A DNA stretch of 57,747 nucleotides, from assembly GCA_015490175.1 (NCBI GenBank), contig WFYJ01000063.1:1-57747 (forward strand). The letters run 5' to 3'. Position 1 is the stretch's first letter. Every line of letters begins with the position of its first letter. The stretch is from Saprospiraceae bacterium (GTDB taxonomy: Bacteria; Bacteroidota; Bacteroidia; Chitinophagales; Saprospiraceae). The notes beneath the pieces were generated by a model that had not been told where the DNA came from, made no database searches, and saw only the letters and a list, made by a program, of their open reading frames with translations. A program made the translations under genes and the position numbers. Below, piece by piece: positions 1 to 57,747 of this stretch.

Positions 1-314
1 GATCGGCTCGTACTTCCACCCCAAGCCCGGCCTGCGAAGAGAGGTGGCCGATGCACTTCAGCAGCCGACGGTGCCTTGGCCCATTACTTTGGGTTTTCCG
101 TTTGGCAGGCAAAGTGTGTGGCCCCGGTGCCGTTTGCCCACTGGATAATGGCTCTTGTAATGACGCTCAAAATGTGCTCGTTGCACTCTTACGAGCTCGC
201 TTGGGGGCGCCGAACTTTTTGTGCATGGCTCTATCTGAGGTGTTTTATCCGCTCATTTAGAGCTGTTTAAGCTGTGTTGCGGCAACACTTTTCGGCCTGT
301 TTTCGGGTCCAAAA

Positions 315-362
315 AGTTAGTACGACTTTTCTGGACGCTCAGTTAGTATGACTTAACTGGAC
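315..362. repeat. Tandem direct-repeat pair, 22 bp each
   Basis: Two 22-bp direct repeats occupy 315-336 and 341-362. Both begin AGTTAGTA and end CTGGAC, differ at 3 positions, and have a 26-bp period. A period near 2.5 helical turns could suit a repressor operator or the edge of a lost mobile element. No neighbouring gene supports either reading. Confidence 0.5.
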
Positions 363-540
363 TCTACAACCCTACGCGCTCAACCCTCAACATCCGGTAA
401 AAACTGCGCGCAAACTGCGGCCCTCTGCGGCTGAAAGCTGCGGTTTCAATGGATGAGGAACCGAAGAATCGATGATTTGATAACAAGCTGATAATCAATA
501 CAAAAAACTTTAAACTCTCAACTCTCAACCCTCAACCCTT
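363..540 (+). repeat. Dispersed intergenic repeat, copy A
   Basis: This copy abuts the stop codon of rlmN. It contains CTCAACCCTCAAC-type pyrimidine/A tracts at both ends, a core at 425-446 (CTGCGGCTGAAAGCTGCGG then TTT), and GGATGAGGAACCGA at 450-463. The same ordered blocks recur at 34320-34509 (plus) and at 47316-47481 (minus); the 22 bases of the core are identical in copies A and C. No open reading frame is conserved between copies. Confidence 0.75.
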
Positions 541-1593
541 TTACCCCTTGTTTGCCAGCTGCCCGCAGGCGGCGTCGATGTCTTTGCCGCGGCTGCGGCG
601 CACCGTGACCATGACGCCGTGTTTTCTGAGCCGACGGGCGAAGGCGTCGATCTGGTCTTCAGGCGATTTGGTGAAGGACACGCCCTCCACCGGGTTGTAC
701 TCGATGATGTTGACGCGCACGGGGAAGCGGCGGCAGAGCCGTGCCAGGCGGTCGGCATCTTCGGGCTGGTCGTTGAAGCCGGCAAAAGCGATGTATTCGT
801 AGCTGATGCGGTTGCGCGTGCGGTGCCAGAAGTACTCGAGAGCGTCCATCAATACGGCCAGGTTGTTGTGCTCGTTGATGGGCATGATCTGGTTGCGCTT
901 TTCGTCGTCGGCGGCGTGCAATGACAAAGCCAGGTTGAAGCGCGCTCCGTCGTCGGCCAGTTGCCGGATCATCCTGGCGATGCCGGCCGTGCTCACGGTG
1001 ATGCGGCGCGGCGAGAAGTTGAGGCCTTCGGGGTCGGTGATCCGCTCGATGCTGCGCCACACGTTGCGGTAGGCCAGCAGGGGCTCGCCCATGCCCATGT
1101 ACACGATGTTGGTCAGCGGATGGCCATAGTGCTCCATCGACTGCTGGTTGACCAGCCAGAACTGGTCGAAGATCTCGCCCGGTTCGAGGTTGCGCACGCG
1201 CTTCATCCGGCCCGTAGCGCAAAACTTGCACGTGAGGCTGCAGCCCACCTGCGACGAGACGCACACAGTGAAGCGCTTGTCTTCGGGCACGGGGATCAGC
1301 ACCGACTCGATCAGGTGACCGTCGTAGAGGCGGAAGCGCGTCTTGATGGTGCCGTCGAGGCTGTGCTGCACCTTGTCGATCTCGATGGGACGCAGGGCAA
1401 AGCGCTCGCGCAGCGTTTGGCGAAAGCCTTTCGGCAAATCGGTCATCTCGTCGAAGCTGCGCGCCCCTTTGGTCCACAGCCACGAATGGATTTGTCGCGC
1501 CCGGAAGCGCGGCTGCCCCAGCTCTTTTACGAGCGACTCGAGTTCCTGCAGCGACAGGCGCCGAATGTCGATGAGGTCAGATTTTGAAACCAT
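541..1593 (-). CDS. rlmN: 23S rRNA (adenine-2503-C2)-methyltransferase RlmN
   Basis: This is a radical-SAM enzyme that methylates C2 of A2503 in 23S rRNA and of A37 in some tRNAs, acting in the cytoplasm. The 350-residue length is normal for the family. The [4Fe-4S] motif CxxxCxxC is at C118, C122 and C125. C111 and C343 (in AACGQL) match the two cysteines that take part in methyl transfer in the E. coli enzyme. A TATCTTTG box on the minus strand (1598-1605) ends only four bases before the ATG, so the mRNA would be almost leaderless if this box is used. The DLPKGFRQ stretch is encoded by two overlapping copies of the GAAA-hairpin word (1416-1438). Confidence 0.96.
   Translation of the reverse strand: MVSKSDLIDIRRLSLQELESLVKELGQPRFRARQIHSWLWTKGARSFDEMTDLPKGFRQTLRERFALRPIEIDKVQHSLDGTIKTRFRLYDGHLIESVLIPVPEDKRFTVCVSSQVGCSLTCKFCATGRMKRVRNLEPGEIFDQFWLVNQQSMEHYGHPLTNIVYMGMGEPLLAYRNVWRSIERITDPEGLNFSPRRITVSTAGIARMIRQLADDGARFNLALSLHAADDEKRNQIMPINEHNNLAVLMDALEYFWHRTRNRISYEYIAFAGFNDQPEDADRLARLCRRFPVRVNIIEYNPVEGVSFTKSPEDQIDAFARRLRKHGVMVTVRRSRGKDIDAACGQLANKG
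1416..1438. repeat. Two overlapping GAAA-hairpin words
   Basis: TTTGGCGAAAGCC (plus, 1416-1428) overlaps the reverse complement of TTTGCCGAAAGGC (1426-1438) inside rlmN. The two stem versions share three bases, giving a larger inverted structure in the middle of a conserved gene. Confidence 0.85.
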
Positions 1594-1820
1594 TGTGCAA
1601 AGATAGGTTGTGTGTGCACGGCATGAAGTCGGAATGGCAGGGCCGAGGCATTTTTCCTACCTTGCGGCCGATTTTTGCACGACCCCATTCAACCTGATCC
1701 CGATCAAAAGTCTTTTTCAGCATTACACGGCTTCGAGGGCCGGCAGAAGGGTAACGTTTTGCCCGGGCCGATGGCCGAAGTGGCAGCAAGAAAATTTCGT
1801 CACCAAGACATTTTGCACTC

Positions 1821-2828
1821 ATGGGTAAAGTAAGAGCTGCGATCACCGGCGTACACGGGTGGGTGCCCGAAGACGTACTCACCAACGCCGACCTCGAAAA
1901 AATGGTGGACACCAACGACGAGTGGATCCGTACGCGTACGGGCATCCAGGAACGCCGCATCCTCAAGGAGCCCGGCACCGCTTCGTCCGATCTGGGTGCG
2001 CGTGCCGTCAGGGGGCTGCTCGAAAAAACGGGCACCTCGCCCGACGAGGTGGACTTCATCATCTGCGCCACCGCCACGCCCGACATGATGTTCCCCGACA
2101 CGGCCAACATCATTGCCGACAAGGTGGGCATAAAGAACGCCTTCGCCTTCGAGGTCAATGCCGCCTGCTCGGGCTTCCTCACGGCCCTGCTCACCGCGGC
2201 CAAATACGTCGAGGCAGGCATGTACAAAAAGGTCGTCGTCGTCGGTGCCGACAAGATGTCGTCGATCGTCGATTACACCGACCGCTCCACCTGCATCCTC
2301 TTTGGCGATGCCTCGGCGGCCGTGCTGCTCGAGCCCGTGCCCGTAGAGGAAAACACAGGCGTCATGGATGCCGTGATGCGCAGCGACGGCTCGGGCCGCG
2401 AATACCTCTACCTCAAAGGCGGAGGCTCGCTGCACCCTGCCTCGCACGAAACGGTGGACAACAAGTGGCACTACATCTACCAGGACGGGCGTCCCGTGTT
2501 CAAGGCGGCCGTGCAGGGCATGGCCGAGGCCGTGCAGGAAGTGATGGCGCGCAACGGCCTCAAACCCTCCGACATCGACTGGGTGGTGCCGCACCAGGCC
2601 AACCGCCGCATCATCGAGGCCGTAGCCAACATGATGGACTTTCCGCTGGAGCGCGTCATGATCAACATCCACAAGTACGGCAACACTACCACGGCCACCA
2701 TCCCGCTGTGTCTGTGGGAGTGGGAGAGTCAGCTCAGGAAGGGCGACAACCTCATCCTGACGGCCTTCGGCGGCGGCTTCACGTGGGGAGCCGTATGGGT
2801 GAAATGGGCCTACGACGGCGGAAAGTGA
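1821..2828 (+). CDS. fabH: Beta-ketoacyl-ACP synthase III (KAS III)
   Basis: The enzyme starts fatty-acid elongation by condensing an acyl-CoA with malonyl-ACP. The catalytic triad is visible: C116 in AACSGF, H258 in PHQANR and N288 in KYGNTT. The 335-residue length is typical. It lies 117 bp upstream of efp, with accB and accC following, so the group links fatty-acid initiation with acetyl-CoA carboxylation. The ATG at 1821 is followed at once by a normal KAS III N-terminus. The 227-bp gap to the divergent rlmN must hold its promoter, but I see no clear -7 box there. Confidence 0.95.
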
Positions 2829-2884
2829 ACCGCGCCTGCGTGCATTGATCCATCCATTTTTGTACAATAGCCTATTTTTGCGGC

Positions 2885-2897
2885 GCCTTTCGGCAAA
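2885..2897 (-). repeat. GAAA-hairpin word (TTTGCCGAAAGGC) upstream of efp
   Basis: An exact minus-strand copy lies in the fabH-efp gap, five bases after a TATTTTTG box (2873-2880). If that box is the efp promoter, the word falls at the start of the efp leader. Confidence 0.85.
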
Positions 2898-2945
2898 CGG
2901 CGCCCGCAGGGTGCTGTATCTTGTTGTTTAAACGATTGTAAATCA

Positions 2946-3512
2946 ATGGCAACTACTTCTGACATCCGCAATGGCATGTGCATCGAGCTGAACGGCGATA
3001 TCTATCAGATCGTCGAGTTTCAGCACGTCAAGCCCGGCAAGGGCAACGCCTTCGTGCGCACCAAGCTCAAGAGCGTGACCACGGGCCGCGTGCTCGACCA
3101 CACCATCCCCGCCGGACACAAGATCAACGACGTGCGCGTCGAGCGCCGCAAGTACCAGTTCCTCTACAAGGACGACATGGGTTTCCACTTCATGAATACG
3201 GAAACCTATGACCAGATCGCCTTGCAGGAAACCATGATTGACCGCCCCGACCTGCTCAAGGAGGGCGAGATGGTGGATATCCTTTTCCACGCCGCCGAAG
3301 AGATGCCCCTGGCCATGGAGATGCCGCAAAACGTGGTGCTCGAGGTGACCTACACCGAGCCCGGCGTCAAGGGCGACACGGCTACCAACACCCTCAAGCC
3401 CGCTACGGTGGAGACGGGCGCTGAGGTGCGCGTGCCGCTCTTCATCAACACCGGCGACAAGATCCGCGTCGATACGCGCACGGGCGCCTATCTGGAGCGC
3501 GTCAAGGAGTAA
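2946..3512 (+). CDS. efp: Translation elongation factor P
   Basis: EF-P binds the ribosome between the P and E sites and relieves stalling at polyproline stretches. The 188-residue length fits three beta-barrel domains. The tip loop KPGKGNAF carries K32, equivalent to the E. coli residue that is post-translationally modified; I see no modification gene nearby. A TATTTTTG box lies at 2873-2880, and a clear terminator follows the stop, so the gene may be its own transcription unit. Confidence 0.96.
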
Positions 3513-3532
3513 GGCTTACACCGAAAAGATGC

Positions 3533-3566
3533 CGGGCGGCCCACTTCTGCGGGTTGCCCGTTTTTT
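3533..3566 (+). terminator. Intrinsic terminator after efp
   Basis: A 10-bp GC-rich stem (3533-3542 with 3551-3560, two G-T pairs) with an 8-base loop is followed directly by six T residues. Confidence 0.8.
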
Positions 3567-3625
3567 CCCTTCGTGCATATCTTCCTGAAAGCTGTATAAC
3601 CGCACCTGGCGGACCGACGGGCGCA

Positions 3626-3655
3626 CTTGGATCCGGCGGGTGCGCCTTACCTTTG
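3626..3655 (+). promoter_or_regulatory. Probable accBC promoter
   Basis: A -33-like CTTG (3626-3629) is separated by 18 bp from TACCTTTG (3648-3655), matching the Bacteroidota TTG / TAnnTTTG promoter pattern. It lies 65 bp before accB and downstream of the efp terminator. Confidence 0.55.
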
Positions 3656-3720
3656 CGGGGCCTGTGCTTTTTGGCTGCAGGCCATGCCACAGACAAAACA
3701 TTGAATAACCACACTTTGCG

Positions 3721-4260
3721 ATGATGACATTCAAGGAAATCCAGGAGCTCATCAAGCAGCTCAACCGCAGCAAGCTGGCCGAATTCCGCCTCAAGGAAGG
3801 CGAGTTCGAGCTGACCATCCGTACCGAGCACTATTTCAAAGCCAGGAATGCCCCTGCTGCGCCGGCACCCCAGGCACCTGCCGTAGTGCCCATGCCGACA
3901 CCGGTGGTGGCTCAGCCGGCCGCGCCGGCCCCTGCTCCGGCCGCTGCGCCCGCAGAAGCGCCTGCCTCGGCCCGGGAAGAGAAAGCTGCCAAGCCCGACG
4001 AAGAAGACACCAGCCGCTACGTGGAGATCCGCTCGCCGATGGTGGGTACCTTCTACCGCGCACCGGCACCCGACAAGCCGCCCTTCGTCAAGGTGGGCGA
4101 CCGCGTCGAAAAAGGACAGGTGGTCTGCATCATCGAGGCCATGAAACTGTTCAACGAAATCGAGTCCGAGGTTTCGGGTACCATCGTGAAAGTGTGTGTG
4201 GAAGATGCTTCGCCGGTCGAGTACGACCAGGTACTGTTCCTCGTCGATCCGGCAGGGTGA
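3721..4260 (+). CDS. accB: Biotin carboxyl carrier protein of acetyl-CoA carboxylase
   Basis: This subunit carries the biotin that shuttles CO2 from biotin carboxylase to carboxyltransferase in malonyl-CoA synthesis. The N-terminal helix region (1-40) is followed by an Ala/Pro-rich flexible linker (about 42-83) and a C-terminal biotinyl domain. The biotinylated lysine is K142 in EAMKLFNE. The first two codons are both ATG, so the start could be 3721 or 3724. accC follows after 146 bp. Confidence 0.95.
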
Positions 4261-4297
4261 TTCCATCTGCCATCGGTATGGGAACCTGCCCCGGGCT

Positions 4298-4338
4298 TTT
4301 GCGAAAGCAAAGGCACGCGGCTTGATTTGGCGAAAGCC
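4298..4338 (+). repeat. Two GAAA-hairpin words in the accB-accC gap
   Basis: TTTGCGAAAGC (4298-4308) and TTTGGCGAAAGCC (4326-4338) lie 17 bp apart on the same strand in the 146-bp gap between accB and accC. They are two different stem versions of the same word. Confidence 0.85.
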
Positions 4339-4406
4339 TTCACTCCGTGGGGCCGCGTGGTGTCGGTACACTTGCCGCCACGCCCCATTCATCAAAGCAG
4401 AACCAT

Positions 4407-5762
<1,356 letters not shown>

Positions 5763-5788
5763 TTCGCCCCAAACCGACTCCTGTCCCC

Positions 5789-7609
5789 ATGCGCCGACTG
5801 TTTCGCTTGCTGAGCCACCTGAAAAAGTACCGCTGGCTGGTGGTGGCACACATCGCCTCCAACATCCTCGTGGTGGCCTTTTCGGTGGTCAGCATCCCGG
5901 CGCTCATCCCCTTCATGAACATCCTGCTCGATCAGCAGCCGCTGGTGCTGGAGCCGCCGCCGGCTGCCCTCGATACGACCAACTTCACCGATTGGTTCAA
6001 CTACTACCTCAGTCAGGTGATCGTGGAGCAGGGCAAGGAGCGGGCGCTCCTGTATCTGTGTGTGGGCCTTTCGGGCATTTACTTTTTCAAAAACCTGTTC
6101 CGCTACCTGGCCATGTTTTTCATTGCGCCGGTGCGCAACGGCATCGTGCGCGACTTCCGGCAGCGGATGTTCGACAAGCTGCTGCAACTGCAACTGTCGT
6201 TTTTCAGCGACGAGCGCAAGGGCGACCTCATGTCGCGCCTTACGGCCGACGTGCAGGAGATCGAGTGGAGTATCCTCAACGTGCTCGAGGCACTGGTGCG
6301 CGAGCCGCTCATGATCCTCGGCGCGCTGGGCTTCATGCTCTACACCAGCCCGCGCCTGACGCTGTTCGTGTTCGGCCTGCTCATCGTGACGGCCGTGGTC
6401 ATCGGCGGCATCAGCAAGACGCTCAAGCGCCAGTCGGCACGCGTGCAGCAGACGCTGGGTCAGCTCGTTTCCATGATCGAAGAGACGCTCTCGGGCTTGC
6501 CCGTCATCAAGGCCTTCAATGCCGAAGGCTATATCGCTTCGCGCTTTCGCAAACTGAATGACCACTACCGCTGGCTGCTGGTCAAGCTGCTGTGGCGGCG
6601 CGACCTGTCGTCGCCGCTGACGGAGTTTCTCGGCGTCACCATCGTGTCCATCCTCATCTGGTACAGCTTCAGCGAGGTGCAGGCCGGCCACATCACCGTG
6701 CCGGTGTTTTTCGCCTTCATCTATGCCTTCTTCAGCATGATTGACCCGGCCAAGAAGTTCTCCTCGGCCTATTACAACCTCCAGAAAGGCTATGCCGCAC
6801 TCGACCGCATGGAAGCCATCCTGCAGGTGCCCGTCACCATTGCCGACAAGCCCGACGCCTTGCCGCTCCGCCATTTTGCGAAAGCAATAGAATACCGCCG
6901 CGTCAGCTTCCGGTACAACGGGCAGGGCCCCGACGTGCTGCGCGACATTGATCTGGTGGTGCCCAAGGGGCAGGTGGTGGCGCTCGTGGGCAGCTCCGGC
7001 GCCGGCAAGACGACGCTGGTGGAGCTGCTGCCCCGCTTTTACGACGTGACGGAGGGCGCCATCCTCATTGACGGCCACGACATCCGCGATTACCGGCTGC
7101 GCGACCTGCGCCGTCAGATGGCGCTGGTGACACAGGAGCCCATCCTCTTCAACGGCACAGTGTACGAAAACATCGTCTTCGGCATGGAGGGCGTCACGCC
7201 CGAGCAGGTGGAGCGCGCGGCGCGCATGGCCCACGCCCACGACTTCATCATGGCCATGGAGGCGGGCTACCAGACGCCCATCGGCGACCGCGGCAACAAG
7301 CTCAGCGGAGGGCAGCGCCAGCGCCTGGCCATCGCGCGGGCCATCCTCAAGGATGCGCCTATCCTCATCCTCGACGAGGCCACCTCGGCTCTCGACTCCG
7401 AGTCGGAAAAGCTGGTGCAGGATGCGCTCGAAAAGCTCATGCAGGGCCGCACGGCCATCGTCATCGCTCACCGGCTGGCCACGGTGCGCCATGCCCACTG
7501 CATCGTCGTGCTCGAGGGCGGCCGCATCGTCGAGACGGGCAACCACGAGGAGCTCATGGCGCGTAAGGGCGTGTATGCGCGCCTCGTGTCGCTGCAGGCC
7601 CTGGGGTGA
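5789..7609 (+). CDS. MsbA-like ABC exporter (fused permease and ATPase)
   Basis: This 606-residue half-transporter has an N-terminal membrane domain (about residues 15-330) followed by a nucleotide-binding domain. Walker A GSSGAGKTT is at 401-409, the LSGGQ signature at 505-509, and Walker B ILILDEA starts at 525, so the ATPase looks intact. The family includes lipid A and drug exporters, and the substrate cannot be read from sequence. It is 26 bp downstream of accC and may be co-transcribed. One GAAA-hairpin word (6875-6885) encodes FAKA in the linker between the two domains. Confidence 0.9.
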   Translation: MRRLFRLLSHLKKYRWLVVAHIASNILVVAFSVVSIPALIPFMNILLDQQPLVLEPPPAALDTTNFTDWFNYYLSQVIVEQGKERALLYLCVGLSGIYFFKNLFRYLAMFFIAPVRNGIVRDFRQRMFDKLLQLQLSFFSDERKGDLMSRLTADVQEIEWSILNVLEALVREPLMILGALGFMLYTSPRLTLFVFGLLIVTAVVIGGISKTLKRQSARVQQTLGQLVSMIEETLSGLPVIKAFNAEGYIASRFRKLNDHYRWLLVKLLWRRDLSSPLTEFLGVTIVSILIWYSFSEVQAGHITVPVFFAFIYAFFSMIDPAKKFSSAYYNLQKGYAALDRMEAILQVPVTIADKPDALPLRHFAKAIEYRRVSFRYNGQGPDVLRDIDLVVPKGQVVALVGSSGAGKTTLVELLPRFYDVTEGAILIDGHDIRDYRLRDLRRQMALVTQEPILFNGTVYENIVFGMEGVTPEQVERAARMAHAHDFIMAMEAGYQTPIGDRGNKLSGGQRQRLAIARAILKDAPILILDEATSALDSESEKLVQDALEKLMQGRTAIVIAHRLATVRHAHCIVVLEGGRIVETGNHEELMARKGVYARLVSLQALG

Positions 7610-7612
7610 GTG

Positions 7613-7650
7613 AGCGGGAGGGATGGAGGGATGGAGTGATGGAGGGACCG
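7613..7650. repeat. Short GGAGGGAT-type minisatellite
   Basis: Just after the ABC exporter stop, GGATGGAG-type units repeat four times with small changes. The complementary TCACTCC-type pattern recurs at 41330-41362, so this low-complexity sequence is not unique to the site. Confidence 0.6.
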
Positions 7651-7790
7651 GTTTGGCCGTTTTCGCCGGGGCATTTCTCCAACTGCCTCGAAGCGGGTAT
7701 GGCGGCAACGGTAGCATCACATGGGCTTTTCCCTTATCTTTATTCGCCTTTTTCATTCCCCGATAAATCCATGATTGAAAACAGCATTGT

Positions 7791-8924
7791 ATGAAAAAAC
7801 TGTTACCTCTGTATTTCGTCTGTACTCTTGCGGCGTCGGTGGCGGCCCAGGTGACCATCAGCGATGCCGTGCTGCCGCAGGCGGGCGACACCGTCACCTG
7901 GCACGTGTACACCCCGTCAGGGGGTATAGCCATCACGCCTCCGGGCGGCAACCAGTCGTGGGATTTCTCCGGCCTGGGCAGCGATTACGTGCAGGTCATC
8001 CCTTTCCGGCCGGCCAGCGAGGGGGCGTGGTACGATGCCGTGCCGCAGGCCGATCTGTTTACGCCCATTGCCCAAGACCAGGAACTGTACTATCGCGTTG
8101 CGGGCGGCAAGCTGGAGCTGCTGGGCATTCTGGGGCAGGACCCTGCCGGCCTGGGCCTGACGCTCTTTGCGCGCTTCGAGCCGCCCTTGCCCGAGCTGCG
8201 CACCCCGATGGCGTTCTTTGACCAGTATCTGAGCCAATCCGACCTGTCGGTGCCTTTTTCCGCCGACGACGTGCCGGGCGGCTTCCTCGACAGCCTGCCC
8301 ATCTCGCCCGATTCGCTGCGACTGCGCATCCACTTCGAGCGCGTCGAGCTGGCCGATGCCTGGGGGACGCTCACCCTGCCCGGAGGCGCCCAGCACGACG
8401 TGTTGCGCCTCAAGCGCATCGAGAGCCGCGAGACCCGCCTCGACGTCAAGGTCGGACCGCTCCCCTGGCAGGACGTGACCGACCTGCTGCCCTTTGCCGA
8501 TTTCCTCGGCGCCGACACGACCGTCTATTACCTCTATTTCAGCAACGACGTGCCGATGCCGCTGCTCAGCATGACGGCCGCACCCGATGCCGACGAAGCC
8601 TATTCGGTGCAGTACCAGGCTTCCGAGCCGATCACTACGGCCACGCGCGAACGCCCGCCTGCCAGGCCCGGCGTCTATGTCTGGCCCAACCCCGTGGTGA
8701 GCACGGCGCAGTTTCGCTTCGTCAATCTCGCGCCCGGCCGCTATACGTTGCGCGTGTACAACGTGCTGGGTATTCCCGTGTGGGAAACGCACGTGCAGCT
8801 CAACGGCGACCGCACGATCGAGGTCGAGCTGGGGCATTTGCGCAAAGGCGCTTATCTGTACAGCCTTGTGGATAGCGAGGGGCGCACGCTGATGACCAAG
8901 CGGCTCGTCGTAGTGCGGCCCTGA
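7791..8924 (+). CDS. Secreted protein with T9SS type A sorting domain
   Basis: A cleavable signal peptide (about 1-20, ending VAAQ) is followed by a beta-rich region of unknown function and a C-terminal type IX secretion sorting domain. That domain starts near W298 (WPNPV) and includes the RVYNVLG and KGAYLYSL blocks seen in this family. The protein is probably exported through the outer membrane and anchored or released after cleavage of the tail. The middle 250 residues match no family I recognise. It is followed by a convergent gene and a shared hairpin. Confidence 0.85.
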   Translation: MKKLLPLYFVCTLAASVAAQVTISDAVLPQAGDTVTWHVYTPSGGIAITPPGGNQSWDFSGLGSDYVQVIPFRPASEGAWYDAVPQADLFTPIAQDQELYYRVAGGKLELLGILGQDPAGLGLTLFARFEPPLPELRTPMAFFDQYLSQSDLSVPFSADDVPGGFLDSLPISPDSLRLRIHFERVELADAWGTLTLPGGAQHDVLRLKRIESRETRLDVKVGPLPWQDVTDLLPFADFLGADTTVYYLYFSNDVPMPLLSMTAAPDADEAYSVQYQASEPITTATRERPPARPGVYVWPNPVVSTAQFRFVNLAPGRYTLRVYNVLGIPVWETHVQLNGDRTIEVELGHLRKGAYLYSLVDSEGRTLMTKRLVVVRP

Positions 8925-8930
8925 GTGGGG

Positions 8931-8965
8931 GCGGCGGCACCGGTTCGCTGGCGCCGCCGCTGCTG
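8931..8965. terminator. Hairpin between convergent genes
   Basis: GCGGCGGC (8931-8938) pairs with GCCGCCGC (8953-8960) and is followed on the plus strand by TGCTGTTTT. It lies between the stop codons of two convergent genes and could serve the plus-strand gene. Confidence 0.5.
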
Positions 8966-8996
8966 TTTTCCGCGCCAAGCGCCAGGCGGGTGGAGA

Positions 8997-9632
8997 TCAG
9001 AAGTTGTAGTTCATGCCGAAGCGCAGATCCCACGGGATGCGGAAGCTGTCGGCGCGGTCGAGCAGGTTGTATACCAACGAGATCTCGTAGCCCCATACAC
9101 CGACCTGACTTTCATAGCCCAGCCCGACATAGGCGTAGGGTTGGGTGGTGTGCTCGGTCTTGATTTTGTCTTCCTCGATGATAATCAAGGGGTTGCCGAA
9201 GTTGTCGGTAGGCAGGTGCTCGAAGCGGGTCACCTCGTATTCGACATGGGCGAAGAGCGCCGGGATGATGCGATAGCGCACGATGGGGCCCGCCGACAGG
9301 TCGAGCGTCTGGAAGTTGCGCACGCCCGGAATGCCGCGCACGCGCTCGTAGGTGTAGGAAATTTTGGTGATGAGGCCTGCAGAGAGTTTGTCGGTGATTT
9401 TGTAGGCAGCCATGGGCGACACCGCCGCGGCAAACTGATTGTTGAAAAAGGCAATCTGACCCACCTGGGCGCCATACCACATCCTTGCCCACACGTTGCC
9501 GCTTTCGTCGAAGTATTCATCCATCTTGCCCGACGATTTTTTCTTCTTCTTCCGGTGTTGGGCAAGGGCGTCCTGATGGGTGAGGCCTGCAAGCAGGGCC
9601 GTAAGCAGCGCAAGCAACAAGAGCTTTTTCAT
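8997..9632 (-). CDS. Predicted outer-membrane beta-barrel protein
   Basis: The ATG at 9632 gives a good signal peptide (MKKLLLLALL onward, cut near DALAQ), and I prefer it over the upstream ATG at 9659. A lysine run (HRKKKKK) follows the cleavage site. The rest, about 170 residues, alternates hydrophobic and aromatic residues and ends in NYNF, with the terminal phenylalanine typical of outer-membrane barrels. No specific family is recognised. A GAAA-hairpin word (9679-9691) lies 47 bp upstream. Confidence 0.65.
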   Translation of the reverse strand: MKKLLLLALLTALLAGLTHQDALAQHRKKKKKSSGKMDEYFDESGNVWARMWYGAQVGQIAFFNNQFAAAVSPMAAYKITDKLSAGLITKISYTYERVRGIPGVRNFQTLDLSAGPIVRYRIIPALFAHVEYEVTRFEHLPTDNFGNPLIIIEEDKIKTEHTTQPYAYVGLGYESQVGVWGYEISLVYNLLDRADSFRIPWDLRFGMNYNF

Positions 9633-9737
9633 GAGCGATCGTTTTGGTTGGAACGACAAAGGTGAAGCATTTCTTTTTGCCTTTCGGCAAAACAGACCCG
9701 CACTTCGCGCTTTTGCCGCACAGGTTTTCGAGTACCG

Positions 9738-12700
9738 CTACTCGCGCGCCATCCCGGTGCGGTCGCGGGGCAGCAACGAGTGGGGGCGGGCCAGCCCTCG
9801 TTCGAGGAGAAATTGCTGCCAGGCCCGGGCCCGTGCCAGCGGCGTATGCACGTAGAACGTCTGGTTCTCGTTCAGCTTTTCGTGAAAGCCCAGGCGGGTG
9901 CGGAAATGCATCTCCAGCACCTTGATGACGCCATACGTGAAGTAGTCCCTGAAAAGTCCGCCCGTGCCGGCAAAAGGTTGCACGATCTCGAACTGCAGGA
10001 TGTCGTAGATTTTTTGAAAGTCGAGCATGCCCCGGTCGTCGTACAGGTCCACGCCGAAGTCGGTCAGGTAGGCCAGATACAGGTCTTTTCGAGGCATCGA
10101 GCGGATGCGGTCGAGCAGTTGTTGCCGTACCAGGGCATCGTCGAGGTGAAAGACGGGCAGGCCGAAGTCGCGATGCAGGAAATTGTATGTGGAGAGCACG
10201 GCCAGACTGTCGAACATGGGGATGAGGGTAGGCAGATCTTCAAACTGCACTCGGGCCAGCAGCTCTTCTTGCAGCTTGAGGACCGCATTCGGTGGCAGGG
10301 GCAGGCGGGTGCTCCGTTTTATTTTTTCCGGAAGGGGGGAGCCCAGCAAGGCGAGCAGGGCAATGTTGCGCTGGGTGGTCGTTTCCTCGAATTCGCTGAG
10401 GAAGGGGCTGTCGTCGAGCCACTGTTGCAGGGTGGCAGCGATGATGCGGGCCTGGGCGGAGTCCAGCCGGTCGGTGATGACGTAGTCGAGAAACCAGCTC
10501 TGCCGGAACAGCCTGTTGAAAAACGAAGCCCGTTCGTCGGGCGTGAACGAAGCCGAAGCCTCGATCAGAAAAGCCACCAGCTTGCGGACAGGGCCTTTCA
10601 GGTCGAACAGGGCAGGCAGATCGTCCAGGGTGCGATGGGTCCACGGCAGCGTGACAAACCACTTCAGGTCGGTTTCGATTTGGAGCAGGGGGTCGGGATG
10701 GAGGCGGCGCAGGTTGAGCGATGTGACGCGGGGCAGGGCGGCCAGCCAGATGTCCTTGTCGGCGGCGGTGTACCAGGGCGAATGCACCATTTGCAGCAGC
10801 ATGGCCATGTCGAGGCGGGGGGGCGTGCGCACCTCCTCGCGCAAGCGCGCATAGAGCAAGGGCCCCCATTGGTCGAACGCGTCGCCCTGGCTGCGCCACC
10901 AGGCCAGCCAGCCCGCTTTGCCGTCGGGCATGCGATAGTGGAACGTGGCTTCCAGCACGCCGAGGGCTTCTTCTTCAAAGGCGCCGCGCTCCAGGGCTTT
11001 GAGCACCAGTGGGCACCATTCCAGGCGGGGGTGTGTGCGCATGTAGGTGAAAAGGTTTCGGATCACCTCTTCTTCGTAGCTGGTATAGAGCAGCCGCATG
11101 CATTCCTGGATGGCGGCGCCGTCGGGCTCAGGCAGGCTTTTGATTTCTTTTTCCGAGAAGGCGGCGGGGTGGGTCAGAAACTGGGCCAGGGGGTCGTCGG
11201 CGGCCTGACTGGTGGGCGCGTCCAGCAGCAGCGCAATGGCGCGTTTCACGTCGGCATCGAACTCGGTGGTGAGCAGCTCGCGGAGGGTGGCCTCTATTTC
11301 GGGCATCGATTGGCGGCAGCGGTCCAGGTAGGTCTGGCACAGACCCAGCGCCTTGAGTCGCTGAAACAGCAGGGCCTTTTTCAGGTAGAGGCGCAACTGC
11401 GAATAGTCGTTGACGAGCGCGGGCCAGTGGCGCGCATACAGATGGTCGAGGATGCGGCCGATAGACAGGTTGAGTTGCTTGTCGCGCGGATGGAGGCTGC
11501 ACCAGTACTCGAGGGCCGAGGCGTCGGCGAGCGTCAGTCGCTGGATCAGTTGGTTTTCGAAGTGGTAGCGCGCCTTGGGGTCGCTGATTTGTTGCAGTTG
11601 CCCCAGCGCTTTTTCCAGCTCGGCATCGGGTTTCCAGGGCAGGTGAGCTTTCTTGCAAAAATCTATGAGCTGCACCCATTGCTCCAGGTAGCCATCTTCG
11701 AGGGGGGGCACCACCGGATTGACGCGCCGGAACAGGCCGCGGTATTTGTTGAGGAGGGCAACGACGGCGACCGGGTCGCCTTCGCTCAGTTGGATCCAGG
11801 CGTGCAGGGCTGCCGAGTCGTTGGTCGAGTTGAGGCGCCGCAGATATTGCTCGTAGCTCTCGTTTTGCGAAAGCGCCATTTTTTTGTTGACGAAATAGCC
11901 GCGCACCTCATCCCATTCGAAATCTTCGTAATGCGAAGCCCACCAACTGACGTAGCGAGTCAGTGCCGGGCGGTCTTGGCTCCACGGATGTCGGGCACTC
12001 CAATGGCCGTCGCTGCCCGCTACCTCGACACGCATGTGGGTCAGTTTTTCGAGCAACTCGATCCATTGCGCGCCTTCGTAGAGGCCGCCGAGCTGCTGGC
12101 GATACTGAAAGAGCTGGGCGGCGATGTAGAACAGGGCGCGCGGATGGTGCGTGCGGATGAGGTCCTGAATGGCATTGTGGCGCACGTACGGGAAGCGGGA
12201 GGCGAGGCTCAGGATGCGCCCGTAATAGTCCACTTCGTGCTGGAAATGCGCTTTGCGGAAATCGAACAATTGGCGGTAGCCGGCCTGCCGCATGGCGGCC
12301 AACGAGCCCAGCGTGTCGAACATGAGGCGGTAGTGGCGGGTCGTCAGGTCGAGGTCGGGCAGGTGCGCCAGTGAGATGTTGGTGAGCTGCTCGAGGGCGG
12401 GCAACAGCAGGTAGGGCGGCAGCGCGTCGCGCTCGGCCAGCCGCAGCAGAGCGTCGAGGGCCTGCTCGTGGGGCCATTGACTCACGGCGTCGGCCACCAG
12501 CCCCAGGGCCTGTCGTCTGTCGGGCAGGGCCGAGTGTTCGATGGCGCGCTCGTTGAGCAGCCGCACCAGTAGCCGGTAGCCTTCCGGCAAATCGGCAGCC
12601 ATGATGGCGTGTACCTGCTGCTCGAAGAGGGCCTGGTCGCCTGAGGCGAGGGCCTGCCGCAACTCGCGGCCCTGCAAGAGGAAATACGTCTGTGCAGCGG

Positions 12701-13166
12701 TGAAAGCCGTGTCGGGCAAGGGCAACAGCCGGGCCTCTACCTGGCGGTCTTCCAGAGGGGTAAGGTAAAAGGCCATCAACAGGGGCGAGAAGCGCAGTGC
12801 GTCGCGATGGTCGTAGTAAAAATTGAGGAATGCCTTTTTGTTGCAAAGCAAGTCCGGATCCAGCTCTGTCGGCAAAAAAAGCGTGTACTCGTGCAGGATA
12901 GTGCAGATGCGGTCGCGATGTGGCTCGTTGTCGAGCAGGGTAGCCAGATCGCGCAAAGCACGCCGATTGCCGCCTTGCACCTGCCGCTCCAGCTCTTCGA
13001 CCAGCAGCATCAGGTCGCCCGGAGGCACGTGCATGCCGTACTGGGCGTGCCCCCTGTCGGCTACCCCACAGCACACCAACAACAGCAGACACAGGCGCAT
13101 CCACCATGTCTTCCGGTGCCGAAGGGCCACACCGCGAAAAGAGGCCTTTTTTTGCACGTGCTTCAT
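9738..13166 (-). CDS. Large exported protein of unknown function
   Basis: With the ATG at 13166 this is a 1142-residue protein. A hydrophobic segment (RLCLLLLVCCGVA, ending GHAQ) acts as signal sequence; a shorter start at 13100 would give a more compact signal peptide. The remainder is rich in Leu, Ala, Arg and Gln and looks mostly alpha-helical, possibly solenoid-like, with no catalytic motif or transmembrane barrel pattern I can recognise. There is no T9SS tail, so a periplasmic location is my guess. One GAAA-hairpin word lies at 11864-11874 and a GGAA-loop variant at 12579-12591. Confidence 0.75.
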   Translation of the reverse strand: MKHVQKKASFRGVALRHRKTWWMRLCLLLLVCCGVADRGHAQYGMHVPPGDLMLLVEELERQVQGGNRRALRDLATLLDNEPHRDRICTILHEYTLFLPTELDPDLLCNKKAFLNFYYDHRDALRFSPLLMAFYLTPLEDRQVEARLLPLPDTAFTAAQTYFLLQGRELRQALASGDQALFEQQVHAIMAADLPEGYRLLVRLLNERAIEHSALPDRRQALGLVADAVSQWPHEQALDALLRLAERDALPPYLLLPALEQLTNISLAHLPDLDLTTRHYRLMFDTLGSLAAMRQAGYRQLFDFRKAHFQHEVDYYGRILSLASRFPYVRHNAIQDLIRTHHPRALFYIAAQLFQYRQQLGGLYEGAQWIELLEKLTHMRVEVAGSDGHWSARHPWSQDRPALTRYVSWWASHYEDFEWDEVRGYFVNKKMALSQNESYEQYLRRLNSTNDSAALHAWIQLSEGDPVAVVALLNKYRGLFRRVNPVVPPLEDGYLEQWVQLIDFCKKAHLPWKPDAELEKALGQLQQISDPKARYHFENQLIQRLTLADASALEYWCSLHPRDKQLNLSIGRILDHLYARHWPALVNDYSQLRLYLKKALLFQRLKALGLCQTYLDRCRQSMPEIEATLRELLTTEFDADVKRAIALLLDAPTSQAADDPLAQFLTHPAAFSEKEIKSLPEPDGAAIQECMRLLYTSYEEEVIRNLFTYMRTHPRLEWCPLVLKALERGAFEEEALGVLEATFHYRMPDGKAGWLAWWRSQGDAFDQWGPLLYARLREEVRTPPRLDMAMLLQMVHSPWYTAADKDIWLAALPRVTSLNLRRLHPDPLLQIETDLKWFVTLPWTHRTLDDLPALFDLKGPVRKLVAFLIEASASFTPDERASFFNRLFRQSWFLDYVITDRLDSAQARIIAATLQQWLDDSPFLSEFEETTTQRNIALLALLGSPLPEKIKRSTRLPLPPNAVLKLQEELLARVQFEDLPTLIPMFDSLAVLSTYNFLHRDFGLPVFHLDDALVRQQLLDRIRSMPRKDLYLAYLTDFGVDLYDDRGMLDFQKIYDILQFEIVQPFAGTGGLFRDYFTYGVIKVLEMHFRTRLGFHEKLNENQTFYVHTPLARARAWQQFLLERGLARPHSLLPRDRTGMARE

Positions 13167-13536
13167 TGATGCGTCGGTAAAAAGAGGAAGAACGCGCCTG
13201 GGCTGCAGGCTCCGATAAGGCTCATGTGAAAATGCGTGCAATCGGTTTCGGATGCAGTGCAGGCACAATAAGGCGAGTGCACAGACAAAATAAAGCCATT
13301 TTGTGCAAAAGATCGTCGCGTTTTGACGTAGGGCTGTCCAATTTTATCCTTTGGCATGCATCACACAGCAAGTGCCCAAACATTTGTTGCCCTGAATTTG
13401 ATGAATTGAAAAACGACCCCGGTACGATTTTTTCTGCCTCGAATTTTTTCCATCGCTTTTTGCTCGACAAAATGGATTGTGAAAACCGGCAAATCCGCGA
13501 ATGTTTTGGTGTGCGCTTGCCCATACATGTGTTTAT

Positions 13537-13569
13537 CTTGCCTTTTGCATCGACCTCGATACTTTTTTG
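13537..13569 (+). promoter_or_regulatory. Probable promoter of the PKD metalloprotease gene
   Basis: CTTG (13537-13540), a 19-bp spacer and TACTTTTT (13560-13567) resemble the Bacteroidota promoter, 33 bp before the ATG. The wider 435-bp gap (13167-13601) is AT-richer than its surroundings and holds no convincing gene. Confidence 0.45.
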
Positions 13570-13601
13570 ATCAGTTCAAATAAACCACCAAACAGAAACC
13601 G

Positions 13602-16600
13602 ATGAAAGCAACTCGCCGCATCTTCCTGTTCCCTGCCCTTTTCCTGCTATTCGCTTGTGCCGGCTTGGCTCAGCAGTTTGCCGGCAGGGCAATGCCCAAA
13701 TACGCCCATCCGGCCCTGGACGCACAGTTCGCGCAGTATGAGGTGTACCGGCTCGATCCGGCAGCCCTGTCCGATTTTCTGTCGGATGAGGAAGGCGAGG
13801 TCACGCTCCGGCTCGAGCTGGGCGCCCACCAGTGGCTGCTCCGGATGGCGCCTTCCGAAATCATTGATCCCGAGTACCGCTTGCGCGTGGCGCAGCCCGG
13901 AGGCAGCGTGGTAACCCTCCCTTCGCAGGCCACCCATATCGCCTGGAGCGGTGAGGTGCTGGCCCCCGACGGTCTGGAGGCTGCGCTTACCGTGACGCCT
14001 GAAGTGATTTACGGCTATGCGGCCTTCGCCGATGAGGACTGGTTCATCGAGCCGGTCTGGTATTTCGTCCCCTCGGCGCCGCGCGACCTGGTGGTGGTGT
14101 ATGCCGCCACGGACGTGCGCCCCGGCGGCGGTACCTGCGCCGCCATCGAGCTGGCCGGCTACGAGCGTCCGGCGGTACCGCAACCGCCCCCCGACAAAAA
14201 CACGGGCAATGGCCCCGAGGCCGTCGTCACCAACTGTTACGAAGTGGAGCTGGCCATCGCTTCCGACTGGCTGATGTATCAGAAATACGGTTCGGTGGCC
14301 GCAGTGGAAAGCCACAACGTCGGCGTGATGAACAACGTGGCTACCAACTGGGACAACGAGTTCGCACACGAAATACAGTTCGTCATCGTCGAGCAATTCG
14401 TCAGCTCGTGCAGCAGTTGCGACCCCTGGACCAGCTCGACCGATGCCGGCGACCTGCTCAGCAGCTTCACCAGTTGGGGGCCCACGGGCTTTACGGCCAC
14501 ACACGACCTGGGGCAATTGTGGACCGACCGCGACTTTGACGGCTCGACCGTGGGTATCGCCTGGCTTGGTGTGGTGTGCACCTCGTATCGCTATCACTGC
14601 CTGCAGGACTTCAGCTCCAATGCCGACTTCTTGCGCGTGCTGACCTCGCACGAGATCGGGCACAACTTCAACGCCAGTCACAACAATCCGTCCTGCGGCT
14701 GCATCATGGATCCCGCCGTCAACAACACCAACACCTGGTCGGCCCAGTCGGTCAACACCATCAACACCTATATCTCCAACCTGCTCAGCCAAGGCAACTG
14801 CCTGTCGGCATGCAGCAGTACGCAGGTGCCCCCCGTGGCCGATTTCACGGCCAGCCCCACCTCGGGTTGTGCGCCGCTCACCGTGCAGTACACCGATCTT
14901 TCGAGCAACAACCCCACCTCGTGGCAGTGGAGTTTTCCGGGTGGCTCGCCCTCGTCGTCCACTCAGCAGAACCCCGTGGTGACCTACTCCACGCCCGGCT
15001 CCTACGACGCCACGCTCGTTGCGTCCAATGCCGCCGGCTCGAGCACGGAAACCAAGACGGGCTTTATCACCGTGGAAGGGGCGCCTTTGGCCTCGTTTAC
15101 ATATGTCGTTTCCGGCCTGACAGCCACCTTCACCAACACCACCACGGGCAATGCCCTCAGCTACCTTTGGGACTTCGGCGACGGCAACATCAGCACCCAG
15201 TCCGATCCCGTACACACCTACGCCCAGGACGGCTTCTACCAGGTCAGCCTGACGGCCACCAACGCCTGCGGCAGCACGGTCTTCGTGCAGACGCTGACCG
15301 TGTTCGTGCCGCCCCAGGCCGACTTCAGCGCCAGCCCCACCACGGGTTGCGCACCGCTTACCGTGCAGTTTACCGATGAGTCCACGCCCAACGTACTCAA
15401 CTGGAGCTGGACCTTCGAAGGGGGCGTGCCGGGCAGCAGCACCGCCCAGAACCCGGCGGTGCAATACCAGGCGCCGGGCACCTATGGCGTCACCCTTACC
15501 GTGAGCAACCCCGCCGGCACCGATACCTGGTCGGTGAGCGACTACATCACGGTCAACATCGAACCGGTGGCTGCCTTCCTCTTTGCCGTCAATGCCGATA
15601 CGGTGGCCTTCGTCAATCAGAGTGTGGGCGCCGACAGCTATCTGTGGAACTTCGGCGACGGCACCACGAGTACCGATGCCAACCCCGTCCACGTATATGC
15701 CGAAGACGGCACCTATACCGTCACGCTGACGGCCACCAACGAATGCGGCTCCACCACCACGAGCCAGACCGTTACCATCCTCACACCGCCACAGGCCGAC
15801 TTCAGCGCCAGCCCGACTTCCGGCTGTGCACCCCTCACCGTGCAGTTCACCGACCAGTCGTCGTCCAACGTGCTGGCCTGGGAATGGCACTTCGAGGGCG
15901 GCGCCCCTGCCATATCGGCCGACCAGAATCCGGTGGTCGTGTACGATACGCCCGGCACCTGGGACGTCACCCTCATCGTGCACAACGGCGCCGGCTCCGA
16001 CACCATGGCCATGCCCGACCTGATTACCGTCAATGAAGGGCCTACGGCCGCCTTCGTGGCTGTCGTCAATTTCGATACGGTTGCCTTCGTCAATGCCTCG
16101 CAAAATGCCACGAGCTATCTGTGGAACTTCGGCGACGGTTCCACCAGTACGGATGCCAATCCCACGCATATCTATGCCGAGGATGGTACCTACACCGTAA
16201 TACTTACGGCCACCAATGCCTGTGGCAGCCATACGGCCGCCCAACAACTGACCATTTCCACCCAGCCGCAGGCCGGCCTTTCGGCAAATGCAACCAGCGG
16301 CTGCGCGCCCTTCACGGTGCAGTTCACCGACCAGTCGAGTGCGAACGTGACGAGCTGGCAGTGGACGTTCGAGGGCGGCAATCCGTCGAGCTCGACGGAC
16401 CAGAATCCGGTGGTGACGTACCAGAGCGCGGGCGTGTACGGCGTGACGCTGACGGTGAGCAATGCGGCGGGCAGCGACACGGTTGCGTATCCGGGCTACA
16501 TCGCGGTGGGCGACGTGCCGAGTGCGGCATTTGGCGCCAGCCAGCACCTCGACACGGTGTGGCTGAGCAACAACAGCACCGACGCGACGAGCTACTGGTG

Positions 16601-18452
16601 GGACTTCGGCGACGGCACGACGAGCACGGCCAGCGATCCGATGCACGTCTATGCGAGTGACGGCACGTACGCGATCGTGCTGGTGGCGACGAACGACTGC
16701 GGCACGGACACGGCACAGCAGCAGGTGACGATCGTGACGCCCCCGCAGGCCGGCCTTTCGGCAAATGCGACCAGCGGGTGCGCGCCCTTCACGGTGCAGT
16801 TCACCGATCAGTCGAGCGCCAATGCGACGAGCTGGCAGTGGACGTTCGAGGGCGGCAGTCCGTCGAGCTCGACGGACCAGAATCCGGTGGTGACGTACCA
16901 GAGTGCGGGCGTGTACGGCGTGACGCTGACGGTGAGCAACGCGGCGGGCAGCGACACGGTCTCGTATCCGGGCTACATCGAGGTGGGCGACGTGCCGAGT
17001 GCGGCCATTACGAGTGTGAGCATCAACGGCGCGACGGTGTCGTTGGGCAGCAACACAGTGGGTGCCGACAGCATTCTGTGGGACTTCGGCGATGGCACGA
17101 CCAGTACCGAGGCGTCGCCCCAGCACACCTACACCGCCGACGATGCCTACACCGTAGTGCTGACCGCCACCAATGCCTGCGGCACGGCCACGGCGGATAC
17201 GCTCGTCGTCATCGCCACCGAGGCGCCGGTGGCGGCCTTCACTTCCGACCAGCAGGAGGGCTGTCCGGGCATGGTGGTGCAGTTTGAGAACCTGTCTTCG
17301 GCCAATGCGGCCTGGTTCGAGTGGTCATTCCCGGGCGGGACGCCCGCTGCGAGCACCGAGCCCGAGCCCGTGGTGACCTATACCCAGCCGGGCATGTTCG
17401 ACGTGACGCTGATTGCCGGCAATGCGCTGGGCGCCGATACCTTTACGCTTGCCGGCTGGATCGTGGTGCAGGCGCCCCCGGCGGCGGCCTTCAGCTACGC
17501 GGTCAACGATACGACGGCTGCGGTCGCCTTCACGGATGAATCTGCCGGTGCGGCTTCCTGGTTCTGGGATTTCGGCGACGGCACGACGAGCACCGAGCCT
17601 TCGCCGGTGCATGCCTACGGCCAGGTAGGTACGTTCAGCGTCATGCTGGTGGTGGGCAACGATTGCGGTACGGATACGCTGCTGCAAGACGTCGTCATTA
17701 CGGGTGTGCAGCCTACGGCCATGTTCAGCGCCGACGTTACCTCGGGTTGCGCCCCGCTGACGATACAATTCACGGATCTGTCCACCGGCAACGTGACCGG
17801 CTGGCAATGGACGTTCCCCGGCGGCACTCCTGCCACCTCGACCCAGCAGCATCCTCTTGTCACTTACACCCAGCCCGGCGCCTACGACGTGACGCTCGAA
17901 GTCACCAACATCGCCGGCAGCCACATGCTCGTCCAGACCCAGTACATTGTGGTGGAAGGCCCGCCGCAGGCCGACTTCACCTGGGCTGCCGACAGCCTCA
18001 GCGTGCAGTTCGACAACAACACCAGCGGGGCGACGAGCTACTGGTGGGACTTCGGCGACGGGGCCACGGCCATGGAGGCCAATCCGGTGCACGTCTATGC
18101 GGAGGCCGGCACCTATGAGGTGACGCTCGTGGCCGCCAACGATTGTGGTTCGGATACGATCAGCCAGACCGTGCAGCTGACCCTGACCGGCCTGACGGCG
18201 CCGCCTTTTGCGCGCGACCTGCGCATCTTCCCCAACCCCAACGACGGGTGGTTCACCATAGAAGTGGCGGGGAACCGGCGTTTGCAGCTTGAGTTGGTGG
18301 ATGCGTGGGGGCGTACGGTATATCGCGACGAGATGGACGGCGGAGCGTCGCCTCGCCGGCAGATCGACGGGCGGCATTTGCCGAAAGGCATCTACTTGCT
18401 GCGGCTGACGGACGGGCAGGCCGTCTGGTACGAGAAAATAGCGATTCAATAG
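13602..18452 (+). CDS. Secreted reprolysin-like metalloprotease with 14 PKD domains and a T9SS tail
   Basis: A signal peptide is followed by a pro-region and a zinc protease domain. The metal site HEIGHNFNASH (H350, E351, H354, H360) and a Met-turn in CIMDP place it in the metzincin/M12 reprolysin group. Fourteen PKD domains run from about residue 409 to 1530. They alternate between an A type (SGCAPLTVQFTD, WQWTFEGG) and a B type (YLWDFGDGTTST, TNACGS), making seven A-B pairs. The last 75 residues form a T9SS type A sorting domain (IFPNPNDGWF, KGIYLLRL). The likely role is extracellular or surface proteolysis, with PKD spacers holding the enzyme away from the cell or binding polymers. Confidence 0.92.
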   Translation: MKATRRIFLFPALFLLFACAGLAQQFAGRAMPKYAHPALDAQFAQYEVYRLDPAALSDFLSDEEGEVTLRLELGAHQWLLRMAPSEIIDPEYRLRVAQPGGSVVTLPSQATHIAWSGEVLAPDGLEAALTVTPEVIYGYAAFADEDWFIEPVWYFVPSAPRDLVVVYAATDVRPGGGTCAAIELAGYERPAVPQPPPDKNTGNGPEAVVTNCYEVELAIASDWLMYQKYGSVAAVESHNVGVMNNVATNWDNEFAHEIQFVIVEQFVSSCSSCDPWTSSTDAGDLLSSFTSWGPTGFTATHDLGQLWTDRDFDGSTVGIAWLGVVCTSYRYHCLQDFSSNADFLRVLTSHEIGHNFNASHNNPSCGCIMDPAVNNTNTWSAQSVNTINTYISNLLSQGNCLSACSSTQVPPVADFTASPTSGCAPLTVQYTDLSSNNPTSWQWSFPGGSPSSSTQQNPVVTYSTPGSYDATLVASNAAGSSTETKTGFITVEGAPLASFTYVVSGLTATFTNTTTGNALSYLWDFGDGNISTQSDPVHTYAQDGFYQVSLTATNACGSTVFVQTLTVFVPPQADFSASPTTGCAPLTVQFTDESTPNVLNWSWTFEGGVPGSSTAQNPAVQYQAPGTYGVTLTVSNPAGTDTWSVSDYITVNIEPVAAFLFAVNADTVAFVNQSVGADSYLWNFGDGTTSTDANPVHVYAEDGTYTVTLTATNECGSTTTSQTVTILTPPQADFSASPTSGCAPLTVQFTDQSSSNVLAWEWHFEGGAPAISADQNPVVVYDTPGTWDVTLIVHNGAGSDTMAMPDLITVNEGPTAAFVAVVNFDTVAFVNASQNATSYLWNFGDGSTSTDANPTHIYAEDGTYTVILTATNACGSHTAAQQLTISTQPQAGLSANATSGCAPFTVQFTDQSSANVTSWQWTFEGGNPSSSTDQNPVVTYQSAGVYGVTLTVSNAAGSDTVAYPGYIAVGDVPSAAFGASQHLDTVWLSNNSTDATSYWWDFGDGTTSTASDPMHVYASDGTYAIVLVATNDCGTDTAQQQVTIVTPPQAGLSANATSGCAPFTVQFTDQSSANATSWQWTFEGGSPSSSTDQNPVVTYQSAGVYGVTLTVSNAAGSDTVSYPGYIEVGDVPSAAITSVSINGATVSLGSNTVGADSILWDFGDGTTSTEASPQHTYTADDAYTVVLTATNACGTATADTLVVIATEAPVAAFTSDQQEGCPGMVVQFENLSSANAAWFEWSFPGGTPAASTEPEPVVTYTQPGMFDVTLIAGNALGADTFTLAGWIVVQAPPAAAFSYAVNDTTAAVAFTDESAGAASWFWDFGDGTTSTEPSPVHAYGQVGTFSVMLVVGNDCGTDTLLQDVVITGVQPTAMFSADVTSGCAPLTIQFTDLSTGNVTGWQWTFPGGTPATSTQQHPLVTYTQPGAYDVTLEVTNIAGSHMLVQTQYIVVEGPPQADFTWAADSLSVQFDNNTSGATSYWWDFGDGATAMEANPVHVYAEAGTYEVTLVAANDCGSDTISQTVQLTLTGLTAPPFARDLRIFPNPNDGWFTIEVAGNRRLQLELVDAWGRTVYRDEMDGGASPRRQIDGRHLPKGIYLLRLTDGQAVWYEKIAIQ
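16266..17002 (+). repeat. Near-identical PKD repeat units with a 477-bp period
   Basis: About 260 bp at 16266-16525 recur almost exactly at 16743-17002 (159 codons apart), each covering one A-type PKD domain and each containing a GAAA-hairpin word (16276-16288 and 16753-16765). Other A domains in the array are similar in protein but not in DNA. This stretch also prefers GCG and ACG codons where neighbouring repeats use GCC and ACC. Confidence 0.8.
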
Positions 18453-18456
18453 GAAT

Positions 18457-18477
18457 GGGGCGGCCTCGAGCCGCCCC
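18457..18477 (+). terminator. GC hairpin after the metalloprotease gene
   Basis: GGGGCGGC (18457-18464) pairs perfectly with GCCGCCCC (18470-18477) around a five-base loop just after the stop codon. No T tract follows, so termination is only probable. Confidence 0.45.
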
Positions 18478-18546
18478 TCCCGCTTCCGGTACGTGCCTTT
18501 GCCGGAAAAAAATCTTGCCACCCGCTGAATGATTGGCGGCAAGTTG

Positions 18547-18554
18547 TATCTTTG
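18547..18554 (+). promoter_or_regulatory. -7 box upstream of rpsU
   Basis: TATCTTTG lies 36 bp before the rpsU ATG. I see no matching TTG at the usual -33 distance. Confidence 0.45.
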
Positions 18555-18590
18555 CGGCCTCATTTTGAAAACAGGAAAAGCAAGACGTAC

Positions 18591-18782
18591 ATGATCATTG
18601 TAGATGTCAAGGACGGCGAATCGATCGAGCGCGCACTGAAGAAGTTCAAGCGCAAGACCGACAAGGCAGGTGTACTGCGCGAGGTGCGTCGCCGCAAGCA
18701 CTACGTGAAGCCTTCGGTAGCTCGTCGCAATGAGTTTCTCAAGGCCGTTTACCGCGAAAAGAAGCGTCTCCAGGCACACTGA
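18591..18782 (+). CDS. rpsU: 30S ribosomal protein S21
   Basis: This 63-residue basic protein of the small subunit matches S21 in length and pattern: MIIVDVKDGESIERALKKF, then an Arg/Lys-rich helical tail. The ATG at 18591 gives the family's normal start. The gene has its own -7 box and a hairpin terminator, so it is likely monocistronic. Confidence 0.93.
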   Translation: MIIVDVKDGESIERALKKFKRKTDKAGVLREVRRRKHYVKPSVARRNEFLKAVYREKKRLQAH

Positions 18783-18814
18783 TTTTTTTCAAAGCGCTTG
18801 GCGAATTGAGTCTC

Positions 18815-18845
18815 AGGCCACTGCCGAATGGTCGGCAGGTGGCCT
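18815..18845 (+). terminator. Terminator-like hairpin after rpsU
   Basis: AGGCCAC-TGCCGA pairs with TCGGCA-GTGGCCT around ATGG, with one bulged G. The sequence downstream is only moderately T-rich. Confidence 0.6.
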
Positions 18846-18867
18846 TTGCTGTTTACGGTTTTTCGCA

Positions 18868-18898
18868 CTTGATTCCGATTGCGGCAGTGCGTAATTTG
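18868..18898 (+). promoter_or_regulatory. Possible promoter of the recombinase gene
   Basis: CTTG (18868-18871) and GTAATTTG (18891-18898) are 19 bp apart, about 60 bp before the ATG. The -7 box is one base short of the TAnnTTTG consensus. Confidence 0.35.
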
Positions 18899-18957
18899 CC
18901 GGTACGTTCAGGGGGCATGCCCCGCTACTGTGTTTGACGAACCCGACGTACCGACCG

Positions 18958-19875
18958 ATGCGCGTAGCTGCTTTTTTTGATTACCTCACCTGTGAAAGAC
19001 GCTTTTCCGAGCATTCCATTGCGGCCTACCGCAACGATCTCTCCCGGTATTTCGACTATCTCGAACAGGCGTACGAGCTCGACGACCCGTCCAGGGCCGA
19101 CACTGCCATGTTGCGCTCCTGGATGGTCCATTTGCTGCAGCAGGGCTATGCGGCGCGCTCGGTGCAGCGCAAGCTCACGGTGGTGAAAAGCTACTATCGC
19201 TTTCTGTGTCGGCAGGGCGTGCTGCAGCGCAACCCCGCAGCGGCCCTGCATGCGCCCCGGGCGCGCAAGCGCGTGCCGCAGGTGCTGCGCCCCGACCAGC
19301 TCGAGCGTCTGTTCGAGGATTTGCCTTTTGGCGATGATTTCAGCGGGTGGCGCGACCGCGCCCTGCTCGAGTTGCTCTACGGGGCCGGTCTGCGGCGTGC
19401 CGAGGTCATCGGCTTGCGTGTGTCGGATGTCGACTTTAACGGCCAATTGTTGTCGGTGCGCGGCAAAGGCGATAAAGTGCGCTTGTTGCCGCTTTTACCT
19501 CGACTGATACGGCTGCTGGAGCGTTATATGGATGTACGCCACACCACCTTTGGCGCCACGACCGAAACGCTCTTGCTCACCGACAAAGGCCAACCCATGT
19601 ACCCGATGTTCGTCCATCGAAAAGTGAAGCACTACCTCGACCTGGTGGCACAGGGCGGCAAGCACAGCCCACACGTGCTGCGCCACACCTTCGCTACCCA
19701 TCTGAGTGAGCAAGGTGCCGACATCAACGCGGTGAAAGAGCTTCTGGGACACGCTTCCCTCGCCGCCACGCAGCACTATCTGCACCCCGGTCTGGCGCAT
19801 TTGCGCGAAACCTATGACCGGGCACATCCTCGCGCAGAGCGCCCATCCCAGGACCCGCCTCCCACAGATGCATGA
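18958..19875 (+). CDS. Tyrosine recombinase, XerC/XerD type
   Basis: This 305-residue site-specific recombinase has the N-terminal SAM-like core-binding domain (1-95) and a C-terminal catalytic domain. The catalytic set is complete: R146 (GAGLRR), K170 (GKGDK), H239 and R242 (HVLRHTF), H265 (LLGHAS) and Y274 (QHYLH). Its compact length and its place between rpsU and hpf suggest a housekeeping Xer protein that resolves chromosome dimers, rather than a phage integrase. I cannot separate XerC from XerD. I chose the ATG at 18958 over the upstream TTG at 18934. Confidence 0.9.
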   Translation: MRVAAFFDYLTCERRFSEHSIAAYRNDLSRYFDYLEQAYELDDPSRADTAMLRSWMVHLLQQGYAARSVQRKLTVVKSYYRFLCRQGVLQRNPAAALHAPRARKRVPQVLRPDQLERLFEDLPFGDDFSGWRDRALLELLYGAGLRRAEVIGLRVSDVDFNGQLLSVRGKGDKVRLLPLLPRLIRLLERYMDVRHTTFGATTETLLLTDKGQPMYPMFVHRKVKHYLDLVAQGGKHSPHVLRHTFATHLSEQGADINAVKELLGHASLAATQHYLHPGLAHLRETYDRAHPRAERPSQDPPPTDA

Positions 19876-19908
19876 TACACATCTTTTTACCACATAAAAC
19901 GCAGAGTT

Positions 19909-20214
19909 ATGAGAGTACACACTGAAGCGGTTCAATTCAAGGCGGACGGAAAGCTCCTCGCTTTCATTGAAAAGAAACTCTCGAAGCTGGACACCTTTTA
20001 CGATCGCATTATCGATGCCGACGTCATTCTCCGCCTTGAAAACTCTGGCCAGGTCAGGGACAAGGTAGCCGAAGTGCGGCTGCGCGTGCCGGGTGGCGTG
20101 TTGTTTGCCAGAGAGACCCAGAAGACCTTCGAAGCCTCCATTGACCAGTTGATCCCCGTATTGAAGCGCCAGCTCATTCGCCATAAAGAACGGACCATGG
20201 GACGGTCGCGCTAA
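19909..20214 (+). CDS. hpf: Ribosome hibernation-promoting factor, short HPF/YfiA family
   Basis: This 101-residue protein belongs to the family that binds the decoding centre of resting ribosomes and blocks translation. It begins MRVHTEAVQFKAD and shows the beta-alpha-beta-beta-beta-alpha pattern, including KLSKLDTFYDRI and a basic last helix. It lacks the C-terminal dimerisation domain of long HPF. It starts 33 bp after the recombinase stop and is followed by a strong terminator. Confidence 0.88.
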   Translation: MRVHTEAVQFKADGKLLAFIEKKLSKLDTFYDRIIDADVILRLENSGQVRDKVAEVRLRVPGGVLFARETQKTFEASIDQLIPVLKRQLIRHKERTMGRSR

Positions 20215-20236
20215 GCACTTTTGTTCCTGAGGCAGG

Positions 20237-20276
20237 ATGGGGTTGCAACTTTTTTTGTTGCAACCCCATTTTTTTT
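20237..20276 (+). terminator. Strong intrinsic terminator after hpf
   Basis: A perfect 13-bp stem (20237-20249 with 20257-20269, GGGGTTGCAAC paired with its complement) encloses a T7 loop and is followed by eight T residues. Confidence 0.93.
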
Positions 20277-20285
20277 CGGCGACCT

Positions 20286-20316
20286 CTTGCGGGAAAATTC
20301 AATTGACGTATCTTTG
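20286..20316 (+). promoter_or_regulatory. Probable tRNA-tuf promoter P1
   Basis: CTTG (20286-20289), a 19-bp spacer and TATCTTTG (20309-20316) form the best Bacteroidota promoter match in the window, just after the hpf terminator and upstream of the tRNA cluster. Confidence 0.7.
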
Positions 20317-20382
20317 TGCGCCCTTACAAAAAGGCTGCGTGCGCTTCGAGCAATTTTTTGGAGGAAAATTTTCGAAACGCAC

Positions 20383-20390
20383 TATCTTTG
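20383..20390 (+). promoter_or_regulatory. Second -7 box before the tRNA cluster (P2)
   Basis: TATCTTTG lies 37 bp before tRNA-Thr. A TTTTTTG run ends 22 bp upstream of it, slightly far for a -33 element. Tandem promoters would suit a highly expressed tRNA-tuf unit. Confidence 0.5.
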
Positions 20391-20427
20391 CGAGCGCTTT
20401 TTGAAAGGCAGGTTCATTGGAAGACAA

Positions 20428-20501
20428 GCCAGTGTAGCTCAGTTGGCCAGAGCAGCTGATTTGTAATCAGCGGGTCGGGGGTTCGAGTCCCTCCACTGGC
20501 T
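20428..20501 (+). tRNA. tRNA-Thr (anticodon TGT)
   Basis: The acceptor stem GCCAGTG pairs with CACTGGC. The anticodon arm GCTGA-TTTGTAA-TCAGC places TGT at 20462-20464, and the T arm contains GTTCGAGTC. No CCA is encoded. Confidence 0.95.
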
Positions 20502-20545
20502 CGATTGCGCAGAAGTGCTCGACCATTGAGCTTCGCTGAAAACAA

Positions 20546-20631
20546 GGGGGTGCGCCGGAGTTGGAGAGCCGGGCCAGACTGTAAATCTGGTGTCTCTGAC
20601 TGAGTAGGTTCGAATCCTACCACCCCCACCA
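20546..20631 (+). tRNA. tRNA-Tyr (anticodon GTA)
   Basis: The acceptor stem GGGGGTG pairs with CACCCCC. The anticodon arm CCAGA-CTGTAAA-TCTGG gives GTA. A long variable arm marks it as class II, as expected for bacterial tRNA-Tyr. CCA is present at 20629-20631. Confidence 0.95.
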
Positions 20632-20704
20632 CACGGTGAGCAGGGCTGTTGGGAGGACTCTGAGAAGGGTTCACTTGAATTGCGCGGATGCTCAGCACAC
20701 ACAA

Positions 20705-20777
20705 GCGGGCGTAGCTCAGTTGGTAGAGCATCAGCCTTCCAAGCTGAGGGTCGCGAGTTCGAGTCTCGTCGCCCGCT
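20705..20777 (+). tRNA. tRNA-Gly (anticodon TCC)
   Basis: The acceptor stem GCGGGCG pairs with CGCCCGC. The anticodon arm TCAGC-CTTCCAA-GCTGA gives TCC. No CCA is encoded. Confidence 0.95.
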
Positions 20778-20837
20778 CTTTTTTTATGGGGCAGCGTGAA
20801 GCGCTGCACGCAAAAGTTGAAAAGCCGTACGGCAAAA

Positions 20838-20909
<72 letters not shown>

Positions 20910-21042
20910 CGAGGTTCATGCATGTGGATTTCACATTGGTGTCAATCAGGCGCTTGTCAGTGAACTTGTTCGATTGCCAGGCGTATTGTATCTCGGTAAT
21001 TCGATTGTTAAACAATATTAATCAGGCTAAAAATTAACACCG

Positions 21043-22239
21043 ATGGCTAAGGAAACCTTTCAAAGGACGAAACCTCACGTAAACATTGGTACGATAGGTC
21101 ACGTGGACCACGGTAAAACGACGCTGACTGCGGCAATCACCTACGTGCTTGCTGAAGACGGTCTGGCAGAAAAGAAAGACTACGATACCATTGACGCGGC
21201 TCCTGAGGAGAAAGAGCGCGGTATCACCATCAATACGGCTCACGTAGAGTACGAAACCAAGAATCGTCACTACGCGCACGTAGACTGCCCGGGTCACGCC
21301 GACTACGTGAAGAACATGATTACGGGTGCCGCCCAGATGGACGGTGCCATCCTCGTAGTGGCTGCTACGGACGGCCCCATGCCGCAGACGCGCGAGCACA
21401 TCCTGCTGGCTCGTCAGGTAGGTGTACCCAAGATCGTGGTCTTCATGAACAAAGTGGACCTCGTAGACGACGAAGAGATGCTCGAGCTGGTGGACATGGA
21501 GATCCGCGAGTTGCTCAACGAGTACGGTTTCGACGGCGACAACGCTACGATCATCCGCGGTTCGGCCCTCAAAGCCCTCGAAGGTGATGAGACGTACAAG
21601 CAGGCCATCCGCGACCTGATGGATGCAGTGGACCGTGAGATCCCCGAGCCGGTACGCGACGTGGACAAGCCCTTCCTGATGCCCATCGAGGACGTGTTCT
21701 CGATTACGGGTCGCGGTACGGTGGCTACCGGTCGTATCGAGCGCGGTGTGATCAACGTCGGCGACGAGGTCGAGATCGTAGGTATGATGAAAGAGGGCGA
21801 GAAGCCGCTCAAGTCGGTGGTGACCGGTGTGGAAATGTTCCGCAAGATCCTCGATCGCGGCCAGGCTGGCGACAACGCAGGTCTGCTGCTGCGCGGTATC
21901 GAAAAGAACCAGCTGAAGCGCGGTATGGTAATCTGCAAGCCGGGCTCGGTAACGCCGCACCGCAAGTTCAAGGCTGAGGTGTACGTGCTGAGCAAAGAAG
22001 AAGGTGGTCGTCACACGCCCTTCTTCAACAACTACCGCCCGCAGTTCTACTTCCGTACCACCGACGTGACCGGTAGCGTGAAGCTGCCCGAAGGCGTTGA
22101 GATGGTCATGCCCGGCGACAACGTAACGCTGGAAGTGGAGCTGATCAACGCCGTAGCGCTTGAGAAGGGTCTGCGTTTCGCTATCCGCGAAGGTGGCCGC
22201 ACGGTAGGTGCAGGTCAGGTGACCGAAATCCTCGACTGA
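21043..22239 (+). CDS. tuf: Elongation factor Tu
   Basis: This GTPase delivers aminoacyl-tRNA to the ribosome. The 398-residue protein has the G1 loop GHVDHGKT, the DCPGHADY switch II segment, the NKVD base-recognition motif, and beta-barrel domains 2 and 3. It lies in the usual tRNA-tuf-tRNA-Trp-secE-nusG order. Codon use is more biased (GGT, CGT and GTA) than in neighbouring genes, as expected for very high expression. No GAAA-hairpin word occurs in it. Confidence 0.98.
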
Positions 22240-22281
22240 TCGCAGTGTGCGCCTCGGCGCAACGCTTGCTGCATACTCGAT

Positions 22282-22327
22282 AGCGGAAATCGGACCCCCT
22301 CCCGAGGGCGTCTGATTTCCGCTTCTT
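22282..22327 (+). terminator. Hairpin after tuf
   Basis: AGCGGAAATC (22282-22291) pairs with GATTTCCGCT (22314-22323), extended by GGAC/GTC. It is followed by TCTT only, so it may be a weak terminator or a processing site before tRNA-Trp. Confidence 0.5.
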
Positions 22328-22395
22328 ACGGCGAAGCGCTTTCGAAGGAAAACGCGCGCAACGATTGAAAGAAAAGGGGGCGTATGCCCCCACAC

Positions 22396-22468
22396 ACGGG
22401 CATAGCTCAACTGGTAGAGCGGCGGTCTCCAAAACCGCAGGCTGGGGGTTCGAGTCCCTCTGCCCGTG
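22396..22468 (+). tRNA. tRNA-Trp (anticodon CCA)
   Basis: The acceptor stem ACGGGCA pairs with TGCCCGT, with discriminator G. The anticodon arm GCGGT-CTCCAAA-ACCGC gives CCA. It sits 47 bp before secE. Confidence 0.95.
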
Positions 22469-22515
22469 CTACTTTTTTCAGGTGTGCCTGCCTGAGGGTA
22501 CTGAAATACAGCTCC

Positions 22516-22713
22516 ATGGAAAGCATCAAGCAATACCTCATCGAAAGCTATAACGAGCTGGTGACGAAAGTTACCTGGCCCAACTGGGAGCAGTTGCAAA
22601 GCACTTCCGTGGTTGTAATCGTGGCTTCTTTGATCCTGGCCCTCATCATCTTTCTGATGGACTTGGTGTCGAAAGGGTTGCTGGATGGTGTCATTTACAA
22701 CCTCAATGCCTGA
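22516..22713 (+). CDS. secE: Preprotein translocase subunit SecE
   Basis: This 65-residue, single-span membrane protein clamps SecY. The N-terminal amphipathic helix (ESIKQYLIESYNELVTKVTW) contains the conserved KVTWP segment, and one hydrophobic helix covers about residues 35-57. The ATG at 22516 gives the short SecE form. nusG follows after 23 bp. Confidence 0.92.
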   Translation: MESIKQYLIESYNELVTKVTWPNWEQLQSTSVVVIVASLILALIIFLMDLVSKGLLDGVIYNLNA

Positions 22714-22736
22714 ACGCAGGCGCAAACTCTCTCCCG

Positions 22737-23282
22737 ATGGCGGACAAGAAGTGGTATGCCTTGCGCGTGATCAGCGGCAAGGAACGCAAAATAAAAGAGT
22801 ACATCGATCTGGAGGTGCAGCGCTCCGGCTGGGAGGATGTGATCACCCAGGTGCTGGTGCCCACCAAGAAGGTGTACAAGATCAAGAACGGGAAGAAAGT
22901 CATTTCGGAACGCAACATGCTGCCGGGATACATCCTCATCCAGGCAGATCCCGACAAGTTTTCTTCCGAAATCGTCCAGACCATCGCCAACGTACCCAAC
23001 GTCATCCATTTTCTGGGCAAGAACGAGCCCACGCCGATGCGGGAGTCTGAAGCCAATCGCCTGCTGGGCAAGGTGGACGAATCGCAAACGGCCGACGAGC
23101 AAAACCTCGAGCCCTTCATCGTGGGCGAGGCCGTCAAGATCACCGATGGACCGTTCAGCGAGTTCATCGGCGAGGTGCAGGAGGTCAACGAGGAGAAGAA
23201 GCGCCTCAAGGTGGTGGTCAAGATTTTTGGCCGCCCCACCGAGGTAGAGCTCAATTTCATGCAAGTAGAAAAGCTTCAATAA
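22737..23282 (+). CDS. nusG: Transcription elongation/antitermination factor NusG
   Basis: The 181-residue protein has the NGN domain (KKWYALRVISGKERK, LPGYILI) and a C-terminal KOW domain (GEAVKITDGPFSEFIGEVQEV cut short here). NusG binds RNA polymerase and links it to Rho or to the ribosome. The adjacent secE and ribosomal protein genes are its usual neighbours. Confidence 0.95.
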   Translation: MADKKWYALRVISGKERKIKEYIDLEVQRSGWEDVITQVLVPTKKVYKIKNGKKVISERNMLPGYILIQADPDKFSSEIVQTIANVPNVIHFLGKNEPTPMRESEANRLLGKVDESQTADEQNLEPFIVGEAVKITDGPFSEFIGEVQEVNEEKKRLKVVVKIFGRPTEVELNFMQVEKLQ

Positions 23283-23371
23283 ATAACGGATTTGAAGCCC
23301 GGGCTCTTGTCCCTTGCGGGAACGCTTCCCTTGAGTCCTGGTGCGCCTGATCAAAAAACAGTAGAACAACG

Positions 23372-23830
23372 ATGGCAAAGGAAATCGAAGGATATGTCAA
23401 GTTGCAGGTGCGTGGTGGCCAGGCCAACCCGTCGCCGCCCGTAGGTCCCGCTCTGGGTGCGAAGGGCTTGAACATCATGGAGTTCTGCAAGCGCTTCAAT
23501 GCCAAGACCCAGGACAAGCAGGGCCAACTGCTGCCGGTGGTGATCACGGTGTACAAGGATAAGTCGTTCGACTTCATCATCAAAACGCCGCCCGCTGCCG
23601 TACAGCTCATGGAAGCTGCCAAGATCAAGAAAGGCTCGCCGGAGCCCAACCGCCAGAAGGTAGGCAAGGTCACTTGGGATCAGGTACGTGCCATTGCCGA
23701 AAACAAGATGCCCGACCTGAACTGCTCGAAGATCGAGTCGGCCATGAAGATGGTGGCAGGCACGGCGCGCTCGATGGGTATCGAGGTGGAAGGCACGCCC
23801 CCTTGGGAGGCCGAAGCCGGGCAGCAGTAA
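23372..23830 (+). CDS. rplK: 50S ribosomal protein L11
   Basis: L11 forms part of the GTPase-associated centre. The protein starts [13 protein letters not shown] and has the conserved [15 protein letters not shown] loop and a C-terminal rRNA-binding domain ending in GIEVEG. At 152 residues it carries a tail of about ten residues beyond the usual length. A hairpin (23853-23876, CCGATG with CATCGG) follows the stop. Confidence 0.96.
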
Positions 23831-23889
23831 GCAACAGACGCACAAAAAGCAACCGATGAGGCGAAGGCCCCATCGGCCTGAAGCAGGGA

Positions 23890-23907
23890 GTTTGCCGAAA
23901 GGCAAAC
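23890..23907 (+). repeat. Perfect GAAA-loop palindrome between rplK and rplA
   Basis: GTTTGCCGAAAGGCAAAC is a 7-bp perfect stem around GAAA and the most complete copy of the iterated word in the window. It ends 28 bases before the rplA start, inside the likely L11-L1 transcript, so it would be present in the mRNA leader of rplA. Confidence 0.85.
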
Positions 23908-23935
23908 GTTATTTCACCTCAATCAAATTTTGACA

Positions 23936-24628
23936 ATGGCAAGAGTAAGCAAAAAGAGAAAGGCGGCAGAGGCCAAAGTGGACCGCACCAGGCTGTATAC
24001 GCTTGAGGAGGCCATGAAACTGGTCAAAGAAGTGAACACCGCCAACTTCGACGCATCGGTCGATCTGCACGTGCGCCTGGGCGTCGACCCGCGCAAAGCC
24101 GACCAGAACATTCGCGGCACGGTGGTGCTGCCCCACGGAACGGGTAAGACCAAGCGCGTCCTCGTGCTCTGTACGCCCGACAAGGAGGCCGAAGCCCAAG
24201 AGGCCGGCGCCGACTACGCAGGTCTGGACGAGTACATCCAGAAGATCCAGGACGGCTGGATGGATTTCGACGTCGTAGTAGCCACGCCCAACGTGATGGC
24301 CAAGGTCGGTCGCATCGCCCGCATCCTGGGCCCGCGTGGCCTTATGCCCAGCCCCAAAACGGGTACCGTGACGATGAACGTCGCTGAGGCCGTCAAGGAA
24401 GTGAAGGGCGGCAAAATTGCTTTCCGTGTAGACAAGTATGGTATCGTCCACAGCTCTATCGGTCGGGTGTCCTTTCCGGTGGAACACCTCGTCGAGAACG
24501 CCGAAGAGCTGTTGCACACGCTCATCAAGATGAAGCCGGCCAGCGCCAAGGGTACGTACATGAAGAGCGTCACCGTGGCCAGCACGATGAGCCCCGGCAT
24601 CAAGGTCGATCCCAAATCTATTCATTAA
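23936..24628 (+). CDS. rplA: 50S ribosomal protein L1
   Basis: L1 forms the mobile stalk near the E site and, in other bacteria, represses its own L11-L1 mRNA. The 230-residue protein starts MARVSKKRK and contains the conserved [20 protein letters not shown] stretch and a normal C-terminus. I chose ATG 23936 over the ATG two codons earlier. The GAAA-loop palindrome lies just upstream. Confidence 0.96.
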
Positions 24629-24676
24629 TCAACTGTCCGCACCCTTCATCGTGTGTGACTCTTAATATCTTGGACA

Positions 24677-25201
24677 ATGACCAGAGCAGAGAAAGCAGCT
24701 GTCATTGAAGAATTGAAGGAGAAGTTTTCCAGGTCTCCTTTCTTCTATCTCACCGACGCATCGGGCCTGACGGTAGAGCAGACCAACAACCTGCGCAAGG
24801 CCCTCTACGAGAAGAACATCGAGATGCGTGTGGTGAAAAACACGCTGGTGCGCAAGGCCCTCGAGGCCGCCACTGCCGAGATGAACTACGAGCCGCTGTA
24901 CGACTACCTCAAGGGGCCCACGGCGATCATGTTCACCGAGGTGGCCAATGCGCCGGCGCGCGTCATCAAGGAGTTTCGCAAGGAGCATGACAAGCCCGTA
25001 TTGAAAGTGGCCTACGTAGAGCAGGCCATCTATGCCGGCGACGACATGCTCGAAGCCCTTGCCGCCCTCAAGTCGAAGGAAGAGCTCGTGGGCGACATCA
25101 TCCTGCTGCTGCAGTCGCCGATCCGCAACGTGGTGGGCGCCCTGCAGTCGGGTGGTCAGACCATCTCGGGCATCCTCAAGGCACTCGAGGAGCGCGGCTG
25201 A
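24677..25201 (+). CDS. rplJ: 50S ribosomal protein L10
   Basis: L10 anchors the L7/L12 dimers to the ribosome. The 174-residue protein has the N-terminal rRNA-binding domain (TRAEKAAVIEELKEKF, KNTLVRKA) and a C-terminal helix that binds L12. It starts 48 bp after rplA. The gap to rplL is 111 bp and holds an AT-rich inverted repeat. Confidence 0.95.
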   Translation: MTRAEKAAVIEELKEKFSRSPFFYLTDASGLTVEQTNNLRKALYEKNIEMRVVKNTLVRKALEAATAEMNYEPLYDYLKGPTAIMFTEVANAPARVIKEFRKEHDKPVLKVAYVEQAIYAGDDMLEALAALKSKEELVGDIILLLQSPIRNVVGALQSGGQTISGILKALEERG

Positions 25202-25256
25202 TGCCGTGCTGTGCGCGCATAAAGCGTGAATTGTTTTTGGCTTCCAAGCTTTTACG

Positions 25257-25285
25257 CACTATAATAATTGTACAATTATTTAGTG
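25257..25285. promoter_or_regulatory. AT-rich inverted repeat upstream of rplL
   Basis: CACTA...TAGTG flank an almost perfect palindrome whose centre is AATAATTGTACAATTATT (25263-25280); one extra T on the left arm is the only break. It is the most AT-rich spot of the ribosomal cluster and sits 28 bp before rplL. It could be a promoter element, an mRNA cleavage or control hairpin, or a protein-binding site. Confidence 0.6.
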
Positions 25286-25312
25286 TAAACTTTTTTTAAA
25301 ATCCATTTCGAA

Positions 25313-25693
25313 ATGGCAGATTTGAAAGCACTTGCTGAACAGCTTGTGAACCTTACGGTAAAAGAGGTATCGGAACTGGCTGATATCCTCAAGGAAGAAT
25401 ACGGCATCGAGCCGGCTGCTGCCGCTGTAGCCGTAGCTGCACCTGGTGCAGGTGGTGGCGAAGGTGGTGGTGCTGCCGAGCAGACCGAATTCGACGTAAT
25501 CCTCACTTCGGCAGGGAGCGCCAAGCTGGCCGTAGTGAAAGAAGTGAAGAACCTTCTGGGCCTTGGCCTGAAGGAAGCGAAGGAACTGGTGGACAGCGCA
25601 CCCGCACCCATCAAGGAGAAAGTGTCGAAAGACGAAGCTGAAAAGCTCAAGGCTGCTCTTGAAGCTGCCGGTGCCTCTGTAGAGGTGAAGTAA
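25313..25693 (+). CDS. rplL: 50S ribosomal protein L7/L12
   Basis: L7/L12 recruits translational GTPases. The 126-residue protein has the N-terminal dimerisation domain, an Ala/Gly hinge (about 36-56), and the C-terminal factor-binding domain ([20 protein letters not shown]). Its preceding gap contains an AT-rich palindrome, which could let it be expressed above rplJ as its four or more copies per ribosome require. Confidence 0.96.
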
Positions 25694-25772
25694 TTCGACC
25701 TTTTTCCTTTACCACTGCGCTTTCCAAAACTTCCATGCCTGAAGCAAAGGCTGTAACATTTTTGTAACAATT

Positions 25773-25809
25773 AGGCTTAACCGGGAGTATAAACTTCCTG
25801 GTTAAGCCT
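25773..25809 (+). terminator. Attenuator-like hairpin between rplL and rpoB
   Basis: AGGCTTAACC (25773-25782) pairs perfectly with GGTTAAGCCT (25800-25809), extended inward by about four pairs. It is followed by TGTTGTTGC rather than a clean T run. It sits where E. coli has its rplL-rpoB attenuator, so partial termination that lowers rpoBC relative to the ribosomal genes is plausible. Confidence 0.65.
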
Positions 25810-25841
25810 GTTGTTGCTTAATCCATAACCCGTAGTCGCTC

Positions 25842-29660
<3,819 letters not shown>

Positions 29661-29688
29661 GGCCGTCTGATGCTGCGGCAGGGTGGCA

Positions 29689-29701
29689 TTTGGCGAAAGC
29701 C
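29689..29701 (+). repeat. GAAA-hairpin word in the rpoB-rpoC gap
   Basis: TTTGGCGAAAGCC is the only exact copy between rplA and the end of rpoC, and it lies in the 99-bp gap between the two polymerase genes, within the shared mRNA. Confidence 0.85.
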
Positions 29702-29759
29702 GGATGCGGCCCTGCCGCCACCTGTTTAACCATTATCACCCACAGTCAAAAGCAACAAT

Positions 29760-34082
<4,323 letters not shown>

Positions 34083-34112
34083 GGCGTACGCAGATACACA
34101 CGGATCAGCCAC

Positions 34113-34146
34113 AAGCCCCGGCAGCCCATTGCGGTTGTCGGGGCTT
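34113..34146 (+). terminator. Terminator-like hairpin after rpoC
   Basis: AAGCCCCGGCAGCC (34113-34126) pairs with the complementary arm 34133-34146 with two G-T pairs. It is followed only by TGG, so it lacks a full T tract. Confidence 0.65.
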
Positions 34147-34319
34147 TGGCGATGTTTGACAAAGGTTTGATGGTTGAGACCGCCTGGCGGATGTTGAGAC
34201 ACCGCTTGCGCGGTGCTGTTAAGCAGCCGTTTTTCCGGCGGCGGGAACAGGTTGCGGCTGGTTGAGTCGAACTACTGGATCGTACAGGTTCCGTCATTTG
34301 GGCAGATGACGGATAGTCA

Positions 34320-34650
34320 AGATGAAAAACTCACCCCTCAACTTGCTGCAAAAACTGCGTCAAGCTGCGTTTTCTGTGGCCGAAGGCTGCGGTTCAATGG
34401 ATGAGGAATCGAGGAACCGAAGAATCGAGGATTTGACAAAAACCTGATAGTCAACAAGAAAAACTTTAAACTTTAAACTCTAAACCCTCAACGCTACACC
34501 CTCAACCATTGCGACAGGATTTCCCAAACCACTTTGATTTGAGTATAAGAACACCACCCGCGAGATTTTTGCTTTTTTTCAGGGGCCTCAACCCTTGATC
34601 CCTTTTCTCCCCCAACAGAGAGGCCCCGACACGGACCGGAGTCGGGGCAT
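34320..34650 (+). repeat. Dispersed intergenic repeat, copy B
   Basis: The part at 34320-34509 repeats the blocks of copies A and C in the same order: AAAACTGCG, the CTGCGG-type core, GGATGAGGAA, GATTTGAC, then AAACTTTAAAC and CTCAACC tracts. It adds a duplicated GAGGAA(T/C)CGA unit. Further on, GAGATTTTT with TTTTTTCAGGGG (34560-34585) and a GCCCCGAC/GTCGGGGC hairpin (34623-34648) also resemble blocks next to copy C. The gap after rpoC (34083-34679) has no gene. Confidence 0.75.
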
Positions 34651-34679
34651 GTACTTTTCCGTTTGCACGCCGGGGCGCA

Positions 34680-36155
34680 TCAGAACTTGAACCCGAACGT
34701 CAGTATGAACTCCTGATTGCGCACGTCATTTTGCACCAGCGAGCGCGGGGCCACTGCGGTCTGGTAGGGTCGATATCCTTCCGAGAAAGCCGTGGCGCGC
34801 CATGCCAGATCGACGAACACGCCGCGCTCGCGGATGCCGGCACCCAGACTGTAGCCCAGGGTGAAGGAGTCGTCGTCCACGTAGGGCGAAGTAGCCAGAC
34901 TGACGCCGCCGCGCAACCGGAAGATGTCGGCGGCCCATTCGGCACCGGCCCGGAAGTTGACGGCCGACGTGTATTGTTCGGAAACCTGGTCGTTCAGTTG
35001 CGCTTCATACTGCAAATCATCCGGGTTGCTGGTGCGGTTGAACTCGAACGTGGCCGTGGCATAGTCCACCCACTCTACTGCCGCACTCACGAAGCCCGTC
35101 TTGTCGAACAGGTAGCCGGCGCTCAGCGACGCGCGCATGGGCGTGCGCAGGCGGTATTCGAAAAGGCCGTCGGGCGATTCGCCCTCGAAGCTGTTGGGGC
35201 CACCCAGTGTGAAGGCGTAGGCCATGCGCGTCTTGTAGGAATCTTCGAGCGCAAAGAGGGTGGGCGTCTGGAAGGCAAAGCCAAAGCGCGCGGCCTGCGA
35301 TGCCCGGTAGATCAGTCCCAGCCGCAGGTTGACCCCCGTGCCCCGCGTCGTCAGTCGCTCCTCGAATTCGAAGCGGTCGAAGGTGGGGATTTCGTCATTG
35401 ACATCTTCTTCTTCGTACAGTTTGGTCTCGGTGTAGAAGATGAAGGGCACGCCCACGGTGGCGCCGATCAGGAGCTTTTCGTCGTAATTGCCGGCGAATG
35501 AGAAAAACATTTCGCTCATGCCCCCGCCCGTAGTCACCTGCTGGCGTTTGGGCACCAGCGTGCCGGCGGGAATGTCATTGATGTAGGTCGTCTCATCGTT
35601 TGGGTCGGGGTTGAAGATGGCGCCCACCTCGTAGGCCAGCCCCGCCTCGAAGCCATCGAGCTGGTCGGGCGTCAGGCCGTCGGCCAGCTCCACGAAGCGA
35701 TCGGTGTAGGAGCCTTCCGAACGCCCTTCGTAGTAGAAGCGCTGGCGATAGTTGCCGCGGCGCACCACGCCAATGCCGAAGTTCACCGTTTTCCATCGGG
35801 AGGCATAGGGCCGCGAGGCGAACACGAAGCCTGCCTGCTCAAATCCGAAGTGAGTACGCTGCCGCTCATACACGGCATTGTCGGCGCCACTCAGTTGCGA
35901 GGTAGTCGTCGAGAAGAACAGAGCGGGCGAGAACGTAAACTCGCTGCGCCGGAATGCCGCCAGGCCCGCAGGGTTGAGCGTCATGGCGCCAAAATCGGCA
36001 CCCAGCGCCTCGAGCGAACCGCTCACCCCCAGCGTGCGGGCACTGCCGCCCAAGTCGAGCATCGAATAGCGAAGGGCATCGGTAGCCGTCTGTGTCCATC
36101 CGGCCAGGCTTGGCAGCATCAGGCACAGTATCCAGAGCGATTTCCACATTTTCAT
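34680..36155 (-). CDS. FadL/OmpP1-like outer-membrane transport protein
   Basis: The ATG at 36155 gives a signal peptide (MKMWKSLWILCLML, cut near GWTQ); 36149 is a possible alternative. The mature start, SMLDLGGSARTLGVSGS, and the ALGADFGAMTLNPAG segment with its NPAG motif are typical of the FadL/TodX porins that import hydrophobic molecules. The rest alternates polar and apolar residues, and the protein ends in FGFKF, a barrel-type C-terminus. The substrate is unknown. About 320 bp separate it from the next gene on the same strand; that gap holds one GAAA-hairpin word (36276-36286). Confidence 0.82.
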   Translation of the reverse strand: MKMWKSLWILCLMLPSLAGWTQTATDALRYSMLDLGGSARTLGVSGSLEALGADFGAMTLNPAGLAAFRRSEFTFSPALFFSTTTSQLSGADNAVYERQRTHFGFEQAGFVFASRPYASRWKTVNFGIGVVRRGNYRQRFYYEGRSEGSYTDRFVELADGLTPDQLDGFEAGLAYEVGAIFNPDPNDETTYINDIPAGTLVPKRQQVTTGGGMSEMFFSFAGNYDEKLLIGATVGVPFIFYTETKLYEEEDVNDEIPTFDRFEFEERLTTRGTGVNLRLGLIYRASQAARFGFAFQTPTLFALEDSYKTRMAYAFTLGGPNSFEGESPDGLFEYRLRTPMRASLSAGYLFDKTGFVSAAVEWVDYATATFEFNRTSNPDDLQYEAQLNDQVSEQYTSAVNFRAGAEWAADIFRLRGGVSLATSPYVDDDSFTLGYSLGAGIRERGVFVDLAWRATAFSEGYRPYQTAVAPRSLVQNDVRNQEFILTFGFKF

Positions 36156-36477
36156 AGGTCCAGTGATTTGAAGCAATTTAACCATGGCCCGGTGAGGCCT
36201 GTTCCTGTACGCTCCTTTTGCGACCATGGCGGCAAAGAAAAGTTTACCGGAACGATCGTTCCTCTTTTCCGTACCGCTTTCGCAAAAAGCAGAAAAAAAG
36301 CGGGCGAACGCGTTGCGACGAATCCACCCGCTTTGCAAAACAACGTATCAATAACCTGACTGTCTGGCAATGTCTTCGAAACCATTTCACGAAGGGACAC
36401 ACCCCTCCTCCCCTGCACCTGAAAGCAGGTAGCATGCGCATATCCCTGATTGCTCAAATCCAAAAGGCGGTAACACC

Positions 36478-37797
36478 TCAGTGGCCTCGCCCACGCGGCG
36501 AGCGGCTACGCGTGCTGCCACTGCTCGAGCGGCTCGGGCTGCTGCTGCGATAGCTGCCGCTCGAACGCGAGGGGCTCGCGCTGCGCGTACGGAAGCCGGG
36601 CGAGCTGCCGCGCGAGGGGCTGCTGAAGGTGCTGCGCGAGCGCGTGCTGCCCGAATGGTAGTTTCCTCGTGCGCGCGTCGAACGATTCGAGGGGTTGTAG
36701 CTGCCCCGCGTACGGCTCTGGTTGCCGCGACTGGGCGAGGTGGCGGGCGAAGTGCGACGCGCGCGCGTAGCGGGCTTGGCTGCCGGCGTACTGCGGCGCG
36801 TGCGCGTAGCCGGCTCATAGGCAGGCGGCGTGCTCGTCCGGCGCTCACGTGCAGGACTGGTCCGCGTTTCGCGGCGCGTGCGCGTGTCGGCGGCCGGCGT
36901 GGGCTCGTCGTCGGGCTGTACGGTGCCACGCGTGCGGCGGCCGGGCTCGTCGCCGGGTTGCGCGCTGCGGCGCGTGGTGGCCGGTTGCAGTTCGTTGTCC
37001 GGCTTTTTGCGGAGGGTAGTTGTCGTGCCATCGGCATTGCCCGGCTGGAGGGTTTCTTTCGTTTCCGAAAGGCGCGGCGTGGCATCTACGGGCGGGTTGC
37101 CGTTGTTGAAGTCGCGTACGGGCGTGCGCGGAGTCTTGGTCATGCCGGTGCGGCGGGCGCCGTAGTAGCTGTTGCCGGAATTGTTATTGGAGTCGTTGTA
37201 CCACCAGCCGCCACCGTAATTGTTGCCGTACCACCAGCCGCCGCCCGTCCAGTACGGATCGTAGTAGTTGTAACCGTACCAGCCGCTGCCGTAGTAGTAA
37301 TTGTTGACAAACACGTTGTTGCCATACCATCCGCCGGCACAGCTCCAGGGGCTGTACCAGTTGTTCCATGCGCTCCAGCGGTTCCACCGACGCCAGCGGC
37401 GCCAGCGCCAGTAGTCGTAGTCGTTGTAGATGTAGATGCTCACTCCCGGCTGGAAGAACGGATCGTAAAACCACGCATCGGTGTAGCAGGCATCGAAATA
37501 GCCAAAGCCGAAGTAGGGGCGATGGAAGCGCCGGATGCGCGAAGAGTAGTAGTACTCGTAGTAGTATCCATCGTCGTCATAGCGCTGCTCGGCGTAGTAT
37601 TTTTCGCCGTACTTCTGATCGTCGTCGAGCTGGTTGCGCTGATCGGTCGCCCGGTCCTGTGTGAAGCGGTCGCCATAGACGATGGCTTCGTCCGTGGCGG
37701 GATTGTAGTACAGGTCATCCCACTGGGCCTGAGCCCGAGGCAGGGCGGCTGCCACCACAGCCATGAGCAAGACCAATATGTAGCGAAGCGTTTTCAT
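36478..37797 (-). CDS. Secreted low-complexity protein: Tyr/Trp/Asn-rich then Arg/Ser-rich
   Basis: A signal peptide (1-24, ending AQAQ) precedes two unusual regions. Residues about 45-215 are extremely rich in Tyr, Trp, Asn and Gly (DDDGYYYEYYYSSRIRR, WRWRRWRRWNRW, GGGWWYGNNYGGGWW). Residues about 220-439 are an Arg/Ser/Thr/Pro-rich tail with dozens of RS, RT and SR pairs and no acidic clusters. It has no catalytic motif and no T9SS domain. The first half could be adhesive or aggregating and the second could bind polyanions such as nucleic acid or acidic polysaccharide; both are guesses. Function unknown. Confidence 0.75.
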   Translation of the reverse strand: MKTLRYILVLLMAVVAAALPRAQAQWDDLYYNPATDEAIVYGDRFTQDRATDQRNQLDDDQKYGEKYYAEQRYDDDGYYYEYYYSSRIRRFHRPYFGFGYFDACYTDAWFYDPFFQPGVSIYIYNDYDYWRWRRWRRWNRWSAWNNWYSPWSCAGGWYGNNVFVNNYYYGSGWYGYNYYDPYWTGGGWWYGNNYGGGWWYNDSNNNSGNSYYGARRTGMTKTPRTPVRDFNNGNPPVDATPRLSETKETLQPGNADGTTTTLRKKPDNELQPATTRRSAQPGDEPGRRTRGTVQPDDEPTPAADTRTRRETRTSPARERRTSTPPAYEPATRTRRSTPAAKPATRARRTSPATSPSRGNQSRTRGSYNPSNRSTRARGNYHSGSTRSRSTFSSPSRGSSPGFRTRSASPSRSSGSYRSSSPSRSSSGSTRSRSPRGRGH

Positions 37798-38040
37798 CTT
37801 CCGACAGTTTTCTGGTGAACAATCTGACCATCAAAGTCGCAGCTCGAAATTATTACTTTTGTGCCGCTTTTTGCGTTAAGGCCTGGCAAACAACCCGAAT
37901 GCGGGTGTTAAAAAACTTCATACAGGGCCTTAACATTTGGCGTATCGGGGCGGAGAAAATGTTAAAGTCCACCCTTTACCGATTCATTATCAATCTGTAA
38001 AAAATACAGTTAAAACGTGCTTTTGTTGCGGCGGGCCGTA

Positions 38041-38053
38041 TTTGCCGAAAGGC
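38041..38053 (+). repeat. GAAA-hairpin word upstream of proS
   Basis: TTTGCCGAAAGGC lies 43 bp before the proS start. The wider gap (37798-38096) separates divergent genes and has a TACTTTTG box at 37854-37861 on the plus strand but no gene. Confidence 0.85.
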
Positions 38054-38096
38054 GTAAAACAACCTTGCCGCCACATGCAAAAAGAAACCAACGATC

Positions 38097-39563
38097 ATGG
38101 CCAAGGAGATCACCCCTCGCAGTGAGGACTACTCGCAATGGTATATCGACATCGTCAAGAAGGCCCAACTGGCCGAAAACTCGGCCGTGCGTGGTTGTAT
38201 GGTCATCAAGCCCTATGGCTATGCCATCTGGGAAAACATGCAGGCCCAACTCGACCGCATGTTCAAGGAAACGGGCCACAAGAATGCTTATTTCCCGCTC
38301 TTCATCCCCAAAAGCTTCCTGAGCAAGGAAGCCGAGCACGTGGAAGGCTTTGCCAAGGAGTGCGCCGTGGTGACGCACCACCGCCTGATGAACGACCCCA
38401 ACGGCAAGGGCGTGGTGGTGGACCCCGATGCCAGGCTCGAAGAAGAGCTCATCGTGCGGCCCACCTCTGAAACGATCATCTGGAACACGTATCGCGACTG
38501 GATCCAGTCGTACCGCGACCTGCCGCTGCTCATCAACCAGTGGGCCAACGTAGTGCGCTGGGAGATGCGCACGCGGCTGTTCCTGCGCACGGCCGAGTTT
38601 CTGTGGCAGGAAGGGCATACGGCCCATGCCACGCGCGAAGAGGCCATCGAGGAAGCGCGCCTGATGCAACGCGTCTATGCGCAGTTTGCCGAAGAGTGGA
38701 TGGCCATGCCCGTGCTGCGCGGCGTCAAGACGGCCAACGAGCGTTTTGCCGGCGCCGAAGAGACCTATACCATCGAAGCGCTCATGCAGGACGGCAAGGC
38801 CCTGCAGGCCGGCACTTCGCACTTCCTCGGCCAGAATTTTGCGAAAGCATTCGACGTGAAGTTCCTCAATGAGCAAAACCAGGAAGCGTATGTATGGGCT
38901 ACGTCGTGGGGCGTCTCGACGCGCCTCATCGGCGGCCTGGTCATGACCCACAGCGACGACAACGGCCTGGTGCTGCCGCCCAAACTCGCGCCCGTCAAGG
39001 TGGTCATCGTGCCCATTCCCAAGCCGCGCCCCGAAATCGACGAAGTGGCCCACCGCCTCATGCGCGAGCTGCAAGAGCGCGGCCTGACGGTCGAATACGA
39101 CACGGACATGAAGAAGCGCCCGGGCTTCAAGTTTGCCGAACACGAAATGCGCGGCATTCCCGTGCGTCTGGGCATCGGCATGCGCGACCTGGAAAAGCAC
39201 CAGGTGGAAGTGGCGCGCCGCGACACGGGCGAAAAGACCTTCGTGCCCATCGAGGGCGTGGTGGACCACGTCATCGCCTTGCTCGACGACATCCAGCACA
39301 ACCTCTTCCAGCGCGCGCTGAAGTTCCGCGAAGAGCACACCACGCGCGTGGACACCTTCGACGAGTTCAAGGAGGTGTTGGAAACGAAAGGCGGTTTCGT
39401 GCTGGCCCACTGGGACGGCACCACCGAGACAGAGCTCAGGATCAAAGAGCTCACCAAGGCCACCATCCGCTGCATTCCCAACGATGTGGAAGAGGAGCCG
39501 GGCAAGTGCATCCTGACGGGCAAGCCCTCGAAATACCGGGTGGTGTTTGCGAAAGCGTATTGA
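38097..39563 (+). CDS. proS: Prolyl-tRNA synthetase, short archaeal/eukaryal type
   Basis: This class II synthetase charges tRNA-Pro. At 488 residues, with no editing insertion and starting [16 protein letters not shown], it belongs to the ProS type found in archaea, eukaryotes and some bacteria. Class II motifs are seen as RPTSE (motif 2 region) and the conserved [10 protein letters not shown]. Two GAAA-hairpin words lie inside (38838-38848 and 39546-39556), each coding FAKA; the second overlaps the last residues before the stop. A strong terminator follows. Confidence 0.94.
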
Positions 39564-39584
39564 TGTGCTGTACCTGCCAACCGC

Positions 39585-39625
39585 AAATCCCCCTTCGGCG
39601 TGGCCCGAGGGGGGATTTTTGTTTT
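39585..39625 (+). terminator. Intrinsic terminator after proS
   Basis: AAATCCCCC (39585-39593) pairs with GGGGGATTT (39610-39618), with inner TTCGG/CCGAG pairing, and the T-rich tail TTTTTGTTTT follows. Confidence 0.85.
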
Positions 39626-39702
39626 GTCGCTTCCGCAAAAAGCGCCCTGCGCCGTGCCGCCTCCGCCTTTTTCGGGCGGGGTGTGCAGCCTGTGGAAAGC
39701 GC

Positions 39703-39710
39703 TACCTTTG
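39703..39710 (+). promoter_or_regulatory. -7 box upstream of the small acidic protein
   Basis: TACCTTTG lies 22 bp before the ATG at 39733. No clear -33 element is seen. Confidence 0.4.
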
Positions 39711-39732
39711 CGCTGCATCAAACGCGCAATCC

Positions 39733-40242
39733 ATGCCTTTTGTACCCGAATCTGCCATCGGGCAAGTGCTCGAAGCGCTGGCACATACGCCCCCCGAACG
39801 CTACGAGGCGCTCACCGTAGCCTTCGCCGATGCCCAGCCCGTGCTGGCTGGCTGGCTCGTCTCGGATACCTTCGACATCCTCACCGAAGCCGAACGCGAA
39901 TACCTGCTCTATCTGGCGCTGGTCATCTGGAAAGCGGCTACCGAGGTGGCCGGCGAGCTGCCCGTGGCCGACGAAGCCCTCATCGGCGAGCTGGAAGAGC
40001 GCAACTGGGCCATGCTCAACGCAACGAAAGCCGGCCCCTTTCGCCAACGCCTCGACCCCTTTTTCGAAAAATATCCTCAGGAAGACCTCTTGGCTTTTGT
40101 CGAGGACGCGCTCGCAATAGAGGAAGAAAGTGACGAGGACGCGCCCGAGCTCGAAGTGACGCGCGAAGGCCGCGAACCCCTCTTCATCGCCCTCAAGACC
40201 GTGATCGACGCCCTGCTCGTGGCCCCTGCTACCAGGGACTGA
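39733..40242 (+). CDS. Hypothetical acidic protein
   Basis: This 169-residue protein is mostly helical and acidic, with an acidic patch near the C-terminus (EEESDEDAPELE). No signal peptide, membrane segment or known motif is visible. I chose the ATG at 39733 because it lies just after a -7 box; the frame is open further upstream but overlaps the proS terminator. Its last 14 bases overlap the end of the convergent acyltransferase gene. Function unknown. Confidence 0.7.
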   Translation: MPFVPESAIGQVLEALAHTPPERYEALTVAFADAQPVLAGWLVSDTFDILTEAEREYLLYLALVIWKAATEVAGELPVADEALIGELEERNWAMLNATKAGPFRQRLDPFFEKYPQEDLLAFVEDALAIEEESDEDAPELEVTREGREPLFIALKTVIDALLVAPATRD

Positions 40243-41191
40243 AGCCGCGCAGCCGGTGGAGCAGCGCAAAAGGTGCCGAACGGTATCGCCACAACCGGAA
40301 GTAGGGCTCCTGCTCGGCGCCAAAGGCCATGCGCACCGGCGCCACATGTGGCAACATGCTCCCCTCGAAGTCGAACACAGGAATGCCCTGCCCGATGGCG
40401 TACCGAATGGCGCGCCAGGTGAGCAGGATGCCTGCGCCGCTGTGGCGCAGCGCCGGATCTTCGCCCGCCAGGTGATACCACGCACGGTTCCCGTCCCGGA
40501 TCAGCATCGAGGCGGCATGGATGCGTCCTTGCTCGTCCTCGGCAAAAAAATACCGCACCTGGCCCCGCGCACGCAGGGCGGCATCGAGGCGCTGCAACGA
40601 CGCGAAGGAATAGTAAATGTCGCGGCCCTGCCGCTGAAAACTCATTCGGTTGATGCGGTAGAAGGTGGCCAGGTCGTGGTGGTGCGTCACGCGCAAGCGC
40701 CGTTCGGCTTTGCGGATGTTGCGGCGCACGTTGCGGTTGGCGCGTGCCAGCACCGCATCGGCATCGTGCAGAGGGCGCAGCACGTAGGTGTAGCGCGTCG
40801 TTTGGCGAAAGCCGCGCCAGTAGAATGGCAAGTGGTTGGTCAGCTGCGGAGGGAAATCCTGGATGAAAAAGGCCAGTTGCGGCAGTTGGTCGAGCAGGGC
40901 GTCGTAATACTCGTGGGTGTGTTTGAGCTGCCGCAGGTCGGGATGGAGCCACGGGCCCATGTGTTTCACGTGCAGCGGCATGGTGACGTAGCGCCACCAG
41001 GCCAATCGCCTGACGAACAGCGGCCATACAGCCAGTACCGAGCGGTCGCGCTGCACCACGAGGGGCAGCCAGCCCTCGCTGCCACAGCACGCGTCGAGGT
41101 ACCAGGGCTGCATGAACAGCGGCACGTCGGGCACCTGCTGGCAAAATCGTTCGTATGCCTGGCGGCTCATGGGTCGGGACTTGTCTTGCAT
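40229..41191 (-). CDS. FemAB/GNAT-fold acyltransferase-like protein
   Basis: This 320-residue protein resembles the BioF2-like/FemAB acetyltransferase fold: RNVRRNIRKAERR with the following helix, YYSFASLQRL, and a late AGILLTWRAIRYAIGQGIPVFDFEGS block. Relatives transfer amino acids or acyl groups to peptidoglycan or other envelope molecules; the substrate here is unknown. I place the start at 41191 (MQDKSRPMSR). The frame stays open upstream, but only because a 9-bp tandem repeat is a multiple of three, giving Thr/Asp/Ser repeats unlike a protein N-terminus. ATG 41170 is another option. A GAAA-hairpin word is at 40801-40813. Confidence 0.72.
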   Translation of the reverse strand: MQDKSRPMSRQAYERFCQQVPDVPLFMQPWYLDACCGSEGWLPLVVQRDRSVLAVWPLFVRRLAWWRYVTMPLHVKHMGPWLHPDLRQLKHTHEYYDALLDQLPQLAFFIQDFPPQLTNHLPFYWRGFRQTTRYTYVLRPLHDADAVLARANRNVRRNIRKAERRLRVTHHHDLATFYRINRMSFQRQGRDIYYSFASLQRLDAALRARGQVRYFFAEDEQGRIHAASMLIRDGNRAWYHLAGEDPALRHSGAGILLTWRAIRYAIGQGIPVFDFEGSMLPHVAPVRMAFGAEQEPYFRLWRYRSAPFALLHRLRGFSPW

Positions 41192-41227
41192 CAGGGTGGT
41201 CCGGGAAATTCCGATGGCAAACGTGGT

Positions 41228-41308
41228 CAAATCGGTGCAATCGGTGTAATCGGTCAAATCGGTTAAACCGGTCGAATCGGTTAAACCGGTCGAATCGGTC
41301 GAATCGGT
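41228..41308. repeat. Nine tandem 9-bp units
   Basis: Nine units of the form NNAA(T/C)CGGT run without a break: CAAATCGGT, GCAATCGGT, GTAATCGGT, CAAATCGGT, TAAACCGGT, CGAATCGGT, TAAACCGGT, CGAATCGGT, CGAATCGGT. They are followed at 41330-41362 by TCACTCC-type repeats. The array lies in the gap between the divergent acyltransferase and methyltransferase genes. Confidence 0.9.
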
Positions 41309-41419
41309 ACTCCTCACTCTTCTCTCTATCACTCCGTCACTCATTCACTCCCTCACTCCGTCTCAAAATTCCCGAATCGGATTGCGTTGGGTATATCTTC
41401 GCAGGCCAAAGTAATCAAA

Positions 41420-42187
41420 ATGCGCAGGCTCATTCGAAGCGTCGTTCCCGCCCACTGGCGGTGGCTGGTGCGCAGGCAATACCTGCGCCTGCGCGGCTGG
41501 TGGTATCGGGGCGGGGCGGTGATGTGTCCGTGTTGTGGGGGGCGCTTTCGCAAATTCCTGCCCATGACGGAAGGCGACTTCCCGCGCGAGGGCGCCATCT
41601 GTCCGGCTTGTACGGCCATGGAGCGGCACCGCCTGCTGATGTGCTTCATCGAGCGCGCCACCGACCTGCCGCACCGCCCGCAAAGGGTGCTCTACCTGGC
41701 GCCCGAGCCGGGCATCCAGGCGCGCCTGCTGCGCTGGCCCCACCTCGACTACCTGAGCGCCGACCTCGACTCTCCGGTGGCCATGCAGCATTTCGACCTA
41801 CAGCACATCCCGTATCCCGATGCGGCCTTCGACGCGATCTTTTGCGCCCACGTGCTGGCCCATGTGCGCGACGACCGGCGGGCTCTGGCCGAGCTGCGCC
41901 GCGTGCTGGCACCCCACGGCACGCTCTACCTCATGGATCGCCCCGATGAGCGCCTGCCCCGCACCCTCGAAGCCGAGACCGAACTGACGGCCCGGCAACG
42001 CGCTGCGCGTTTCGGGCAGGCGGACCGCTGGCGCCGCTATGGGCGCGACTTTGCAGATCGTCTGCGGGCGGCCGGCTTTACGGTCGAGGAGGTGGCATTT
42101 GCCGAAAGGCTGAGCCCTGAAGAGGTGCGTCGCTATGGTTTGCGCACCGACGAGCTCATCTACCTTTGCCGAAAGGCGGGCTCATGA
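41420..42187 (+). CDS. SAM-dependent methyltransferase with N-terminal cysteine cluster
   Basis: This 255-residue protein starts with a basic helix, then a probable zinc site made of CPCCG and CPAC. A class I methyltransferase domain follows, with VLYLAPEPG as motif I, DLDSPVAMQ after it, and AFDAIFCAHVLAHV as the motif IV region. The substrate is unknown. The ATG at 41420 follows a TATCTTCG box (41394-41401). Three GAAA-hairpin words lie within (41544-41554, 42098-42110, 42165-42177). It shares bases 42182-42187 with the convergent membrane protein. Confidence 0.75.
   Translation: MRRLIRSVVPAHWRWLVRRQYLRLRGWWYRGGAVMCPCCGGRFRKFLPMTEGDFPREGAICPACTAMERHRLLMCFIERATDLPHRPQRVLYLAPEPGIQARLLRWPHLDYLSADLDSPVAMQHFDLQHIPYPDAAFDAIFCAHVLAHVRDDRRALAELRRVLAPHGTLYLMDRPDERLPRTLEAETELTARQRAARFGQADRWRRYGRDFADRLRAAGFTVEEVAFAERLSPEEVRRYGLRTDELIYLCRKAGS
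42098..42177 (+). repeat. Pair of GAAA-hairpin words at the methyltransferase 3' end
   Basis: Two exact TTTGCCGAAAGGC copies (42098-42110 and 42165-42177) lie 67 bp apart. They are read in different frames, coding FAERL and LCRKA, which shows that DNA rather than protein is conserved. Confidence 0.85.
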
Positions 42188-42553
42188 AGTGCTGCGGCGC
42201 ACCGGCCCGCCATACCACAGCCCTGCGAGGGCCAGCAGGCACAACAACAGGCCCAGAAACTCGCGCACCAGCTCCACGTGGGGCGACTCGGCCTTCATCT
42301 GGCCCACAATGCTGGGCATGCCCATGCGCACCCACTCGACGAAGCCGGGCACCATGGTGGCTGCCCAGAGCGCGGCCACGGCCATACCGGCCCAGACGGC
42401 CGCGCGCCAATAGCGACCGGCCAGTGCCAGACCATACAACACGGCCACGTAGCCATACATGGCCATCCATCGCAGAGGATCGGGATCGTTGTACTGCACG
42501 GCTGCCGAGAGCAGTGCCAGCACCAATACGAGGAGGTAGGTTGCCTTTTTCAT
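42182..42553 (-). CDS. Small membrane protein, TMEM220-like
   Basis: The protein has 123 residues from ATG 42553 (129 from 42571) and about four hydrophobic helices. The AAVQYNDPDPLRWMAMYGY stretch after the first helix matches the pattern I associate with the TMEM220 family, whose function is unknown. It overlaps the end of the convergent methyltransferase gene by six bases. A GAAA-hairpin word (42575-42585) lies directly upstream. Confidence 0.65.
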   Translation of the reverse strand: MKKATYLLVLVLALLSAAVQYNDPDPLRWMAMYGYVAVLYGLALAGRYWRAAVWAGMAVAALWAATMVPGFVEWVRMGMPSIVGQMKAESPHVELVREFLGLLLCLLALAGLWYGGPVRRSTS

Positions 42554-42612
42554 CTGCAAGTGATTTTTCATGCTGCTTTCGCAAAAATGGCAACGGCCTC
42601 CCCGGCCCGACG

Positions 42613-42649
42613 AAAAACGGGGATCACAGAGCGACTGCGATCCCCGTTT
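42613..42649 (-). terminator. Intrinsic terminator after infB
   Basis: On the minus strand AAACGGGGATC pairs with GATCCCCGTTT (arms 42639-42649 and 42615-42625) and ends in TTTTT. It lies 28 bp after the infB stop. Confidence 0.88.
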
Positions 42650-42676
42650 CGGGCGGAAGGGAAGCCCCTGCTGGCG

Positions 42677-45604
42677 TCAGAGCGTCTGCTTCACCTCTAC
42701 CACTTCGTAGCACTCGATCTCGTCGCCGACCTTGATGTCGTTGAAGTTCTTGATCGAGATACCGCATTCCATGCCGCTGCGCACTTCCTTGACGTCTTCC
42801 TTGAAGCGCTTGAGCGACAGTATTTCGCCGTGCTGACCTTCCTTGGTCGGATAGATCACGATGCCGTCGCGGATGACGCGCACATGGCCGTTGCGAATGA
42901 TCTTGCCGTCGGAGACGAAGCAACCGGCCACGGTGCCCACCTTGCTGATCTTGAAGATCTGGCGCACTTCGGCGGTGCCGAGGATCTGCTCTTCGCGCTT
43001 GGGCTCGAGCATGCCCTCGATAGCCGACTTGATCTCCTCGATGGCCTCGTAGATGATGGAGTACAGCTTGATCTGCACGCCTTCGCGTTCGGCCAGCTTG
43101 CGGGCGCCCACCGACGGACGCACCTGGAAGCCGACGATGATGGCGTCGGATGCCGAGGCGAGCAGCACATCGGACTCGGTGATCTGGCCCACGGCCTTGT
43201 GGATGACGTTGACCTGCACCGTCTCGTGCGAGAGCTTGAGCAAGCTGTCGGACAGGGCCTCCACCGAGCCATCCACGTCGGCCTTGACGATGAGGTTGAG
43301 CTCCTTGAAGGTGCCCAGCGCCAAGCGGCGGCCGATTTCGTCGAGACTGATGCGCTTCTGGGCGCGGGTGGCCTGCTCGCGCAGGATCTGGGCGCGGCGT
43401 GCCGCAATCTGGCGTGCTTCCTGCTCGCTGTCCACCACGCGGAAGCGCTCACCGGCCTGGGGTGCGCCATTGAGGCCGAGGACGGCCACGGGCTTTGCGG
43501 GGCCGGCTTCCTTGACGCGATTGCCCCACTCGTCGAACATGGCGCGCACCTTGCCCGAATACTGGCCGGCGACGATGGGATCGCCGACGTGGAGGGTGCC
43601 GTTCTGGATGAGCGTCTTGGCCACGTAGCCACGGCCTTTCTCGAGTGCGGCTTCGAGCACGGTGCCGATGGCCTTGCGCTTGGGATTGGCCTTGAGTTCG
43701 AGCAGATCGGCCACGAGCAGGACTTTTTCGAGCAACTCGTCCACGCCCTGGCCCGTCTTGGCCGAAATTTCCTGGCACTGGTATTCGCCGCCCCAGTCTT
43801 CGACGAGGATGTTCATCGAGGCCAGCTCCTGCTTGATCTTTTCGGGGTTGGCGCCCGGCTTGTCGATCTTGTTGATGGCAAAGATCATGGGCACGCCGGC
43901 AGCCTGGGCGTGGCTGATGGCCTCGCGCGTCTGCGGCATGATGCTGTCGTCGGCAGCGATGATGATGATGGCAATGTCGGTCACCTTGGCACCACGGGCA
44001 CGCATGGCCGTAAAGGCTTCGTGACCCGGCGTGTCGAGAAAGGTGATGCGTCGCTGGTCTTCACCAACTACCACCTCGTAGGCACCGATGTGCTGGGTGA
44101 TGCCGCCGGCCTCGCGCGCGGCCACATTGGTATTGCGGATGTAGTCGAGCAGCGTGGTCTTGCCGTGGTCGACGTGGCCCATCACCGTGACGATGGGTGC
44201 GCGCGGCACGAGATCTTCGGGGTTGTCCACCTCCTCGACCTCTTCCTCTTCGGCTTCTTCCACATCGATGAACTTCACCTCCTTGCCGTACTCCGAAGCC
44301 ACCAGTTCGATCAATTCGGCGTCGAGGCGCTGGTTGATCGAAACGATTACGCCGAGGTTCATGCAGGTGGTGATGATCTCAGTGGGCGAGACGTCGAGCA
44401 GGTTGGCCAACTCTTGCACCGAAACGAACTCCGTCACTTCGAGTACGCTGTCCTCGGTAGCCTGTTCCATTTCGAGCAGCTCCTGCTTTTCGCGGGCACG
44501 CTCGCGGTGGGCACGACGCAGGCGCTGGCGCTTCTTCTTGCCTTCGCCCGACAGGCGTGCCATCGTCTCCTTGATCTTTTCTTCAATTTCTTTCTGCGTC
44601 ACCTCCGACTCTTCGCCCCGCTTGCGGCCCCGGCGCTTGCGGCGCTCCTTGGGCGCTGTGCCTGATTCTGCCTCCACCTTCTTGCGCTTGCGGCGGCGGC
44701 GGCGCTTGCCGGGCGCATCATCATCGGACGAAGCGACCGGCTTGGCCTTTTTCGATTCTTTTTTCCTGGGCTTCTTGTCTTCCACATCGATCTTGCCCAG
44801 GATCTTCAAACCGCGCAGCTCGGGCGTCTTGGCACGGATGACGGTGTCCTCCTTGCTTCCCGTATTGCTATCAGAGGGCGCCGACTCACCTGTCGGCGCT
44901 TCTTTTGCGGCCGGCCCGGCTGCTGCCGGCGTCTCGGCGGGCTGGTCGGGTTGCGCCGGTGCCTGGTCGCTTTCGGCAGCGGGAGCGGACGGCGCTTCCG
45001 GAGATTCTGCAACGGGCGCTCTCTCCTTCTTCGGCGTGGTTTCTTCGGTTGCGGGCGGCGAAGCAGGTTGCTCAGCCTCAACAGCAGGCTGCTCTTCTTC
45101 CTTTTTTTTCTTGCTTTTTCCGGATTTGGTGGCCTTGTCCAGATCAATCTTGCCCAGCACTTTCAAGCCAATCTTGGGCTTGTCTTCCTCTGCTTCGGGC
45201 GCAGGGGTTTCGGCAGCCGCCGGCTCCTGCGGCTGTTCGGGTGCGACGGGTGCGGCAGGTCGGATTTTGGCTGCGGGCACCACCTCTTCTTTCACACCAG
45301 GCTCAGCAGTGGCCTTCTTCTTCGTGAGCGTCAGCTCACCTGGCGTAGCAAACGTGAGCGTTGGCTTTTTCTCCGGCTCGCTTGCCTTCTTGGTCAACGG
45401 GCGGGTGCCAATAACCAGTTGGTCCGCCTGCTCTTTGGTGGCACGCGACTTCTGGAATTGGGCCAGCAGCTTCGCTTCCATTTCCTCCGTAATCTTGGTG
45501 GTGGGTTTGTTTTCGATCTCAAACCCTTGCTCCTGGAGGAATTCCACGATGGTGCTGGTCCCGACGTTGAGTTCCTTTGCTACTTTTGCTAACCTTTTCG
45601 CCAT
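42677..45604 (-). CDS. infB: Translation initiation factor IF-2
   Basis: This GTPase positions initiator tRNA and joins the subunits. From ATG 45604 ([13 protein letters not shown], an IF2-N start) it is 975 residues. A long, charged, Ala/Pro/Glu/Lys-rich linker fills about residues 45-400, as is common in Bacteroidota. The G domain begins with GHVDHGKTT near residue 476, followed by DTPGHEAF and NKIDKPGA. The C-terminal domains end in KQTL. It is 444 bp downstream of nusA and has its own -7 box. Confidence 0.96.
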
Positions 45605-45890
45605 TAAGTTTTCTGTCAATTTTTATTTGCCCATGCGCGCCCTCGGGGGCGGACACGGCTGCGGTCACTTGATTGCATTCCAATTACCCGGGAAGTCAGC
45701 TCTTTCGTCGTCTTTCGCGTAGCTCTGCTTGCCGGCATCGTGCTTTTTGGAGTAGCAGGTGGTGGTGCTGTGAGGTGCAGCCAGGAGCCGACAAGATGAT
45801 TACAGTAATTTCAATGCGCTGAAGATGCAATTGTTCGCATCGCTTCTCGCCGGAACCGTCATAGCGCCTCGTTCCGGCCGTGCAAAGATA
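45605..45890 (-). promoter_or_regulatory. infB promoter and long leader
   Basis: A minus-strand TATCTTTG (45883-45890) would start transcription near 45876, giving a leader of about 270 bases. The inverted repeat GCCGGAAC/GTTCCGGC (45850-45857 with 45870-45877) falls at the very 5' end of that RNA. No open frame in the leader looks coding. No -33 TTG is seen, so the promoter is moderately supported. Confidence 0.5.
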
Positions 45891-45993
45891 GGTAAAAAAA
45901 GCGCGTGAAGCATTCGCTATCCCTTCGGGCCGACACAAAGCAAAAAGCCACAATCGCCGGCCCGACCGCTCTGGACGGATCACCTCACACACA

Positions 45994-46027
45994 GATGGAC
46001 AGCCGACGAAAGGTCGGGCTGTCCATC
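45994..46027 (-). terminator. Long hairpin between nusA and infB
   Basis: GATGGACAGCC (45994-46004) pairs with GGCTGTCCATC (46017-46027). Pairing continues inward (GAC with GTC, one bulged G) to a GAAAG loop, about 14 bp in all. It begins 22 bp after the nusA stop on the minus strand. There is no T tract, so it may slow or stabilise RNA rather than terminate. Confidence 0.6.
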
Positions 46028-46048
46028 CGGGCATGAGGGCGCGTCGCC

Positions 46049-47299
46049 TTATTCGGTTTCTTCTTCAAACTCTTCGCGCAAGATGCGCAGTACTTCCTCG
46101 ACCGTCTCCTCTTCCAGGTCGGTGCGACGCACGAGCTCTTCCTTGCTCAGATCCAGCACGTTGCGCGCCGTGTCGCAACCAATGGCCTTGAGGCGGTCAA
46201 TAATCCACTCCTCGATCTCATCTGCAAATTCGTCCAGATCGACATCGTCGAGTTCGTATTCGTCCTGCACGCGGTACACGTCAATTTCGTAGCCGGTGAG
46301 GCGGCTGGCCAGCTTGATGTTGGTACCGCCTTTACCGATGGCCAGCGACACCTGGTCGGGTTCGAGGTAAACCGAAGCGCGTCGGTTTTCTTCGTCCAGC
46401 TCGATGGAGCTGACCTTGGCCGGCGTCAGTGCGCGCTGGATAAACAGCTTGTCGTTGGTCGTATAGGGGATGACATCGATGTTTTCGTTGTGCAGCTCCC
46501 GCACGATGCCATGGATGCGCGAGCCTTTCATACCCACGCAGGCGCCCACGGGGTCGATGCGGTCGTCGTAGGATTCGACGGCTACCTTGGCGCGTTCGCC
46601 GGGGATGCGCACCACCGCCTTGATGGCAATGAGGCCGTCTTCGATTTCGGGCACTTCCTGCTCCATGAGTCGCTCGAGGAACATCTCGTCGGTACGCGAC
46701 ACGATGACCACCGGCGTGTTGTTTTTCATCTCGACCTTCTTGATCACCCCGCGCACCATGTCGCCCTTGCGGAAATAGTCGCGGCGCAGGCATTCGCTGC
46801 GCGGCAGCAGCAGCTCGTGCCCGGTGGCATCGTCGATGATGAGCACATCGCGTTTCATGATCTGGCTCACCTCGCCGACCACCAGGTCGCCCACGCGATC
46901 GACGTAGCGCTTGTAGATCTCGTCTTTCTCCAGCTCCATGATGCGTGAGATGAGCGTCTGACGGGCAGCCTGAATGGCCCGACGACCGAAGTCTTCGAGG
47001 CGCAACTGCTCGTAGCACTCTTCCCCGATCTCGTAGTCTTCTTCGATGGCTTTGGCTTCCGAGATGGAGATCTGGGTGCGATCGTCCATCACCTCGCCAT
47101 CGGGCACGATTTCGCGCACCCGCCACAGTTCGAGGTCGCCCTGCTGCGGGTTCACGATCACGTTGAAGTTTTCATCCGAACCGTACTTCTTCCGGATGAG
47201 CGTGCGGAACACGTCTTCCAGCACGCGGACCATCGTCGGCCGGTCGATGTTTTTGTTGTTGCCGAACTCCTTGAAGATTTCAGCCAGGTTGATATTCAT
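46049..47299 (-). CDS. nusA: Transcription termination/antitermination factor NusA
   Basis: The 416-residue protein has the N-terminal polymerase-binding domain, an S1 domain (VGEVSQIMKRDVLII region), and two KH domains marked by GACVGMKGSRI and AIGKGGTNIKLA. The C-terminal acidic region (LEEETVEEVLRILREEFEEETE, split by family) replaces the repeat domains of the E. coli protein. It follows rimP in order but is separated from it by 522 bp of repeats. Confidence 0.95.
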   Translation of the reverse strand: MNINLAEIFKEFGNNKNIDRPTMVRVLEDVFRTLIRKKYGSDENFNVIVNPQQGDLELWRVREIVPDGEVMDDRTQISISEAKAIEEDYEIGEECYEQLRLEDFGRRAIQAARQTLISRIMELEKDEIYKRYVDRVGDLVVGEVSQIMKRDVLIIDDATGHELLLPRSECLRRDYFRKGDMVRGVIKKVEMKNNTPVVIVSRTDEMFLERLMEQEVPEIEDGLIAIKAVVRIPGERAKVAVESYDDRIDPVGACVGMKGSRIHGIVRELHNENIDVIPYTTNDKLFIQRALTPAKVSSIELDEENRRASVYLEPDQVSLAIGKGGTNIKLASRLTGYEIDVYRVQDEYELDDVDLDEFADEIEEWIIDRLKAIGCDTARNVLDLSKEELVRRTDLEEETVEEVLRILREEFEEETE

Positions 47300-47315
47300 A
47301 TCTATATTCTGAGTT

Positions 47316-47680
47316 TAGAGTTTACAACTTGAAAGTGTTGAGGGTTGAGCGTGTAGGGTTGAGCGTTTTTGTCTTGACTATAAAGTCCTTGGTCAAATCC
47401 TCGGTTCCTCATCCTTCAAACCGCAGCTTTCAGCCGCAGAGGGGCGCAGCTTGTACGCAGTTTTCTTTCAACTCTATGAAAATCAGTGCATGCTCAGCGA
47501 ACTCTGTGTAACTGAATGATCTTTCGGACTTTTTTCAGTAGGCTCAAATCCTGAGTCCCCTGAAAAAACCCAAAATCTCACGCAACAGCCTGCCCCCGGC
47601 GAGCCGGGGCAGGCTCCGACCAAAGTCGGGGACGCAACAGCTTGTCCCGACCAAAGTCGGGGACGCAACGATTCGCAATG
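47316..47680 (-). repeat. Dispersed intergenic repeat, copy C, with flanking hairpins
   Basis: Read on the minus strand, 47481-47316 contains the same ordered blocks as copies A and B: AAAACTGCG, CTGCGGCTGAAAGCTGCGG, GGATGAGGAACCGA, GATTTGAC, then CTCAACCCT tracts and AAACTCTAAACTC. Its end is only 17 bp from the nusA ATG. At 47587-47670 it is joined by an AGCCTGCCCC hairpin and by two 23-bp repeats (47616-47638 and 47647-47669) each holding CCGAC-CAAA-GTCGG. Confidence 0.75.
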
Positions 47681-47785
47681 TGTTTTTTGTTTTAATTCAG
47701 CTTGTTATTTATGGTGTTACGCGTCACGCGTTACGATGTCACGCCGTCACGCCGTTACGGACTTTTTTCAGTAGGCTCAAATCCT
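47525..47785. repeat. Exact 28-bp direct repeat and GTTACG/GTCACG tandem block
   Basis: The 28 bases at 47525-47552 (CGGACTTTTTTCAGTAGGCT...) recur exactly at 47758-47785. Between them, 47715-47760 is built of alternating GTTACG and GTCACG units. After the second copy, TCCTCGGTTCCTCA matches part of the core of repeats A to C in inverse orientation. Confidence 0.85.
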
Positions 47786-47821
47786 CGGTTCCTCAGCCGA
47801 ACGGACTTTTCCCTCTGAGGT

Positions 47822-48313
47822 TCAGAACCGGATCAGCACTCTGGCCTGCCCGATCCGGTCGAAGGGCACCTCTCGCGGCACCCTGACCATGCGCGGCTTT
47901 TTTCTTTTGCCGGAAGGCTGCTCTTGGGGCACTTCCACTTCGAGGGTCAGGCCCTGGTCGTCCACCTGCAGCAGTTTGCCTTCGAGGCGCTCTCCGCCTT
48001 CGAGCTTCAGCTCGAGCCAGCGCCCTACGTGCTTGGGATACTGGCGGGGCAGGCTGAGCGGCCGCGACGCTCCGGGCGACGACACTTCCAGCACGTACTT
48101 TTCACCTGCCCAGCCGCTTTCGTCGAGGTGATGCTCGAGGTAGCGGCTGATGCGCGTACACTTCTCCAGGGTGATGCCGGTGTCGGAATCGAGGTACACC
48201 TCGATGCGATTGCCCGGCAGCACCTTGATTTCCAGCAGGAAGCAGTCGGCAAAATCTGCCTCGGCAAATTTTGCGGCAAGCAAATCCTCCAGTCTGTTGA
48301 TCAATTGCTCCAT
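47822..48313 (-). CDS. rimP: Ribosome maturation factor RimP
   Basis: RimP helps assemble the 30S subunit. The 163-residue protein has the N-terminal alpha/beta domain (FLLEIKVLPGNRIEVYLDSD, with SRYLEHHLDE) and the ...YVLEVSSPGASRPL motif of the family. The C-terminal SH3-like domain is basic (SGKRKKPRMVR). The ATG at 48313 gives the normal start. Upstream on the same strand are a terminator-like hairpin and a -7 box. A GGAA-loop variant of the iterated word lies at 47906-47918. Confidence 0.92.
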   Translation of the reverse strand: MEQLINRLEDLLAAKFAEADFADCFLLEIKVLPGNRIEVYLDSDTGITLEKCTRISRYLEHHLDESGWAGEKYVLEVSSPGASRPLSLPRQYPKHVGRWLELKLEGGERLEGKLLQVDDQGLTLEVEVPQEQPSGKRKKPRMVRVPREVPFDRIGQARVLIRF

Positions 48314-48382
48314 CACTTTGCTTCCTTTTTGCTGCTGCGGCCTGGCTGCGCGCTTCTCCCTTCGTTTTTTGAGGGGGTGGTT

Positions 48383-48414
48383 AAAAAAAAGAGGGAACTT
48401 CCGTTCCCTCTTTT
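48383..48414 (-). terminator. Intrinsic terminator-like hairpin in front of rimP
   Basis: On the minus strand AAAAGAGGGAAC pairs perfectly with GTTCCCTCTTTT around GGAA and runs into eight T residues in total. It stands 69 bp before the rimP ATG and 24 bp after a minus-strand -7 box. It could terminate the upstream nucleotidyltransferase transcript, or act as an attenuator of rimP-nusA. Confidence 0.85.
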
Positions 48415-48437
48415 CGCGCGCTGCCTGGCAGGCGCCG

Positions 48438-48445
48438 CAAATATA
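48438..48445 (-). promoter_or_regulatory. -7 box upstream of the rimP leader hairpin
   Basis: TATATTTG on the minus strand matches TAnnTTTG exactly. A transcript from it would start near 48431 and meet the hairpin at 48414 almost at once. Confidence 0.45.
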
Positions 48446-48563
48446 GCAACTTTTCCAATCGCTTTGCAAACCAGGGCCTCGCGCGAAGAGTGCGCTGCTT
48501 GCACAGCATAAACGAAACAACCTCCGATGGCAAAAGTTCTGGCAAAGGAGCATCAGAAAAGGC

Positions 48564-49166
48564 TCAGCGGGCCTGGTCGAGCCACTTCAGGTCTTCAGGG
48601 GTATCGATCTCGACATGCCCTTTCGGGAAATGCACCTCCACCACCTGTGGCCACTGCCCGATCAGTTGGCGCGCGCCCCGCTCGCCGCTGCACTCGACCA
48701 GGAGGGGCAAGCGCGCGCGGCTGATCACCACGGGCACTCCGCTTCCCTGCGCATAGCGACAGATGACGGCATCGGGCCGATGGTGCCTGAAGGTGCGCCG
48801 CAACTCGTCGTAAAGACCGGTGGAAAGAAACACCTGATCACATACGCCGATCAGCAGGGCTGCCGGCTCGGGTTGCAGGCTCAGGCCCCAGCGCGCCGCC
48901 GCCGCGATCGAGGTGCCCATGCCCCGGGCGTGGTCAGGGTTGTGGATGAACTGAACGGGCAAGCCTGCCAGGGCCTGCATGACCCGTCCGGCCTCGTGCC
49001 CGACGACGACACCGACGGGGTGGTAGTCTGAAGCCAGCAGCTTGAGTAGCTGGCGCCGCACCAGCGGCACGCCGCCCACCGACAGCAACTGCTTGGGCTG
49101 TCCCAGTCGGCGCGACATGCCGGCTGCCAGCATGACCGCTGCGATATGATCGGAAGGTGGATTCAT
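48564..49166 (-). CDS. MobA-like nucleotidyltransferase (MocA type)
   Basis: This 200-residue protein starts with the NTP-transferase signature LAAGMSRRLGQPKQLL and has the GVCDQVF metal-site region, as in cytidylyl- and guanylyltransferases of molybdenum cofactor synthesis. No xanthine dehydrogenase or molybdopterin genes are nearby, so the exact substrate is open. It lies 37 bp downstream of hflX on the same strand and may be co-transcribed. Confidence 0.82.
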   Translation of the reverse strand: MNPPSDHIAAVMLAAGMSRRLGQPKQLLSVGGVPLVRRQLLKLLASDYHPVGVVVGHEAGRVMQALAGLPVQFIHNPDHARGMGTSIAAAARWGLSLQPEPAALLIGVCDQVFLSTGLYDELRRTFRHHRPDAVICRYAQGSGVPVVISRARLPLLVECSGERGARQLIGQWPQVVEVHFPKGHVEIDTPEDLKWLDQAR

Positions 49167-49203
49167 GACTCACGCGATGCGCTGCACCCCGACAACAAGG
49201 GGC

Positions 49204-50418
49204 TTACCATCTTCTGGCCTGGTAGGGATATCGAACGTGGTATTGGGCCTTCACCATGTCGAGCAGCCGACGGCGCAGCTCGTCCACGTTTTCGCCGGTG
49301 GCTGCAGAGATGAAGACGTTTTGCGCGCCATAGCGGCGCCCCAGTCCTTCGCGCAGCTCCCGCTCGATCTCGGCCCGCTCGGCCGGGGTGAGCAGCTCGT
49401 CGAAGTTGCGTTGGCGGTACAGGTCCATCTTGTTGAACACCATGAGGACGGGCTTTTCGGCGGCGCCCAGCTCCGAGAGCGTCTCCCGCACGGTGCCGAT
49501 GTGTTCTTCGAATGCCGGATGCGCCACATCGACCACGTGCATGAGGATATCGCTCTCGCGCACCTCGTCGAGCGTGCTCTTGAAGCTCTCGATGAGGTGG
49601 TGGGGCAGCTTGCGGATGAAGCCCACCGTGTCGGACAGCAGGAAAGGCACGCCATCGTACACCACCTTGCGCACGGTGGTGTCGAGCGTGGCGAAGAGCT
49701 TGTTTTCGGCAAAGACATCCGACTTGCTGAGGCGGTTCATGAGGGTGGACTTGCCCACGTTGGTGTAGCCCACCAGGGCCACGCGGATCAGCTCGCCGCG
49801 TTGCTTGCGGCGCGTGGCATTTTGCTGGTCGATTTTTTCGAGGCGCTTTTTGAGCATGGCGATCTTGTCGCGCACGATGCGGCGGTCGGTCTCGATCTCT
49901 TTCTCACCCGGCCCCCGCATGCCGATGCCGCCGCGCTGCCGCTCGAGGTGGGTCCACAGGCCGCGCAGGCGCGGCAAGAGGTACTGCATTTGCGCCAGCT
50001 CGACCTGGGTTTTTGCCTGGGCCGTCTGGGCCCTGCGGGCAAAAATGTCGAGGATGAGTGTGGAGCGATCCACGATCTTGCGCTTGAGGGTTTGCTCGAT
50101 GAGGCTGACCTGCTTGCCCGACAGGTCGTCGTCGAAGATGACGAGGTCGATGTCCGGATGGGCTTCGATGAATTGGCGGATCTCTTCGAGCTTGCCTTTG
50201 CCGATGAAGGTGCGCGGATCGGGATGGGGCAGCTTCTGCACGAAGCGCTTGACGGTGCGGGCGCCGGCCGTGAGGGCCAGAAACTCGAGTTCGTCGAGGT
50301 ATTCCTGCACCTGCATCTCGGTCTGGGTGCGCGTCACCAGGCCGACGAGCACGGCTTGCTCTTCGGATTTCCTTGCGCCTATTCGTTCCTTTTCGCCTAC
50401 GATCCAGTTGTTGCTCAT
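49204..50418 (-). CDS. hflX: Ribosome-associated GTPase HflX
   Basis: HflX splits stalled or heat-damaged ribosomes. From ATG 50418 it has 404 residues; an ATG 42 bases upstream is an alternative. The N-terminal HflX domain holds the RTFIGKGKLEEI block and the RGLWTHLERQRGGIGMRGPGE stretch (split by the family's glycine loop). The G domain has GYTNVGKST, DTVGFI and NKMD. It sits between the nucleotidyltransferase and an EnvC-like gene on the same strand. Confidence 0.94.
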   Translation of the reverse strand: MSNNWIVGEKERIGARKSEEQAVLVGLVTRTQTEMQVQEYLDELEFLALTAGARTVKRFVQKLPHPDPRTFIGKGKLEEIRQFIEAHPDIDLVIFDDDLSGKQVSLIEQTLKRKIVDRSTLILDIFARRAQTAQAKTQVELAQMQYLLPRLRGLWTHLERQRGGIGMRGPGEKEIETDRRIVRDKIAMLKKRLEKIDQQNATRRKQRGELIRVALVGYTNVGKSTLMNRLSKSDVFAENKLFATLDTTVRKVVYDGVPFLLSDTVGFIRKLPHHLIESFKSTLDEVRESDILMHVVDVAHPAFEEHIGTVRETLSELGAAEKPVLMVFNKMDLYRQRNFDELLTPAERAEIERELREGLGRRYGAQNVFISAATGENVDELRRRLLDMVKAQYHVRYPYQARRW

Positions 50419-50502
50419 GAAAATGTGTTGCGTTTTTCGCGTTTGATCAATCGGGTTCATACCCAAGCAGCACGCGCCGGAGTACCTGAAGGATGACTTG
50501 CC

Positions 50503-51717
50503 CTATCGCAGCCACTGCTCGGGGTTTTGTTTTTGCTTGCCGTGCCACAGTTCGAAGTGCAGCACCGAGGTCCCATTGGCGGGATCGATGGCCACGCGGC
50601 CCAGCACCTGCCCTGCCTTGACGGCCTGGTCCTTTTCCACTTCGACCTTTTCGAGGTTGGCATAGACGGTGAACCAGGCGCCATGGCTGATCAGTACCAT
50701 GTAGTTGTTGGCCGGCACGAAGCTGGTGGCCACCACTACGCCATCGTGCACGGCACGCACGGTGCCGCCCTTGACGGTGCGGATGTCGATGCCGTTGTTT
50801 TCTACGACGACCTGTGGCAGGGAGGGGTGCGGGTGTCGGCCAAAGGGCCGCACCACGGCGCCCTCTGCGGGCCAGGGCAGCCGCCCCTTGAGCTTGCCAA
50901 AAGCCATGCCCGAAGCATTTTCGGCTGCGGGCTTTTTCTCTTCCGCGCGACGCAGGCGCTCTTCGCGGCGCGTCATCTCTTCGCGGATGTAGGCCTCGAT
51001 GGCGTGGTTGAGCTTTTCGCGATCGCGGCGCTGCGTTTCGAGCTGGCGCAACAGGCGCGCCTCGTCGTTTTCGAGGTTGGCCAGCAGGGCTTCGTGCTCG
51101 CGCATCTCGTACTGCAGCAGCTGGGCCTGACGCTCGGCCTGCCGCAACAGGGCCTGCTTTTCGCGACGGCGCCGTTCGAGCTGTTGCATCTTCTGTGCCA
51201 GCGTCTGCCGGGTGGAAGCGATGAGCTCCGACTGCCGCTGCCGATAGTCTTCGTACTGACGCAGGTACTGCCAGCGCAGCACCAACTGGTTGAAGCTGGT
51301 GGCCGAGAACAGGAACAGCAGGTTGGAGTGCTGCAGTTTTTGCCGCCAGGCCAGCCGCAGCATGCGCGCGTATTCGTCCTTGAGTCGGTCGAGGTCGTCT
51401 TGCAAGGCATTGACCACGTCGGTGGTGCGCGCCAGTCGCTCTTCGATCAGTTCGAGCTCCTGGTGCAGGATGGCGATGAGCTCCTCGCGCTGCCGGATCT
51501 GCTGGCGCAGCGTGCTCACCTGCTCGAGCGTGGCGGCCTTGTTGGCACGCGTCTCTTCGAGGATCCTGCTGGTCTGGCGGATCTTCCTCTCCAGGGCCTT
51601 GCGCCTGGCCTCCAGCTCAGTGCGCGACTGGCCGGCCACCGCGGATGGCCACACACAGACCAGGACGAGCAGCCACACGGCGCTATTCCACCTTCGTATA
51701 ATGTTCCGGGATCTCAA
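50503..51717 (-). CDS. EnvC-like murein hydrolase activator with degenerate LytM domain
   Basis: A signal peptide (ending AVAGQ) precedes a long coiled coil (about residues 30-255) and a C-terminal LytM/M23 domain (about 285-404). Active LytM enzymes use HxxxD and HxH zinc ligands. Here those sites read NNGID, YANL and SVLHFEL, with asparagine, asparagine and leucine where ligand-region histidines would be expected. The domain is probably inactive and, like EnvC or NlpD, may activate an amidase at the division septum. Its start overlaps the lipoprotein gene upstream by 35 bp. Confidence 0.87.
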   Translation of the reverse strand: MRSRNIIRRWNSAVWLLVLVCVWPSAVAGQSRTELEARRKALERKIRQTSRILEETRANKAATLEQVSTLRQQIRQREELIAILHQELELIEERLARTTDVVNALQDDLDRLKDEYARMLRLAWRQKLQHSNLLFLFSATSFNQLVLRWQYLRQYEDYRQRQSELIASTRQTLAQKMQQLERRRREKQALLRQAERQAQLLQYEMREHEALLANLENDEARLLRQLETQRRDREKLNHAIEAYIREEMTRREERLRRAEEKKPAAENASGMAFGKLKGRLPWPAEGAVVRPFGRHPHPSLPQVVVENNGIDIRTVKGGTVRAVHDGVVVATSFVPANNYMVLISHGAWFTVYANLEKVEVEKDQAVKAGQVLGRVAIDPANGTSVLHFELWHGKQKQNPEQWLR

Positions 51718-52561
51718 ATTTCAGCGATTTGGGTTCGTCGAGCGTCACCTTGGAAAAGTGGATGGTTACCTGCCAGGCACCCGTAGCGGGAGTGAACACT
51801 TCGAGTGTACGAAGATAGGAAAAAAGCGTTCCGCCCTCGTCGGGCTGCCAGGCGTCGAGCCGGCAGATCAGCTCTTCGTCGCGCAGCGGGTCGTACAGGC
51901 GCATTTTGCGCAAGCGCCAATCAGGGCCGAACCACCAGGCGCCATCGTATCGGCGGCCATCGGACTCGAGCACGTACCACACACTGTCGATACGGGCCTC
52001 ATATTGCGTGCCCGGCAGCACGGGGTTGCCGAGCAAGAGCATCTGCAGCTCCTGAAAGCCGAAGGGCAACCCGAACCGGCGGCGCAGGAGGCCGATGTCG
52101 TCGGCCAGGTACTGCTTGTTGAGCCGGTCGAGCACGAAAATGCTGTCGGGGCGCACCAGCACCCGCGCTGCCTCCACGTTGTATTTGCGGAAAGCAAGCA
52201 TGAGGGCGCTGTCGCGTTGCAGCCGGATGACGGCGCTGATGCGCTCGTGCCCTCCTTCGCCATCGAAGTCGATGCGCGCACGCCCGCTGAGCCAGCGCGC
52301 CGGCACCTGATGGCGCGCCACGCGCCGCACGATATAGTCGGCCGAACGGGGCCTGAGCTCCGTGGCCTGCACGGCTGTCGCCGGCTTGCAGCCACTCATC
52401 CACAGTGCGGCCAGCACGACCGTCAGGAGGAGGCTGCATTTGCCGAAAGGCAGAAAACTGCCCGGGGCGTGACGCACGACTTCCCCTGTACACCTTGGTC
52501 CGGCAGGAGGGACAACGTGAGAAATTTTCCTGCTCCCGCGCAAATCAATCCGGTTCATCAT
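51683..52561 (-). CDS. DUF4292-type lipoprotein
   Basis: The mature protein begins at the cysteine of MSGC and contains ARWLSGRARIDFDGEGG, VRPDSIFVLDRLNKQYL and LLGNP blocks typical of the DUF4292 family, envelope lipoproteins of Bacteroidota with a LolA/LolB-like fold. From ATG 52561 it has 292 residues, but the signal sequence is long. A GTG at 52477 would give a more usual lipoprotein signal. A minus-strand AATCTTTG (52587-52594) favours the upstream ATGs (52561 or 52558). A GAAA-hairpin word (52439-52451) encodes LPFGKC in the signal peptide. Confidence 0.75.
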   Translation of the reverse strand: MMNRIDLRGSRKISHVVPPAGPRCTGEVVRHAPGSFLPFGKCSLLLTVVLAALWMSGCKPATAVQATELRPRSADYIVRRVARHQVPARWLSGRARIDFDGEGGHERISAVIRLQRDSALMLAFRKYNVEAARVLVRPDSIFVLDRLNKQYLADDIGLLRRRFGLPFGFQELQMLLLGNPVLPGTQYEARIDSVWYVLESDGRRYDGAWWFGPDWRLRKMRLYDPLRDEELICRLDAWQPDEGGTLFSYLRTLEVFTPATGAWQVTIHFSKVTLDEPKSLKFEIPEHYTKVE

Positions 52562-52976
52562 GATGCAATAACGTTCGGTGCGGGCGCAAAGATTTTGCCG
52601 CTGCCCGCATTGTTGCATGAATATCCTTGCCTTTCGGCAAATGGCATCGCCACGCGGTTGGTCTGACGGCATGGCATGGTCGGGTCTCATTTGCCGAAAG
52701 GCCGGCATTTGCACGGCACGGCCCTTTGTGGCTAACTTCCACCATCCGCTGACGCAAAAAACGCACGCTCATGACTTCTTTCACCCGACGCGACTGGCTG
52801 CGCACCACGGGTCTGGCCGGCCTGGCAGCCCTCTTCCACACGCCCACCGAGCTGCTGGCAGGGCCTCATTTGCCGAAAGGCGAAACGCCCGAGGCACTCA
52901 TCCGGCTGAATGCCAACGAGAACCCCTACGCGCCTTCGCAGGCCGTACAGGACGCCCTCGTCCGCGCTTTCGCAAA
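52439..52976. repeat. Cluster of five GAAA-hairpin words
   Basis: Five exact copies lie within 540 bp: 52439-52451 (plus), 52629-52641 (minus), 52690-52702 (plus), 52869-52881 (plus) and 52966-52976 (minus, short form). They span the lipoprotein signal peptide, the divergent promoter gap and the start of the aminotransferase gene. This is the densest cluster in the window. Confidence 0.88.
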
Positions 52977-53886
52977 AGCCGCACGCTACCCCTATCTGGA
53001 GCGGCCCGTGCTGCGGCAGCGCCTGGCCGAAAAGCACGGTCTGACCGAAGCCCACATCCTCGACACGGTGGGCTCGACGGAAGGGCTCAAGATCGCGGGC
53101 CTGGTGCTGGGCGGCGCCACGGGCAGCATTCTGGCGGCCCGGCCCACCTTCCTGGCCATGCTCTCCTTTGCGGAAAAATTCGGCAGCTATATTGACTTCG
53201 TGCCGCTCGACGAGGCGCTGGTGCACGACCTCGACGCCATGGAGCGCCACATCAACAACCAGACGCGCCTGGTCTTCGTGTGCAACCCCAACAACCCTAC
53301 CGGCACCATCCTGCCGCCCGACGAGCTGGAGGCTTTCTGCCGGCGCGTGGCCCGGCGCTGCTTCGTCTTCGTCGATGAGGCCTATATTGACTACATCGAG
53401 CAGCCGGGCTATCCCTCGATGGTCAGGCTCGTGAAAGAAGGGCTCAACGTCATCGTGTCGCGCACCTTCTCGAAGGTGTACGGGCTGGCCGGCCTGCGCG
53501 TGGGCTACCTCATGGCCCGCCCCGACATCATCGCGCGCCTGGCCGACCACCAGGTGGAAAGGCCCAACCAGCTCGGCATCGCTGCGGCTCTGGCCGCCCT
53601 CGACGACGAGGCATTCTACCGCTACAGCCTCGAGCAAAACGCGCGTGCCAAGCGCTACGTCTATACCCTGCTCGACGGGCTGGGCCGCCGCTACGTGCCC
53701 TCGCATACCAACTTCGTGTTTTTCCATACGGGCAAGGATATCGACGAGGTCAACGCCTTCATGCGCGCCGAAGGTCTGTGGGTGGGTCGTCCCTTCCCCC
53801 CGCTGCGCGACTGGTGCCGCGTGAGTCTGGGCACGCCGGAAGAGATTGAGCGTTTCGGCGCCGCGCTGAAAAAAATGTACGGTTGA
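52771..53886 (+). CDS. Tat-exported PLP-dependent aminotransferase, HisC-like
   Basis: The first 30 residues form a twin-arginine signal (TRRDWLRTTGLAGLAALF). They are followed by a fold-type I aminotransferase close to histidinol-phosphate aminotransferase: NANENPY, NPNNPTGT, DEAYIDY, and the PLP lysine in SRTFSKVYGLAGLRVGY. The mature length, about 340 residues, is normal. Most HisC proteins are cytoplasmic, so the export signal implies a periplasmic enzyme folded with its cofactor before transport; the substrate is unknown. No other his genes are nearby. GAAA-hairpin words encode HLPKGE just after the signal and AFAKA a little later. Confidence 0.83.
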   Translation: MTSFTRRDWLRTTGLAGLAALFHTPTELLAGPHLPKGETPEALIRLNANENPYAPSQAVQDALVRAFAKAARYPYLERPVLRQRLAEKHGLTEAHILDTVGSTEGLKIAGLVLGGATGSILAARPTFLAMLSFAEKFGSYIDFVPLDEALVHDLDAMERHINNQTRLVFVCNPNNPTGTILPPDELEAFCRRVARRCFVFVDEAYIDYIEQPGYPSMVRLVKEGLNVIVSRTFSKVYGLAGLRVGYLMARPDIIARLADHQVERPNQLGIAAALAALDDEAFYRYSLEQNARAKRYVYTLLDGLGRRYVPSHTNFVFFHTGKDIDEVNAFMRAEGLWVGRPFPPLRDWCRVSLGTPEEIERFGAALKKMYG

Positions 53887-53916
53887 ACGAAGACAGGCAA
53901 CACCCCCGTGCCCATC

Positions 53917-53950
53917 GCAAAGCCGGCCCCACGGGTCGGCTTTGCTTTTT
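53917..53950 (+). terminator. Intrinsic terminator after the aminotransferase
   Basis: GCAAAGCCG (53917-53925) pairs with CGGCTTTGC (53937-53945), with further GC pairs inside, and TTTTT follows at 53946-53950. Confidence 0.88.
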
Positions 53951-54074
53951 GCCGCCCGGCAGGATGCCAAAATTCACTTCGCCCGCTGACTTTTTCCATC
54001 CACACATTGGCCAGCGTGGCTGCAGATTTGTCATGCATGCGATCCCGTTCACGTTTTCAAAAAAACGACGAACC

Positions 54075-54704
54075 ATGATTCCCGAACCATTGCTCCGCTT
54101 CAATGAGTGGATCAGTCAGCCGTGGCCGTGGTACGTGGCCGGGCCGATGATTGCGCTGGTGATGTTCATCCTGCTGTTTTTCGGCAAGGAATTCGGCATC
54201 TCGGCCAACTTCCGCGTGATGTGTGCAGCCGACGGCGCCGACCAGTGGGCCGATTTCTTCAAGTTCGACTGGCAGTCGCAGGGCTGGAACCTGCTGGTGG
54301 CCGTGGGTGCCATGTTCGGCGGTTACGTTGCAGCACACTACTTCACACCTGCCGACGGCCACATCGCCCATGTGTCGGCAGCCACGGTAGAAAGCCTGCG
54401 CGAGCTGGGAGTACCCGCTTTCGCATCGAAGTTTCACACCGAACCCGTCCAATACGAAGTGGGGCAGGTGCCGCTGGTGCCGGAATGGTACACCTGGCTG
54501 GCCCTGTTCGACTGGCGCGGCTGGTTGTTCATTGCCGTTGGCGGCTTTCTCGTCGGCTTTGGCGCGCGCTGGGCGGGCGGCTGTACCTCGGGCCACGCCA
54601 TCAGCGGGCTGTCGGCCCTGCAGTTGGGGTCGCTCTACGCCGTGATCGGCTTTTTCCTCGGCGGCCTGTTCATGACCTACGTCATCTTCCCGCTGATTTT
54701 CTGA
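54075..54704 (+). CDS. YeeE/YedE-type transporter, first half
   Basis: From ATG 54075 this 209-residue membrane protein has about four to five helices. The GGCTSGHAISG motif carries the conserved cysteine of the YeeE/YedE (sulfur transport) family, which moves thiosulfate or related sulfur compounds. It is half the length of fused YeeE proteins, and the next gene supplies a second GxCPGP-type half. The start at 54075 removes an unlikely polar extension. Confidence 0.85.
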   Translation: MIPEPLLRFNEWISQPWPWYVAGPMIALVMFILLFFGKEFGISANFRVMCAADGADQWADFFKFDWQSQGWNLLVAVGAMFGGYVAAHYFTPADGHIAHVSAATVESLRELGVPAFASKFHTEPVQYEVGQVPLVPEWYTWLALFDWRGWLFIAVGGFLVGFGARWAGGCTSGHAISGLSALQLGSLYAVIGFFLGGLFMTYVIFPLIF

Positions 54705-54739
54705 ACCGCTGATTCATTTACCATTAAAATCGAACAGCC

Positions 54740-55156
54740 ATGATGCGCATGTCTCGCTATATCCTGGTCGGAATCATTTTCGGCATCACGATGTACAAGT
54801 CGGAAGCCGTGTCGTGGTTCCGCATCTTCGAAATGTTTCACTTTCAGTCGTTCCACATGTACGGCATCATCGGCTCGGCCGTGGCCCTGGGCGTGCTGAT
54901 CGTGCAATTCATCAAACGGCGCCACCTGCGCTCGCTGGAAGGAAAGGAAATCGTCATCCCGGAAAAGGACAAGAGCTGGAAGCGCTACCTCTTCGGCGGC
55001 TTCGTCTTCGGGCTGGGCTGGGCCCTGACGGGCGTGTGCCCGGGTCCCATGTTCGTGTTGCTGGGTAGCGGCTACACCGTGTTGGTCGTCTATCTGCTGG
55101 CAGCTATTACCGGTACCTTCGTGTACGGACTGTTGCGGCCCAGGTTGCCGCATTGA
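54740..55156 (+). CDS. YeeE/YedE-type transporter, second half
   Basis: This 138-residue membrane protein has about four helices and the GVCPGPMFVLLGSG motif with its conserved cysteine, typical of the smaller partner in split YeeE/YedE pairs. It starts 35 bp after the first half and the two are presumably co-transcribed. Together they would form one sulfur-compound channel. No sulfurtransferase or beta-lactamase-like partner, often seen with such pairs, is in the window. Confidence 0.83.
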   Translation: MMRMSRYILVGIIFGITMYKSEAVSWFRIFEMFHFQSFHMYGIIGSAVALGVLIVQFIKRRHLRSLEGKEIVIPEKDKSWKRYLFGGFVFGLGWALTGVCPGPMFVLLGSGYTVLVVYLLAAITGTFVYGLLRPRLPH

Positions 55157-55197
55157 CGGAGGTGCCTTCCTGTGGCCAAGGGCCGACCGCAGGTTCA

Positions 55198-55605
55198 CTA
55201 CAGAAATCGCCGCTCGAAGGCATAGCGCTTCATGTAGAAATTGTAAAAAAACAGGATGCCCGTGACACATAGCTTGGTCACGTACTGGTAATGGTCGAAG
55301 AAAGGATGCTGCGTCAGTACCCAGATGAGCAGGGTGCCCAGCACGAGCCCTCCGCCCGACACGGCCATGGCCAGCACAAAGGCATGGCTCAGCTTGCGCT
55401 CGAGGGTGAAGATGAAGCGTTTCTGCAAACTGAAATTGACCAGTACGGCCACCGAATAGCTGATCACGTGGCTGGGCACCGGCTCCAGCCAGGTGTAGAC
55501 CAGCAGCAGGTACAGGCCGTAGTCCACGGCCGTGGCCAGGGCGCTGGTGAGCGCAAAGCGCAGCTTGAGCCGCACCAGCTCGCGCAGCCTGTCGCGCCGG
55601 CTCAT
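55198..55605 (-). CDS. GtrA-family membrane protein
   Basis: This 135-residue protein has a basic N-terminus and four hydrophobic helices. The LRFALTSALATAVDYGLYLLL helix region and VNFSLQKRFIF fit the GtrA family, whose members help move or use polyprenyl-linked sugars. Its ATG overlaps the stop of the nucleotidase gene as ATGA (55602-55605), which suggests coupled translation. Confidence 0.82.
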   Translation of the reverse strand: MSRRDRLRELVRLKLRFALTSALATAVDYGLYLLLVYTWLEPVPSHVISYSVAVLVNFSLQKRFIFTLERKLSHAFVLAMAVSGGGLVLGTLLIWVLTQHPFFDHYQYVTKLCVTGILFFYNFYMKRYAFERRFL

Positions 55606-56153
55606 GCTCCCCTTTTTTCGCGCTCCAGCTCGCGCTCGAAGAAGGCGCGCACCTCGGGCCAGTTGTTCACGCGGGTGAAGCGCGTCTCGTGCAGGTTGTG
55701 CGAGGCGGTATAGAGCAGTGCCTTGCCGCCGAACTTTTCCACATTGCTGACGTGGTCGTCGATCATATAGTCGCCGCTGAGGATTTCTTTGCTTCCGCAA
55801 AAAATCAGATTGCGCCACGGAATGAAGGGAAACTCGCGCCGCAGCCACTGGTATTTGTCGGACAGCGAATTGGGAAACTCCATGGCGGAGGTGGCCACGT
55901 ACACGTCGTAGTGGCCTACGAGCCAGCGCACCACCTCCTGCGCATGCGGCATCACGGGCAGGTCGAGGAAAAAGCCCGGATCGTGCAGGTGGTTGCGGAT
56001 ATGCGCCGCGCCGGGCAGATCGTAGATCTTTTTGCCGGCGTAGTCTTCGGGTTTCAGATCCTTGCCAAAGTACTTCTTGTACAGGGCCGTGAATTTGGGG
56101 ATGACGTCGGCCAGCACCTCGTCCATGTCGATGATGATGCGTTTGCGGGACAT
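55602..56153 (-). CDS. 5'(3')-deoxyribonucleotidase, HAD superfamily
   Basis: The 183-residue protein begins MSRKRIIIDMDEVLAD, with the DMDEV nucleophile motif of the NT5C family. The later TSAMEF (motif II) and DYMIDDHVSNV (motif IV) complete the HAD set. It would dephosphorylate deoxyribonucleotides or a related phosphate. I chose ATG 56153; the frame is open further upstream but enters a non-coding repeat region. It forms an overlapping pair with GtrA. Confidence 0.87.
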   Translation of the reverse strand: MSRKRIIIDMDEVLADVIPKFTALYKKYFGKDLKPEDYAGKKIYDLPGAAHIRNHLHDPGFFLDLPVMPHAQEVVRWLVGHYDVYVATSAMEFPNSLSDKYQWLRREFPFIPWRNLIFCGSKEILSGDYMIDDHVSNVEKFGGKALLYTASHNLHETRFTRVNNWPEVRAFFERELEREKRGA

Positions 56154-56530
56154 GTGGGTTGGTTTTGAATGGGTTCTTCTGTCATCGGCGACAAAGCAGC
56201 ACAAAGGTATGCGCCACCCGATACAGTTCGGGATTTTCTGACGACAGGCTTTTTGGTGACGGAGTGAGTAGTGACGCACGGCAGTGCGTCTGGCGGCAGT
56301 GCGTCTGTCTGTTCGAGAATTTTTGACAATGGATATTGAGGAGAGTGCCGATTGGTCCGATTTCACCATCCAAACGAAGCATGGCAGCCGGCGGCAGCAT
56401 GCATTGCGCGCGCATTTGCATGCAAATGCCGACCTTTGCCACGGCCCGGCGGGCGGCATTTGCCGAAAGGCAAAGACAACGAGCACCGCGCCGGAGCCGG
56501 CGCATCACAAACCCGCAAAAATCCGAAGCC
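56154..56530. other. Divergent gap with palindromes
   Basis: This 377-bp gap between the nucleotidase (minus) and the YqeY-like gene (plus) holds no gene I can support. It has a minus-strand TACCTTTG box (56202-56209) for the nucleotidase, a direct repeat of GGCAGTGCGTCTG near 56279-56306, a perfect palindrome (56412-56429) and a GAAA-hairpin word (56459-56471). Confidence 0.6.
56412..56429. repeat. Perfect 18-bp palindrome
   Basis: GCATTTGCATGCAAATGC is its own reverse complement. It shares the GCATTTGC edge of the iterated word, whose nearest copy is 30 bp downstream, but it lacks the GAAA loop. Confidence 0.85.
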
Positions 56531-56980
56531 ATGTCTCTGGAAAAACGCATCAACGAAGACATGAAAAAGGCCATGAAGGCCGGCGACAAAGCCGCCATGC
56601 GTGCGCTGCGCGCCGTAAAGTCGGCTATCCAGTTGGCCAAGGCCGAGAAAGGCGACAGCGCGCTGCCGCCCGAGCGCGAACTGGCCATCCTGCAAAAGCA
56701 GGTCAAGCAACGCAAGGACTCGCTGGCCATCTACGAAAAGGAAAACCGGCCCGACCTGGCGCAGAAGGAAGCCGAAGAGATCGCCGTGCTGGAGCGCTAC
56801 CTGCCCGAGCCCCTGAGCGAAGAAGCGCTCGAAGCCGAGCTCAGGCGCATCATCGCCGAAGTGGGCGCCACCAGCATGAAGGACATGGGCAAGGTGATGG
56901 GCAAAGCCACCAAAGAGCTGGCCGGCCGCGCCGACGGCAAAACCATTTCGGCCAAGGTACGCGAGCTGCTGTCGGCCTGA
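56531..56980 (+). CDS. GatB/YqeY-domain protein
   Basis: The 149-residue protein is the stand-alone form of the helical domain found at the C-terminus of GatB. It starts MSLEKRINEDMKKAMK and has the RYLPEPLSEE and GKVMGKATKELAGRADGK blocks of the YqeY family. It may bind tRNA or aid amidotransferases, but its role is not established. The ATG at 56531 gives the family start. A GAAA-hairpin word lies 60 bp upstream. Confidence 0.88.
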   Translation: MSLEKRINEDMKKAMKAGDKAAMRALRAVKSAIQLAKAEKGDSALPPERELAILQKQVKQRKDSLAIYEKENRPDLAQKEAEEIAVLERYLPEPLSEEALEAELRRIIAEVGATSMKDMGKVMGKATKELAGRADGKTISAKVRELLSA

Positions 56981-57204
56981 GTGCGTCAAACTTTTTCCCG
57001 TCACGAGACGTTGACCCACAGGTTTTTGGCGAGAAATTTGCACAAAGCCCTTGACACGCATGGCCAAAAAGCCGAAATTGCGCATCGTGCCTGCAAAACT
57101 GCACGTTCCTGTCCCTTCGAACATTCCACTTCTCGCCCCAAAAGCCCGAGCAATACCGGCCCCCCACAGCCGAACAAAAACGCACTCAACCAACCCGGAA
57201 GTTC

Positions 57205-57609
57205 ATGGTCCGTCATCAAGCGCTTACCCTTGCCTCCGACCTGCACAACCTGCGTGAGGTGGAAAAGCTGCTGCAGCAGCTCATCGAAGAGTACGGCATC
57301 AGCAAGGACAAATATGCCGACATGCTCATCAGCCTGACCGAGGCCGTTTCCAATGCCATTCGCCACGGCAACCGCCTCGACAAGCGCAAGTGCGTGCACA
57401 TCAGCTTCCAAATCGAAGGAGAAGAGATCCGCTTTCGCGTCATGGACGAGGGCGAAGGCTTCGACTACCACAGCCTGCCCGATCCCACGGCACCTGAAAA
57501 CCTGGTGCGTTGCGGCGGCCGCGGCGTATTCCTCATGAAACAGCTCAGCGACCGCATGAGCTTCAAAAACAACGGAAGCACCGTAGAGATGTGCTTCAAA
57601 ACCGCATAA
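57205..57609 (+). CDS. RsbW-like anti-sigma factor ATPase
   Basis: This 134-residue GHKL-fold protein has the N box EAVSNAIRHGN, the G1 box DEGEGFD and the G2 box GGRGVFLMK, as in serine kinases that regulate anti-anti-sigma proteins. It would bind ATP in the cytoplasm and act in a partner-switching pathway. No sigma factor or STAS-domain partner is visible in the window, so its target is unknown. A clear terminator follows. Confidence 0.87.
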   Translation: MVRHQALTLASDLHNLREVEKLLQQLIEEYGISKDKYADMLISLTEAVSNAIRHGNRLDKRKCVHISFQIEGEEIRFRVMDEGEGFDYHSLPDPTAPENLVRCGGRGVFLMKQLSDRMSFKNNGSTVEMCFKTA

Positions 57610-57632
57610 GCAAACATGCTCATATCGTGCTG

Positions 57633-57665
57633 AACCCGTGTCCGCCTGTGCCGACACGGGTTTTT
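57633..57665 (+). terminator. Intrinsic terminator after the RsbW-like gene
   Basis: AACCCGTGTC (57633-57642) pairs perfectly with GACACGGGTT (57653-57662) and runs into TTTTT. Confidence 0.88.
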
Positions 57666-57704
57666 GCTTTGGCTTTCGCCAAACGCTTCCTCCACTGCTG
57701 CCGC

Positions 57705-57747
57705 TATCTTTGCCCGGACAAAACAGCGTGCCCATGTCGTCCCACCC
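57705..57747 (+). CDS. Possible start of a further gene (partial)
   Basis: TATCTTTG (57705-57712) is followed 21 bp later by an ATG at 57734 that stays open to the end of the window (MSSH...). Only four codons are visible, so no product can be named. A GAAA-hairpin word (57671-57683, minus strand) lies between the preceding terminator and this box. Confidence 0.3.

Follow-up and report, generated by a model that had tools for sequence, protein, structure and literature searches.

Gene X of a Saprospiraceae bacterium encodes an exported three-block low-complexity protein that recurs next to a FadL-type outer-membrane barrel in many families of Bacteroidota

Gene X and the gene of a FadL-type outer-membrane barrel next to it form a pair that most sampled families of a large class have kept, and the first member of this pair has no match in Pfam or NCBIfam. 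The likeliest explanation, to which we give about an even chance, is that X is intrinsically disordered, is associated with the outer membrane, and acts as a partner of the adjacent barrel. Its computed support is that X has an export signal, that the arrangement in three blocks and the motif at the N-terminus are found again across the phylum, and that X adjoins the barrel at most loci read, in two lineages also away from the proS gene. The pair points to a common but so far unstudied component of the outer membrane in Bacteroidota.

Results

Gene X is located at 36478-37797 on the minus strand of the window, by which we mean the whole analysed stretch of 57,747 nucleotides. It starts with ATG, ends with the stop codon at 36478-36480, and encodes 439 residues; all its segments given below are on the minus strand. 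Residues 1-24 (37726-37797), MKTLRYILVLLMAVVAAALPRAQA, were read by eye as a type I-like signal peptide that ends in RAQA, and a lipobox is absent from it. The mature protein would then begin with the conserved stretch QWDDLYYNP (residues 25-33, 37699-37725), which corresponds to the motif D[DG][VILM]Y[YF] in the alignments A1, A2, A4, and A6. The first block is an acidic Tyr-rich head (residues 25-85, 37543-37725) with 12 Asp, four Glu, and 13 Tyr and a net charge of -10. The core motif YYYSSRIRRFHRP (residues 82-94, 37516-37554) consists of invariant or nearly invariant columns in A2 and A4 and is among the best-conserved parts of X in the window's family. The core and the Tyr/Trp/Asn/Gly-rich region (residues 86-215, 37153-37542, net charge +4) contain 23 Tyr, 16 Trp, eight Phe, 16 Asn, and 18 Gly, and include the RW-rich run WRRWRRWNRW. 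The remainder is a basic Arg/Ser/Thr/Pro-rich tail (residues 216-439, 36481-37152, net charge +30) with 41 Arg, 37 Ser, 34 Thr, and 27 Pro.

The preliminary description of a secreted protein joining a Tyr/Trp/Asn-rich region to an Arg/Ser-rich tail agrees with the predicted signal peptide and with the composition of the segments. Of the RS/RT repeats that it also mentioned, the combined alternation is above that of shuffled tails: RS, SR, RT, and TR dipeptides together number 41 in the tail compared with 26.1 (sd 3.9) in shuffled sequences, a value reached in one of 2000 shuffles. In contrast, RS and SR alone (18 compared with 13.6) were reached in 206 of 2000 shuffles and are not significant. 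The charge separation between head and tail is 38 compared with 3.8 (sd 7.9) after shuffling and was reached in none of 5000 shuffles. The structure model of X, with a mean pLDDT of 45.4 and a single low-confidence helix, is uninformative. X is predicted to be mostly unstructured, which fits a disordered chain, although low pLDDT values alone are no proof of disorder.

The nearest relative, found on a contig of a metagenome-assembled Saprospiraceae genome from the genus of the window (L021, the same DNA as G001), has 60% amino-acid identity to X over 401 codons. Most of the differences are at third codon positions (0.33/0.25/0.61 for the three positions), so that the reading frame of X is under selection. 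The dN value is 0.34 overall and 0.14 in the core, which is the most conserved part, while dS is saturated. Opposite to X there is an open frame of 445 residues (36481-37818, plus strand). No internal stop codon is present in 24 of the 25 X matches, the window included; the match in G029 has one TAG. A GC-driven artefact is made unlikely by the codon-position differences together with the locus GC of the relatives, which ranges from 0.27 to 0.68.

Searched as a single protein, X matches no domain of any kind in Pfam (E<=10), and nothing in NCBIfam (E<=1), in the PDB sequences (E<=1), or in PHROGs (E<=0.1). At the gathering threshold, Rfam finds no RNA in 34000-40000. An RNA-recognition or other RNA-binding domain is likewise absent from the Pfam (E<=10) and NCBIfam (E<=1) results, and so is a C-terminal sorting domain of the type IX secretion system (T9SS) at NCBIfam E<=1, a library that presumably includes models of such domains; the C-terminus of X is Arg/Ser-rich. 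With neither a frameshift in X nor a similarity to an ordinary family, the earlier view that no family is recognised holds for the single protein. When the X profile was compared with the PDB, the weak top match was the mitochondrial ribosomal protein mL77 over the tail (6e-5), and another weak match was a construct of the release-factor GTP-binding subunit over the aromatic part (0.0026), which we take to be a prion domain. In the literature search, nothing confirmed that 'Vitellogenin II' is an old automatic name for X-like genes, as we assume it to be.

X is nevertheless a family and not an isolated low-complexity open reading frame. The whole protein matches 25 of 40 genomes including its own, thus 24 of the 39 others, and when public genomes were scanned in degenerate form for a core fragment of 48 residues, at least 185 relatives were confirmed. 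The best 80 of these are the named loci discussed below, and the core profile locates X in 116 loci including all of these 80. The core profile built from A2 reaches far fewer genomes than reading by position did. Because it matched just 12 of 296 genomes of the phylum, the own genome counted, the DNA opposite proS was read directly. In distant families, X was identified by eye, and its position, its N-terminal motif, and its composition counted as much as the alignment did. The phylum set comprises 40 regions taken from 148 genomes, each of which has some proS match. X is present at proS in 27 of these 40 regions, namely in 22 of the 24 that belong to the window's class and in five of 16 from other classes; in the other classes X is absent at the proS locus in 11 of 16 regions. 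Of the 129 genomes searched for the class set, 124 have a proS match, and with one region for each of 40 families X was found at proS in 33 families. The proposed search for homologues beyond the genus has thus revealed relatives in many families across the phylum, which rules out a genus-level oddity. X is of low complexity and diverges fast, so that sequence search alone underestimates its distribution, and it is the position before the barrel together with the order of charges that reveals it.

The order of acidic head, aromatic middle, and basic tail recurs across the phylum, so that the composition, whose conservation had been proposed as a check, is indeed conserved. All three blocks were found in order in all 73 named loci (the 80 minus seven with a cut X frame), in 23 of 27 proteins of the phylum set, and in 32 of 33 of the class set, compared with 17 of 686 other open reading frames from the same loci. 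Among the four exceptions in the phylum set and the one in the class set, L187 and L203 probably result from misjudged start codons. A loose pattern of the N-terminal motif is present in 126 of 133 proteins (71 of 73 named, 23 of 27 phylum, and 32 of 33 class). According to the alignments, the Asp and the Tyr at the mature N-terminus are invariant, and the RIRRF core is most conserved within the window's family. When 115 X proteins were split at the core motif, the heads were net negative except for the cut protein L036 (zero), and the tails net positive except for L016 and L058, which are cut and tail-less. For 179 X relatives, the last 40% of the protein is net positive in every case, a basic residue is found within the last four positions in 170, and the charge separation has z>2 in 149. 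In these 179 proteins the Lys share of the basic tail residues goes up as GC goes down (Spearman -0.41), which suggests that the tail conserves its charge and not an RS code. Among the 153 proteins whose 5' end is not lost at a locus border, the length varies between 198 and 666 residues with a median of 444.

The N-terminus is where the window's family differs from the others. A lipobox pattern was counted in 22 of 27 proteins of the phylum set and 28 of 33 of the class set compared with six of 73 in the named loci, the pattern being simple and the counts including a few doubtful cases. In other families the D[DG][VILM]Y[YF] motif mostly follows about 8-18 residues after the lipobox. Some variants deserve mention as well. 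Family f17 (L175-L178) encodes short X proteins of 198-247 residues that have a Ser-rich tail and no RIRRF core; some carry an RYLRMK-like segment.

The next gene downstream of X (34680-36155, minus strand) encodes the barrel, which has 491 residues when the start is chosen by sequence. An AlphaFold2 model computed with an alignment of 44 rows has a mean pLDDT of 93.3, and the best Foldseek rows are chain F of the Bacteroides thetaiotaomicron BamADG entry 9hiv and Escherichia coli FadL. In VIA-align, CymD, TbuX, FadL, and TodX lead the ranking at Z 31-33, their entries together span Z 28.5-33.0 over 323-368 residues (rmsd 3.0-4.1), chains of the BAM entries 9n2d, 9hjm, and 9hiv score Z 29.0-30.3, and chains of the T9SS entries 8gl6 and 6h3i about 26. 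Within A5, the Asn and Pro of the NPA motif are invariant and the Ala is present in at least 90%. Going by its model, the barrel is a member of the FadL superfamily with an N-terminal hatch and the NPA motif, and the gap in Z between FadL-type channels and BAM chains is too small to tell its function. With the Pfam model PF03349 (cut-off 29.7), the barrel of the window scores 25.6, below the cut-off, and the barrel of L181 passes it with 41 bits. An assignment as BamG was rejected, because the barrel scores 32.7 bits with NF053685 (cut-off 250) and a better BamG match is found on another contig of the source genome (C49, 27376-28614, 232.3 bits, E 1e-68), itself below 250. PorV and PorQ were rejected based on 25.2 bits with NF033709 (PorV_fam, cut-off 90). 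A search of the source genome found no close second copy of the barrel. Concerning the BamG model itself, 254 of 296 genomes of the phylum match it but only 114 score above the cut-off. Among the matches listed, those immediately under the cut-off have 242-248 bits, so that the value of 250 bits may be strict.

Upstream of X and divergent from it is proS (38097-39563, plus strand), which encodes a proline--tRNA ligase (TIGR00408, 543.9 bits, cut-off 437). The gap between X and the barrel is 322 nucleotides in the window, and elsewhere it ranges from 7 to 510 nucleotides in 68 named loci and from 16 to 419 in the order sample described below. A terminator-like hairpin with a T run was seen by eye in this gap (36293-36332, minus strand). 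The RNA fold of 36288-36345 has -22.8 kcal/mol and a z of -2.89, equalled in two of 200 shuffles, and a consensus terminator scan does not have the hairpin among its calls. Because the gap holds this terminator-like hairpin, co-transcription of X and the barrel is doubtful in the source species. Further along, the window contains at 41225-41308 about nine copies of a 9-base tandem unit, GGTCAAATC, that can also be read as a 27-base unit; the array lies at the 5' side of an open reading frame at 40229-41344 (minus strand) and encodes its repetitive Thr/Asp-rich start TDSTDSTGLTD...

Among the named loci, the best 80 of at least 185, the barrel follows X in 73. In six of the other seven the sequence stops inside X or shortly behind it; the remaining one, L087 of Saprospira grandis, has a full flank after X in which no barrel match was found. 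The phylum set has the barrel after X in 26 of 27 cases, with an isocitrate-dehydrogenase-like gene in its place at L174. In the class set it comes directly after X in 31 of 33, while the contig ends at L240 and L245 has a cysteine-synthase-like gene. X is thus without an adjoining barrel in L174, L245, and L087, and the barrel without an adjoining X in L308 and L260. On the far side of X, proS is also present in 73 of these best 80 loci. Of the seven without it, L031, L036, and L068 are cut, and L033, L064, L075, and L100 have full flanks.

X and the barrel also occur together away from proS. Fifteen genomes, three positives among them, were searched with a barrel profile. In G383 and G267, two genomes without X beside proS, the barrel is encoded at another place, and X directly precedes it there. 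Given these two cases and the four loci with full flanks and no proS, we judge proS incidental and have rejected it as a functional partner. The relocated X of G383 (L257, 3-1435, plus strand), directly before its barrel, is read in two frames, which is either a frameshift or an assembly error. G430 has a barrel elsewhere without X. In G348 the barrel is near proS and is preceded by a short lipoprotein with a DDAY motif and a basic tail (L262, 2959-3444, minus strand). This lipoprotein has a lipobox, the motif as GDDAYR, a Lys/Pro-rich tail, and no aromatic block; as a naturally occurring variant, it may reveal which of the blocks are important in X. Five further genomes without X at proS (G382, G365, G354, G079, and G137) and three of the family of G382 without that type of proS (G343, G413, and G442) contain no barrel match better than 9e-11. 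In these eight genomes the X profile found no convincing X either, but this profile is insensitive, as it also missed the X of G267 and gave just 1.2e-4 in the positive G172, so that the absence of X in the eight is weak evidence. Weak matches of profile A6 in G343 and G413 (best 4.3e-5) turned out on reading to be other lipoproteins.

In the order of G267, which we guess to be the Bacteroidales, the barrel was found at E<=1e-30 in 57 of 60 genomes. The DNA upstream was read for 50 barrels, 30 from the loci of this search and 20 further ones. An X-like open reading frame is found upstream in 46 of the 50, of which 26 lose their 5' end at the border of the locus, and in L286 and L299, on short contigs, just the tail of X is visible. 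Of the 49 loci that can be read, 48 thus have X upstream of the barrel; it is absent from L308, and the contig of L297 is too short.

Discussion

How could X be a partner of the barrel? X would be held at the outer membrane either by its own lipid or by the barrel, and the conserved segment behind the lipid anchor, or in the window's family behind the signal-peptide cleavage site, would dock X to the barrel. We infer this docking because the lipidated N-terminal tail of BamH sits in a groove on the FadL-type barrel BamG, as stated in excerpts of PMC12611786, and because a putative bamG2-bamH2 operon is mentioned in excerpts of PMC12578637. The long polyampholyte body would be located in the periplasm, a side that is suggested because X lacks the published export signals. 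Its basic tail might bind anionic polymers of the envelope, peptidoglycan or lipopolysaccharide being the best guess, or might self-associate, and X could thereby hold, gate, or help to assemble the barrel. Having no lipid anchor in its sequence, X of the window's family could also be released. Points that speak against a partnership are the gap of 322 nucleotides with its hairpin in the window, and the loci at which X or the barrel lacks the other as a neighbour.

A more far-reaching and rather doubtful idea is that barrel and X form an unnamed envelope module of the Bacteroidota, in which a FadL-type barrel has on its periplasmic side a dedicated disordered polyampholyte whose three blocks build a dynamic layer, a condensate, or a cell-wall tether under the outer membrane. 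If this were true, the module would do by disorder what folded lipoproteins do in Proteobacteria, where we know of no counterpart of X.

The preliminary description also suggested an adhesive or matrix role. X would then be a surface or extracellular protein that attaches cells to surfaces or polyanions through its aromatic and basic blocks, with the barrel as its exporter or an unrelated neighbour. Such a role fits the aromatic and basic composition, as well as the signal peptide, which in the window's family has no lipobox and might allow release after cleavage. However, X has no NCBIfam match at E<=1 and hence none to a T9SS sorting domain, and the frequent single neighbourhood with one barrel is in our judgement unusual for an adhesin. 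The surface-export signals of Bacteroidota lipoproteins given in excerpts of PMC5080379 are C-X-K-(D/E)2-X, SDDDD, and SDDFE. Such an acidic signal is found neither in X of the window, which has no lipobox, nor in most relatives with the lipobox pattern, of which two of 56 have an acidic residue at +2 to +5. A lipobox without a published surface-export signal in most relatives outside the window's family argues, though inconclusively, against an adhesive or matrix role, which we consider unlikely.

X might instead serve in assembly or quality control, either as a disordered chaperone of the periplasm or as a stress lipoprotein, and help to make the barrel or, more broadly, the outer membrane. 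In Flavobacterium johnsoniae, the lipoprotein Fjoh_4940 is encoded close to the FadL homologue Fjoh_4941, and a functional link of the two has been suggested (excerpts of PMC12045153). According to the same excerpts, depletion of TamL raises Fjoh_4940 2.6-fold and Fjoh_4941 5.6-fold in the outer membrane, while Fjoh_4941 goes down in vesicles (0.4). These two may be an X-barrel pair, and if this guess is right their rise would fit an assembly factor; apart from this possible link, the open-licence literature in PMC yielded nothing that can be attributed to X. On the other hand, some genomes of 2.2-5.7 Mb yielded neither the barrel nor X, and a factor of this kind seems improbable to us.

Another possibility is an envelope tether that is independent of the barrel, with the N-terminus at the outer membrane, the tail on peptidoglycan, and the adjacency caused by shared regulation. 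The lipobox pattern in most other families, the basic tail in all 179 of 179 relatives, and the persistence of X without a barrel neighbour in L174, L245, and L087 would be expected of such a tether. In our judgement, however, the co-location away from proS and the joint absence of both genes exceed what shared regulation usually keeps, so that independence of the barrel is not likely. That X is a nucleic-acid-binding, phase-separating RS-like protein of eukaryotic style, as its composition, the RS/RT alternation above shuffles, and the weak composition matches to the release-factor construct and the ribosomal protein might suggest, is very improbable, because X is exported, contains no Pfam domain at E<=10, can have Lys in place of Arg, and has RS/SR dipeptides alone not above shuffles.

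If X partners the barrel, the pair would be another FadL-type barrel system of the Bacteroidota beside BamG in BAM and PorV in secretion. It would also give an example from nature of a disordered protein with patterned charges that acts outside the cytoplasm.

Comparison with known systems

The likeness of X to eukaryotic phase-separating proteins is compositional and without a recognised domain. X shares with eukaryotic SR and prion-like RNA-binding proteins the aromatic low-complexity and the Arg/Ser-rich sequence. The resemblance to eukaryotic RNA-binding proteins in the preliminary description stands for the composition, and X differs in the absence of a Pfam domain and in the exchange of Arg for Lys; unlike those proteins, X is exported, bacterial, and equipped with a conserved acidic head. 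The barrel has the same fold as the FadL, TodX, and TbuX channels (PF03349), including N-terminal helical segments and the NPA motif, but shares just 13-18% identity with the solved FadL-type channels. PorV of type IX secretion is a FadL-superfamily barrel as well, and the barrel described here scores below the PorV_fam cut-off. Fjoh_4940 and Fjoh_4941, a possible X-barrel pair, resemble X and the barrel in that a lipoprotein gene is near the gene of a FadL homologue. A further parallel is BamG-BamH, together with bamG2-bamH2, in which a FadL-superfamily barrel of the same fold as the barrel here carries the N-terminal tail of a lipoprotein. BamH, however, is a folded surface lipoprotein according to excerpts of PMC12611786, whereas X has no surface-export signal and is, by its model, a mostly unstructured protein of three blocks.
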